Shown: positions 1-35,602 of the stretch, in pieces
Position numbering within the stretch: position 1 is the first letter of the stretch
How the letters are laid out: each line of letters starts with the position of its first letter
IMG/VR virus record: IMGVR_UViG_3300005537_000046
Coordinates: 1 to 35,602 of that record
Length of the DNA stretch: 35,602 bases
Source of the DNA: a virus
Strand: one strand, 5' to 3'
The notes under the pieces: model-generated
What the model saw: only the letters and a program-made list of their open reading frames with translations
Databases searched by the model: none
What the model was told of the DNA's origin: nothing
Program-made: the position numbers and the translations under genes

Positions 1-64
1 TTCTGGTTTTCACCATCCTCCATTCGGAGAACGTGGCGCGGATTGCGGCGGGTGTGTCGGTCAT
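1..64 (-). CDS. Partial phage protein, N-terminus only
   Basis: Reading leftward from an ATG at 64-62, 21 codons run off the window edge: the peptide starts MTDTPAAIRATFSEWRMVKT. The start lies 3 bases after the stop of the Rad52-like gene, with a purine-rich GGGACAGG upstream, so it continues the same leftward operon. Phage recombination operons often carry a small protein with this kind of N-terminus after the annealing protein, but its function is unknown to me. Only the first residues are visible. Confidence 0.6.
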   Translation of the reverse strand, partial: MTDTPAAIRATFSEWRMVKTR

Positions 65-67
65 CGC

Positions 68-928
68 TCAACCTGTCCCGGCATAGATATCTGTCTTGAG
101 TCTGGTCGCGAGATCCATAAGGGCTTGATATGACGGGCGATGAAAGCCGCTTAGAAATTTCAGATCGGCGCTATTCAATTTCACGATTTCCTCAATGAGC
201 GCCGGGGTTGTCGCAACGGCTAGCGCTTCCCTGATCCTGTCGCGAACTTCAACGGCGCGATCGTATGCGGCCCTGCGGTCGGGATCGGTAGAGCGGGCCG
301 CTGGGACTTTACTCACCTGTGCGTGATAAGAGGATGGTGCCGCTTCGGCGAAGGGGTCTGGTGCGCTCTTTCCGTTCGGGTGCTCCTTCGGGGCCTCGGG
401 GACGAAGGGATCGTCTGCGGGCTTTTGCGGGGCTGTACGGCGACCGGCCACGGGTTCGACCTCAGCTTGGGTTTTGTCATAGAGGGCCAAACCCATCGGG
501 TTCCCGAAAGTCATCATCGCCCGCTTGGTGCAGTCCGTCTCGCATTCCTTGATTGCGCTCTCGTGCGCTTGGCCCAGGTCAGCATCGATGCCAGAGCCGT
601 AGCCGGTGCCCTCACGTATGACCGCTGTATCGCCAGCCCGCACCGTGACGCGGACGCGGCCCACATAGGCCACGCGCCAGCCGGGGCGATCCTTGTTGGC
701 GCCCATCATCACTTCGGCTTCGGTCACGCAGCGGCACTCGACCGTCTCGCGGTCCCATCCATCAAAGCCGAAGATGCGATTCGCCTCAGCGATGACAACC
801 CAACCTTCGATGTACGAGAGAGTGCGTCCGGCCTGTTGGCGGCTCTTGACGTGATCGCGCGCCAGCGGTGCGCGGAGCGCGGCGAGTTGGCCGTCGGTAA
901 AGCCTTGTTTCATGGCGATGCCGGTCAT
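68..928 (-). CDS. Rad52/Rad22-type single-strand annealing protein
   Basis: This is a 286-residue protein of the Rad52/Rad22 family, which anneals complementary single strands during phage recombination and end repair. Visible family signatures are GYGSG at residues 109-113, ESAIKECETD at 123-132 and FGNPMGLALYDK at 141-152. The conserved DNA-binding core occupies about residues 15-155. The rest is a variable, Pro/Ala-rich tail that ends in a short helical segment, as is usual. The start at 928 is supported by GAGGAGG just upstream, which lies inside the last codons (Asp-Glu-Glu-Asp) of the preceding gene. It is the main identifiable recombination gene of the leftward operon and probably works with the RusA-type resolvase on the other strand. 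Family assignment is by motif; partner use is inferred. Confidence 0.9.
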   Translation of the reverse strand: MTGIAMKQGFTDGQLAALRAPLARDHVKSRQQAGRTLSYIEGWVVIAEANRIFGFDGWDRETVECRCVTEAEVMMGANKDRPGWRVAYVGRVRVTVRAGDTAVIREGTGYGSGIDADLGQAHESAIKECETDCTKRAMMTFGNPMGLALYDKTQAEVEPVAGRRTAPQKPADDPFVPEAPKEHPNGKSAPDPFAEAAPSSYHAQVSKVPAARSTDPDRRAAYDRAVEVRDRIREALAVATTPALIEEIVKLNSADLKFLSGFHRPSYQALMDLATRLKTDIYAGTG

Positions 929-1102
929 CTAATAGTCCTCCTCATCTCCGTCGCCATCGAAGAACCCGGCTTCCTTGGCGCAACCGTAATCCTCGCAGAA
1001 CAGCCCGGTACACGGGTTATGCGTAACCGGGCATAGCGGTACTTCCTCATGCAGCTGATCTTCCCAATCGCGGTCAGAGTGAGCGTTCCAGTATCCGGTC
1101 AT
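929..1102 (-). CDS. Small Cys-rich acidic protein, unknown function
   Basis: A 57-residue protein with an acidic C-terminus (GDGDEEDY). Cysteines and a histidine at residues 24, 28, 31, 36 and 41 could bind a metal ion. The start at 1102 is chosen because GAGGAGAT and GGGGA lie just upstream; a longer reading frame to 1240 would overlap the neighbouring gene and lacks such a site. Its stop is directly followed by the Rad52-like start, and its acidic end encodes that gene's ribosome binding site. I do not recognise a family. A small zinc-binding accessory protein is possible but unproven. Confidence 0.6.
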   Translation of the reverse strand: MTGYWNAHSDRDWEDQLHEEVPLCPVTHNPCTGLFCEDYGCAKEAGFFDGDGDEEDY

Positions 1103-1119
1103 TCCCCTGATCTCCTCAG

Positions 1120-1404
1120 TCAATATCCCGCCGCCGGAAGATATTTTTCGACGACTTGAAGTGCCGCAGCTGCCTGTGCGTCGACCCAGAGCCGAACGTG
1201 ATTGGAAGCATTTTCCCAAGTAGGAGAACCTTCTTTCCAATGGGTCATGTAGATCGCCTCAGCCATCTGAAGGAGTAGAGTGTTCGATGGTGAGGAAGGC
1301 AGAGTCCCCCCTTCCGAGGGGATCTGCGTGTTCGACGGAGCCGGATTCGCAGTGCGCTCTTGCTCGCCCTGATCTTTGGCTGAGGCGGTCATTCTGTACC
1401 TCAT
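1120..1404 (-). CDS. Hypothetical protein (94 aa)
   Basis: This 94-residue frame starts at an ATG that overlaps the stop of the upstream gene as TAATG (1406-1402), the same arrangement used elsewhere in this operon. The first 45 residues are polar and low in complexity. The C-terminal half (ALQVVEKYLP and the preceding Trp-rich stretch) looks like a folded helical domain of the kind found in small phage proteins. A longer frame to 1548 would overlap the neighbour and begins with an implausible Arg/Cys-rich stretch. Function unknown. Confidence 0.55.
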   Translation of the reverse strand: MRYRMTASAKDQGEQERTANPAPSNTQIPSEGGTLPSSPSNTLLLQMAEAIYMTHWKEGSPTWENASNHVRLWVDAQAAAALQVVEKYLPAAGY

Positions 1405-2036
1405 TACGGCTGTTCCACTATGACGGTTACGACATCCCCGGAGCCGAGCGCATCGACAGCCGGGTTGTCCGCAGGGATCCCCTGCGTCCTTTGGTCTGCG
1501 GTGCCGCGCGTTCGCGCCCCCAGCGGCCATTCCCCCGAACGGTCGCATCTGCGCTCGCCGAAGCGGCTATGTTCGCTTCTGGCTGCGTCTGGTTTCCTTG
1601 GGGCTTGCCCGTCACGCTGGGCTGCGGTATATTGCCCGTCAGGAAGTCGCTTGCCGCCAGCAGCGAAGTCCAATGAGGGCCGGGTCGCGTTTGTGCGCTT
1701 CTCGGTCCTCGTAATTTCAGGATGGCGCATCTGGCGCCTCGGTACAAGCATTTTTTTGCCCCACCGAGCGTTTGCGGCGAGTTTGGCAATTTCGATGCGG
1801 CGCGCTGGCGTCAATGACGCGGCCCGAGCTAGCCCAGACTTTCGCTTTCCTCCCTCTGGCGGGAATTCTGAAAGAATTTCAAGGCATAATTCGAATCCTC
1901 TTATCCACAACGGCTGAAGGCGTTCGGCTCGGTCGATTGCTCGGTCGTTTCCATAGGCCGCTGCAATGCTGCCGAACAATCCCTGGCACTCGCGCAGAGC
2001 GGCAATGAACTCGCGTCGGCCGGGCTTGCACTTCAT
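1404..2036 (-). CDS. Hypothetical protein with an LTPARRxEIAKLAANARWGK segment
   Basis: A 210-residue frame. The start at 2036 overlaps the upstream stop as TGATG; a GTG one codon earlier is also possible. Residues about 70-95 contain SLTPARRIEIAKLAANARWG, a short basic helical segment that recurs at the ends of many phage and bacterial proteins and may bind nucleic acid. The middle (about residues 105-180) is rich in Arg, Gln and Pro with no clear fold. A second minus-strand frame over 1427-1789 also looks protein-like there, so a pair of small frameshifts cannot be excluded. The end (DNPAVDALGSGDVVTVIVEQ) again looks genuine. Function unknown. Confidence 0.5.
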   Translation of the reverse strand: MKCKPGRREFIAALRECQGLFGSIAAAYGNDRAIDRAERLQPLWIRGFELCLEILSEFPPEGGKRKSGLARAASLTPARRIEIAKLAANARWGKKMLVPRRQMRHPEITRTEKRTNATRPSLDFAAGGKRLPDGQYTAAQRDGQAPRKPDAARSEHSRFGERRCDRSGEWPLGARTRGTADQRTQGIPADNPAVDALGSGDVVTVIVEQP

Positions 2037-2245
2037 CACTCCCTCGGGGTTCTGAGTATGTCGAAAACAGCGTCAGCCTGCGCCAGCGCCAGATCGACGT
2101 AGGCGATGGGGTTGTGGCTGTAGGCGCTGGTGAACTCCGGCCACGGCTCGCGCTGCGTGTTGCCGCCCCAAGCCATGTTACGCCGTGTCTCGTGCAGGAT
2201 CTGGGCTAAACCCCAGAGAGCGCGCATCCGGTTGAGGGTCATCAC
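2036..2245 (-). CDS. Hypothetical protein (69 aa)
   Basis: A 69-residue protein that starts at 2245, one base from the end of the Gp157-like gene, and overlaps the next gene as TGATG. It is mostly helical and Trp/Tyr-containing, and the segment YVDLALAQADAVFDIL near the C-terminus could form an amphipathic helix. There is no signal peptide, membrane segment or metal-binding pattern. Coupling on both sides argues that it is translated as part of the leftward operon. I do not recognise the family. Confidence 0.6.
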   Translation of the reverse strand: MMTLNRMRALWGLAQILHETRRNMAWGGNTQREPWPEFTSAYSHNPIAYVDLALAQADAVFDILRTPRE

Positions 2246-2758
2246 TCAACTCCGGTGAATGGTCAAAAAGCTGGTCGCGTTGCCCCGCTCAACGCCCGGC
2301 ACATCACGGCCTTCGGCGAGCGCCTTGGCGATCTCTGTCTTGTTCGGTTCTCGTCGAATGCGACAAAGATCATCGGGAATCTCCGCTTCGTCGATGACGA
2401 TGATCTTTGGCTTCCCATGTCCGACCGAAACCGTCATATCCGGTGCGGACAGTTTCGGGATGCCTCCTTCCTGCATGGCCTGGAGTGCCGCAGCGCGCAG
2501 GCTACGGGCGCCCTCATCGAGGCGCCTGCGCCTGGCGGTCATTCCGTCGATCAGCTCGCCCAGCGCCTTCCCCATCGCTTCCCGCTCCAGGGCATTGCGC
2601 AGCACGGCTACGATGTCCTCGTTCAAGGTATCGAGCCCTTCTAGCGTGTCGTTTAGCGCGTCGGCATCGTCATCGGTATCGAGGGTCGGATACATCGCGA
2701 GGAGTTGCGCCCGAAGATTTTGTCGAGCGCGCACAGAAACGCTGAGATCATGGGGCAT
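2246..2758 (-). CDS. Gp157-family phage protein
   Basis: A 170-residue protein that fits the Siphovirus Gp157 family (PF05565). It has a long helical N-terminal half with a coiled coil (about residues 40-105, including RRRRLDEGARSLRAAALQAM). The family's small C-terminal domain follows, with the typical order IPKLSAPDMTVSV, then IPDDLCRIRREPNKTEI, then AKALAEGRDVPGV. Members usually sit in phage recombination or replication operons; one was first noted for conferring phage resistance in Streptococcus. The biochemical role is unsettled. The start at 2758 forms a TAATG overlap with the upstream stop, which favours it over the start 13 codons earlier. Confidence 0.85.
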   Translation of the reverse strand: MPHDLSVSVRARQNLRAQLLAMYPTLDTDDDADALNDTLEGLDTLNEDIVAVLRNALEREAMGKALGELIDGMTARRRRLDEGARSLRAAALQAMQEGGIPKLSAPDMTVSVGHGKPKIIVIDEAEIPDDLCRIRREPNKTEIAKALAEGRDVPGVERGNATSFLTIHRS

Positions 2759-3213
2759 TACTCTGTCTCCTGCGGAGGTGGTGGGAGTGGCATCCAATGG
2801 GTCGGCATCATATCGCGGCCAAGATCCCGACCAAAATGCACGGCATTAGCCGACCAATGCGGGCCAGTTCCCACGTCCGTCAGCATGCCCCGATAAATGC
2901 CGGGTCCATAGTGTTCCGCGTTGGGGATATAGATCAGCACGCTTTCGTTCTTCGGCGCAGTTTCGATCGGTCGCCAACCCATCATTTGCTTATTCTTCCA
3001 ATGGCGTTCCCAAGCCTCCACAGCGCACCGGGCGCGATACAGGTAGTTCCCCTGCTCGTGTTCGCTAAAGTGCTCCCACCACGATTGCGCGTCATGCTCG
3101 CTCGGGGGAGACATCGGGAGAACCGGGCGCATTGCCCAGACCATAGCCTGAGCCGCTGCCAAGATCCCGGCAGCCTCTTCCTCGGGCGATGCAATGGGTC
3201 GTTCAGTCGTCAT
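2758..3213 (-). CDS. DUF551-domain protein
   Basis: A 151-residue protein. Its C-terminal 75 residues show the DUF551 layout: WRPIETAPKNESVLIYIPN, a variable middle, and a final THWMPLPPPPQ. In phages this domain is common in early operons and its role is unknown. The N-terminal half is a separate helical, Trp-rich segment (DAQSWWEHFSEHEQGNYLYR) that may be another small domain. The start at 3213 makes a TAATG overlap with the preceding gene and is preferred over a longer frame that starts at 3279. It probably acts as a cytoplasmic accessory factor. Confidence 0.75.
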   Translation of the reverse strand: MTTERPIASPEEEAAGILAAAQAMVWAMRPVLPMSPPSEHDAQSWWEHFSEHEQGNYLYRARCAVEAWERHWKNKQMMGWRPIETAPKNESVLIYIPNAEHYGPGIYRGMLTDVGTGPHWSANAVHFGRDLGRDMMPTHWMPLPPPPQETE

Positions 3214-3395
3214 TACTCCCTCACAAGCTTTAAACGTTGTGCGAGATATTGATGAATGCCGACTTCGCATCGGAACCAATTAGTGAGCGATCCAATCTTT
3301 ATTGGCAAATATCCCGCCTCAATTATTTTCTCTTTCACGCTTTCGTCAAGATCGTCGATATGAAAGAATAGCGCTGCGCGTGATGGTTCGGTCAT
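3213..3395 (-). CDS. Hypothetical protein (60 aa)
   Basis: A 60-residue protein that starts at 3395 with an ATGA overlap to the tiny gene upstream and ends in a TAATG overlap with the DUF551 gene. It contains FFHIDDLDESVKEKI followed by a hydrophobic/aromatic stretch (SLTNWFRCEVG), which suggests a small alpha/beta fold. A longer frame to 3755 on the same strand is an artefact, because two other genes occupy that stretch in other frames with coupled starts and stops. Function unknown. Confidence 0.6.
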   Translation of the reverse strand: MTEPSRAALFFHIDDLDESVKEKIIEAGYLPIKIGSLTNWFRCEVGIHQYLAQRLKLVRE

Positions 3396-3481
3396 ATCAT
3401 TAATCCCCACAAAGCGAAGGCGAGGACGATCCCAGCCCCGAAGATCACGAGGGCGTCGAGGGCGCGCATGTGGGCACTCAT
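3392..3481 (-). CDS. 29-residue single-span membrane peptide
   Basis: This very short gene reads MSAHMRALDA and then a hydrophobic segment (LVIFGAGIVLAFALWGLMI) long enough to span a membrane once. It overlaps the upstream gene by ATGA (3481-3478) and the downstream gene by ATGA (3395-3392), and it fills exactly the space between them. That makes it likely to be translated, although it is too short for most gene finders. Function unknown; small membrane peptides of this sort can be modulators of membrane enzymes or simply coupling peptides. Confidence 0.6.
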   Translation of the reverse strand: MSAHMRALDALVIFGAGIVLAFALWGLMI

Positions 3482-3810
3482 GACAGCGCCGGCACAAGCA
3501 GCCCAGCCAATATCTGAATCTCCGAGAACCCGCTATCCGCGAACTCCTTGGCCCGCGTTTCCAGATCCCGCAGCTCGTCGTACAGCCGTCGTACTCCGCA
3601 CCCGTCGCCGTGATAGATCGAACCAAGAGCCGCGCAGTGCTCGGCATGCCCATGCAGCCCGGCCTGGCGCAGGTATCGTGCTGCGGAGAGGCAATGCTCC
3701 GATCGCATGAGGCTGCGATTCGCATCCATCGAACGATAGAGAGAGACGATAGCATCGTTGAGGGCGGTCATCATGACGATCAGCATGAGCAAGAGAAATA
3801 TTCCGGACAT
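3478..3810 (-). CDS. Hypothetical protein with N-terminal hydrophobic segment
   Basis: A 110-residue frame beginning MSGIFLLLMLIVMMTALNDA. If the start at 3810 is used, the first 13 residues form a short hydrophobic segment. A start at 3774 (MMTALNDA) would give a soluble 98-residue protein that begins just after the upstream stop at 3780. Neither start has a strong ribosome binding site. The middle carries Cys and His residues (EHCLSAARYLRQAGLHGHAE) and the C-terminus is helical (ELRDLETRAKEFADSGFSEI). I do not recognise the family. The stop overlaps the 29-residue gene by ATGA. Confidence 0.55.
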   Translation of the reverse strand: MSGIFLLLMLIVMMTALNDAIVSLYRSMDANRSLMRSEHCLSAARYLRQAGLHGHAEHCAALGSIYHGDGCGVRRLYDELRDLETRAKEFADSGFSEIQILAGLLVPALS

Positions 3811-4376
3811 TTTACCGGACGCTGCACACCTAGTACTGTCGCGGCGTGATCCCAAAATTCATCGGGGATAGATCCATGAGCGTCTTGCCCATCAACAAGG
3901 AGGTATTCATCGCCCCCATCTTCGCGATTACCCATGAGAAAAGCTTCGGCCAAAGCCAGCGTTTGGTGATAGCTTGGGCAATCGGCATGGGCGACGAAAT
4001 CCTTTAGCCATGCCTCGGAGGCGGCCTTACTGCCCGGCGTGGCGTAGGTTGAGTTTGTCGCTTCAAAGGATGGGTGAGACCAACGGTGGGCAAGCGCCGT
4101 AATGGTGCGCGGGTATAGATAAGCCCAGAACCGGGTATGGGGCGGAACGGGGGCGCTAAGAAACGGATCGACGATCCCTATGCGCGGACCCGATCCTTCT
4201 GCGCCGCTGACGACGATATCACCCTTCGGATTAGGTTCGGGATCAACTACACTGAGGTGTTGGCTTGGGAAAAGCTGCATGGGGCAGATCGCGGAGAATA
4301 CCGCGACATGAACAGCATCACGACCGCCCGCATCGTCGGGCAGCACATTTCCCATCGTGGCTACAGCATCTTTCAT
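3780..4376 (-). CDS. Conserved phage early protein, unknown function; first gene of leftward operon
   Basis: A 198-residue protein. The start at 4376 is firm because AGGAGG lies at 4384-4389, eight bases upstream. The protein begins MKDAVATMGNVLPDDAGGRD and ends with the cysteine-containing VKCPEYFSCSC. Between them come segments on presentation of coordinates or ranges (DPFLSAPVPPHTRFWAYLYP) and a helical region (SEAWLKDFVAHADCPSYHQT). Proteins with this start and this Cys-ending tail occur in other phages of alphaproteobacteria as far as I recall, without known function. It is the first gene after the divergent control region and so the most strongly expressed in the leftward operon. Confidence 0.7.
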   Translation of the reverse strand: MKDAVATMGNVLPDDAGGRDAVHVAVFSAICPMQLFPSQHLSVVDPEPNPKGDIVVSGAEGSGPRIGIVDPFLSAPVPPHTRFWAYLYPRTITALAHRWSHPSFEATNSTYATPGSKAASEAWLKDFVAHADCPSYHQTLALAEAFLMGNREDGGDEYLLVDGQDAHGSIPDEFWDHAATVLGVQRPVKCPEYFSCSC

Positions 4377-4383
4377 TCCCAAT

Positions 4384-4389
4384 CCTCCT
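4384..4389 (-). promoter_or_regulatory. Strong ribosome binding site AGGAGG
   Basis: AGGAGG on the minus strand, eight bases before the ATG at 4376. It fixes the start of the first gene of the leftward operon and rules out the longer frame to 4490, which would run back across the operator region. Confidence 0.75.
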
Positions 4390-4441
4390 ATGCCGCTATC
4401 CGGTGGGGACCGGCAACCGCCGGGGTGTGGCGGCGAGGCAC

Positions 4442-4473
4442 ATATTGCACTATGAAATTTCATCTTGCAATAT
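4442..4473. promoter_or_regulatory. Divergent operator/promoter: 32-bp nested palindrome
   Basis: Outer arms ATATTGCA (4442-4449) and TGCAATAT (4466-4473) and an inner perfect palindrome ATGAAATTTCAT (4452-4463) share the same centre, giving 28 of 32 symmetrical bases. The same element contains a promoter-like pair on each strand. On plus, TTGCAC (4445-4450) is followed 17 bases later by CAATAT (4468-4473). On minus, TTGCAA (4470-4465) is followed 17 bases later by CAATAT (4447-4442). A protein bound here would cover both promoters at once. The leftward operon starts at 4376 and the rightward one at 4502. The likely binder is the YdaS-like protein at 4502. Structure is seen; function is inferred. 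Confidence 0.7.
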
Positions 4474-4501
4474 CTTTTTTGGTGAGGCATTGTGTTCGAC
4501 T

Positions 4502-4723
4502 ATGAAAAGCTTCGCCGCGATCATCAACGCATGGCCGCATCCCTCGAAATTTGCAGAGGATGTAGGCGTCTCCCCGGCTCTCGTGGCCGTTTGGAAAACC
4601 AGGAACTCGATTCCGGCCGCCTATTGGAATTGGGTCGTGACGTGTGCCGAGAAGCGGGGGATTGAAGGCGTGAGCTTTGAACTGCTTAGGCGCTTAACGC
4701 AAGCCAAGAGGGCAACGGGATGA
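4502..4723 (+). CDS. Cro/YdaS-like helix-turn-helix regulator
   Basis: A 73-residue protein beginning MKSFAAIINAWPHPSKFAED. Residues about 16-36 (KFAEDVGVSPALVAVWKTR) form a helix-turn-helix of the lambda-repressor type, followed by SIPAAYWNWVV, a pattern typical of small YdaS/Cro-like regulators in alphaproteobacterial phages. It is the first rightward gene after the palindromic control region. A copy of ACTATGAAA, which forms half of the inner palindrome, recurs at its start codon (4499-4507), so it may bind there too and repress itself. The stop overlaps the next gene by ATGA. Confidence 0.8.
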   Translation: MKSFAAIINAWPHPSKFAEDVGVSPALVAVWKTRNSIPAAYWNWVVTCAEKRGIEGVSFELLRRLTQAKRATG

Positions 4724-4890
4724 CCCCCGACGAACAGATCCTATCCCTCCTCCGGGTGATCGTCACCGAGCTTACGGCGATCCGGCGCGCGCTTGAGCCC
4801 CCGCCGCTTTACACGGTGGGCGAGGACGGTGTGCTGACGCGGGTTACGGATGGAGAGAAGGTGGTGCCGTTTCGTGGGAGGATACGATGA
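4720..4890 (+). CDS. Hypothetical protein (56 aa)
   Basis: A 56-residue frame coupled on both sides: its ATG overlaps the regulator's stop (ATGA at 4720-4723) and its stop overlaps the next ATG (4887-4890). The N-terminal half is one amphipathic helix (QILSLLRVIVTELTAIRRAL), and after a proline break there is a beta-like half (YTVGEDGVLTRVTDGEKVVP). No known family. The tight coupling and codon usage like its neighbours support translation. Confidence 0.6.
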   Translation: MTPDEQILSLLRVIVTELTAIRRALEPPPLYTVGEDGVLTRVTDGEKVVPFRGRIR

Positions 4891-5069
4891 AACGGTCGAG
4901 TTTCCATGATGATCGCATTATCCCGATCATAATTCGCTGCGATGCGGTCGTTAATATATTCGGCCTACCGTTTGATCTGACCCCTGCCGAGGCAGCGAAG
5001 ATTTCGGCCGTCATAATGGCGATGGCGAAGAAGCCGTCGCAACAAGCTGACGGGGCGATTCTGCGATGA
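4887..5069 (+). CDS. Hypothetical protein (60 aa)
   Basis: A 60-residue protein with ATGA overlaps at both ends. The segment VVNIFGLPFDLTPAEAAKIS followed by AVIMAMAKKPSQQ has the look of a small alpha/beta domain with one helix that senses or contacts a partner. There is no membrane span, signal or metal site. It is part of a run of small proteins between the regulator and the RusA-type gene, whose roles I cannot name. Confidence 0.6.
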   Translation: MKRSSFHDDRIIPIIIRCDAVVNIFGLPFDLTPAEAAKISAVIMAMAKKPSQQADGAILR

Positions 5070-5266
5070 GCAAAGGCGCCCCTCCCAATCCGACATGTGA
5101 GGGCTGTTCGCGCTCGGTCGGAGAAACCTCCGGCATGGTGAGCCTTCGCAAAGGCGGTATGCCCGTGTACCTGTGTTACGATTGCGTGGACGCTCTGAAG
5201 GTGATCGTTGAGCATGATCGCCAGCAGCCAACGCCAGAGCCTCCGAAGCTGAGTCTCGTGACATGA
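5066..5266 (+). CDS. Small protein with paired CxxC zinc-finger-like motifs
   Basis: A 66-residue protein with two metal-binding-like pairs: CEGC near residues 11-14 and CYDC near residues 37-40, about 22 residues apart, the spacing of a small treble-clef or zinc ribbon. The C-terminus is Pro/Glu-rich. Both ends overlap neighbours by ATGA, and the next gene is the RusA-type resolvase. It could be a nucleic-acid-binding accessory protein, but only the cysteine pattern supports that. Confidence 0.65.
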   Translation: MSKGAPPNPTCEGCSRSVGETSGMVSLRKGGMPVYLCYDCVDALKVIVEHDRQQPTPEPPKLSLVT

Positions 5267-5778
5267 TCGCACCGGCCTGCCGCTTCGCGATTCCCCGGCC
5301 GCCGAGCACCAACAACCTGCACGGCAGCCACATCGACTGGAAGACAGGCAAGATGCGCCGCCACAACACGCGGGCCTATAAGGCGTGGATCGATGCGGCA
5401 GGGTGGTCGATGAAGGTGCAGCAAAATCCGCTCCCTCATTTCGACGGCGAAGTTGAGATCGAGATCGCGGGCCTCGGCGGCATCGACATCGACAACACGA
5501 AGGCAATACCGGATTTACTCAAGCGGCTTGGCATCCTCAACGACGACAAGCAGGTTGCCAAGCAGACGACAACGCGGGTTGCCCCTACGTGGTCGTTCTC
5601 GGTCGACGACGGGTGTTTGCTCTCGATATGGGAGTTAGAGACAGACTTGCGCGCAAAGAGCGAGCGCGGCTGTGCGGGTGAGTCGGGATGTTCCGGCGCA
5701 CAGAGGAGGCGCGTTACCCGAGCGGCGGCCTCCCAACCCACGCAACAGCGCATCGGGCGCAGACCGGGAGTCACGTGA
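5263..5778 (+). CDS. rusA: RusA-type Holliday junction resolvase
   Basis: A 171-residue protein of the RusA endonuclease family, which cuts four-way DNA junctions. Early residues show the family's IPRPPSTNNL (about 10-19). The catalytic acidic region is clear: GIDIDNTKAIPDLLKRLG followed by ILNDDKQVAK (about residues 73-100), with the two spaced Asp residues and the later Asp-Asp pair. RusA proteins usually end at about 120-130 residues; here about 45 extra residues (rich in Arg, Ser and Gln) follow the normal end and look disordered. The stop overlaps the next gene as TGATG. It probably resolves recombination or replication intermediates before packaging. Confidence 0.88.
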   Translation: MIAPACRFAIPRPPSTNNLHGSHIDWKTGKMRRHNTRAYKAWIDAAGWSMKVQQNPLPHFDGEVEIEIAGLGGIDIDNTKAIPDLLKRLGILNDDKQVAKQTTTRVAPTWSFSVDDGCLLSIWELETDLRAKSERGCAGESGCSGAQRRRVTRAAASQPTQQRIGRRPGVT

Positions 5779-6113
5779 TGCCCTACGCTGTTATGGGCGA
5801 GACGGAACATGGCGCGGTATGTATTCGACGGGGGTTTCCAAATCGTGAGGCCGCCGAGGATCACCCGGTCAAAATGTCGCTGTGGAAGCGGGTATGGGTT
5901 CAGGCTGAACCTGAACCGAGGAACGATACAGGCGTAGCGGCCCCTCGGCCATGGTCAATAGGCGTGTCGTCGACATCGAGCAATAACGATTCGTTCCATC
6001 TCTACCTCGTTGACGCCAACGGTCGGAAGATCGCAGCCATCTGGGGCCGCTCCGGTGAGAAGCTGGCTACAGCCGAGATGATCCTTGCGGCGATCAACGG
6101 GAGCGAGGAATGA
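5778..6113 (+). CDS. Two-part small phage protein, unknown function
   Basis: A 111-residue protein whose two halves look like separate small modules. Residues 1-45 run MPYAVMGETEHGAVCIRRGF to HPVKMSLWKRVWVQ, and residues 60-111 contain GVSSTSSNNDSFHLYLVDAN and RKIAAIWGRSGEKLATAEMI. Both resemble short proteins I have seen as individual genes in phages of this type, so it may be a fusion. The start at 5778 is set by a TGATG overlap with the rusA stop; a longer frame back to 5688 would overlap rusA. Function unknown. Confidence 0.65.
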   Translation: MPYAVMGETEHGAVCIRRGFPNREAAEDHPVKMSLWKRVWVQAEPEPRNDTGVAAPRPWSIGVSSTSSNNDSFHLYLVDANGRKIAAIWGRSGEKLATAEMILAAINGSEE

Positions 6114-6163
6114 TGTTCGCGCCCGGTCAGATCGTTTGCATCGACTTCCCCTCGCACCCATGA
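6110..6163 (+). CDS. 17-codon leader-like ORF before the methyltransferase
   Basis: ATGATG at 6110-6115 opens a frame of 17 residues (MMFAPGQIVCIDFPSHP). It overlaps the preceding stop by ATGA and its own stop overlaps the methyltransferase ATG by ATGA (6160-6163). GAGCGAGG upstream could serve as ribosome binding site. The methyltransferase itself has no good ribosome binding site (the bases before its ATG are CT-rich), so this mini-ORF probably delivers ribosomes to it. It may be the remnant of a longer gene. Confidence 0.45.
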   Translation: MMFAPGQIVCIDFPSHP

Positions 6164-7470
6164 CCGTTCGCATCATCATCGGCGACGTGCGCGACCGGCT
6201 TCGCGATTTGCCGGCGGATAGCGTCGATTGCGTGGTCACTTCACCGCCTTATTGGGGCTTGCGGGATTATGGAACGGGCGAGTGGGTTGGCGGCGATCCT
6301 GCGTGCCCACATTCAGGGGTCGCGACAGGACCATCAAAAAACCGTGGCAATAATAACTCGATGGGTAAACCGTTTTGCGGCATTTGCGGCGCAGAGCGTC
6401 TTGATCGCCAGCTCGGCATGGAACCGACACTAGGCGAGCATATCGAAACGCTGGTTGATGTATTCCGAGAGATTCGACGCGTTGCAAAGCCTGAAGCGGC
6501 TGTGTGGCTTAATTATGGCGACTGCTATGCGACATCGCCGAATGGTCGTAGCGCGGCGGATACAAAGGCTGCCGGGAACGATGATCGGACGTTTCGAGAT
6601 AAGCCGTTCTCAACGATTGGTCCGGTCTACGATCGATCGCGGCCCAATGTCAGGCAGAAAAAGCATCCTAACGGTACGGAACCCGCTGGACGCATCGTCG
6701 CGGGAGGTTATCTGAAGCCGAAGGATCTATGTCTGATCCCATTCCGGCTCGTGATCGCGCTTCAGGAAGATGGGTGGTGGGTACGCTCCCGTTGTGTGTG
6801 GGGCAAGCCCAATGGGATGCCGGATAGCTCGGGGCGTTGGCGTCCGTCCGTAGCACATGAGGAAATCTTTCTGCTCAGCAAGAGTGGCGATTTGTGGTAC
6901 GACCATGAGGCGGTTATGACGCCGCGCCGCTCCAATGAAGATGCTGTAACGTATCGGGGCGGCTCATACGCGAACGGCAAACCAGGACCACGGCTGCAGC
7001 ACGGAAACAAGCGCGTTCCGGGACCGGACAAGCAACGGGGCCACGCTCGCCGACACCAGGGCTTCAACGACCGATGGGACGGCATGAGCAAAGCCGAGCA
7101 GCAAGAAAACGGAAGACTGCTCCGAACCTATGAGCCCGAGGTGTGGCATATTGCGACTGCCGCATTTTCGGAAGCACATTTTGCGACATTTCCGCCAGCC
7201 TTGGTCGAGCGCTGTCTGATGGCGAGCTGTCCTCCGCGAGGGACTGTCTTAGATCCGTTCGGAGGTTCGGGCACAACCGGCATGGTTGCGGATGGAATGG
7301 GGCACGATGCCATCCTGATTGAGCTGAGCGAAGCCTATGCAGAGATTGCCCGCAAGCGCATCGCCGATGTGTTCCGGCCAGTGTGGGTTGAGCGGGAGGC
7401 TAAGCCGTCGCAAACGGATATGTTCGCAGACAGCTCAGCAGCGCCGCCGATGGGATGCCGATTAGGGTGA
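6160..7470 (+). CDS. Beta-class DNA methyltransferase (N4-cytosine/N6-adenine type)
   Basis: A 436-residue site-specific DNA methyltransferase that transfers a methyl group from S-adenosylmethionine to an exocyclic amino group in DNA. The catalytic motif TSPPY is at residues 27-31, and the AdoMet-binding motif FGGSGTTG comes late, at about 367-374. This order (catalytic before cofactor motif) defines the beta class. Between them is a region with His/Cys residues (CPHSG, then CGICGAERLD) and a conserved segment (VDVFREIRRVAKPEAAVWLN). No restriction enzyme is next to it, so it is probably an orphan enzyme for protection from host restriction or for regulation. The target sequence cannot be read from the gene. 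Translation is likely coupled to the 17-codon ORF. Confidence 0.9.
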   Translation: MTVRIIIGDVRDRLRDLPADSVDCVVTSPPYWGLRDYGTGEWVGGDPACPHSGVATGPSKNRGNNNSMGKPFCGICGAERLDRQLGMEPTLGEHIETLVDVFREIRRVAKPEAAVWLNYGDCYATSPNGRSAADTKAAGNDDRTFRDKPFSTIGPVYDRSRPNVRQKKHPNGTEPAGRIVAGGYLKPKDLCLIPFRLVIALQEDGWWVRSRCVWGKPNGMPDSSGRWRPSVAHEEIFLLSKSGDLWYDHEAVMTPRRSNEDAVTYRGGSYANGKPGPRLQHGNKRVPGPDKQRGHARRHQGFNDRWDGMSKAEQQENGRLLRTYEPEVWHIATAAFSEAHFATFPPALVERCLMASCPPRGTVLDPFGGSGTTGMVADGMGHDAILIELSEAYAEIARKRIADVFRPVWVEREAKPSQTDMFADSSAAPPMGCRLG

Positions 7471-7536
7471 CGACAGACAGGGATCGCTTGGGATATGACC
7501 CTCGGTAAACGGCAGCGCGCTCTCCATGTGGATACG

Positions 7537-7570
7537 CGCCCTCGGAGAAATCCGGGGGCGTTTCCCGTTT
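7537..7570 (+). terminator. Probable intrinsic terminator
   Basis: A 10-bp stem (7537-7546 with 7551-7560, one G-T pair) closed by a GAAA loop is followed by TTTCCCGTTT. The stem is very stable and sits 66 bases after the methyltransferase stop, but the T-run is weak, so termination may be partial. A new promoter-like sequence at 8102-8131 would restart transcription. Confidence 0.6.
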
Positions 7571-7726
7571 CAGGGCTTGACGCCACGCCAGCAATGGGAA
7601 CACACTTACCTGCCCTGAAAGACCAAGAGACGCCCTAGCGGTTGCCAGAGCGCCTCCTGGGTCTTAAAGGGGTTGCCCGAGACGATGTGCTGTCGTCAAG
7701 GGCGGCCCACAACGACGGGACTCGTT

Positions 7727-8080
7727 ATGCCATCGCAAGAGATAGCGTTATTTCCCCGAGAAATCAACCCCGATCAAGGTGGCACAGACCTATTCGGCAA
7801 TCCCGTCATTCCTCACGGTCCTGCACTCACGCCTGCCGAGCGGCGGAAGCTCAACCGCAAGGAACCGATACCGAAAGGTTACGCCGCACCTCCGGGTAGT
7901 GGACCGACCGGCGAGACGTGTGGATCGTGCGCCAATCACGCTGTTGTTTGGCACGCAAAAGGATATCACAAGTGCGGGCTTGAGCGGCAGAGGTGGACCG
8001 GCGGGAGGGCGACAGACATTCTCGTAAGGTCGCCAGCATGTTCGTTGTGGCAGCCAAAAGTCAGCCCCGATCATAGATAG
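7727..8080 (+). CDS. Phage protein with Cys-rich (zinc-finger-like) C-terminal domain
   Basis: A 117-residue protein. The C-terminal domain reads ETCGSCANHAVVWHAKGYHK, then CGLERQRWTGGRATDI, then PACSLWQP, giving four conserved cysteines in a pattern shared by a widespread family of small phage proteins with no settled function. The N-terminal half (ALFPREINPDQGGTDLFGNP) is polar and probably flexible. The ATG at 7727 is chosen; alternatives at 7673 (TTG) and 7685 (ATG) are in frame. The region from 7471 to here holds only the hairpin at 7537 and no other convincing gene. Confidence 0.65.
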   Translation: MPSQEIALFPREINPDQGGTDLFGNPVIPHGPALTPAERRKLNRKEPIPKGYAAPPGSGPTGETCGSCANHAVVWHAKGYHKCGLERQRWTGGRATDILVRSPACSLWQPKVSPDHR

Positions 8081-8101
8081 GCGTTCTCCTTGATGAGGAT
8101 C

Positions 8102-8131
8102 TTGCGCGCAACCCGATAGAGGATATATAAT
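8102..8131 (+). promoter_or_regulatory. Sigma-70-like promoter for the replication genes
   Basis: TTGCGC (8102-8107) and a perfect TATAAT (8126-8131) are 18 bases apart. Transcription would start near 8138 and read the DUF1376-type gene, the helicase and what follows. Repeated TATGCG motifs lie just downstream (about 8157-8172) and could bind a regulator. It lies after the hairpin at 7537 and before the replication genes. Confidence 0.6.
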
Positions 8132-8258
8132 CGGCATCGAGCGCGGGCCAGCCGTATGCGACGGTATGCGGTTCTGACCTGGTTGCGCCTGACCCCGGCC
8201 CACTATTTTGGTCGTGGCTCGTGCTCGATTTCTTTCTGTGGGGTCGCAGGGTCAGGAT

Positions 8259-8717
8259 GTGGAATTTCCAGAGCCATTAGTACCTCCTCACGTTGATCTC
8301 TCCGGCTATGGCTATATGCCATTGTACGGGCATAAGCTATTCGGCTCCGAGTTCAACGCTCTCTGCTCCGATGCCGAATGGCGGGCGGGCGTGACCCTAT
8401 GGTGGGCCGCTTGGAATCAACGACCAGCCGCCAGCCTCCCGGATAACGATCAAGCGCTAGCTCGTCTCGCCGAATACGGGCGCAATGTCAGGGCGTGGCT
8501 ACGAGTTAGGCCGAACGCCCTTCATGCTTTTGTCAAGTGCTCGGATGGTCGATTGTATCATCGCGTGCTGGCCCCGCTTGCCATCGAAGCGTGGGATCGG
8601 AGGGTCCGTGCGCGAGAGGCTACCGCGCGATGGCGTGACACTCACGTGATATCACCGAAAGATCACGGAAATCTTACGGTGATATCACCGAATGGTCACG
8701 GAAAACATACGTCTTAG
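8259..8717 (+). CDS. DUF1376-domain protein, probable replication-linked factor
   Basis: A protein of about 152 residues. It follows the DUF1376 pattern: PPHVDLSGYGYMPLYGHKLF, then WRAGVTLWWAAWNQRP, ALARLAEYGRNVRAWLRVR and DGRLYHRVLAPLAIEAWDRR. DUF1376 forms the N-terminal part of YdaU-like proteins encoded beside phage replication genes; here it stands nearly alone. The GTG at 8259 follows AGGGTCAGG and is chosen over a TTG at 8208 or GTG at 8214, but the start is uncertain. The last 25 residues are encoded by a 33-bp tandem repeat (ISPKDHG / ISPNGHG), which may be an origin rather than a protein feature. Confidence 0.75.
   Translation: MEFPEPLVPPHVDLSGYGYMPLYGHKLFGSEFNALCSDAEWRAGVTLWWAAWNQRPAASLPDNDQALARLAEYGRNVRAWLRVRPNALHAFVKCSDGRLYHRVLAPLAIEAWDRRVRAREATARWRDTHVISPKDHGNLTVISPNGHGKHTS
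8646..8711 (+). repeat. Tandem 33-bp iteron-like repeat, possible replication origin
   Basis: Two copies of a 33-bp unit (8646-8678 and 8679-8711) match at 29 of 33 bases. Each contains the palindrome GTGATATCAC (extended to 14 bp, CGGTGATATCACCG, at 8677-8690) and two TCAC(C/G)GAA boxes exactly 11 bp apart: 8652, 8663, 8685 and 8696. The boxes therefore lie on one face of the helix, as binding sites of an initiator often do. Location inside the 3' end of a replication-linked gene and just before a helicase gene fits a phage origin. Inferred, not proven. Confidence 0.55.
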
Positions 8718-8771
8718 CTTAGCTTCCCTTGAAGAAGAAGTAAGGGACTTAGAAGGAAGGACACAGTAGGT

Positions 8772-10292
8772 ATGTTGGCAGTTGATCCGCCGCACGTTGA
8801 ACGGCCATTGCGGGACTACCAGGCCATCGCGATCGACGATCTGAGGAACAGCCTACGGTCAGGTCACAAGCGCCCGGTGCTCCAAGCCCCTACGGCGTAT
8901 GGCAAGACCCGGCTTGCTGCCGAGGTTGTTGGACTGGCGCTGTCGAAGGGCAGGCGGACGGTGTTTGTGGTGCCTGCCCTGAGCCTCATCGACCAAACGG
9001 TCGAGGCTTTTTGGCAGGACGGAATCAGGGATGTCGGCGTAATCCAGGCAAACCATGCGATGACGGACTGGTCGAGGCCGGTACAGGTCGCGAGCGTTCA
9101 GACGTTAGCTCGGCGAACATGGCCGGAATGCGATTTGGCGATCATCGATGAGTGCCACCGGCGATTTGAGTCTCTGGAAAAGTGGATGGCCGCCACGCCG
9201 ATTCCATTCATCGGATTGTCGGCAACGCCGTGGACCAAGGGGCTCGGAAAGATTTTCGATGATTTGATAATCTCGGCAACGACCCAGGAATTGATCGATC
9301 AGAAATACCTTTCGCCATTCCGGGTTTTCGCGCCGAGCCATCCCGACCTGAGTGGGATCAAGACCGTGGCGGGGGATTATCAGGTAGAACAGCTTGCTGA
9401 TCGGATGAACCAAGAGCCGCTTGTCGCCGATGTCGTCGAGACATGGCTGCTTCGGGGCGAGGGTAGGCCGACGCTGTGCTTCGCGGTCGATAGGGCGCAT
9501 GCGAAGCATCTGCAACAACGCTTCCTCGATGCGAACGTATCGTGCGGGTATCAGGACGCCTACACCGATTCCGGGGAACGGCGGGTGATCCGCGAGCGGT
9601 TCCACCGGGGCGAATACAATGTGGTTTGCAATGTCGGGACGCTGACGACGGGGGTGGATTGGGATGTCCGATGCATCATCCTGGCCCGGCCGACCAAGAG
9701 TGAGATCCTATATGTTCAGATCATCGGGAGAGGGTTGAGGACTGCCGAGGGGAAGGACAATTGCCTCGTGTTGGATCATTCGGACACGACCAATCGGCTC
9801 GGTTTTGTGACCGACATCAACCACGCGCATCTTGACGATGGGAAGCCAAAGGCTGGTAATAAGCGAAAGCCCCCGTTGCCGAAGGAATGCCCGAAGTGCC
9901 ATTTTTTGCGCCCTCCGAAGGTGAGCAAGTGTCCGGCCTGCGGGTTTGTGCCCGAGGTCAAGTCCAACGTCGAGGTCGCGGACGGGGAACTGGTCGAGCT
10001 GACGACGCTCCAGCGCAAGCGATACAGGGCCGGCATGATCGAGCTTCGAGGCGTTGAGATCCCGCTTGGGGAGTTTTTCGGGGAACTGAAATCCTACGCT
10101 CGACAGCGAGGGTATAAGCCGGGATGGGCAGCGAACAAATACCGCGAGGCGACCGGAGTTTGGCCGAACGCGCATAAATATGCGCCGGAGCGGCAGACCA
10201 GTTTTGTTGTGGAAAGCTGGCTAAAGGCCGCGCAAATCAGGTGGATCAAGAGCAAGGCGAAGGTGGGGGTGAAGCAAAATGCCGACCATTAG
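8772..10292 (+). CDS. Superfamily 2 DEAD/DEAH-type helicase with C-terminal zinc ribbon
   Basis: A 506-residue ATP-dependent DNA helicase/translocase. Walker A APTAYGKT is at residues 39-46, the Walker B box DECH at 126-129, motif III SAT at 150-152, and the arginine-finger motif QIIGRGLR at 316-323. The N-terminal RDYQ (14-17) is the Q-like motif of the type III restriction/UvrB-related group. A zinc ribbon follows with Cys 373, 376, 387 and 390. The last 110 residues are helical and basic. It probably unwinds DNA at phage replication forks, given its place between the DUF1376 gene and a primase-type zinc finger. It is complete, and its end overlaps the next small frame. Confidence 0.92.
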   Translation: MLAVDPPHVERPLRDYQAIAIDDLRNSLRSGHKRPVLQAPTAYGKTRLAAEVVGLALSKGRRTVFVVPALSLIDQTVEAFWQDGIRDVGVIQANHAMTDWSRPVQVASVQTLARRTWPECDLAIIDECHRRFESLEKWMAATPIPFIGLSATPWTKGLGKIFDDLIISATTQELIDQKYLSPFRVFAPSHPDLSGIKTVAGDYQVEQLADRMNQEPLVADVVETWLLRGEGRPTLCFAVDRAHAKHLQQRFLDANVSCGYQDAYTDSGERRVIRERFHRGEYNVVCNVGTLTTGVDWDVRCIILARPTKSEILYVQIIGRGLRTAEGKDNCLVLDHSDTTNRLGFVTDINHAHLDDGKPKAGNKRKPPLPKECPKCHFLRPPKVSKCPACGFVPEVKSNVEVADGELVELTTLQRKRYRAGMIELRGVEIPLGEFFGELKSYARQRGYKPGWAANKYREATGVWPNAHKYAPERQTSFVVESWLKAAQIRWIKSKAKVGVKQNADH

Positions 10293-10458
10293 GGAGAAGG
10301 TCGATCACGTCCTATCGGCGCCGCAGACAAGATGGGCGGCATATCGGCCGGGGCAGGAGGGGGATCTAGCCCCAAAGCCGAAGGTATGTCGAGGTCGCCC
10401 GCGAGGTCCAGGATTGGATCAATGCCAACGCTGGTTGAGATCATCAACGCCTCTGTAG
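10279..10458 (+). CDS. Hypothetical basic protein (59 aa)
   Basis: A 59-residue frame starting inside the helicase's last codons (overlap 14 bases) and running 37 bases into the primase-type gene. It begins MPTIREKVDHVLSAPQTRWA and contains CRGRPRGPG, an AT-hook-like basic stretch. The start has no strong ribosome binding site. It could be a real DNA-binding peptide translated by coupling or a chance frame; the overlap with a firm gene at its 3' end lowers confidence. Confidence 0.4.
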   Translation: MPTIREKVDHVLSAPQTRWAAYRPGQEGDLAPKPKVCRGRPRGPGLDQCQRWLRSSTPL

Positions 10459-10787
10459 CGCTTACACGGCGGGGCAATGCCCATTGGGCACCGTGCCCAT
10501 TCCACGCCGAAAAAACGTCGTCGTTCAAGGTGGAGGAGCATCGCGGGAAGTGGAGATTTTATTGCTTCGGTTGCGGCGCTCGGGGCGATGCTGCGGATTG
10601 GATAATGCTGACCCGCAAGGTGTCCTATGCCGAGGCTAGGCGCATCCTGGGCCTCGGTGGGCAGGCGAAGCCGGGCCCGGCAATCATTGCCGCGCGGGAG
10701 GCTGAGAAGCGCAGGCAACGTATCCTCCGGGTTTATAGGAACCGCAACCCGGATTGCTGTATCCCCGATTGGGGGATCTCCACATGA
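10422..10787 (+). CDS. CHC2-type primase zinc-finger protein
   Basis: A 121-residue protein with a DnaG-like CHC2 zinc finger: CPFH at residues 25-28 and CFGC at 48-51, joined by the family-typical EKTSSFKV and followed by GARGDAADWIM. In full primases this module recognises the template start site. Here the polymerase (TOPRIM) domain is missing, so it is either a stand-alone template-recognition factor or works with a host or phage polymerase. The C-terminus is short and helical. The start at 10422 is chosen over 10332 because the upstream codons are low in complexity and AGGATTGG precedes it. Its stop overlaps the next small frame by ATGA. Confidence 0.85.
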   Translation: MPTLVEIINASVALTRRGNAHWAPCPFHAEKTSSFKVEEHRGKWRFYCFGCGARGDAADWIMLTRKVSYAEARRILGLGGQAKPGPAIIAAREAEKRRQRILRVYRNRNPDCCIPDWGIST

Positions 10788-10861
10788 AATCGGAAGGATC
10801 TGGCATGACCGAGGAGATGCGTGCGGCGCGCGAGGAGTTGGGCTGTGACAGTTCGTGTTGA
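10784..10861 (+). CDS. 25-residue coupling peptide
   Basis: MKSEGSGMTEEMRAAREELG and five more residues. The ATG overlaps the zinc-finger gene's stop (ATGA), and the frame overlaps the start of the truncated methyltransferase (GTG at 10845). It is charged and helical. It may serve only to pass ribosomes on; a separate function is not evident. Confidence 0.35.
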   Translation: MKSEGSGMTEEMRAAREELGCDSSC

Positions 10862-11180
10862 ACAGATTGGCGATGCGACGCTCTATCTCGGCGATTGCCG
10901 CGAAGTGCTGCCGACGCTGCCTTCGACTACCATGGATTTCATCTTCACCGACCCGCCCTACGGGCACAACAACAACGACCTGATACACCGCAGGGAAGCC
11001 GCCCTCGGCCGCCTTCCCTGCGGTGAAGATACACCGCTGGGCCGGCCGATCGCCAATGACGGCGCGGAGGCGAACGATCTGGTGCGCTGGTTCTTTGGCG
11101 AGGCCAACCGGTTGCTGTCCGGTGGAGGCTGCTGCTGCTGCTGCGGCGGCGGCGGTCCAGACGCGCTTTGTCGGCTATGA
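10845..11180 (+). pseudogene. Truncated DNA methyltransferase (N-terminal part only)
   Basis: The 111-residue frame starts like a phage beta-class DNA methyltransferase: VEQIGDATLYLGDCREVLPT, then the catalytic DPPY (TDPPYGHNNND) and the region WFFGEANRLLSGG. After a run of five Cys and four Gly it stops at DALCRL. Full enzymes continue for 100 or more residues to the AdoMet-binding FxGxG motif, which is absent here and is not in other frames that I can see. The break lies at a GCT/GCG microsatellite (11128-11155), suggesting a deletion. It is likely inactive as a methyltransferase. The start could be GTG 10845 or an ATG-like codon upstream. Confidence 0.7.
11128..11155 (+). repeat. GCT/GCG microsatellite at a gene break
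   Basis: Five GCT units (11128-11142) run into GCGGCGGCGGCGG (11143-11155). They encode the Cys and Gly runs of the methyltransferase fragment, and the family similarity ends right after them. Confidence 0.8.
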
Positions 11181-11488
11181 GCGATGTTTACGATATCAGC
11201 CTGACCATCCGTCATTGGCAGGTACGTGGGGTAACAGCGACGATGGCTTGGCGGGCTCTAGGGCATGGAAAGAGTTCGCACCCGGAGAGTTGGGCTGAGG
11301 TGCGGGCGTTCATGGAAAGGAAATGCACAAATGCGGTGGACACCGGAGAAGATCGCGGAGTTGAGGGAATGGTCGTTTCTCAGCGCAAACGAGTTGGGCG
11401 CTCGCTTGGGGGTGAAGCCTCAGCAAGTTTACAGCAAGGCATTTGCGCTCGATCTCAGGATTGGAAGGCAATCGCCATTGCGATCTGA
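11177..11488 (+). CDS. Hypothetical protein, C-terminal end doubtful
   Basis: A frame of 103 residues that begins MSDVYDISLTIRHWQVRGVT with an ATGA overlap to the methyltransferase fragment. Residues 1 to about 52 look genuine (ATMAWRALGHGKSSHPESWA), with a possible short helix-turn-helix. The rest runs in another frame through the GcrA-like gene (158 bases of overlap) and is Gly/Ser/Arg-rich without structure. A lost stop or a frameshift near 11331 would explain this. Function unknown. Confidence 0.45.
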   Translation: MSDVYDISLTIRHWQVRGVTATMAWRALGHGKSSHPESWAEVRAFMERKCTNAVDTGEDRGVEGMVVSQRKRVGRSLGGEASASLQQGICARSQDWKAIAIAI

Positions 11489-11573
11489 TGCGTATTTACG
11501 ATCCCGTTGGTGGGAGATGTTGCCCAGAATGAAAGCAGCTCTCGTGGCCGATATCCTGCGGGACGCGCCTTGA
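11331..11573 (+). CDS. GcrA-like small DNA-binding protein
   Basis: An 80-residue protein with a helix-turn-helix in its first half: WTPEKIAELREWSF, then LSANELGARLGVKPQQVYSK and ALDLRIGR. The order resembles the N-terminal DNA-binding domain of GcrA, the alphaproteobacterial cell-cycle regulator that works with CcrM methylation, and related small phage proteins. The C-terminal half is helical and Arg/Trp-rich. The start at 11331 is chosen because the longer frame from 11265 is basic and overlaps another gene; AAAGGAAA precedes it. It may redirect transcription in the host or phage. The family link is by eye only. Confidence 0.6.
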   Translation: MRWTPEKIAELREWSFLSANELGARLGVKPQQVYSKAFALDLRIGRQSPLRSDAYLRSRWWEMLPRMKAALVADILRDAP

Positions 11574-11806
11574 TGTTGGTGCGAGTGGTGGCTCCGCACT
11601 TTGTCGCGGCGTTTGTCTTCGAGGATGGGCGAGTTAAGGAATGCGCACCTATCCTACGCAAGCATGTTAAGGGTCTCAATGCGGATCAAATCCGGGCGCT
11701 ATGCCGGCGGCGGTGGGGAGGCGCACTCCGCCCAGATCAAGGGCGGAGCGTGTTCGACGGAGCCAGCCGTATGGGTCCCATCACGCAATCGCTCGCGGCA
11801 ACTTAG
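11573..11806 (+). CDS. Small conserved phage protein (77 aa)
   Basis: A 77-residue protein starting MLVRVVAPHFVAAFVFEDGR with a TGATG overlap to the GcrA-like gene. The first 45 residues form a beta-rich module (APHFVAAFVFEDGRVKECAP) that I know as a recurring small phage protein of unknown role. The later part (RRRWGGALRPDQGRSVFDGA) is less convincing and may be read-through beyond the original end. Confidence 0.55.
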   Translation: MLVRVVAPHFVAAFVFEDGRVKECAPILRKHVKGLNADQIRALCRRRWGGALRPDQGRSVFDGASRMGPITQSLAAT

Positions 11807-11822
11807 CACCGGATGGGTCTGT

Positions 11823-12143
11823 CTAGGCACCCTGGGTGGTTTCTGAGCGGGAGGAGCGGTGAGCGAGCGATGGCCGACATCTGGGTCTATCACGAGAAAA
11901 CCGGGCGCACCGGATTGCTCGTCGACTTCGAGCAGTGGCCGCCGCCGGGAACCGGCAAAGAGCCGCGCGATTGCAACGCCGTCGAATGGGAGGCGAGGTT
12001 TTACATGCGCGTCGCCTACTCGCCCGACCACCCCCTAGCTGTCTGCTGTCGCGTAGGATGGCGAAGGCTTGCTCGGCGTCCTTGAGTGTCGCGTGTGTGC
12101 ACACCGAATAGGCGGTCTTTGAAACGAATTTAACGTGGTACAT
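11823..12143 (-). CDS. Lone minus-strand small protein, 3' part doubtful
   Basis: Reading left from an ATG at 12143, the frame gives 106 residues. The first 38 (MYHVKFVSKTAYSVCTHATL to KDAEQAFAILRDSRQL) look like a real small beta-alpha protein, and GGAGATG precedes the start. The remaining residues are Arg/Cys-rich and lie antisense to the gene at 11870-12085, so the original end has probably been lost. It is the only minus-strand gene between 4377 and the right end and is served by its own promoter-like sequence (12211-12181). It could be a regulator or a superinfection-related gene, but nothing in the sequence shows which. Confidence 0.45.
   Translation of the reverse strand: MYHVKFVSKTAYSVCTHATLKDAEQAFAILRDSRQLGGGRASRRRACKTSPPIRRRCNRAALCRFPAAATARSRRAIRCARFSRDRPRCRPSLAHRSSRSETTQGA
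11870..12085 (+). CDS. Hypothetical protein (71 aa)
   Basis: A 71-residue frame starting MADIWVYHEKTGRTGLLVDF with GAGGAG about 13 bases upstream. The N-terminal half, with YHEKTGRTGLLVDFEQWPPP, looks like a small beta-domain. The C-terminal end (AVCCRVGWRRLARRP) is antisense to the start of the minus-strand gene at 12143 and is probably not original: the true end may have been lost where the two genes now run into each other. Function unknown. Confidence 0.5.
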   Translation: MADIWVYHEKTGRTGLLVDFEQWPPPGTGKEPRDCNAVEWEARFYMRVAYSPDHPLAVCCRVGWRRLARRP

Positions 12144-12180
12144 TTTCCATCTCCATTAGCCAGACCATCAACCTACACAT

Positions 12181-12211
12181 ACAATAGCACGCTTTCGCAT
12201 GCAGGCGTCAA
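12181..12211 (-). promoter_or_regulatory. Candidate promoter for the lone minus-strand gene
   Basis: On the minus strand TTGACG (12211-12206) is followed by TATTGT (12186-12181) with a TG one base before it (extended -10), spacing 19. Transcription would start about 30 bases before the ATG at 12143. The motif TTTCGCATGC lies inside the spacer. Confidence 0.45.
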
Positions 12212-12298
12212 GCTGATAATGAAGCTTTAGATATGCAAAGATTGGGTGCCGCTATGCGATCAACGCATGCTGTCGCATGTTCATGCTGCGGTATGCTG
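12193..12298. promoter_or_regulatory. Repeated GCATG operator-like sites in divergent region
   Basis: Copies of a GCATG-containing motif occur at about 12195-12202 (TCGCATGC), 12253-12260 (TATGCGAT, opposite direction), 12263-12270 (ACGCATGC) and 12272-12280 (GTCGCATGT), with related GCATA/CATGC variants up to 12298. ATGCG (12254-12258) and CGCAT (12264-12268) form an inverted repeat with a 5-base gap. They fill the space between the divergent genes at 12143 and 12304. The YdaS-like protein at 12462 is the natural candidate binder. Confidence 0.5.
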
Positions 12299-12303
12299 GG
12301 GTT

Positions 12304-12462
12304 ATGGGACAGGTTTACCAATGCGGCTTCACCGAGGACGAGATAGTCGCGATCATCAAGGCGCTGCGGCTTGTATGTGAAAACGGCAACACGTCCGAGC
12401 CGAGCCTAGAGCGGGAGATTTGCGAATATCTTCAAATCGGAGTGCTCGAAAGAACCGTTTGA
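12304..12462 (+). CDS. Hypothetical acidic protein (52 aa)
   Basis: A 52-residue protein beginning MGQVYQCGFTEDEIVAIIKA; a start nine codons earlier (12277) is also possible. It is helical and acidic (EPSLEREICEYLQIGVLE). It overlaps the next gene, a YdaS-like regulator, as TGATG, so the two probably act or are made together. I do not recognise the family. Confidence 0.55.
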   Translation: MGQVYQCGFTEDEIVAIIKALRLVCENGNTSEPSLEREICEYLQIGVLERTV

Positions 12463-12674
12463 TGAGCGAGGCTATCAAAATCATTCGGGAAGCTGGCGGC
12501 AAAGCTGGCCCGATGTCCCGGGCGACAGGCGTTGTGCGCCAGGTTGCGGATCAATGGCTACACGGCGCGCGCCCTCTCCCGCCTCAGCACATCGACGCCA
12601 TTGCCGAGCTATTGGGCATAGAGGCGGTGGAATTGCACTATGCGGCAGCGCGCGATCGAGGATTCAGAGTCTAA
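12462..12674 (+). CDS. Second YdaS/Cro-like helix-turn-helix regulator
   Basis: A 70-residue protein with a helix-turn-helix at about residues 15-35: GPMSRATGVVRQVADQWLHG, followed by RPLPPQHIDAIAELLGI. The WLHG(A)RPLPPQHI-like turn is typical of YdaS-type Cro proteins. It differs from the regulator at 4502 in sequence, so the phage carries two distinct small repressors, each next to its own divergent control region. Likely target sites are the repeated GCATG motifs at 12193-12298. Confidence 0.75.
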   Translation: MSEAIKIIREAGGKAGPMSRATGVVRQVADQWLHGARPLPPQHIDAIAELLGIEAVELHYAAARDRGFRV

Positions 12675-12687
12675 TCCGGGCCAGCGA

Positions 12688-12792
12688 ATGGTTTCATGGT
12701 GGGTTGCGGAAATCGCTTGCATCCTTTGCACCGCTTTCGGCGTCCTGATCGGATGGAGTATTGCCCATCCACGGGTCAATCGGAACGCTTGA
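12688..12792 (+). CDS. 34-residue membrane peptide
   Basis: MVSWWVAEIACILCTAFGVL followed by IGWSIAHPRVNRNA: one hydrophobic segment of about 20 residues, then a short basic tail. It sits alone between the regulator and the coiled-coil gene, with no strong ribosome binding site. Such peptides may act in lysis (holin-like or spanin-like) or in membrane regulation; no holin feature beyond the single span can be shown. Confidence 0.5.
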   Translation: MVSWWVAEIACILCTAFGVLIGWSIAHPRVNRNA

Positions 12793-12826
12793 TATCCCCC
12801 CCAAACAGGCGTAAACCCATAACGCG

Positions 12827-13144
12827 ATGGGCTTCAATCCGTTCGGCTGGCTCCGCCGTGATCTGGCGGCAATCCGAGACACACAAGGATCTATCATGGC
12901 CGCAATCGACGATCTCAACGCCGCCGTAACTGCCCTCCAGGCCGAGGTAGCCGCCATCGGCACCCAAATGGATACGCTCTTAGCGGATCTCAACGCGGCC
13001 ATCGCCACAAACAACAGCCCTGCCATCGAGGCAGCCGTGACGGCACTCAATGCGCAGACCGCCGCGCTTCAAGCGGCCGCTCAGCGCGATATGCCTCCCG
13101 TAACACCAGGCACTATAACGACAACCGGCACCGTCACGCCGTAA
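12827..13144 (+). CDS. Coiled-coil phage protein (105 aa)
   Basis: A 105-residue protein made of Ala-rich heptads (residues about 25-85, for example AVTALQAEVAAIGTQMDTLL and AAVTALNAQTAALQAAAQRD), so probably a trimeric or dimeric coiled coil. It ends in a Pro/Thr-rich tail (PPVTPGTITTTGTVTP). Related Ala-rich coiled-coil proteins occur beside phage terminase genes and in fibre stalks. A start at MAAIDDLN (residue 24) is also reasonable. Its role could be structural; that is inferred from shape only. Confidence 0.65.
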   Translation: MGFNPFGWLRRDLAAIRDTQGSIMAAIDDLNAAVTALQAEVAAIGTQMDTLLADLNAAIATNNSPAIEAAVTALNAQTAALQAAAQRDMPPVTPGTITTTGTVTP

Positions 13145-13172
13145 CGCGGGCAAGGCATCAGCCGACCAGCCC

Positions 13173-13919
13173 ATGATCGGGCGCCCATCATTATATCGAG
13201 CGGAGTATCATCCCGAGAAAGCCGAGAAGCTCGCGCTCCTTATGGCTACGGATGCCGAGATCGCTGATTTCTTTGGCATCACGCGAGAGACGCTCTATGC
13301 GTGGAAGGCTGAATTCCCTGCGTTTTCTGACGCCATTAAGCGCGGCGGTATTCAAGCTGATGCTGAAGTGGCCTCGAAACTCAAGTGGCGCGCCCTCGGT
13401 TACAGCCACGAAGCGGTCAAGATTTTTATGCCTGCGGGGGCGAAGGAACCGATACACGCGCCCTATGTGGAGCACTATCCGCCAGACACGAATGCGGCGA
13501 GCTTATGGCTGCGCAACCGGCAACGCGGGCGCTGGCGCGATCAGCAGGATCACGAACATCGGCATGTTGTAGACGCAGCCACGATGCCGTATGAGGAGCT
13601 TCTCGCGTTGGCGCAAGCGGCGCCTCTCACGATCGAGCATGAGGCTCACTCCGAGAATGAAATGACGCCTCCAAAATGCGCGACGTGCGGTAAGGCTGAG
13701 TGGGGGCATACCTGCGCTAAGGCTACCATAACTGTGCGCGCGGGTCGCATTCCTCGGCGCTCCAAGCCAAAGCCAAAGCCAAAGCGTAACGCCGTTACGG
13801 TGCCTCCCGCTCCGGAGCCAAGCATAACGCCTACCGTAACGCGGAGCGCTGCGGCGGAGCGGCAATGGCGCTATCGGCAGCGGCAGCGGCAGCGTAAGCG
13901 GGAAGCCAATGGGAAGTAG
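13173..13919 (+). CDS. terS: Terminase small subunit
   Basis: A 248-residue protein that recognises phage DNA for packaging. Residues about 28-60 contain a helix-turn-helix (TDAEIADFFGITRETLYAWK), followed by FPAFSDAIKRGG, the usual form in small terminases. Residues 60-140 hold the oligomerisation region (WLRNRQRGRWRD). The C-terminal 90 residues are unusual: a CxxC...C patch (CATCGKAEWGHTC), a KPKPKPKR run and a final RQRQRQRKRE, all strongly basic, which may add DNA or terminase-large contacts. It is directly upstream of the large subunit. The 113 bases between them contain only short hydrophobic frames (for example MASVAVPAYFASFLFRFGYW ending at 14032), none convincing. Confidence 0.85.
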   Translation: MIGRPSLYRAEYHPEKAEKLALLMATDAEIADFFGITRETLYAWKAEFPAFSDAIKRGGIQADAEVASKLKWRALGYSHEAVKIFMPAGAKEPIHAPYVEHYPPDTNAASLWLRNRQRGRWRDQQDHEHRHVVDAATMPYEELLALAQAAPLTIEHEAHSENEMTPPKCATCGKAEWGHTCAKATITVRAGRIPRRSKPKPKPKRNAVTVPPAPEPSITPTVTRSAAAERQWRYRQRQRQRKREANGK

Positions 13920-14032
13920 CGGCGGAAGGGGGGCTGTTTATCTATGGTTGGCCTGCGTGGTATGGGGGTATGGCGAGCGTCGCGGTGCCGGCTTATTTCG
14001 CCTCGTTTCTGTTCCGGTTTGGTTATTGGTAG

Positions 14033-15520
14033 ATGCTAACCCCTCAACAGGCCGCCGCAGAGCTAATCCTGCGGATTGACGCGCGTAACTCGCTGGCGAA
14101 GTGCATTGCTGTTCTGCAGCCCGATACGGTGCCGGCGCGGCATCATCGGTTGCTGCTCGATAAGCTGGAAGCGGTTGAACGGGGCGAGATACCTCGGCTG
14201 ATGATCATGATGCCACCAGGCTCAGCGAAGAGCACATATGCGAGCATCCTGTTCCCGCCCTGGTATCTGGGGCGCAACCCTCAAAAGAGCATCATAGGAG
14301 CCAGCCATGCGGGAGATCTCGCCGAGCGATTTGGACGCCGCGTGCGAAACCTTGTTGGATCATCTGAGTTCCGGCGCGTGTTCGGCTTTGGACTCTCGGG
14401 AGATAATGCTGCTGCGGGCCGCTGGGAAACTGAGCGCGGTGGCGAGTATTACGCTGTCGGCGTCGATGCATCGGTTACTGGACGACGAGCCGATCTAGGC
14501 ATTCTCGACGATCCAATCAAGGGACGAGCAGAGGCGGATAGCCCCGGAATCCGGCAAAGGACATGGGATTGGTACAAATCGGACTTCTGGCCGCGTCTAA
14601 AGCCTGGCGGCGCCGTGGTACTTATATTGACACGGTGGCACGAGGATGACCTGGCTGGGCGTTTGCTGGCCGAGCAAGCCCAGGGCGGCGAGCATTGGGA
14701 AGTGCTATCCCTCCCAGCTGAGGCTAAAGCTAATGATCCCCTCGGACGCGCTCCGGGCGAGATGCTGTGGCCGGAATGGTTTACGTCCGCGATGTTCGCC
14801 GAGGCCAAGCGTGATGTGCGCAACTGGTCGGCCTTGTATCAGCAGGAGCCCGTGCCGGAGAGTGGCGACTATTTCAAGGAGGAATGGATACGCTGGTACG
14901 ATCGGATGCCGGACATTCGTACGTTACGGTGTTACGGTGCGAGCGACTATGCCGTAACGGATGACGGGGGGGATTTCACTGTTCACGGGGTAATCGGGGT
15001 TGACCCAGACGACAATATATACGTGCTGGATTGGTGGCGCGACCAGGCTGCCTCGGATGTCTGGGTCGATGTTTTCCTGGACATGATGGCGAAGTGGCAT
15101 CCGTTGGTGTGGGCTGAAGAGCAGGGGCAGATCCTACGGAGCCTCGGTCCGTTCATCGTCAAACGGCAGATGGAGCGGCGCATATACGGCTATCGGAGGG
15201 CATTTGTGTCGTCACGGGACAAGCCGACGCGAGCGCAGGCGATCCGTGGTAGGATGGCGATGGGGAAGGTCTATTTCCCCAAGCTGGCGTTATGGTCAAC
15301 GGATCTCGTTACGGAGATGTTACGGTTCCCGGCTGGGCGTAACGATGATCAGGTTGACGTAATGAGTCTGTTTGGGCGTATGCTGAGCACTCTTGAGGCT
15401 GGGGATGAGTTCAAGCCCGAGCCGGTGGAGATCCGGGGTATAACGGAGATGACGTTCGGGGAGTTGGAAAAGTGGCAACGCGAGAAGTTGGGACGGAGCA
15501 GCCGCCCGGCGAGAATATGA
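14033..15520 (+). CDS. terL: Terminase large subunit
   Basis: A 495-residue ATP-driven DNA packaging motor with nuclease. Walker A is PPGSAKST at residues 61-68 (Ala in place of the usual Gly before Lys, as in this branch), and Walker B is ILDD at 157-160. The coupling region contains LILTRWHEDD (198-206). The RNase H-like nuclease domain begins near 300 with the metal-binding Asp 305 in GASDYAVTDD, and its last acidic cluster is NDDQVD at 437-442. Length and domain order are normal. The protein would cut and translocate concatemeric DNA into the head through the portal encoded downstream. Its end overlaps the next small gene by ATGA. Confidence 0.93.
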   Translation: MLTPQQAAAELILRIDARNSLAKCIAVLQPDTVPARHHRLLLDKLEAVERGEIPRLMIMMPPGSAKSTYASILFPPWYLGRNPQKSIIGASHAGDLAERFGRRVRNLVGSSEFRRVFGFGLSGDNAAAGRWETERGGEYYAVGVDASVTGRRADLGILDDPIKGRAEADSPGIRQRTWDWYKSDFWPRLKPGGAVVLILTRWHEDDLAGRLLAEQAQGGEHWEVLSLPAEAKANDPLGRAPGEMLWPEWFTSAMFAEAKRDVRNWSALYQQEPVPESGDYFKEEWIRWYDRMPDIRTLRCYGASDYAVTDDGGDFTVHGVIGVDPDDNIYVLDWWRDQAASDVWVDVFLDMMAKWHPLVWAEEQGQILRSLGPFIVKRQMERRIYGYRRAFVSSRDKPTRAQAIRGRMAMGKVYFPKLALWSTDLVTEMLRFPAGRNDDQVDVMSLFGRMLSTLEAGDEFKPEPVEIRGITEMTFGELEKWQREKLGRSSRPARI

Positions 15521-15694
15521 GGTGGTTCCGAGAGCGGTTGCGCGAGCCCTCGACGTGGGGGTGCGCCGGCGTTATGTTTTGCGATGGGATTTTTCCTGAT
15601 GACGGACGTGGGATGGTGGCGCGACTTTATCTATCTGGGCGCGCTGTTCGCGGTAGTGCAGGCGGTGCGTAAGGAGCGGGGATCGGGGCATTGA
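15517..15694 (+). pseudogene. Small membrane protein gene with frameshift at a G5 run
   Basis: The frame starting at 15517 (ATGA overlap with terL) gives MRWFRERLREPSTW and then turns into an unlikely polar sequence ending at 15672. One base out of frame, from the G5 run at 15557-15561 onward, the reading is APALCFAMGFFLMTDVGWWR and DFIYLGALFAVVQAVRKERG, ending with TGA at 15692-15694. Joined, the two parts give a 58-residue protein with a basic N-terminus and two hydrophobic segments, much more like a real small membrane protein. Either one G is extra (a mutation or sequencing error) or a shift is used on purpose. Confidence 0.6.
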
Positions 15695-15783
15695 ATGACC
15701 CCGGTGTACTCAGGGGATGGCTGCCGCTGATCGGGTTGGGCGTGCTGATGGCTGTTTGGGGGGTTTTGTGGTTGTGGCAATGA
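15691..15783 (+). CDS. 30-residue membrane peptide (TTG start)
   Basis: Starting at TTG 15691, which overlaps the stop of the previous restored frame, the peptide is (M)NDPGVLRGWLPLIGLGVLM plus AVWGVLWLWQ, one membrane span of about 20 residues. Its stop overlaps the next ATG (ATGA at 15780-15783). It follows another small membrane gene, so the two may form a pair; a lysis or membrane-sensing role is possible but not shown. Confidence 0.5.
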   Translation: MNDPGVLRGWLPLIGLGVLMAVWGVLWLWQ

Positions 15784-15965
15784 AGTCGGGCGAGTCTCAG
15801 CGTAGCGTCATGGCCCGCAACTATCGGGAGTGGCGCTCTTTGGGCCCGACGGATGCGGAGATGGCGCGGAATATCTATTTGAGGCTCCGGCCAGTGATGA
15901 AGGTGATAACGGGGCGGGGATATGTGCCTGAGCGTGAACCGAGGATAACGCGCCGCTATGGCTGA
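15780..15965 (+). CDS. Hypothetical basic protein (61 aa)
   Basis: A 61-residue protein starting MKSGESQRSVMARNYREWRS with ATGA coupling to the membrane peptide. The middle (GPTDAEMARNIYLRLRPVMK) is helical, and the end is basic (REPRITRRYG). It lies between terminase and portal, where phages often encode small packaging or connector-related proteins. Function unknown. Confidence 0.6.
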   Translation: MKSGESQRSVMARNYREWRSLGPTDAEMARNIYLRLRPVMKVITGRGYVPEREPRITRRYG

Positions 15966-16056
15966 CCTAGAATTAGAACTTCTTCGTGCTCGTCGCCGCA
16001 AAGCGAACGAGCTTTGGCGCGGCGATAATCTACAAAAATTTACGATGGTGCTATAA
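15958..16056 (+). CDS. 32-residue basic helical peptide
   Basis: MADLELELLRARRRKANELW followed by RGDNLQKFTMVL. It overlaps the previous gene by 8 bases, and its stop is directly followed by the portal ATG. A charged amphipathic helix of this kind, one gene before the portal, recurs in similar phages. The role is unknown. Confidence 0.55.
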   Translation: MADLELELLRARRRKANELWRGDNLQKFTMVL

Positions 16057-17772
16057 ATGGCCGATTTCTCTGGCTATATGACGCCATTGGAGAGTCGCGA
16101 CGATGCGGGCGACGATCCGGGGAGTGTGTGTAGGTTTTGGTTGCAGCAATTGAAGCTGGCGGAACGGGAAGATCGCCGGTGGGTGAAGACTGGCCGGTTG
16201 ATCGTAAAGCGCTATAGGGATGAGCGGCGCGAGACGCAGATGCGGAATAGCGCGAAGTTCAACATCCTATGGTCGAATGTCGAGACGCTGAAGCCGATTC
16301 TCTATGGGCGGACGCCAAAGCCGGATGTTCAGCCCCGGCACAAGAACGACGATTTGGTCGCTTCTCTGGGAGCGGACATTCTGGAGCGAGCGCTGGGGTA
16401 TGAGGATGACCTTGACGAGTTCAGCGAGGTCATGGAGCGGGTTGTGGAGGATCGGCTGTTGCCGGGGAGGGGCGTGGCGCGGGTTTTCTATGAGCCTAAA
16501 TATGGTGAACCGGAGGAGGATCCCGACGGGATACCGGATGAGGATGGGAAGCTGCCGACATTTCGGCCGGTGGAGAACGAGCGGGCTCCGGTGCGCTATG
16601 TGTTCTGGGAGGATTACAGGCAATCTCCGGCGCGGGTCGAGCATGATGTGTGGTGGCAAGCGTTCCGGTCTTATCAGACCAGGGATGAGCTTATAGCGAG
16701 ATTCGGGAAAAAGATCGGGTCGCAGGTCACGCTTGATTACACGCCCAAGGGATTGGAGGAAGATGGGGAGAAAGGACCGCAGGCTGATGCGTTCAAGAAG
16801 GCGCAGGTTTGGGAGATTTGGGATAAGGAGAAGAAGCGGGTTGTCTGGGTTGCGCCCTCATGGACGGATGGCCCATTAGATACGAAGCGCGATCCGCTGG
16901 AATTGGCTGGGTTCTTCCCGGCTCCAAGGCCGCTCAGCGCGACGATGACGAATGAGACGCTCGTGCCGGTGGCGGACTTCTCGGAGTACCAGGATCAAGC
17001 AATCGAGTTGGACATTCTGACAGGGCGCATCGACAAACTGACGAGCGCCTTGAAGGTGGTGGGATTGTATGCGGGGGAGGACAAGGCGTCGATCTCGCAG
17101 ATGTTCGACGATCAGGGCGCCGAGAATCGGCTGATTCCGGTCGAGAATTGGGCGCTCTTCATGGAAAAGGGAGGCTTGCAGAACGCGATTGTCTGGGCGC
17201 CGATGGAGCAGATCGCGAAGGTGTTGATACAGCTCTATGATGCTCGGGATCGGGTGAAGCGGACGCTTTATGAGATTACGGGCATGGCGGACATTCTCCG
17301 GGGTGAGACGAATCCGAATGAGACGCTTGGGGCGCAGCAATTGAAGGCGCAGTTTGCTACAAGGCGGATCACAAAGGCGCAGAAGGAAGTGGCACGATTT
17401 GCGCGGGATTTGATGCGTCTCCGTGGTTTTGTGATGGCAAAGCACTTTTCGCCGCAGACCTTGATGCAGATGACTGGGTTGCCCAATCCGTTGCCGGCGA
17501 TGCCGCCGATGCCGCCGGTGATGGTGCCGCGCCCGCCAATGCCTGCGCCACAGCCTGGACAGGCTCCCATACCGCAAGCTAATCTGATGATGGGTCATAA
17601 TGGTGGCCCTCCGATGTCGCCGCCGGGGGCGGTCCCCCCTCCGGCTGGTGCGCCGGGCGCGGGGGCGCAGGGGGCGCCTCCGCCGCCCGTGCCTGGGGCG
17701 AGGTTGGCGCCGGATGGGCGGCATTATGTGCCTGACCCGCAGCGTCCGGGCAAATTCCTGTTAGTGGCATGA
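16057..17772 (+). CDS. Portal protein, N-terminal and central part
   Basis: A 571-residue protein that forms the DNA entry ring in the head. Signature stretches are MRNSAKFNILWSNVETLKP followed by ILYGRTPKPDVQPRHK (about 65-98), VVEDRLLPGRGVARVFYEP (about 131-149) and the long helical clip/stem region RVKRTLYEITGMADILRGET (about 398-417). After about residue 480 the chain becomes Pro/Met/Gly-rich and ends GRHYVPDPQRPGKFLLV. Related portals continue into a further domain that here is encoded separately at 18163-18945. It starts right after the upstream TAA, and its stop overlaps the next gene by ATGA. Confidence 0.88.
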   Translation: MADFSGYMTPLESRDDAGDDPGSVCRFWLQQLKLAEREDRRWVKTGRLIVKRYRDERRETQMRNSAKFNILWSNVETLKPILYGRTPKPDVQPRHKNDDLVASLGADILERALGYEDDLDEFSEVMERVVEDRLLPGRGVARVFYEPKYGEPEEDPDGIPDEDGKLPTFRPVENERAPVRYVFWEDYRQSPARVEHDVWWQAFRSYQTRDELIARFGKKIGSQVTLDYTPKGLEEDGEKGPQADAFKKAQVWEIWDKEKKRVVWVAPSWTDGPLDTKRDPLELAGFFPAPRPLSATMTNETLVPVADFSEYQDQAIELDILTGRIDKLTSALKVVGLYAGEDKASISQMFDDQGAENRLIPVENWALFMEKGGLQNAIVWAPMEQIAKVLIQLYDARDRVKRTLYEITGMADILRGETNPNETLGAQQLKAQFATRRITKAQKEVARFARDLMRLRGFVMAKHFSPQTLMQMTGLPNPLPAMPPMPPVMVPRPPMPAPQPGQAPIPQANLMMGHNGGPPMSPPGAVPPPAGAPGAGAQGAPPPPVPGARLAPDGRHYVPDPQRPGKFLLVA

Positions 17773-17951
17773 AATTGATTCCGGTCGATTACGATCCGTT
17801 CACGCAACCGCAGCTTCGGCCGGTTGAACACAATCCGTTTGAATACGTCGAACCGCCCGCATCATATCCGCCGGAACAGTATATCGAGCCTCCGGCTGCT
17901 CGGTTGGTGCCGGTCGATCACGATCCATTTGACCCGGAGGTGACGCAATGA
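17769..17951 (+). CDS. Small repeat protein with PV(D/E)xxPF motifs
   Basis: A 60-residue protein made of three copies of a short motif: LIPVDYDPF, LRPVEHNPF and LVPVDHDPF, with Pro/Tyr-rich linkers (PPASYPPEQYIEPP). It is probably disordered with repeated docking peptides. It is coupled to the portal gene by ATGA and to the next gene by the same overlap. Similar DYDPF-containing proteins sit near the packaging genes of other alphaproteobacterial phages. The repeat suggests multivalent binding to a ring or shell protein, which is inference. Confidence 0.65.
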   Translation: MKLIPVDYDPFTQPQLRPVEHNPFEYVEPPASYPPEQYIEPPAARLVPVDHDPFDPEVTQ

Positions 17952-18166
17952 AGGGTTATCCGTCAGTCAAGTCAGCCCGGAAAGCGCGTGAGAAGGCATG
18001 TAAATATGCAGCTATCGTCCTTTCAACTCGGAAAGATGCGGAATCGCTCGCCCCGCTCGCGTTCTCGCTGGCGGTATTTTTTGAGAGTTACATTGCGGGC
18101 GGAAGCGAAGCGACGGTTAAAGAGTTTGGGCCGAAAAAGCCTGCGCGGCTGAAGGTAGCGAAATGA
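17948..18166 (+). CDS. Hypothetical basic protein (72 aa)
   Basis: A 72-residue Lys/Ala-rich protein. It begins MKGYPSVKSARKAREKACKY, followed by a more hydrophobic helical stretch (ESLAPLAFSLAVFFESYIAG) and a basic tail (FGPKKPARLKVAK). It overlaps both neighbours by ATGA. It lies between the two portal parts, so it may be part of the same assembly. There is no recognisable family. Confidence 0.55.
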   Translation: MKGYPSVKSARKAREKACKYAAIVLSTRKDAESLAPLAFSLAVFFESYIAGGSEATVKEFGPKKPARLKVAK

Positions 18167-18945
18167 GCGACCTGCCAGGTGCAATGCCGCCGCGCCCGAT
18201 GCCTCCGGGATCGAACGTCATGCCATTTCCGGGCATGATGCCGCAGCAGCAGCCTCAGATGATGCTCAACCCCGCATTCCAGCAATGGATGCAGCTAAAG
18301 CAGGCGTGGGACGCCGAAACACAGCGGAGGCAGAAACAATTTGAAGATGCGTGTGCGCTGATCCGGTCGGACGCGGCGAAGTCGTACAAGATCGACATCG
18401 AGGCGGATTCGACGGTTGCGGCGGATGAGCAGGCTGAAAAGGAGGCGCGAACGGAGTTCCTGAAGGCAATCGTGCCGTTCATGGAGGTCATGGTTCCGCA
18501 GATGCAGCAGAATCCGGCGATTGCGCCCTTGGCTGCGGAGATGATCAAGTTCGCCTTCAATGCGTTCCCGGCTTCAAGGCAATTGGAGGATGCGCTGGAA
18601 ACCGCGTTGCAGAAGATGCAGCAGATGCCGCCTCAGCCGCCTCCGCAGGCTCAGCATGGCAAATCGCCCATGGAGTTGCAGCTTCAGGCTCAGGAAGCAC
18701 AGGGCAAGCAGCAGACCGAGATGGCGACGACGCAGATCAAGGCGCAGACCGATCAGCAGAATCTTGCAGTAAAGCAGCAGCAGATCGCGGCTGAGGCTCA
18801 AATCGAGCGTGAGCGCATGGCGATGGCGCAGCAGAGGGATGCGGCAGATTTCTCGATGAAGGGCCGGGAGATGGAGGGGCGCGAACAGCTTGAGGCGGCG
18901 CGGATACAGCGGTTGGATTCGATGAACACGCGGGGGCTGGTGTGA
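18163..18945 (+). CDS. Probable portal C-terminal segment encoded as a separate protein
   Basis: A 260-residue protein. Residues about 60-145 match the region that follows the central domain in single-chain portals of this lineage: CALIRSDAAKSYKIDIEADS, then VAADEQAEKEARTEFLKAI, VPFMEVMVPQMQQNPAIAPL and MIKFAFNAFPASRQLEDALE. It is flanked by a Met/Gln/Pro-rich N-terminus (GMMPQQQPQMMLNPAFQQWM) and a Gln-rich coiled-coil tail (QQIAAEAQIERERMAMAQQR). It could also be regarded as an independent portal-associated protein. The link to the portal is from memory of related proteins. Its end overlaps the next gene by GTGA. Confidence 0.65.
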   Translation: MSDLPGAMPPRPMPPGSNVMPFPGMMPQQQPQMMLNPAFQQWMQLKQAWDAETQRRQKQFEDACALIRSDAAKSYKIDIEADSTVAADEQAEKEARTEFLKAIVPFMEVMVPQMQQNPAIAPLAAEMIKFAFNAFPASRQLEDALETALQKMQQMPPQPPPQAQHGKSPMELQLQAQEAQGKQQTEMATTQIKAQTDQQNLAVKQQQIAAEAQIERERMAMAQQRDAADFSMKGREMEGREQLEAARIQRLDSMNTRGLV

Positions 18946-19148
18946 GCGACGACGGATTGCGGATGGCGTGGAAGGATGTGGCGCTGATCACAATTCGCAA
19001 TCGGCGCAGCAAGAATCCCGACTTGATGATCGATTATGACGAATTGGAATTGGCGAGTCGATGCGCAGACGCAGCGATGGAGGCGCTCGCCGAAAAGCAG
19101 TCTGTCTCGGATGCGATCCTCGCGGTTCTGAAGGTAAGCGGGTTATGA
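18942..19148 (+). CDS. Hypothetical protein (68 aa)
   Basis: A 68-residue protein from GTG 18942 (GTGA overlap). The segment LMIDYDELELASRCADAAME with ALAEKQSVSDAILAVL is helical and acidic. No known family. The next gene starts with an ATGA overlap at 19145. Confidence 0.55.
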   Translation: MSDDGLRMAWKDVALITIRNRRSKNPDLMIDYDELELASRCADAAMEALAEKQSVSDAILAVLKVSGL

Positions 19149-19507
19149 GCCGGCGCCGTTTCGTATTCCGCAAGACAGGTGATGGGGAGTATCGCATGGT
19201 CGAGCTTGATCTCGATGCTCCTCTGCCACCGCGCGTTACGCCTTATGTGGTGAGGGACATTCAGCCGTATCATTCGGTCCTGACACGAGAGGTAATAGGC
19301 AGCCGTTCGGAGCACCGGGCGCATCTTCGCCAGCATGGGGTGGTCGAGATGGGCAACGAAATGCCGCGTCCGTCGCGGGAACCCCTCCCCTCGGTGCGAG
19401 ATGATGTGGAGTTCGCATTGCAGGCATCGCCCGAGCGGCGTGCGGAGGCGATGAAGGCCGAGGAGCGGGCTACGGATGCGCTCCCGATCACGAGGATTTT
19501 GCCATGA
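19145..19507 (+). CDS. Conserved phage head-region protein (120 aa)
   Basis: A 120-residue protein beginning MSRRRFVFRKTGDGEYRMVE. The middle contains VVRDIQPYHSVLTREVIGSR and SEHRAHLRQHGVVEMGNEMP, a pattern (a SxHRxHLRxHGxxExGNE segment) I recognise from a common family located between portal and capsid genes, role unknown. The start at 19145 is set by ATGA coupling; a longer frame from 19061 overlaps the previous gene. The C-terminus is helical and charged. Confidence 0.65.
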   Translation: MSRRRFVFRKTGDGEYRMVELDLDAPLPPRVTPYVVRDIQPYHSVLTREVIGSRSEHRAHLRQHGVVEMGNEMPRPSREPLPSVRDDVEFALQASPERRAEAMKAEERATDALPITRILP

Positions 19508-19614
19508 GAGTCATCCCGTATGATGGCCCGATTGGAAGCGGTGCACTTCAGGTCCGTTGCGGATCGGTAAAGATTGGCCGGGCAGGCGATATTTTGGGGA
19601 GGACTTCAAAATGA
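19504..19614 (+). CDS. Hypothetical peptide (36 aa)
   Basis: MRVIPYDGPIGSGALQVRCG followed by SVKIGRAGDILGRTSK. It is coupled by ATGA on both sides (19504-19507 and 19611-19614), so it is probably translated; its GGGGAGG near 19596-19602 also provides a ribosome binding site for the next gene. Function unknown. Confidence 0.5.
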   Translation: MRVIPYDGPIGSGALQVRCGSVKIGRAGDILGRTSK

Positions 19615-20015
19615 AGCTCGTTTCGATGAAGCGGACGAAGGCCGAGAAGGCTACTCGTGAGAAGGATTGGAAATCCGCTCCTTCGATGGGTGCGGACGAT
19701 TACCATCATGGGCTCAGGGTAAGCCTAGACCATGACGGCATGAACAAGATCGGCATGAAGGAGACGCCGAGCGTCGGGGATGAATACCGTATCGAGGCGC
19801 ATGGCCGTGTCGTGAGCGCGCGGGACGAGTCTCGGGAGGGGCGCAGCGCGCCGGATCGGAACATCGAGATTCTGCTCCATCGCATGGGCGCGGAGCCTAA
19901 GTCGGATTCCGACGACGGCAAATCGCTGAAAGAGGATGTACGCGAGGCGGCGGACTCCGTGGATGCGGGCACACCGAAGGATAGGCCGGTAAATCGGGGC
20001 GGTGTGCGGGGATGA
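19611..20015 (+). CDS. Capsid staple-like protein
   Basis: A 134-residue protein: MKLVSMKRTKAEKATREKDW, then YHHGLRVSLDHDGMNKIGM, VGDEYRIEAHGRVVSARDES and NIEILLHRMGAEPK. This basic start plus beta-sandwich layout matches small capsid-binding proteins annotated as capsid staple proteins in podovirus-like phages, which bridge capsomers. The C-terminal 35 residues are Asp/Lys-rich and probably flexible. The place, between portal and scaffold/capsid genes, fits. Assignment is by recollection of the family and needs confirmation. Confidence 0.6.
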   Translation: MKLVSMKRTKAEKATREKDWKSAPSMGADDYHHGLRVSLDHDGMNKIGMKETPSVGDEYRIEAHGRVVSARDESREGRSAPDRNIEILLHRMGAEPKSDSDDGKSLKEDVREAADSVDAGTPKDRPVNRGGVRG

Positions 20016-20224
20016 TCAGCCGTGAGACCCTCCGCTCGGCTTTGGATCGGTCTGTCGCTGCCTCTGATGCGAAGGTATCGAAGGAATCGGTTTCCTATGA
20101 GCATCCTGCCGCTAAGGCCGCGCATTGCGCCCTTTGCCGGCATTGGGAAGCGCCTCGCGCGTGTAAGGTTGTGAAGGGCGTTATCCGGCCCGAGGATTGG
20201 TGCGAACGATTTAGGAAGGCGTAG
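20012..20224 (+). CDS. Small four-cysteine protein, iron-sulfur or zinc type
   Basis: A 70-residue protein with the pattern CALCRHW, then ACKVVKGVIRPEDWCERF: four cysteines spaced like those of small high-potential iron-sulfur-like or zinc proteins that recur in phage head regions. The first 35 residues are polar. It overlaps the staple-like gene by ATGA and is the last gene before a 199-base gap. Metal type and role cannot be told from sequence. Confidence 0.6.
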   Translation: MISRETLRSALDRSVAASDAKVSKESVSYEHPAAKAAHCALCRHWEAPRACKVVKGVIRPEDWCERFRKA

Positions 20225-20338
20225 GTCGGGGAAGCTCGTATGGTTTGGATACTAACCCGCGCGTGGTCAGCTAGCCTCTCCGATACGGTATGCGCACTCC
20301 CCAAGCGTAGATCATACTTTTCCCGTGTTTACCATCGG

Positions 20339-20354
20339 CTGCGGTGCACCGCAG
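20339..20354. promoter_or_regulatory. 16-bp perfect palindrome upstream of the scaffold-like gene
   Basis: CTGCGGTGCACCGCAG is perfectly symmetrical and lies 70 bases before the gene at 20424. It may be an operator for the capsid genes or a hairpin in the leader RNA. The gap (20225-20423) holds no convincing gene or clear promoter otherwise. Confidence 0.5.
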
Positions 20355-20423
20355 TTGCGACCTCTCAACGGGCCTCGGTGAATTTTAGCCGGATAGGACA
20401 TCGATTCACAACAGGAAAGCACT

Positions 20424-21584
20424 ATGGCAGACGAAGAAGCCCAGGATCTTAGATCCATTCTCTCCCAGGTCGTAACGGACGCGGAAGAGGCGGAGGCGCC
20501 AGCCGCACCGGCTCCGCGCGAGGAGAAAGAGAAGCCCGAGGCTCCGCAGCGTACCGAGACGCGCGAGCGGGGGCTTGACGGCAAGTTTCTGCCGAAAGAG
20601 GCGGCTGAGGCCGCCGAGGAGCCGGAACCATCGGAAACCGAGCGGCGGGAAGAGTCTGCCGAGGAACCGGCACGCACGGAACCTCCCGCTGCCGAGGTGC
20701 CGGCGCATTGGTCGCAAGCCGATAAGGATTTGATCGCCGGGCTTCCCAAGGAGCATCAGGCAAAGGTCGTCGAGCGATACAAGGCCATCGAAGCGGGATT
20801 CACGCCGAAGCTGCAACGGGCGGCGGAGATCGAGCGGCAGTATCAAGGCGCGATGGAGTTGTTCCAGCCGCATTTGGAGGGATTGCGGCAACAGGGCAGA
20901 ACGCCGAGCGATGTCATTAAGGCATGGGCACAGATCGAACAGGATATGATCGAAGGGCGCCAGATGGCTGCTGCGGGGCATCAGAACGTCAAGGGTGCCC
21001 AGCATGTCGCGCGGATGATCCAGGGTTACGGGATTGATCCTGGTGCCGTGGCGGCGATCCTTCGGGGGGAGCCTCAGCCGCAGACCAATGGGAACGGTGT
21101 CGTTGCTGCCATTCCGCCACAGTTTCTTCAAGAGATTAACCAACTCAAAGCCCGACAGGATGCGCGCGATGCGATGGAGAGCCGTCAGCGGGAGATGACG
21201 GTTCAGCAACAACTCGACGCCTTCGCAAATGAGAAGGATGAGAGCGGAGCGCTAAAAAATCCCTATTTTTCTGAGCTTGAACGTGATATGGCACTCTTGG
21301 CCCAGATAGAGATATCTCAGGGCAAGACGCCATCGATCGCCGATCTCTATGATCGCGCGGTCTATGCCAACCGGGAGACCCGCTCCAAGGCCCTCGCAGC
21401 CAGCCAGGCCGAGGCCACCAAGAGGGCGGCAGCCGAACGGAAAGCAAAAGCGGAGGCAGCGAATCGCGCAGCTTCCAGCATCGCCGGGTCTCCGGGCTCG
21501 GGCGGTTCGCCGGCAGAGCGTCGCGGTCCACGATCCCTACGCGATGAAATTGCGGAGGCGGCGGCAGATCAAGATACCGCCTGA
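20424..21584 (+). CDS. Capsid scaffolding-like protein
   Basis: A 386-residue protein encoded just before the major capsid gene. It has an acidic, Pro/Glu-rich start (residues 1-90), then helical and coiled regions (KDLIAGLPKEHQAKVVERYK; FLQEINQLKARQDARDAMES) and a basic Ala-rich end (AAAERKAKAEAANRAASSIA). This charge layout and position are typical of phage scaffolding proteins, which guide shell assembly and bind the capsid by a basic C-terminal segment. No protease domain is visible. ACAGGAAAG lies upstream of the start. Function follows from position and composition rather than conserved motifs. Confidence 0.75.
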   Translation: MADEEAQDLRSILSQVVTDAEEAEAPAAPAPREEKEKPEAPQRTETRERGLDGKFLPKEAAEAAEEPEPSETERREESAEEPARTEPPAAEVPAHWSQADKDLIAGLPKEHQAKVVERYKAIEAGFTPKLQRAAEIERQYQGAMELFQPHLEGLRQQGRTPSDVIKAWAQIEQDMIEGRQMAAAGHQNVKGAQHVARMIQGYGIDPGAVAAILRGEPQPQTNGNGVVAAIPPQFLQEINQLKARQDARDAMESRQREMTVQQQLDAFANEKDESGALKNPYFSELERDMALLAQIEISQGKTPSIADLYDRAVYANRETRSKALAASQAEATKRAAAERKAKAEAANRAASSIAGSPGSGGSPAERRGPRSLRDEIAEAAADQDTA

Positions 21585-21598
21585 TCCGCTCCGTTCAA

Positions 21599-21622
21599 TC
21601 CCGCGGCATGACCGCGATGGGA
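21599..21622 (+). other. Short stem-loop in the capsid gene leader
   Basis: CGCGG (21602-21606) pairs with CCGCG (21612-21616), with a further TCC/GGA extension after a 2-3 base bulge. It ends 8 bases before the major capsid ATG, overlapping GGGAG, so it could tune capsid translation or protect the RNA. There is no T-run, so termination is unlikely. Confidence 0.35.
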
Positions 21623-21630
21623 GCTGAGAC

Positions 21631-22665
21631 ATGGCGATTCCGAATACCAATTGGGGTGAGATCACCACAACCACGCTCTACAACCGTTCGCGCAAACTCG
21701 CGGACAATGTGACAAAAAACAATGCGCTGCTCCGTCGGCTTTCCGAAAAAGGGAAGGTGAAGAGCTTTGACGGTGGCCAGGCGATCGTTCAAGAGCTGGA
21801 ATACAGCGAGAACGGCACGTACAAACGCTATTCCGGGTACGACATTCTGAACATCACGCCGTCGGATGTCTTCACGGCGGCGCAGTTCTCGATTGCGCAG
21901 GCAGCGGTCGCCGTGTCGATCTCGGGACTCGAAATGCTGCAGAACTCGGGCAAGGAGAAGATGATCGATCTTCTCGAAGCCCGGATCGGCAATGCCGAGC
22001 GGACATTCGAGAACAACCTATCGAGCGACTGCTATTCCAACGGCACGGCGGATGGCGGCAAGCAGATCGGGGGCCTTCAGCTCCTCGTTGCCGACGTGGC
22101 GACCTCGGGGACTATCGGGGGCATCAATCGCGCGACCTGGCCGTTCTGGCAGAACAACGTGCAATCGTTCGCGACCGTGGGACTCGTCCCAAGCTCGGCG
22201 ACGATGCAGACCATGATGAACCGCACATGGCTTGCTCAGGCCCGCCAGGCGGATCGCCCGGACCTCATCATCGCCGATAACGTCTATTTCCGCTATTATT
22301 GGGAGAGCCTCCAGGCGATTCAGCGCATCACTCGCGACGATGACGCGATGGCGGGCTTCGCCAGCCTCAAGTTCATGGACGCCGATGTGGTCTATGACGG
22401 CGGCTTTCAGGGCGTAACGGCCGGTAACGGCACCGTGATCAATGGCGCGGGCGTAACGTGGACCTCCGGTTCGGGTGCACCAGCCTCGCACATGTATTTC
22501 CTGAACACGGATTACATCTTCCTGCGGCCTCATCGCGACCGTGATATGGTGCCCTTGGACCCTGATCGGTTTAGTGTCAATCAGGATGCGATGGTTAAGT
22601 TAGTCGGGTGGGCGGGCAACATGACGCTTTCAAATGCCTTCCTTCAGGGCGCCCTCACAGCATGA
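21631..22665 (+). CDS. Major capsid protein
   Basis: A 344-residue protein that builds the head shell. It starts MAIPNTNWGEITTTTLYNRS, followed by RKLADNVTKNNALLRRLSEK, a typical capsid N-arm. The central region has GLEMLQNSGKEKMIDLLEAR (long spine helix) and ADNVYFRYYWESLQAIQRIT. The C-terminal part contains MYFLNTDYIFLRPHRDRDMV. This is the HK97-fold major capsid type found with this portal and scaffold order; no cleaved delta domain is evident. It follows the scaffold-like gene after 46 bases and is followed by an inserted endonuclease gene rather than directly by the decoration gene. Confidence 0.88.
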   Translation: MAIPNTNWGEITTTTLYNRSRKLADNVTKNNALLRRLSEKGKVKSFDGGQAIVQELEYSENGTYKRYSGYDILNITPSDVFTAAQFSIAQAAVAVSISGLEMLQNSGKEKMIDLLEARIGNAERTFENNLSSDCYSNGTADGGKQIGGLQLLVADVATSGTIGGINRATWPFWQNNVQSFATVGLVPSSATMQTMMNRTWLAQARQADRPDLIIADNVYFRYYWESLQAIQRITRDDDAMAGFASLKFMDADVVYDGGFQGVTAGNGTVINGAGVTWTSGSGAPASHMYFLNTDYIFLRPHRDRDMVPLDPDRFSVNQDAMVKLVGWAGNMTLSNAFLQGALTA

Positions 22666-22689
22666 CGCTTGTAATGACAATCAGTACGC

Positions 22690-22728
22690 GGTTACTCTCC
22701 GCTCCTAACTTAGGAGCGGAGAGTAACC
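22690..22728 (+). promoter_or_regulatory. Perfect 19-bp hairpin covering the endonuclease ribosome binding site
   Basis: Bases 22690-22708 and 22710-22728 are exact reverse complements with one base between, and the ATG follows at 22729 without a gap. The right arm contains AGGAG (22712-22716) and GGAGAG (22718-22723), so the folded RNA would hide the ribosome binding site. T4 homing endonuclease genes are known to use such structures to limit early or read-through translation. There is no T-run, so a simple terminator is less likely. Confidence 0.75.
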
Positions 22729-23502
22729 ATGAAATTGATCGATCGCAAGGGTCATCGGTACGAGCGCCTGCTTGTCGTCCAGCGTCTTCCGGCAAAGAGC
22801 AAGACAGACACGAATGCGCGCTGGCTCTGCCGCTGCGACTGCGGGCAGTTCACCGTGGCATATGGGCAGGATCTGGAGCGCGGAAAGCAAAAGTCCTGTG
22901 GGTGCCTCAACGCCGATCGCATCATGCAGCACGGCATGTCGCATACTCGCGTTTACCATGTGTGGCAGGCTATGCTGCAACGATGTGAGAATCCCAAGGC
23001 GCAGCGTTATGCCGATTACGGGGGGCGAGGCATCTCGGTTTGCCCTGAATGGCACAAGTTCGAAAATTTCTATCGGGATATGGGAGACCGACCGAAAGGA
23101 TTCTCGATCGAGCGCGAGGATAATAATGGCGACTATGAGCCGGGGAATTGTCGCTGGGCGACGACCAAGGAGCAAATGAACAATCAGCGCCGTAGTCGGG
23201 TCATCGAGATAAACGGGCAAAAGCGTACTCTCGCCGAATGGGCTGAATATGCCGGTATTGGATGGTACACACTGCGTGGGCGTCTTGATCGTTATGGATG
23301 GGATATCGAGAGAGCGTTGACCGATGCTCTACGGGAACCCGTAACCTACGCTTTCGCTGGAAAATCCCTTACTCTTCTTGGCTGGTCACAAGAAACTGGC
23401 ATCAATCTCGATACCCTGCGCAAGCGGATGTCGAAACTTGGTTGGTCTCTCGAAAAGACGCTGACGACAGGGGCGCGGCCCCGAAAGGAGCAAACATCAT
23501 GA
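22729..23502 (+). CDS. Homing-endonuclease-like protein 1
   Basis: A 257-residue protein. It has a Cys-rich N-terminal finger (CRCDCG near residues 35-40 and KSCGCL near 59-64), a central nuclease-like domain with [20 protein letters not shown], then [20 protein letters not shown], and two C-terminal DNA-binding repeats ([20 protein letters not shown] and [18 protein letters not shown]). Such phage proteins are usually annotated as HNH or AP2-like homing endonucleases: free-standing selfish genes that cut sites in related phages lacking them. The first His common in relatives (KHS) is Phe here. It is inserted between the capsid and decoration genes and ends with an ATGA overlap to the latter. 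Confidence 0.75.
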
Positions 23503-24005
23503 CGTGGATTATCTCGGAAAACCGCCTGGGCGTTCAGCCCATCGAGGTTACGTCAACGACGCAGGCGTTCGATGAGGGCACTGAAGTCCGGGCCTATGAT
23601 TCGACCGGCGTTCAGGGCACCGGCGAATTCATCTACCTGAAAGGTGCCGCGAATACGGTCGTGGGAAGTTTGGTCGAATACGATCCGGTCAACCATACCA
23701 CGACCTTGACCCCGAACACGGCCAATCTCGCCGTCCCGGTCGCGGTGGCGATGTCCGCCAATGTGGCGTCGCAATGGGGCTGGTATCAGGTCGGCGGTGC
23801 GGCGGTCATCAAGAAGACGGCCGTGAAGGTGAGCCCGAGCGTAGCGCTTTATCAGAGCGCGACCATCGGGCGGGTGATGTCCACGGCGGCCTCGGGCAAG
23901 CAGCTCGTCAACGCCAGGTCGGTCAATGCGGCGACGGTCGCGTCAGCGACGAGCACGATCACCGCCATACTTGACCGTCCTTTCCTTCAGGGTGCAGTGA
24001 CCTAG
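23499..24005 (+). CDS. Capsid decoration-like protein
   Basis: A 168-residue beta-rich protein: [40 protein letters not shown], then [20 protein letters not shown] and [19 protein letters not shown]. This layout is known from small head proteins encoded directly after the major capsid gene in many phages, thought to bind the shell surface and stabilise it. Here homing-endonuclease-like genes sit on both sides. The start at 23499 makes an ATGA overlap with the first endonuclease gene; a longer frame from 23298 is antisense-like noise. It probably shares transcription with the capsid gene but depends on coupling through the endonuclease gene. Confidence 0.7.
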
Positions 24006-24046
24006 AGTGCAAGGATTGGCTGGTTTGCGGTGCAAGACTGTGCTAC

Positions 24047-24076
24047 GCTCTCTTCTCTATTTTGGGAGAGGAGAGC
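24047..24076 (+). promoter_or_regulatory. 11-bp hairpin covering the second endonuclease ribosome binding site
   Basis: GCTCTCTTCTC (24047-24057) pairs with GAGAGGAGAGC (24066-24076), with one G-T pair and an 8-base loop. The right arm contains GAGAGGAG, the only plausible ribosome binding site for the ATG at 24080. It has the same design as the hairpin at 22690-22728 but no shared sequence. Confidence 0.65.
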
Positions 24077-24079
24077 AAG

Positions 24080-24544
24080 ATGGTCGTTTGGCATGGAATG
24101 GAGGGAACTCCGATTTATGATGCGTGGGCTCACATGATCCAGCGATGTGAAAACCCGAAGAATAAGTATTTCGCCTATTACGGCGGACGCGGGATCAGCG
24201 TGTGCCCCGAGTGGCATAAATTCCCGGCATTTTACCGCGACATGGGAGATAGACCGTCTCCGAAGCACTCTCTCGGTCGCAAGGACAACGATGGCAACTA
24301 TGAACCGGGCAACTGCCGCTGGGAAACGTCGAAACAGCAGATGCGCAACCGCCGCACGACGAAATGGCTTGAGTTCAACGGTGAGCAGCGTCCGCTCGGG
24401 GAGTGGGCCGAATTGCACGGATTGCCGCCCAAGATTGTCAAGGATCGCGTTCTGGCCGGCTGGCGCATGGATGAGGTGCTTCTAATCCCGCATCCCTCGG
24501 ATCGCTGGGTCCGCGCGAGGTACAATGCGGAACTGGCGAAATGA
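24080..24544 (+). CDS. Homing-endonuclease-like protein 2
   Basis: A 154-residue paralogue of the protein at 22729. It shares [40 protein letters not shown], then [20 protein letters not shown], and one DNA-binding repeat (FNGEQRPLGEWAELHGLPPK). It lacks the N-terminal Cys finger and the second repeat. His is kept in KHSLGR, but the usual Asp after Leu is Gly, so activity is uncertain. The ATG at 24080 follows the hairpin directly. It is inserted after the decoration gene, so that gene is bracketed by two related selfish elements. Confidence 0.72.
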   Translation: MVVWHGMEGTPIYDAWAHMIQRCENPKNKYFAYYGGRGISVCPEWHKFPAFYRDMGDRPSPKHSLGRKDNDGNYEPGNCRWETSKQQMRNRRTTKWLEFNGEQRPLGEWAELHGLPPKIVKDRVLAGWRMDEVLLIPHPSDRWVRARYNAELAK

Positions 24545-24548
24545 GATT

Positions 24549-25259
24549 ATGGCTCGCTTTCTGCGGATCGTTCAATGGCAGATCAGGGCGCAACTCGCGC
24601 GCACGGCGAGCCGGCTTATTCTGCATCAATGGCGGGATGACGGCATGAATCTCGTCAAGCTGCGTGAGCGGGTGCCTTGGGCCGAGATCCCGGACGATTG
24701 CGTGGTTCGGGATTTTGCCGTGCTGGGGAGGTTGCCCGTGAGAAGCGCCGCACTGGCGCGGGAGATCCCCGAGGTGCCGTTACGGTTGGTGATCGGGCGT
24801 CGGGTCGATATTGGCAGCCATGCGGTGATTTACGCGGACGTGGAGATTGGCGAGGATACGCTGATCGGCGATCAGGCGAACGTTCGTGAGGGTTGTCGGA
24901 TCGGCAAGCGGTGCATTATCGGGCAGGGCGTGAGTCTGCATTACGGGGTGCAGATCGGCGATGATGTGAAGATCATGAACGGTACCCACATCACCGGAGG
25001 AATGCGGATTGGAAATGGATGCTTCATCGGGGTCGGGGTTGTTACCAGCAACGATCGGCGCGTGAATATGGCAGAGTATCGGTTCCATGGGATTCAGCCA
25101 CCGGTCTTGGGCGAACGCGTGATGGTGGGATCGGGGGCAAATATTCTGGCGGGAGTGAAGATTGGTGATGGCGCTGTGATCGCAGCGGGGGCGCTTGTCG
25201 TGAAGGATGTCCCGGCCGGCGTGACGATGTTGGGGCCACCGGCGCAGAGGGTGGCATGA
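24549..25259 (+). CDS. Hexapeptide-repeat acyltransferase
   Basis: A 236-residue enzyme of the left-handed beta-helix acyltransferase class (which includes acetyltransferases for sugars). Hexapeptide repeats run from about residue 85 to the end: IGRRVDIGSHAVIYADVEIG, TLIGDQANVREGCRIGKRCI, IGQGVSLHYGVQIGDDVKIM and GANILAGVKIGDGAVIAAGA. The usual VVKDVPAG end loop is present, and a His in the SLHYG/THITGG area could be catalytic. The first 30 residues are a more hydrophobic helix; a start at 24646 (MNLVKLRE) is possible. The stop overlaps the next gene by ATGA. Together they look like a unit that adds acyl and sugar groups, target unknown. Confidence 0.85.
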   Translation: MARFLRIVQWQIRAQLARTASRLILHQWRDDGMNLVKLRERVPWAEIPDDCVVRDFAVLGRLPVRSAALAREIPEVPLRLVIGRRVDIGSHAVIYADVEIGEDTLIGDQANVREGCRIGKRCIIGQGVSLHYGVQIGDDVKIMNGTHITGGMRIGNGCFIGVGVVTSNDRRVNMAEYRFHGIQPPVLGERVMVGSGANILAGVKIGDGAVIAAGALVVKDVPAGVTMLGPPAQRVA

Positions 25260-26686
25260 ACGTCGTTTCTTTTTTCGCTCCCCGCCACGAGCATCCTTTC
25301 TATCAGGATTACACCCCCTTTCTGGATATCCTGCGGGCGTCCTGTGCGAAGTTTGGGCATCGGCATCTGGTCATTACCGACGATCCGAAGATGGGGCCAG
25401 ATGCGTTTGGGGTGGCCCTCCCGCACAATCTGATGAAGGCGATCATTCAGGGACAGCTCGCCTATCTGAACTCGCGTGAGGCGCTGGAAGATACGGTTTT
25501 CGTCGGGGCCGATTGCGTTCTCGCAAGAGACCCGGCCGAAGTCTTCAAGATGCCGTTCGATGTCGCGTTCACGACGGGTCCTTTCAGCGATTGCATCCTC
25601 AATACGGGGGCGATTTTCATTCGTGGTGGCGCAGACGTGAGGCATATCTGGGCCAAAGCGTTTGCGGGAATGGGCGAGGAGTGGGGCGACGATCAGAAAG
25701 CATTAGCCGCTGTCGTGAGTCCGACGATCGAGCCGAGCATTACGGCCGGAGACGGGCCGATCATCCGGTTTCTCCCCGTAGATCCCTACAATCTGGCGCC
25801 GGAATACCCGGATGACGATTGCATGAGGGGGGTTATTCTGCACTTTCGGGGGCCGCGCAAGGCGTGGATGAAGGACTATTGCGCCAAATGGCTCGGGATC
25901 GGCGAGCGCGTGGTTTGGCAGATCCTCCCCAATACGTCGAAAGAAGCTGTTTGGCGCAATGTGGAGGCGAATAGCCGCCTCGTGCTGCCATGGGTCAAGG
26001 AAATGCCTCACCATGACGGTCACGCGGTGATCGTTGGGGGCGGTCCCTCGGCGATTGACACGCTGGTGGATGTCAGAGAGCGGCAGAAGCACGGCCAGGA
26101 CGTGTTTGCGCTCAACGGTGTTGCTCAATGGCTCGCGCAATACGGGATTTTTCCGAAATATCAGGTGATTCTTGATTCCAGACCGGAGAATCGGCGGTTT
26201 GTGAGGCCGATTTCGGCTGAAAAGTTCCTTATCGCCTCGCAATGCGATCCTGGAGTGTTCGCTGCGCTTTCTGGGCAGGATGTGACGCTGTTTCATCATG
26301 CCGAGGAAGGGATCACGAAGCACTTTGAGGGCACTTCGGTCTTGATTGGGGGCGGAATCACGGTCGGCCTGACGGCAATGGCATTGGTCTATGCCCTCGG
26401 CTATCGGCAGATGCACCTCTACGGGTATGACAGCTCGGATCGGGATGGTTCGGGGCACGCTTACGAGCAATCGGAGAGCGGGCCGGACAGTCAGCGGAGA
26501 GATGTTTGGCTTGGGCGCAGGAAATACTCATGTGCTCCTGCCATGTATGCCCAGGCGCAAGCGTTTCCTGAGTTTGCCGAACTTCTGCGGCGGCATGACG
26601 TGACGATCACGGTTCACGGATCTGGGCTTCTGCCCGATATCGCCCGGCAAACCTATGGTTCATTGAACGCCACGATGGCGGCTTAG
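25256..26686 (+). CDS. Glycosyltransferase-like/DUF115-like fusion protein
   Basis: A 476-residue protein with two parts. Residues 1-225 resemble a nucleotide-sugar transferase fold: VVSFFAPRHEHPFYQDY, the acidic VFVGADCVLARDP (81-93) and ILNTGAIFIRGG. Residues 250-476 match the DUF115 type, seen in flagellin-glycosylation (Maf-like) and MptE-like proteins: HAVIVGGGPSAIDTL (256-270), FALNGVAQWLAQYGIFPKY, LDSRPEN (306-312) and LVYALGYRQMHLYGYDSSD. It probably transfers a sugar to a protein or glycan. Its place in the middle of head genes, coupled to an acyltransferase by ATGA, suggests modification of virion or host surface. Substrate unknown. Confidence 0.75.
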   Translation: MNVVSFFAPRHEHPFYQDYTPFLDILRASCAKFGHRHLVITDDPKMGPDAFGVALPHNLMKAIIQGQLAYLNSREALEDTVFVGADCVLARDPAEVFKMPFDVAFTTGPFSDCILNTGAIFIRGGADVRHIWAKAFAGMGEEWGDDQKALAAVVSPTIEPSITAGDGPIIRFLPVDPYNLAPEYPDDDCMRGVILHFRGPRKAWMKDYCAKWLGIGERVVWQILPNTSKEAVWRNVEANSRLVLPWVKEMPHHDGHAVIVGGGPSAIDTLVDVRERQKHGQDVFALNGVAQWLAQYGIFPKYQVILDSRPENRRFVRPISAEKFLIASQCDPGVFAALSGQDVTLFHHAEEGITKHFEGTSVLIGGGITVGLTAMALVYALGYRQMHLYGYDSSDRDGSGHAYEQSESGPDSQRRDVWLGRRKYSCAPAMYAQAQAFPEFAELLRRHDVTITVHGSGLLPDIARQTYGSLNATMAA

Positions 26687-26698
26687 AGGAGAAACAGA

Positions 26699-27064
26699 AT
26701 GGCGCTCAAATCGGAATTGATGGCCCTTGGTTTGCCGGCAAAGCTTGCCGAGAGGTTGGGCTTCGATGCTTCCCAAACCGTAGCGGCGGCCGGTACGAAT
26801 CAGGCCACGGCGACTGTTTTGGTGGGGAATTTCACGATCATCTCGACAGCTCCCGCGAGCACTGGCGTGCTCCTTCAATCGGTTGGAAGTGGAGGGATTC
26901 AGGCGATCTACAATGCCGGGGCCAATACTGTGAAGGTCTACGGAAACGGCACCGACACGATCAACGGAATCGCCGGTTCAACCGGGATCTCGGTGCCCAC
27001 GGCGAAAAGTGCGACTTTCTTCGCCTGCGGAGCGGGTGGGTTCATCGGCAATGTGAGCGCATAA
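26699..27064 (+). CDS. Small virion-associated protein (121 aa)
   Basis: A 121-residue beta-rich protein: MALKSELMALGLPAKLAERL, then ATVLVGNFTIISTAPASTGV, AIYNAGANTVKVYGNGTDT and SVPTAKSATFFACGAGGFIG. It belongs to a frequent phage family found after the capsid genes and thought to be a head or head-tail structural component. GAGGAGAAAC gives it a strong ribosome binding site. The short gap after the glycan pair suggests an original place next to the decoration gene before the accessory genes came in. Confidence 0.65.
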   Translation: MALKSELMALGLPAKLAERLGFDASQTVAAAGTNQATATVLVGNFTIISTAPASTGVLLQSVGSGGIQAIYNAGANTVKVYGNGTDTINGIAGSTGISVPTAKSATFFACGAGGFIGNVSA

Positions 27065-27073
27065 GGAGTTTTC

Positions 27074-27826
27074 ATGCAAGGGCAATACACGCGTTCGTGG
27101 GCCGGTGGGGAGCAATCCGCTCCGGGTAGTGTTCGGCCTCGGTTCTACATAGATCCGGTGCAGGACGAGCTTGCGTCGGCACGAGAGGGGCGCCCGATCT
27201 TCCGTGAAGTTGAGCGGGTCGAGATTTTCCTTCCGGGCAATCCCTATACGATGCCGGTCGAGAATGTCACGGACGAACATCGGCAGCGTTGGCCGCGCGA
27301 ATACGAGATGTTTCGCCAGGGGATCGAACAGACCGCGGACGGAACTCCGTTGGGCGAATGGCCGATCCTCAATCGTGCTCAGGTTTTGGAACTGAAAGGT
27401 TTACAGATCCAGACCATCGAGGAGGTGGCGGCTCTTTCGGATACGGCATGCCAGCGGGCTATGGGGTTGATGCAGCTTCGTACCAAGGCCCAGGCGTATC
27501 TCGATGACGCAGCGGCAATGGCTTTGACCGAGCAGTTGAGCAAGGAAGGGGAGATCCAGCGCTCGCAAATCGCTTCGCTTGAGCGTCAGGTCGCTGAACT
27601 GAGCGATTTGACGAGCAAGCTCCACGGTGAGCTGATGGCGATGCGTAACGCTCCGCACCCGGTGGCGACGGCCATTCCGGGGATGAGCGATCCCGCACAA
27701 CAGGCGGCATGGGGAACGATGCAGGGGGCTGCCCCGCCGCGCGAGGACCCGCGTTCGACGCTTGGAGCCTTTGTGAATGAGAAGCGCCGGCCGGGGCGTC
27801 CACGTAAGACGGAGGAGGCAGCGTAA
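27074..27826 (+). CDS. Conserved phage structural-region protein with coiled coil
   Basis: A 250-residue protein: PRFYIDPVQDELASAREGRP, then FLPGNPYTMPVENVTDEHRQ, RWPREYEMFRQGIEQ and a coiled coil (EIQRSQIASLERQVAELSDL). The RAQVLELKGLQIQTIEEVAA segment looks like a helix-hairpin-helix-like domain. The end RRPGRPRKTEEAA is an AT-hook-like basic tail. I know this arrangement as a common phage family between capsid and tail genes, without a settled role. AAGGAG precedes the start. The stop overlaps the next ATG as TAATG. Confidence 0.65.
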   Translation: MQGQYTRSWAGGEQSAPGSVRPRFYIDPVQDELASAREGRPIFREVERVEIFLPGNPYTMPVENVTDEHRQRWPREYEMFRQGIEQTADGTPLGEWPILNRAQVLELKGLQIQTIEEVAALSDTACQRAMGLMQLRTKAQAYLDDAAAMALTEQLSKEGEIQRSQIASLERQVAELSDLTSKLHGELMAMRNAPHPVATAIPGMSDPAQQAAWGTMQGAAPPREDPRSTLGAFVNEKRRPGRPRKTEEAA

Positions 27827-28035
27827 TGGCGAAGCTGACGACAAAGGCACGGGCGAAGCTGCCGAGGGGTGATTTTGCCGGCCCTGATCGCTCTTACCCG
27901 GTTCCTGATCGGGCTCATGCCGCAAACGCCAAGGCACGGGCATCTCAGGCGGTCAATGCAGGACGGATTTCCAAGGCGATTGAGGCGCGGATCGATGCGA
28001 AAGCGAACCGCGTGCTCGGAAAGAAAGGAAGGTAG
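27826..28035 (+). CDS. Small conserved basic protein (69 aa)
   Basis: A 69-residue basic protein: MAKLTTKARAKLPRGDFAGP, then DRSYPVPDRAHAANAKARAS. The DFAGPDRSYPVPDRAHAANA type of sequence recurs in small phage and bacterial proteins; its function is not known. The C-terminus is Lys/Arg-rich. It starts with a TAATG overlap. Confidence 0.65.
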   Translation: MAKLTTKARAKLPRGDFAGPDRSYPVPDRAHAANAKARASQAVNAGRISKAIEARIDAKANRVLGKKGR

Positions 28036-28037
28036 TC

Positions 28038-28385
28038 ATGGCTCTTCCGGTCAAATTCACGAAGGACACGATTCAGCGCGACGACGGAACGAAGCTGGAG
28101 CGTGAGGTGATCGTCACCACGCATCCCGATCATACGGAGAGCGCACGCCTTGCGACGGATCGGGATCGCGAGGTTCATGTGGAAGCCTACGCTGATTTTC
28201 TTGCTCCCGAGGATGAGCCTTCCCATGAGGAGCTTCTCGCGGAATGGCGCAAAGCCCATCCGGCGAAGACGGCTCCTGAACGGGTCGCGGCGGCGCGCCA
28301 AGCGCGGGTAGAGGCCGAGGCTGAAGCCGCCAAGGCCGAAGCCGCCGCTTCTGCTCCCACTGTTGCGGGTGCGCAGGCGCAGTAA
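28038..28385 (+). CDS. Hypothetical protein (115 aa)
   Basis: A 115-residue protein with a beta-like first part (LPVKFTKDTIQRDDGTKLER), a central helical segment (EPSHEELLAEWRKAHPA) and an Ala/Glu-rich tail (ARVEAEAEAAKAEAAASAPT, with variations) that is probably an extended helix. AAGGAAGG precedes the start, and the stop overlaps the next gene as TAATG. Function unknown. Confidence 0.6.
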   Translation: MALPVKFTKDTIQRDDGTKLEREVIVTTHPDHTESARLATDRDREVHVEAYADFLAPEDEPSHEELLAEWRKAHPAKTAPERVAAARQARVEAEAEAAKAEAAASAPTVAGAQAQ

Positions 28386-28576
28386 TGCCCTGGACCGGCA
28401 AGCAGTTCGCTTCACGTCATAACAAGGCGCTCAAGGGCGTAGCGGCGGATAAGGCTGCGCGTCAGGCGAATGCCGTGTTGGCTTCGGGTGTACCCGAGGG
28501 GGAAGCGATCGCGATTGCGAATAAAGGGGCGGCCAAACGGAAGCGCTCGCGCTCGCTGCGCTGGCGGCGAGAATGA
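28385..28576 (+). CDS. Small conserved basic protein (63 aa)
   Basis: A 63-residue protein: MPWTGKQFASRHNKALKGVA, then QANAVLASGVPEGEAIAIAN and a basic tail (AAKRKRSRSLRWRRE). The MPWT...FA..HN...AIAIAN pattern is shared by many small phage proteins of unknown role. It is coupled to the previous gene by TAATG. Confidence 0.65.
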   Translation: MPWTGKQFASRHNKALKGVAADKAARQANAVLASGVPEGEAIAIANKGAAKRKRSRSLRWRRE

Positions 28577-28579
28577 GCC

Positions 28580-29653
28580 ATGAGCTTGTTGTCGTTATGC
28601 GTCAACGCGTGCCAGGATGTCGGCGTTGATTCTCCGACTTCGATTATAGGGAACGCAGCGCCCTCGGCACAGAGGCTTCTGCAATTGGCCCGCCGGGAGG
28701 CTTACAATCTCTCGCGGAGGGCGAATTGGGCCGCGATGGTGGTGGAATGGGAGTTCATCGCCAACGGCTCGTCCGATTATCCGTTGCCGCCTGATTTCCG
28801 GTCGTTTGTTGACGATACGATGTGGGATCGCACTCGGTTCTGGCGCATGCGCGGAGCGATGACGCCGCAGCAATGGCAACTCTATAAATCGAGTGTTATC
28901 GGGCGCGCGACGGTTGAAAGACGCTGGCGGATGCATATCCCTTCCGGGGCCCCCGATGGGGAAGCGGTAGTTTTCTCGATCGACCCCGCTCTTGGGGCAA
29001 CCGATACGTCGTCGCAGTTCGTCTTTGAATACGTGTCAAAGAATTGGTGCCGCAGCGCGACGACCTATTCAATCGATGAATTGACGGTAGACCCGAGTGT
29101 TTTGCTCACGGGTGGGGGAAATCTGCTCACTGGTGGCGGAAATCTGCTGATGTCAACTTACTGGGGAGGAACCGGGTTTGCCGTAGGGGACCAGTTCTCC
29201 ATTGTAGGGGGAACATCAACCGTTGCGGCGACAGGTGTTGTGACGGCGCTCGATCCAACGACAGGGACAGGCATTCTCACTGCCGCAGTGGTGGATCCGG
29301 GAATCTATACGGTGCTTCCCGCAAGCCCGGCGGCGATGGTCGCGACAACAGGCTCAGGTTCGGGCGCTAGGTTCACGATCAATAGTACGTCCGCACCGGG
29401 GCACACGCAATCCGATTGGATCGCGGATACCGATACGGCGATCCTTGACGAGGATCTCATTGAGATGGGCGTCATCTGGCGCCTGATGCGTCGTCTCGGC
29501 ATTGCTTATGATGAGGAATTGAACGAATACGAGGTTCAGGTCCGGCAGGCAATTGCGCGGGATGGCGGAACACAAATCCTCAATCTTGCGCCATATGATA
29601 AGCTGACGCTGGTTGGGCCATGGAATTTACAAGAGGGAAATTTCCCAGGATAA
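28580..29653 (+). CDS. Head-tail adaptor protein with inserted beta-repeat domain
   Basis: A 357-residue protein. The first 165 residues (LLQLARREAYNLSRRANWAA; DYPLPPDFRSFVDDTMWDRT) and the last 60 (VIWRLMRRLGIAYDEELNEY; EVQVRQAIARDGG) match the adaptor/tail-tubular-A-like proteins that sit under the portal in short-tailed phages. Between residues about 175 and 275 is an extra Gly/Thr-rich beta domain (TYWGGTGFAVGDQFSIVGGT; ILTAAVVDPGIYTVLPAS), introduced by a duplicated LLTGGGNLLTGGGNLL. That domain resembles repeats seen in phage surface proteins and probably faces outward. It is complete and followed by an HNH gene. Confidence 0.75.
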   Translation: MSLLSLCVNACQDVGVDSPTSIIGNAAPSAQRLLQLARREAYNLSRRANWAAMVVEWEFIANGSSDYPLPPDFRSFVDDTMWDRTRFWRMRGAMTPQQWQLYKSSVIGRATVERRWRMHIPSGAPDGEAVVFSIDPALGATDTSSQFVFEYVSKNWCRSATTYSIDELTVDPSVLLTGGGNLLTGGGNLLMSTYWGGTGFAVGDQFSIVGGTSTVAATGVVTALDPTTGTGILTAAVVDPGIYTVLPASPAAMVATTGSGSGARFTINSTSAPGHTQSDWIADTDTAILDEDLIEMGVIWRLMRRLGIAYDEELNEYEVQVRQAIARDGGTQILNLAPYDKLTLVGPWNLQEGNFPG

Positions 29654-29657
29654 GATA

Positions 29658-30149
29658 ATGCCGAGAAAAAGACAGAACTTATCAGACGCATTTGATGATC
29701 GGTACATACCAGAACCTAATAGTGGATGCTGGTTATGGACGGGTGATCGAAGCGGCCAATCTGGATATGGGGCTTTGCTACTAAACAAGGTTCCATTGGG
29801 GGACGGGAGATATCGGAAGATCCGTGAATACGCTCATCGCTTATCATGGCTTTTGCATGAGGGTGATATTCCCGATGGGATAAGGGTGCTTCATCGATGT
29901 GATAATCCGGCATGCGTCAATCCCGATCATCTCTTCCTTGGGACATCGGCTGATAACTCACGTGATGCAATGATGAAGGGTCGCCTCAGCAAAGGATCGC
30001 ATCGGCCGCTGGCTAAACTGACCGAAGCAGATATCCCGGCGATCCGGGCTTCAAACAAGAGCCTTACCGAAACTGCCGCGCAATACGGCGTGGTGTTTCA
30101 AACGATCAGCGACATTCGCCGACGCAAGACGTGGAGGCACGTAGGATAA
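29658..30149 (+). CDS. HNH homing endonuclease (HNH_3 type)
   Basis: A 163-residue HNH nuclease. The N-terminus has a Trp/Cys motif (IPEPNSGCWLWTG), the core reads AHRLSWLLHEGDIPDGIRV, then LHRCDNPACVNPDHLFLG (the H, N and H positions with Cys residues), and the C-terminus has a NUMOD-like DNA-binding helix (LTETAAQYGVVFQTISDIRR). It belongs to the HNH_3 group typical of free-standing and intron homing endonucleases. AGGATAAG is the ribosome binding site; a palindrome GGGAAATTTCCC (29635-29646) lies just before it, inside the adaptor gene's end. It is the third mobile nuclease gene in the structural region and lies 4 bases after the adaptor stop. Confidence 0.85.
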   Translation: MPRKRQNLSDAFDDRYIPEPNSGCWLWTGDRSGQSGYGALLLNKVPLGDGRYRKIREYAHRLSWLLHEGDIPDGIRVLHRCDNPACVNPDHLFLGTSADNSRDAMMKGRLSKGSHRPLAKLTEADIPAIRASNKSLTETAAQYGVVFQTISDIRRRKTWRHVG

Positions 30150-31180
30150 TGCAAGCCATGCGTCTCAGCCTTCTGGCTGCATTGCTCTTAATTGGCATGG
30201 CGAGCATAGCTAATGCTGCTTGTCCGGCCGGTCAAGTATGTAGTGAGGTATCGGGGGATATTACGGTTACATCTACCGGAGCGGCGACTGTCAACAAGAT
30301 CGGGGGAAATGCCGTTACATTGGGGGGTGCGCTGACGCTGCAAACCAATGCCACCGCCCTCAATACCGTCGCGAGCGCCGGGATTCATAATGGTGGCGTC
30401 AATAATGGCGCGGGCGCGGCTCTGACGAATACTACCGTTGGGGGGTTTTGGGGGCTTGCATTAACGCCGACGGTTTCCGGCGAGCCTTACGTCGAATTGG
30501 ATGGGGTTGGCACAGGGAATATCCCGTTCATTCAGTTTAACTTTCAGAACGGGACGGTTAGCGCTCCGACCGCTGTGCAATCGGGGAATTTGCTCGGTCA
30601 GTTCAGCTACAATGGGTATGGGTATTCTGGTAATCCTATCCTTGAGTATGCTGAGGCATCCGAGATTTTCTCGACGGGTCACGGTGCTGGTATTAAGTAT
30701 TTCGATGCTGTCGATTCGGCGTCGGAGACCATTACGCATCAATTAGCATACGGAGGTGCGGGCGGCGTGCAGGTCGGGGTGCCAACGGGGGGCGCCAAGG
30801 GCAACGGTACGCTTAATATCCAGGCAGCGCTCTATAACAACGGGGTCCTTGTCCACTCGCCCACGGCGCCGACCATAGCGAGTGGGGGGTGCACGACAGG
30901 CAGCACTCAATCCATTTCAGCCAGCAATGGGACGGTAGCTTTTGAGGTTACACTCGGGGGGGCGACCTGCGGCTCGACGATCACGCTGACGATGCCGGCA
31001 GCGGCCCATAATTGGGTGTGTGATGCCCACAACATTACGACGCCAGCTAGCAACGTGCTCGATATGACGGGTGCGGCGAGCACGACAGCCGTGGTGTTGA
31101 CCAACTACGTCAGGACAACCGGAGTGGCGGGGAATTTCACCGGAGCAGATCACTTGGCCGTGAAATGTCTGCCCTATTGA
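30149..31180 (+). CDS. Secreted-type tail fibre/surface protein with signal peptide
   Basis: A 343-residue protein starting with a classical signal sequence: basic start, then LSLLAALLLIGMASI and a cleavage-like ANA at residues 21-23. The mature part is Gly/Thr/Asn-rich and beta-structured (VTSTGAATVNKIGGNAVTLG), as in phage fibres, with a C-terminal domain (TMPAAAHNWVCDAHNITTPA) related to receptor-binding tips. It contains four pairs-worth of cysteines (for example CPAGQVC, CTTG and CGST). TAATG couples it to the HNH gene. A signal peptide on a virion protein is unusual; it may be exported or may be a membrane-anchored surface protein. Confidence 0.65.
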   Translation: MQAMRLSLLAALLLIGMASIANAACPAGQVCSEVSGDITVTSTGAATVNKIGGNAVTLGGALTLQTNATALNTVASAGIHNGGVNNGAGAALTNTTVGGFWGLALTPTVSGEPYVELDGVGTGNIPFIQFNFQNGTVSAPTAVQSGNLLGQFSYNGYGYSGNPILEYAEASEIFSTGHGAGIKYFDAVDSASETITHQLAYGGAGGVQVGVPTGGAKGNGTLNIQAALYNNGVLVHSPTAPTIASGGCTTGSTQSISASNGTVAFEVTLGGATCGSTITLTMPAAAHNWVCDAHNITTPASNVLDMTGAASTTAVVLTNYVRTTGVAGNFTGADHLAVKCLPY

Positions 31181-31192
31181 TGAGATAACGCA

Positions 31193-31444
31193 ATGCAAGA
31201 CCTCGCATCCATACTCGCCAACGCACCAGGCAATCCGTATCAGAGCAGCGGTACGGGCGGAGGGATATCTCCGCTTCTCATGCAGATGGTGCTTGCGCAG
31301 CAGATGGGTAATCCAAGCCAGCAATCGCCAATGGGCCAGACTCCGACGCAGGGCGCTCCGGTTCCCCAAGGGCAGCCCGTTTTGCCACAGGGCATAGGTT
31401 CCCTAGGAGCTTTGGGCGCGCTAATGCCGCCCATCTCGCAATAG
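31193..31444 (+). CDS. Low-complexity Gln/Gly/Pro protein (83 aa)
   Basis: An 83-residue disordered-looking protein: MQDLASILANAPGNPYQSSG, then MQMVLAQQMGNPSQQSPMGQ and GSLGALGALMPPIS. It lies between the fibre-like genes and has GAGATAAC upstream. It could be a flexible linker or chaperone for fibre proteins; no family is recognised. Confidence 0.55.
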   Translation: MQDLASILANAPGNPYQSSGTGGGISPLLMQMVLAQQMGNPSQQSPMGQTPTQGAPVPQGQPVLPQGIGSLGALGALMPPISQ

Positions 31445-31445
31445 C

Positions 31446-31793
31446 ATGACCACGCCGACCGCTTTGTTCGGGCCTGTTGCGGTGCCGAGTGTAGCAGGAC
31501 CGATCTTCACGGTTGGGGGAAACCAAATTGCGATCATCACGCAAGCAAGCGTTACGAACATTTCGGCGGGAGCGGCAGCCTTGACGCTATGGATTGTTCG
31601 ATCCGGAGGCACAAGGGCAAATGCCGGGATTGTTTATGGGGCAACGGCCGGTGGTCAATCCATCGCGGCCGGGCCTTCTGCCCCAACAGTCCTCACCGCA
31701 TTGGTGGGAGTTGTGCTTTTGGCGGGGGACGCACTTCATGGGCTTTCCGACACTGCGTCGGCTCTCAATATCGTAGCGAGCGGGACACAATGA
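31446..31793 (+). CDS. Virion-surface-like beta protein (115 aa)
   Basis: A 115-residue beta-rich protein: VTNISAGAAALTLWIVRSGG, then TRANAGIVYGATAGGQSIAA and AGDALHGLSDTASALNIVAS. The NISAGAAALTLWIVRSGG type of sequence is common in small phage tail or fibre-associated proteins. It could cap or attach the spike proteins encoded on both sides. The start lies one base after the previous stop, and its own stop overlaps the tailspike ATG. Confidence 0.6.
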   Translation: MTTPTALFGPVAVPSVAGPIFTVGGNQIAIITQASVTNISAGAAALTLWIVRSGGTRANAGIVYGATAGGQSIAAGPSAPTVLTALVGVVLLAGDALHGLSDTASALNIVASGTQ

Positions 31794-33553
31794 GAAAACT
31801 GTTTGCGATATTGGGGTTTGTGGCGCTGCTGGCGGGAATGTCCTCAGCGAGGGCCTCCTGCTTTCTCCCGGTTATCCTAGCCAATGGCACGCTCGCCGAC
31901 GCCAACCAGGTAATGGCGAACTTCAACGCCCTGGTCGCGTGCGTCAATGGCACCTTTCAGGGACCCGTTTCCTCGAAAGTTGGCGATGTTGCCGTATTCA
32001 ACAATACGACGGGCAATCTTCTAGCGGATGGAGGGGCTCAATTAGGGACCAATGTGACGGCCCTCGGTGCCGATCCCACGGGGGTTAACGACAGCACGAC
32101 AGCTATCAGGAATGCGATCACTCAGGCTCTTACGACGGCTCAGCCGAGCATCTTTTTCCCATCCGGTACTTACCGCTTTACGGACACGATTACCCCAGGG
32201 GGAAGCATTTCCGTCGTTTGCCAGGGCAATAACAGCACGAGCCTCATTTTCGACGATGCGTCTGGCGTGAAGGACGGGATAAAAGTTGGAGATTTCTCGT
32301 TCAATTTCAGAGGATGCAACTATGTTCGCAAACAAGCCGGTACTTCTGGCGCACTAATTCATCTGACAGACAGCAATTGGGTTAGCATCGACCACAATCG
32401 TTTTGATGTTAACAGCGATACTTGTGCTCATTCTCCGTGCCCTCTTAATTGGGACGTAATTTTTATTGATAGTGCTGTGGTGGCTCCCTTCGAGATTGCC
32501 ATACACGACAATTATTACGGCAATCCTATACATGATTTCGTTTTCAGCAATTCTCAGCATGTATTGCTGCCGATGTATGATCTTCACATTTATCATAATT
32601 ACGGGTTTTCGAATGGTAATGCCCATTATGAGATGCAGGGTTACGGGCAGTTCGACCTACACGATAATGCGATGTGCTGCGGGACGCTCTACGATGTTTA
32701 TATGAATATGGCGAGTCCGATCAATACGTCGGTTAATGCATTATCTCGGTTTGCCGGCAACGATTTCGACACGGTTCGCGGAGGTGGAACTTCCGTCTAT
32801 ATTGCTCACTCCAATGGAATGCATTTCGAGAACAACAATGTTGGCGCGGTTACATTGCTGGACGATCCCGGCACGATGTTCAACAACAACCAGGCTATTT
32901 GCGGTGGTAGCTGCCCCTGGCTTATCCAGGGCATGGTAGGAGGACAATTCAACAATAACCGGATACACGGATCGAACAATCCGATTACGATCCAGCCAAA
33001 TGGCGCACAGCAAAGTCAGTCGCTTAGCTTTCAGAATAACGAGTGGCTGTTCAGCACCGGATCGTTTCTGACCTTCAACGGGGGAACTCCAGCGGCCGAC
33101 GATATAAGGGTCGATGGCACTCATATGGCGGGGAACAACGAGATCCTTGCAACCTTCACCAATGCGCCGACGAACTGGAGGGCTACGGGAGATACGTCTT
33201 CCCAGGGCGTGGCGGTTACGTTCAATACCTGCACGGGTGTCGGCGCTACGGGGACTTGCAACACATTCTCACCAGTGGGGACGATGGAGGCCGGGGCGAT
33301 CGTCATTAACACGGCAGGCGGGGGCGAGGCAGCAACCGGGATTATCAAGATGACCTATCCGGGTCCATTAGGACCGAACGGCTCAGTCTGCAACTTGACG
33401 CCGCAGAACGGTTCCGGTATCTGGCAGGATGCGATGACGCTTTACCAGGACGGGACGACTGCCACATCCATGCAGTTGCATTGGAGTAATAACGGAGTCG
33501 CGCTGACTGATGCTAAACAATACAATATAGAATTTGCTTGCCGGGGCTATTGA
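31790..33553 (+). CDS. Tailspike with pectate-lyase fold and signal peptide
   Basis: A 587-residue protein. Residues 1-22 are signal-like (MRKLFAILGFVALLAGMSSA then RA). A short head-binding part follows (residues 25-80), then the pectate-lyase-3-type start GADPTGVNDST (93-103) and FFPSGTY (122-128), and a right-handed beta-helix rich in Asn/His up to about 480 (NNNRIHGSNNPITIQPNG). The end is a beta domain (SMQLHWSNNGVALTDAKQYN). Such spikes bind and often cleave host polysaccharides. No catalytic residues can be fixed. The middle (about 32400-32700) is clearly AT-richer than neighbours, a sign of transfer. ATGA couples it to the upstream gene. Confidence 0.85.
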   Translation: MRKLFAILGFVALLAGMSSARASCFLPVILANGTLADANQVMANFNALVACVNGTFQGPVSSKVGDVAVFNNTTGNLLADGGAQLGTNVTALGADPTGVNDSTTAIRNAITQALTTAQPSIFFPSGTYRFTDTITPGGSISVVCQGNNSTSLIFDDASGVKDGIKVGDFSFNFRGCNYVRKQAGTSGALIHLTDSNWVSIDHNRFDVNSDTCAHSPCPLNWDVIFIDSAVVAPFEIAIHDNYYGNPIHDFVFSNSQHVLLPMYDLHIYHNYGFSNGNAHYEMQGYGQFDLHDNAMCCGTLYDVYMNMASPINTSVNALSRFAGNDFDTVRGGGTSVYIAHSNGMHFENNNVGAVTLLDDPGTMFNNNQAICGGSCPWLIQGMVGGQFNNNRIHGSNNPITIQPNGAQQSQSLSFQNNEWLFSTGSFLTFNGGTPAADDIRVDGTHMAGNNEILATFTNAPTNWRATGDTSSQGVAVTFNTCTGVGATGTCNTFSPVGTMEAGAIVINTAGGGEAATGIIKMTYPGPLGPNGSVCNLTPQNGSGIWQDAMTLYQDGTTATSMQLHWSNNGVALTDAKQYNIEFACRGY

Positions 33554-33554
33554 G

Positions 33555-33779
33555 ATGAAATGGTTGATTCCCGTTATCGCGCTGTGTTCGTTCGGTACCC
33601 AGGCGCAGACAAATAGTCAGGATCTCAACGAGCAATGGGCGGCATTCACTATCGCGACAACGAACGTTCAGCGAGCCTTGGCGGCTTTGGTGAAGGAGGA
33701 TGAGGCAGATAAGGCCAAGGCAGCGGAGATGGAGGGGCGCCTGAAATGGGTTCTCAATAACTGGGTGCGGAAGAAATGA
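33555..33779 (+). CDS. Small protein with signal/anchor and helical body
   Basis: A 74-residue protein: MKWLIPVIALCSFGTQAQT (signal or anchor), then a helical charged body (WAAFTIATTNVQRALAALVK; EDEADKAKAAEMEGRLKWVL). The start at 33555 follows the spike stop by one base. The hydrophobic start plus coiled body resembles small inner-membrane spanin or fibre-chaperone proteins, but neither is certain. Its stop overlaps the next gene by ATGA. Confidence 0.55.
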   Translation: MKWLIPVIALCSFGTQAQTNSQDLNEQWAAFTIATTNVQRALAALVKEDEADKAKAAEMEGRLKWVLNNWVRKK

Positions 33780-35293
33780 TCCTTTCGTCCGCTCGGCGTG
33801 CCATAGCTTCGAAACGGCTCACCACGCCGCAGACGACGCCCGCGCCGTTATTGGGATGGAATACGCGTGATCCATTCGAGGCGATGGAGCCAACCGACGC
33901 GATCCTGGTGGATAACTGGTATCCCGACTTTGGCGGGGTCAACATTCGAAACGGTTCTCTCCCCTATGCGCAACTTCCCACCTCAGCGAATGTCGAGACG
34001 CTGGCTGAGTTTTCCACGGGCGCCATAAGCAAATTCCTTGCTGCTAGTGGATCAGCGATCTACGACATATCGAACCCTGGCATTCCCGGAACACCGATAG
34101 GAACGGGGTTCGCAAGCGACAGATGGCAAACGGCCGAGTTCAATGGGCATCTCTTTCTTGTGAATGGGGCTGATCCCGCCCAGATCTATGACGGGACAAC
34201 GTTATCGGCCGCGAGCTTCACGGGCATCAACACGGCCACGCTGACTGGGGTAGCGGTTGTCCATGAGCGGCTGTTTTTCTGGACCGGGACCGATCCGGCC
34301 TTCTGGTATGGACCCACACTCGGGATTGCCGGGCCGCTATCGAAATTTCCGCTCGATATGGAGAGTCAGGCTGGCGGGAATCTCATGTTCGTTGAGGTTT
34401 TCAGCTATGACGGTGGGCAGGGGATTGATTCCTACACCTGTTTCTTCCTGACCTCGGGGGAGTTGTTTCTCTATTCTGGCACCGACCCATCGAATCCGAA
34501 TAACTGGGCGCTGGTGGGGCGGTACGTTCTCCCTCCGCCGGTGAACATCCGGGCGATTCTGCGTTATGGCGGGGATATCTATCTCGCGACGCAATCCGAT
34601 CATCAGCAGCTCTCAAAGATCCTGATCGCCTTGAAACTGGGAGAAACGCCACCAAGGACGAAGGTGAGCGGGGCTGCCAAGGCGGCCTATGAAGCGGGGG
34701 CAACGCTGTTCGGATGGCAGGCAATCTACTACCCAGCCGGCACGCGGTTGATATTCAACATTCCCAACCCAGACGGGTCGTTCTCGCAGCACGTCTACAA
34801 TACATCGGTTCAGGCGTGGTGCCGATTCCGGGGGATGAATGCCTCATGCTGGGGGCTCTTCAAGGGAGACCTCTATTTCGGCACGGCTGGGGCTGTTCTG
34901 ATTGCGGATACTGGGTCAACTGATTCAGGACAGAGCATCGTCGCGGCGAGCCAGCAGGCATGGCAGAGGTTTGGAACGCCCCTAACAAAACGTTTGGCGG
35001 CTTCCCGCATCATTGTTCAGACAGACAACCCATTGCAGTCCTATCTGTTTGAAGTGGGGTTTGACTGGAGGCCCCTGAACATCATTACCCCGATTTCCGG
35101 TCCATCCATAGGTGCCACGTGGGGGACGGCCGTATGGGGTGAGTTCAATTGGGCTGAGAACCTTGTCGAGATGAACTGGCAAATCCAGGGAGGGAAGGGT
35201 TCTGCTATTTCATGGGGGATCGTGGCCAATTCGACCACGCCGACGACATGGATCAGCACCGATGTTCTGATCGAGCCGGGGACGGCATTGTGA
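33776..35293 (+). CDS. Tail nozzle/needle-like structural protein (beta-propeller type)
   Basis: A 505-residue protein: LLGWNTRDPFEAMEPTDAIL followed by VDNWYPDFGGVNIRNGSLPY, then repeated blades with aromatic-Gly motifs (LAASGSAIYDISNPG; FNGHLFLVNGADPAQIYDG; ERLFFWTGTDPAFWYG; GGDIYLATQSDHQQLSK). The WNTRDP...D.WYP start is characteristic of a family in podovirus-like tails (P22 gp10/nozzle-like), probably forming a ring at the tail tip. Complete, with a GTGA overlap to the next gene. Location next to the spikes fits a tail-hub role. Confidence 0.75.
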   Translation: MILSSARRAIASKRLTTPQTTPAPLLGWNTRDPFEAMEPTDAILVDNWYPDFGGVNIRNGSLPYAQLPTSANVETLAEFSTGAISKFLAASGSAIYDISNPGIPGTPIGTGFASDRWQTAEFNGHLFLVNGADPAQIYDGTTLSAASFTGINTATLTGVAVVHERLFFWTGTDPAFWYGPTLGIAGPLSKFPLDMESQAGGNLMFVEVFSYDGGQGIDSYTCFFLTSGELFLYSGTDPSNPNNWALVGRYVLPPPVNIRAILRYGGDIYLATQSDHQQLSKILIALKLGETPPRTKVSGAAKAAYEAGATLFGWQAIYYPAGTRLIFNIPNPDGSFSQHVYNTSVQAWCRFRGMNASCWGLFKGDLYFGTAGAVLIADTGSTDSGQSIVAASQQAWQRFGTPLTKRLAASRIIVQTDNPLQSYLFEVGFDWRPLNIITPISGPSIGATWGTAVWGEFNWAENLVEMNWQIQGGKGSAISWGIVANSTTPTTWISTDVLIEPGTAL

Positions 35294-35602
35294 TCGGCTT
35301 CCGTCTTCATCATCCCGAGGAAATGGCTCGGTGGGTAGGGAAGCAGGTTGGAATCAACGATTTCGGTCCCTGTACGGTACTCGGCATCGAGGAAGATGGG
35401 GAATTGATAGCGGGGATCATCTTCAACAACTATCGGGACGGGTGCCTGGAAGCGACGATAGCGAGCACTTCCCCTCGATGGTGTTCTCGTGGTAGGCTCG
35501 CCGGGATTTTTGGATATGTGTTCGATCAGGTTGGCTGCCGTCGTCTGACGGCTATTACCGAGGCCAAGAACCAGCCCGTCCGGGCGTTCCTCTGTCATCT
35601 CG
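35290..35602 (+). CDS. GNAT acetyltransferase-like protein, partial
   Basis: From GTG 35290 (GTGA overlap with the tail gene) a frame of at least 104 residues runs to the window edge. It reads GELIAGIIFNNYRDGCLEAT, then RGRLAGIFGYVFDQVGCRRL and TAITEAKNQPVRAFL, the beta4-alpha3-beta5 region of small phage GNAT proteins that start with a conserved GxxxNxY...E. GNATs transfer acetyl groups from acetyl-CoA; phage ones near tail genes may modify host proteins or virion parts. The C-terminus and acceptor are unseen. Confidence 0.75.
   Translation, partial: MIGFRLHHPEEMARWVGKQVGINDFGPCTVLGIEEDGELIAGIIFNNYRDGCLEATIASTSPRWCSRGRLAGIFGYVFDQVGCRRLTAITEAKNQPVRAFLCHL

Follow-up and report, generated by a model that had tools for sequence, protein, structure and literature searches.

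Why should a phage keep two sugar-acting enzymes among the genes that build its head? The question, part of the wider one of why glycosyltransferase genes occur among the structural operons of phages, is raised by a soil phage represented by a 35.6-kb linear virus record, analysed here over its whole length and referred to below as the window. An earlier note on this DNA had described an acyltransferase gene coupled by ATGA to a two-domain glycosyltransferase/DUF115 gene, and we recovered both open reading frames (ORFs) at the same positions, with matches to the domain families it named: ORF 1 encodes 244 amino acids (24525-25259; the start given earlier was 24549), and ORF 2, of 476 amino acids (25256-26686), overlaps it by the ATGA, its start lying inside the ORF 1 stop. 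A later start of ORF 1, at 24645, is also plausible, since roughly the first 42 residues are disordered in the predicted model. The pair does not owe its existence to chance, because homologues of both ORFs are kept in the same order in other phages and the pN/pS of ORF 2 is about 0.3.

The pair sits in an Mx8-type head operon (Table 1), in which the major capsid protein shares 47% identity with its Mx8 counterpart, the major head protein, and the Mx8 homologue of the decoration protein carries the annotation 'virion structural protein'. The placement proposed earlier, between the decoration gene and another virion gene, holds in part: the pair does lie in the head operon near the decoration gene, but an HNH gene that is missing from several relatives intervenes; and a gene does follow downstream, whose product has no PHROG or Pfam match and may be a virion protein. 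Three HNH endonuclease-like genes are scattered through the head/neck operon (22729-23502, 24062-24544 and 29613-30149); the first two flank the decoration gene, are absent at the same points in loci such as L004 and L014, and resemble mobile homing endonucleases. The small gene downstream has homologues at the same place in L002-L022 and in L026/L028. A motif, MALKSELMAxGMPxxxAxxLG, stands at the N-terminus of otherwise different small proteins directly 3' of the cassette (26699-27064; L018:9457-10053; L024:12572-13168; L013:7403-8191), as though exchangeable ectodomains sat on a common anchor; these proteins are possibly head fibres. Far upstream, the early region holds a fused or extended DNA methyltransferase-like ORF (6085-7470; phrog_67).

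Table 1. Features of the window around the enzyme pair, with positions in the window and the basis of each assignment.
Feature	Position	Strand	Basis or remark
Terminase	13173, 14033		head gene block
Portal	16057		head gene block
Major capsid protein, Mx8-type head	21631..22665	+	phrog_9953, PHROG E=6e-111
Decoration/virion structural protein, 168 aa, proposed acceptor	23499..24005 (real start 23499)	+	phrog_29386 E=1.3e-25
KKTAVK motif of decoration protein, residues 105-110	23811..23828	+	T107 column
Ser/Thr tract TVASATST, decoration residues 146-153, candidate O-glycosylation site	23934..23957	+	S/T frequencies
HNH endonuclease-like gene between decoration gene and cassette	24062..24544	+	phrog_3377 E=5e-51
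Hexapeptide acetyltransferase, QdtC/WxcM/NeuD-like sugar type	24549..25259 (start perhaps 24645)	+	Pfam Hexapep 1.4e-28
N-terminal GT8/glycogenin-like GT-A domain, residues 1-215	25256..25900	+	profile and Foldseek
C-terminal PF01973 (DUF115/MptE-like) domain, Maf-like, residues 220-470	25913..26665	+	PF01973 3.9e-12
Small protein, N-terminal MALKSELMALGLPA-type motif, possible surface protein or alternative acceptor	26699..27064	+	same-place homologues
Conserved head/neck-region gene, right border of cassette site	27074..27826	+	phrog_20268
Adaptor, SU10-adaptor-like, right anchor of survey	28580..29653	+	phrog_6013 5.1e-43; Pfam SU10_adaptor 1.1e-5

Of the two enzymes we take ORF 2 first, for which the predicted model is good (pLDDT 90.4). 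Its C-terminal half matches PF01973 over residues 254-396 at 46.7 bits, above the curated cut-off of 34.6. The tie of DUF115 proteins to flagellin glycosylation, on which the earlier note had drawn, is borne out, as the Maf structure 5MU5 leads the matches of this domain both by profile (E=5.3e-14) and by Foldseek (4.1e-9). 5MU5 is described as putatively transferring pseudaminic acid to flagellin (PMC9298399), and Maf enzymes attach nonulosonic acids in O-linkage to Ser/Thr of flagellin (PMC11339370). The domain belongs to the Maf-type central alpha/beta domains, the alignment covering only the central residues 269-430 of 5MU5; the transferase is not classed as a Maf, because the Maf N- and C-terminal domains are not matched and its own N-terminal half is a GT8-like GT-A domain. 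This half has the GT8 fold and a glycogenin-type core (Glycogenin-2 profile, E=3.9e-7; Foldseek, 1.3e-5), and residues H196, G199, K202, W204 and D145-D146-Q147 are invariant among relatives, with the motif HFRGxRKxW. In the window family Gly84 takes the place of the first Asp of the GT8 DXD motif, which reads G-A-D; in the sister GTA2-type domain it reads D-L-D. The protein found no sequence match among 50,697 phage records or in PHROGs; annotated MptE-like proteins of uncultured Caudovirales resemble it structurally.

ORF 1 encodes a member of the hexapeptide-repeat family (97.8 bits against a curated cut-off of 27), with QdtC (1.6e-31) and a WxcM-like protein (9.8e-23) as its closest solved relatives by profile comparison with the PDB. 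Of all NCBIfam models, TIGR03570 (NeuD/PglD/VioB) scored highest with each of three members, at 90-104 bits, below its cut-off of 160.8. Most members conserve an Asn-Asp pair at about residues 168-169 that aligns with QdtC and WxcM, and the alignment has no invariant His. As for the left-handed beta-helix proposed earlier, the sequence profiles agree with it, whereas the AlphaFold model, of low confidence (pLDDT 69), retrieved no left-handed helices and made the fold search uninformative; structure prediction, which the note had suggested for both domains, served for the transferase only.

Elsewhere the pair keeps its place. The transferase recurs, at 65-73% identity, in thirteen IMG/VR loci, and wherever their flanks suffice the genes follow one another as capsid - decoration - acetyltransferase - transferase - 26699 - 27074. 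In a survey anchored on the capsid protein, 105 loci were complete from the major capsid to the adaptor gene; a DUF115 gene lies within this interval in 28 of them, and no GT domain of the types searched was found in the intervals that lack one. All 10 complete loci with the acetyltransferase, some of which are near-identical records, have the window-type GT-A+DUF115 protein, and none of the 77 loci without DUF115 has the acetyltransferase; the phage survey proposed in the earlier note therefore finds the pair recurring at the same site, the acetyltransferase never without a DUF115 gene. A second search used the cassette proteins alone as queries, leaving the capsid aside, and counted only loci with enough flank: a head gene (MCP/decoration) lay upstream of the cassette in 37/37 (32/32 and 5/5), and the 27074-type or adaptor gene downstream in 47/47 (39/39 and 8/8). 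The position is locked, and in all cases it is inside the late head operon.

Within this position the contents are swapped. The acetyltransferase is replaced in sister cassettes by Methyltransf_24, FkbM or Methyltransf_23/25 at the capping position, different GT domains are also exchanged, and L036 has at the cassette site a GT2-like protein with an NDP-sugar-type C-methyltransferase (Methyltransf_13/14). The interval is without a cassette in Bradyrhizobium phage ppBjS10J-1 and in the myxophage Mx8, an empty site where the 27074-type gene directly follows the decoration gene. Capsid relatedness does not predict the content: the window type is found in L022, whose capsid is only 66% identical, whereas L024 (89%) has another cassette and L026 (87%) lacks one, which argues for swapping and not for simple inheritance. 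On the MCP tree, cassette presence requires 15 changes by parsimony, at least 7 of them forced by supported branches. A locus with an unrelated capsid, L023 (6640-9771), holds between capsid and adaptor a TPR protein with a GT-like second half, a GT-A gene, a Methyltransf_24 gene (46% identical to one in a sister cassette) and a GT8-like gene; we keep it, as an analogy only, for another lineage whose glycan cassette occupies the equivalent place.

If the cassette acts on the virion, its left neighbour is the candidate acceptor. No relative of the decoration family was found in Pfam or the PDB; its C-terminal half reads KKTAV...SAT-GR...AN-ATV-S-TSTV in cassette carriers and is a different sequence elsewhere. 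The T107 column is Ser/Thr in 93% of cassette-positive and 23% of cassette-negative loci, and positions 146, 149, 151 and 152 are Ser/Thr in 95, 88, 81 and 93% with the cassette vs 12, 15, 15 and 19% without it. As this contrast had been noticed only post hoc, 157 new loci were fetched for an out-of-sample test. A motif test fixed beforehand (regex and Ser/Thr window, all DUF115 cassettes) failed on them, with KTA in 3/30 vs 5/66 and the tract in 7/30 vs 18/66. A profile of the C-terminal half, built from the discovery-set decoration proteins only, scored 91-108 bits in 7/7 new loci with a GT-A cassette; the remaining 89 loci, among them 23 with DUF115 but not this type of GT-A, did not exceed 34 bits. 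The link between decoration protein and cassette is thus confined to GT-A-containing cassettes, and the covariation remains exploratory, because this restriction was made after the motif test had failed. Independent pairs on the capsid tree were concordant in 6/6 cases of the new set, with 0 opposite (p=0.031); the combined set gave 14 supported independent pairs, about 13 concordant and 0 opposite (p ~0.0002), the profile being missing from 2 of its 48 GT cassettes (L186 and L199). Ser and Thr together make up 21% vs 15% of the whole decoration protein in the discovery set, but the contrast is weaker in the new set (19.8% vs 17.7%), and so we rely on the profile and tree tests. Another decoration C-terminus, VAAVASATAGRTTVxVMIxRPxKQGR, recurs in loci with DUF115 and Methyltransf_25/23 (L316, L318, L328, L367, L373 and L070); to judge from these sequences, a particular decoration tail may go with every type of cassette.

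Since the decoration C-terminus adjoins the cassette, the two could be transferred together without functional coupling. The acceptor would then be another virion protein (the major capsid, 26699-type or a tail protein), with the decoration C-terminus co-travelling by recombination, an explanation that we consider unlikely. Co-transfer is what one expects of the left neighbour; the right neighbour of the 26699 type is commoner in cassette-positive loci (22/56 vs 6/74); and the phage virion glycosylation known from Che8 and Rita is reported on major capsid proteins, as cited in PMC11256854. A comparison of label changes between trees served as a control for simple hitchhiking: the number of changes in the GT-cassette label was 3 for the C-half of the decoration protein and 8 for its N-half, 12 for the MCP, 13 for that end of the capsid protein which lies closest to the decoration gene, 11 for 27074, with 14 for the end of it that faces the cassette, and 10 for the adaptor. 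The flanking proteins do not covary with the GT-A cassette, and 27074, also to the right, is unassociated with it (11-14 changes vs 3 for the decoration C-half), which speaks against mere neighbourhood, as does the fact that the decoration columns linked to the cassette are specifically Ser/Thr. A breakpoint inside the decoration gene could mean that recombination explains part of the covariation. The 26699-type protein was not supported as the acceptor, its presence falling short of significance on independent pairs.

We somewhat favour the reading in which a horizontally exchanged cassette, which includes a sugar-capping enzyme, O-glycosylates the particle of the phage itself, with the decoration protein as the likeliest acceptor. 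Read from the genes, the enzymatic activities, the donor, the acceptor residue, the order of the two transfer steps and the benefit would be part of the following course. Late in infection, with the head operon on, the soluble two-domain transferase would meet new decoration protein in the cytoplasm, and its Maf-like and/or GT8-like domain would put one or more sugars derived from host nucleotide sugars on Ser/Thr of the decoration C-terminal half, TVASATST being the candidate target tract. The QdtC/NeuD-like enzyme would acetylate the sugar, whether still bound to the nucleotide donor or already transferred; in the sister cassettes the methyltransferases would fill this role. The glycosylated decoration protein would then assemble onto the capsid, modification occurring before or during assembly. 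The particle might thereby be shielded against receptors, antibodies or proteases, or might adsorb differently. The donors would have to be host-derived, as the contigs yielded no gene for a nonulosonic donor: CTP_transf_3 was absent from the 16 phage contigs searched, and Epimerase genes from the phage contigs searched. Cytoplasmic O-glycosylation of a virion protein, in the manner of Maf on flagellin, is the most economical reading of the locus.

The earlier note had left the target between the phage's own capsid or decoration protein and the host surface. The locked position and the covariation of the decoration C-half favour the former, and no flippase, membrane or donor-synthesis partner was seen next to the cassette. 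In the latter case (ALTERNATIVES), the infected or lysogenic cell would have its lipopolysaccharide, capsule or flagellin modified and superinfection would be blocked. This we regard as distinctly improbable, even though Maf-like and QdtC/NeuD-like enzymes work in bacterial surface glycan and flagellin pathways and PHROGs classes related phage glycosyltransferases as morons: the cassette is always in the late head operon, is not accompanied by a flippase or membrane gene, and has a decoration protein that covaries with it. The lifestyle of the carriers is mixed, G004 (L030), with the same cassette, carrying an integrase, and the closest relatives, G001-G003 (45-58 kb, possibly incomplete), having none.

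Two further readings were rejected for lack of support. It is very improbable that the DUF115 domain is an MptE-type 6-hydroxymethylpterin diphosphokinase or has another role in host metabolism: Pfam names PF01973 after MptE, and it matches M. jannaschii HPPK (8SD5) in structure (E=4.7e-5) and, more weakly, by profile (9.1e-6), but Maf is the far better match by both methods, the partners to which the domain is fused or next to which it is encoded are GT-A, GT8- or GT2-like domains and enzymes that modify sugars, and no pterin genes were noticed nearby. DNA glucosylation is known in phages, and the window has a DNA methyltransferase-like gene in its early region, but that these enzymes glycosylate phage DNA and not protein is scarcely credible, as no base-hypermodification genes were seen, the enzyme families here act on proteins and sugars, and both the head-operon position and the link to the decoration protein would be unexpected.

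The O-glycosylation reading can be extended, tentatively and as something we would not yet call probable, to a whole lineage of Mx8-type phages: an exchangeable cassette and a Ser/Thr-rich decoration tail would be gained and lost together, giving swappable capsid glycan coats. We are equally hesitant about the make-up of such coats, in which a Maf-like transferase, interchangeable GT-A domains and interchangeable acetyl or methyl caps would be combined between the decoration and neck genes. Position and covariation here link one type of cassette with a single small decoration protein, and a predicted acceptor segment comes together with its enzyme and with natural cassette-free controls such as Mx8. 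If true, these proposals would suggest a modular evolution of phage surface glycans, with relevance to adsorption, to the immune recognition of phages and to cytoplasmic glyco-engineering.

To our knowledge, few cases of glycosylated phage particles have been described. In the non-subscription literature searched, we found no described system with this pair, as the earlier note had supposed, nothing on DUF115/MptE-like proteins in phage glycosylation, and no account of a phage capsid modified by a Maf-like enzyme or of a decoration-protein tail coupled to such a cassette. Several known systems nevertheless share parts of the cassette: (i) Phage virion glycosylation is reported in mycobacteriophages Che8 and Rita, whose glycosyltransferases are proposed or shown to glycosylate virion proteins; in this account (PMC11256854) the glycosyltransferase genes of the F1 phage Maravista lie near the genome 3' end and not beside the decoration gene, no Maf-like domain or acetyltransferase pair is mentioned, and the hosts differ. 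(ii) P1/P7 HdmD has a GT-A domain related to the GTA2 of the sister cassettes, and its gene is annotated as head morphogenesis; it is without the DUF115 domain or an acetyltransferase and belongs to a different phage type. The P7 hdmD locus (L144, 4983-5684) is a GT-A domain gene whose target is apparently undescribed. (iii) The PBCV-1 glycosyltransferase (PDB 2P72), annotated as glycosylating the PBCV-1 major capsid, is a structural match to the GT-A domain; the likeness is at fold level only, and this algal virus enzyme is without a Maf-like domain. (iv) FlmG of Caulobacter crescentus, a cytoplasmic TPR and GT-B flagellin O-glycosyltransferase with a pseudaminic acid donor (PMC7591256), finds a parallel in the TPR protein with a GT-like second half at the equivalent site of the unrelated phage L023, and has no sequence relation to the DUF115 protein of the window. 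(v) The QdtC/WxcM/NeuD-PglD enzymes are the best profile matches to the phage acetyltransferase, which, unlike them, is free-standing and coupled to a transferase gene, and which scores below the NeuD curated cut-off. (vi) The Maf flagellin glycosyltransferases, such as M. magneticum 5MU5, C. jejuni Maf4 and C. botulinum Maf, have in common with the phage enzyme the PF01973 central domain, with a profile match that spans the GxGPS, TV and FG-D-H segments, and a soluble, cytoplasmic type of O-glycosylation, predicted in the case of the phage. They differ from it in that the phage gene belongs to a head operon and not to a flagellar locus, that its product begins with a GT8-like GT-A domain and not with the Maf N-terminal domain, and that the putative acceptor is a capsid decoration protein, which, if true, would extend Maf-type O-glycosylation beyond flagellin.
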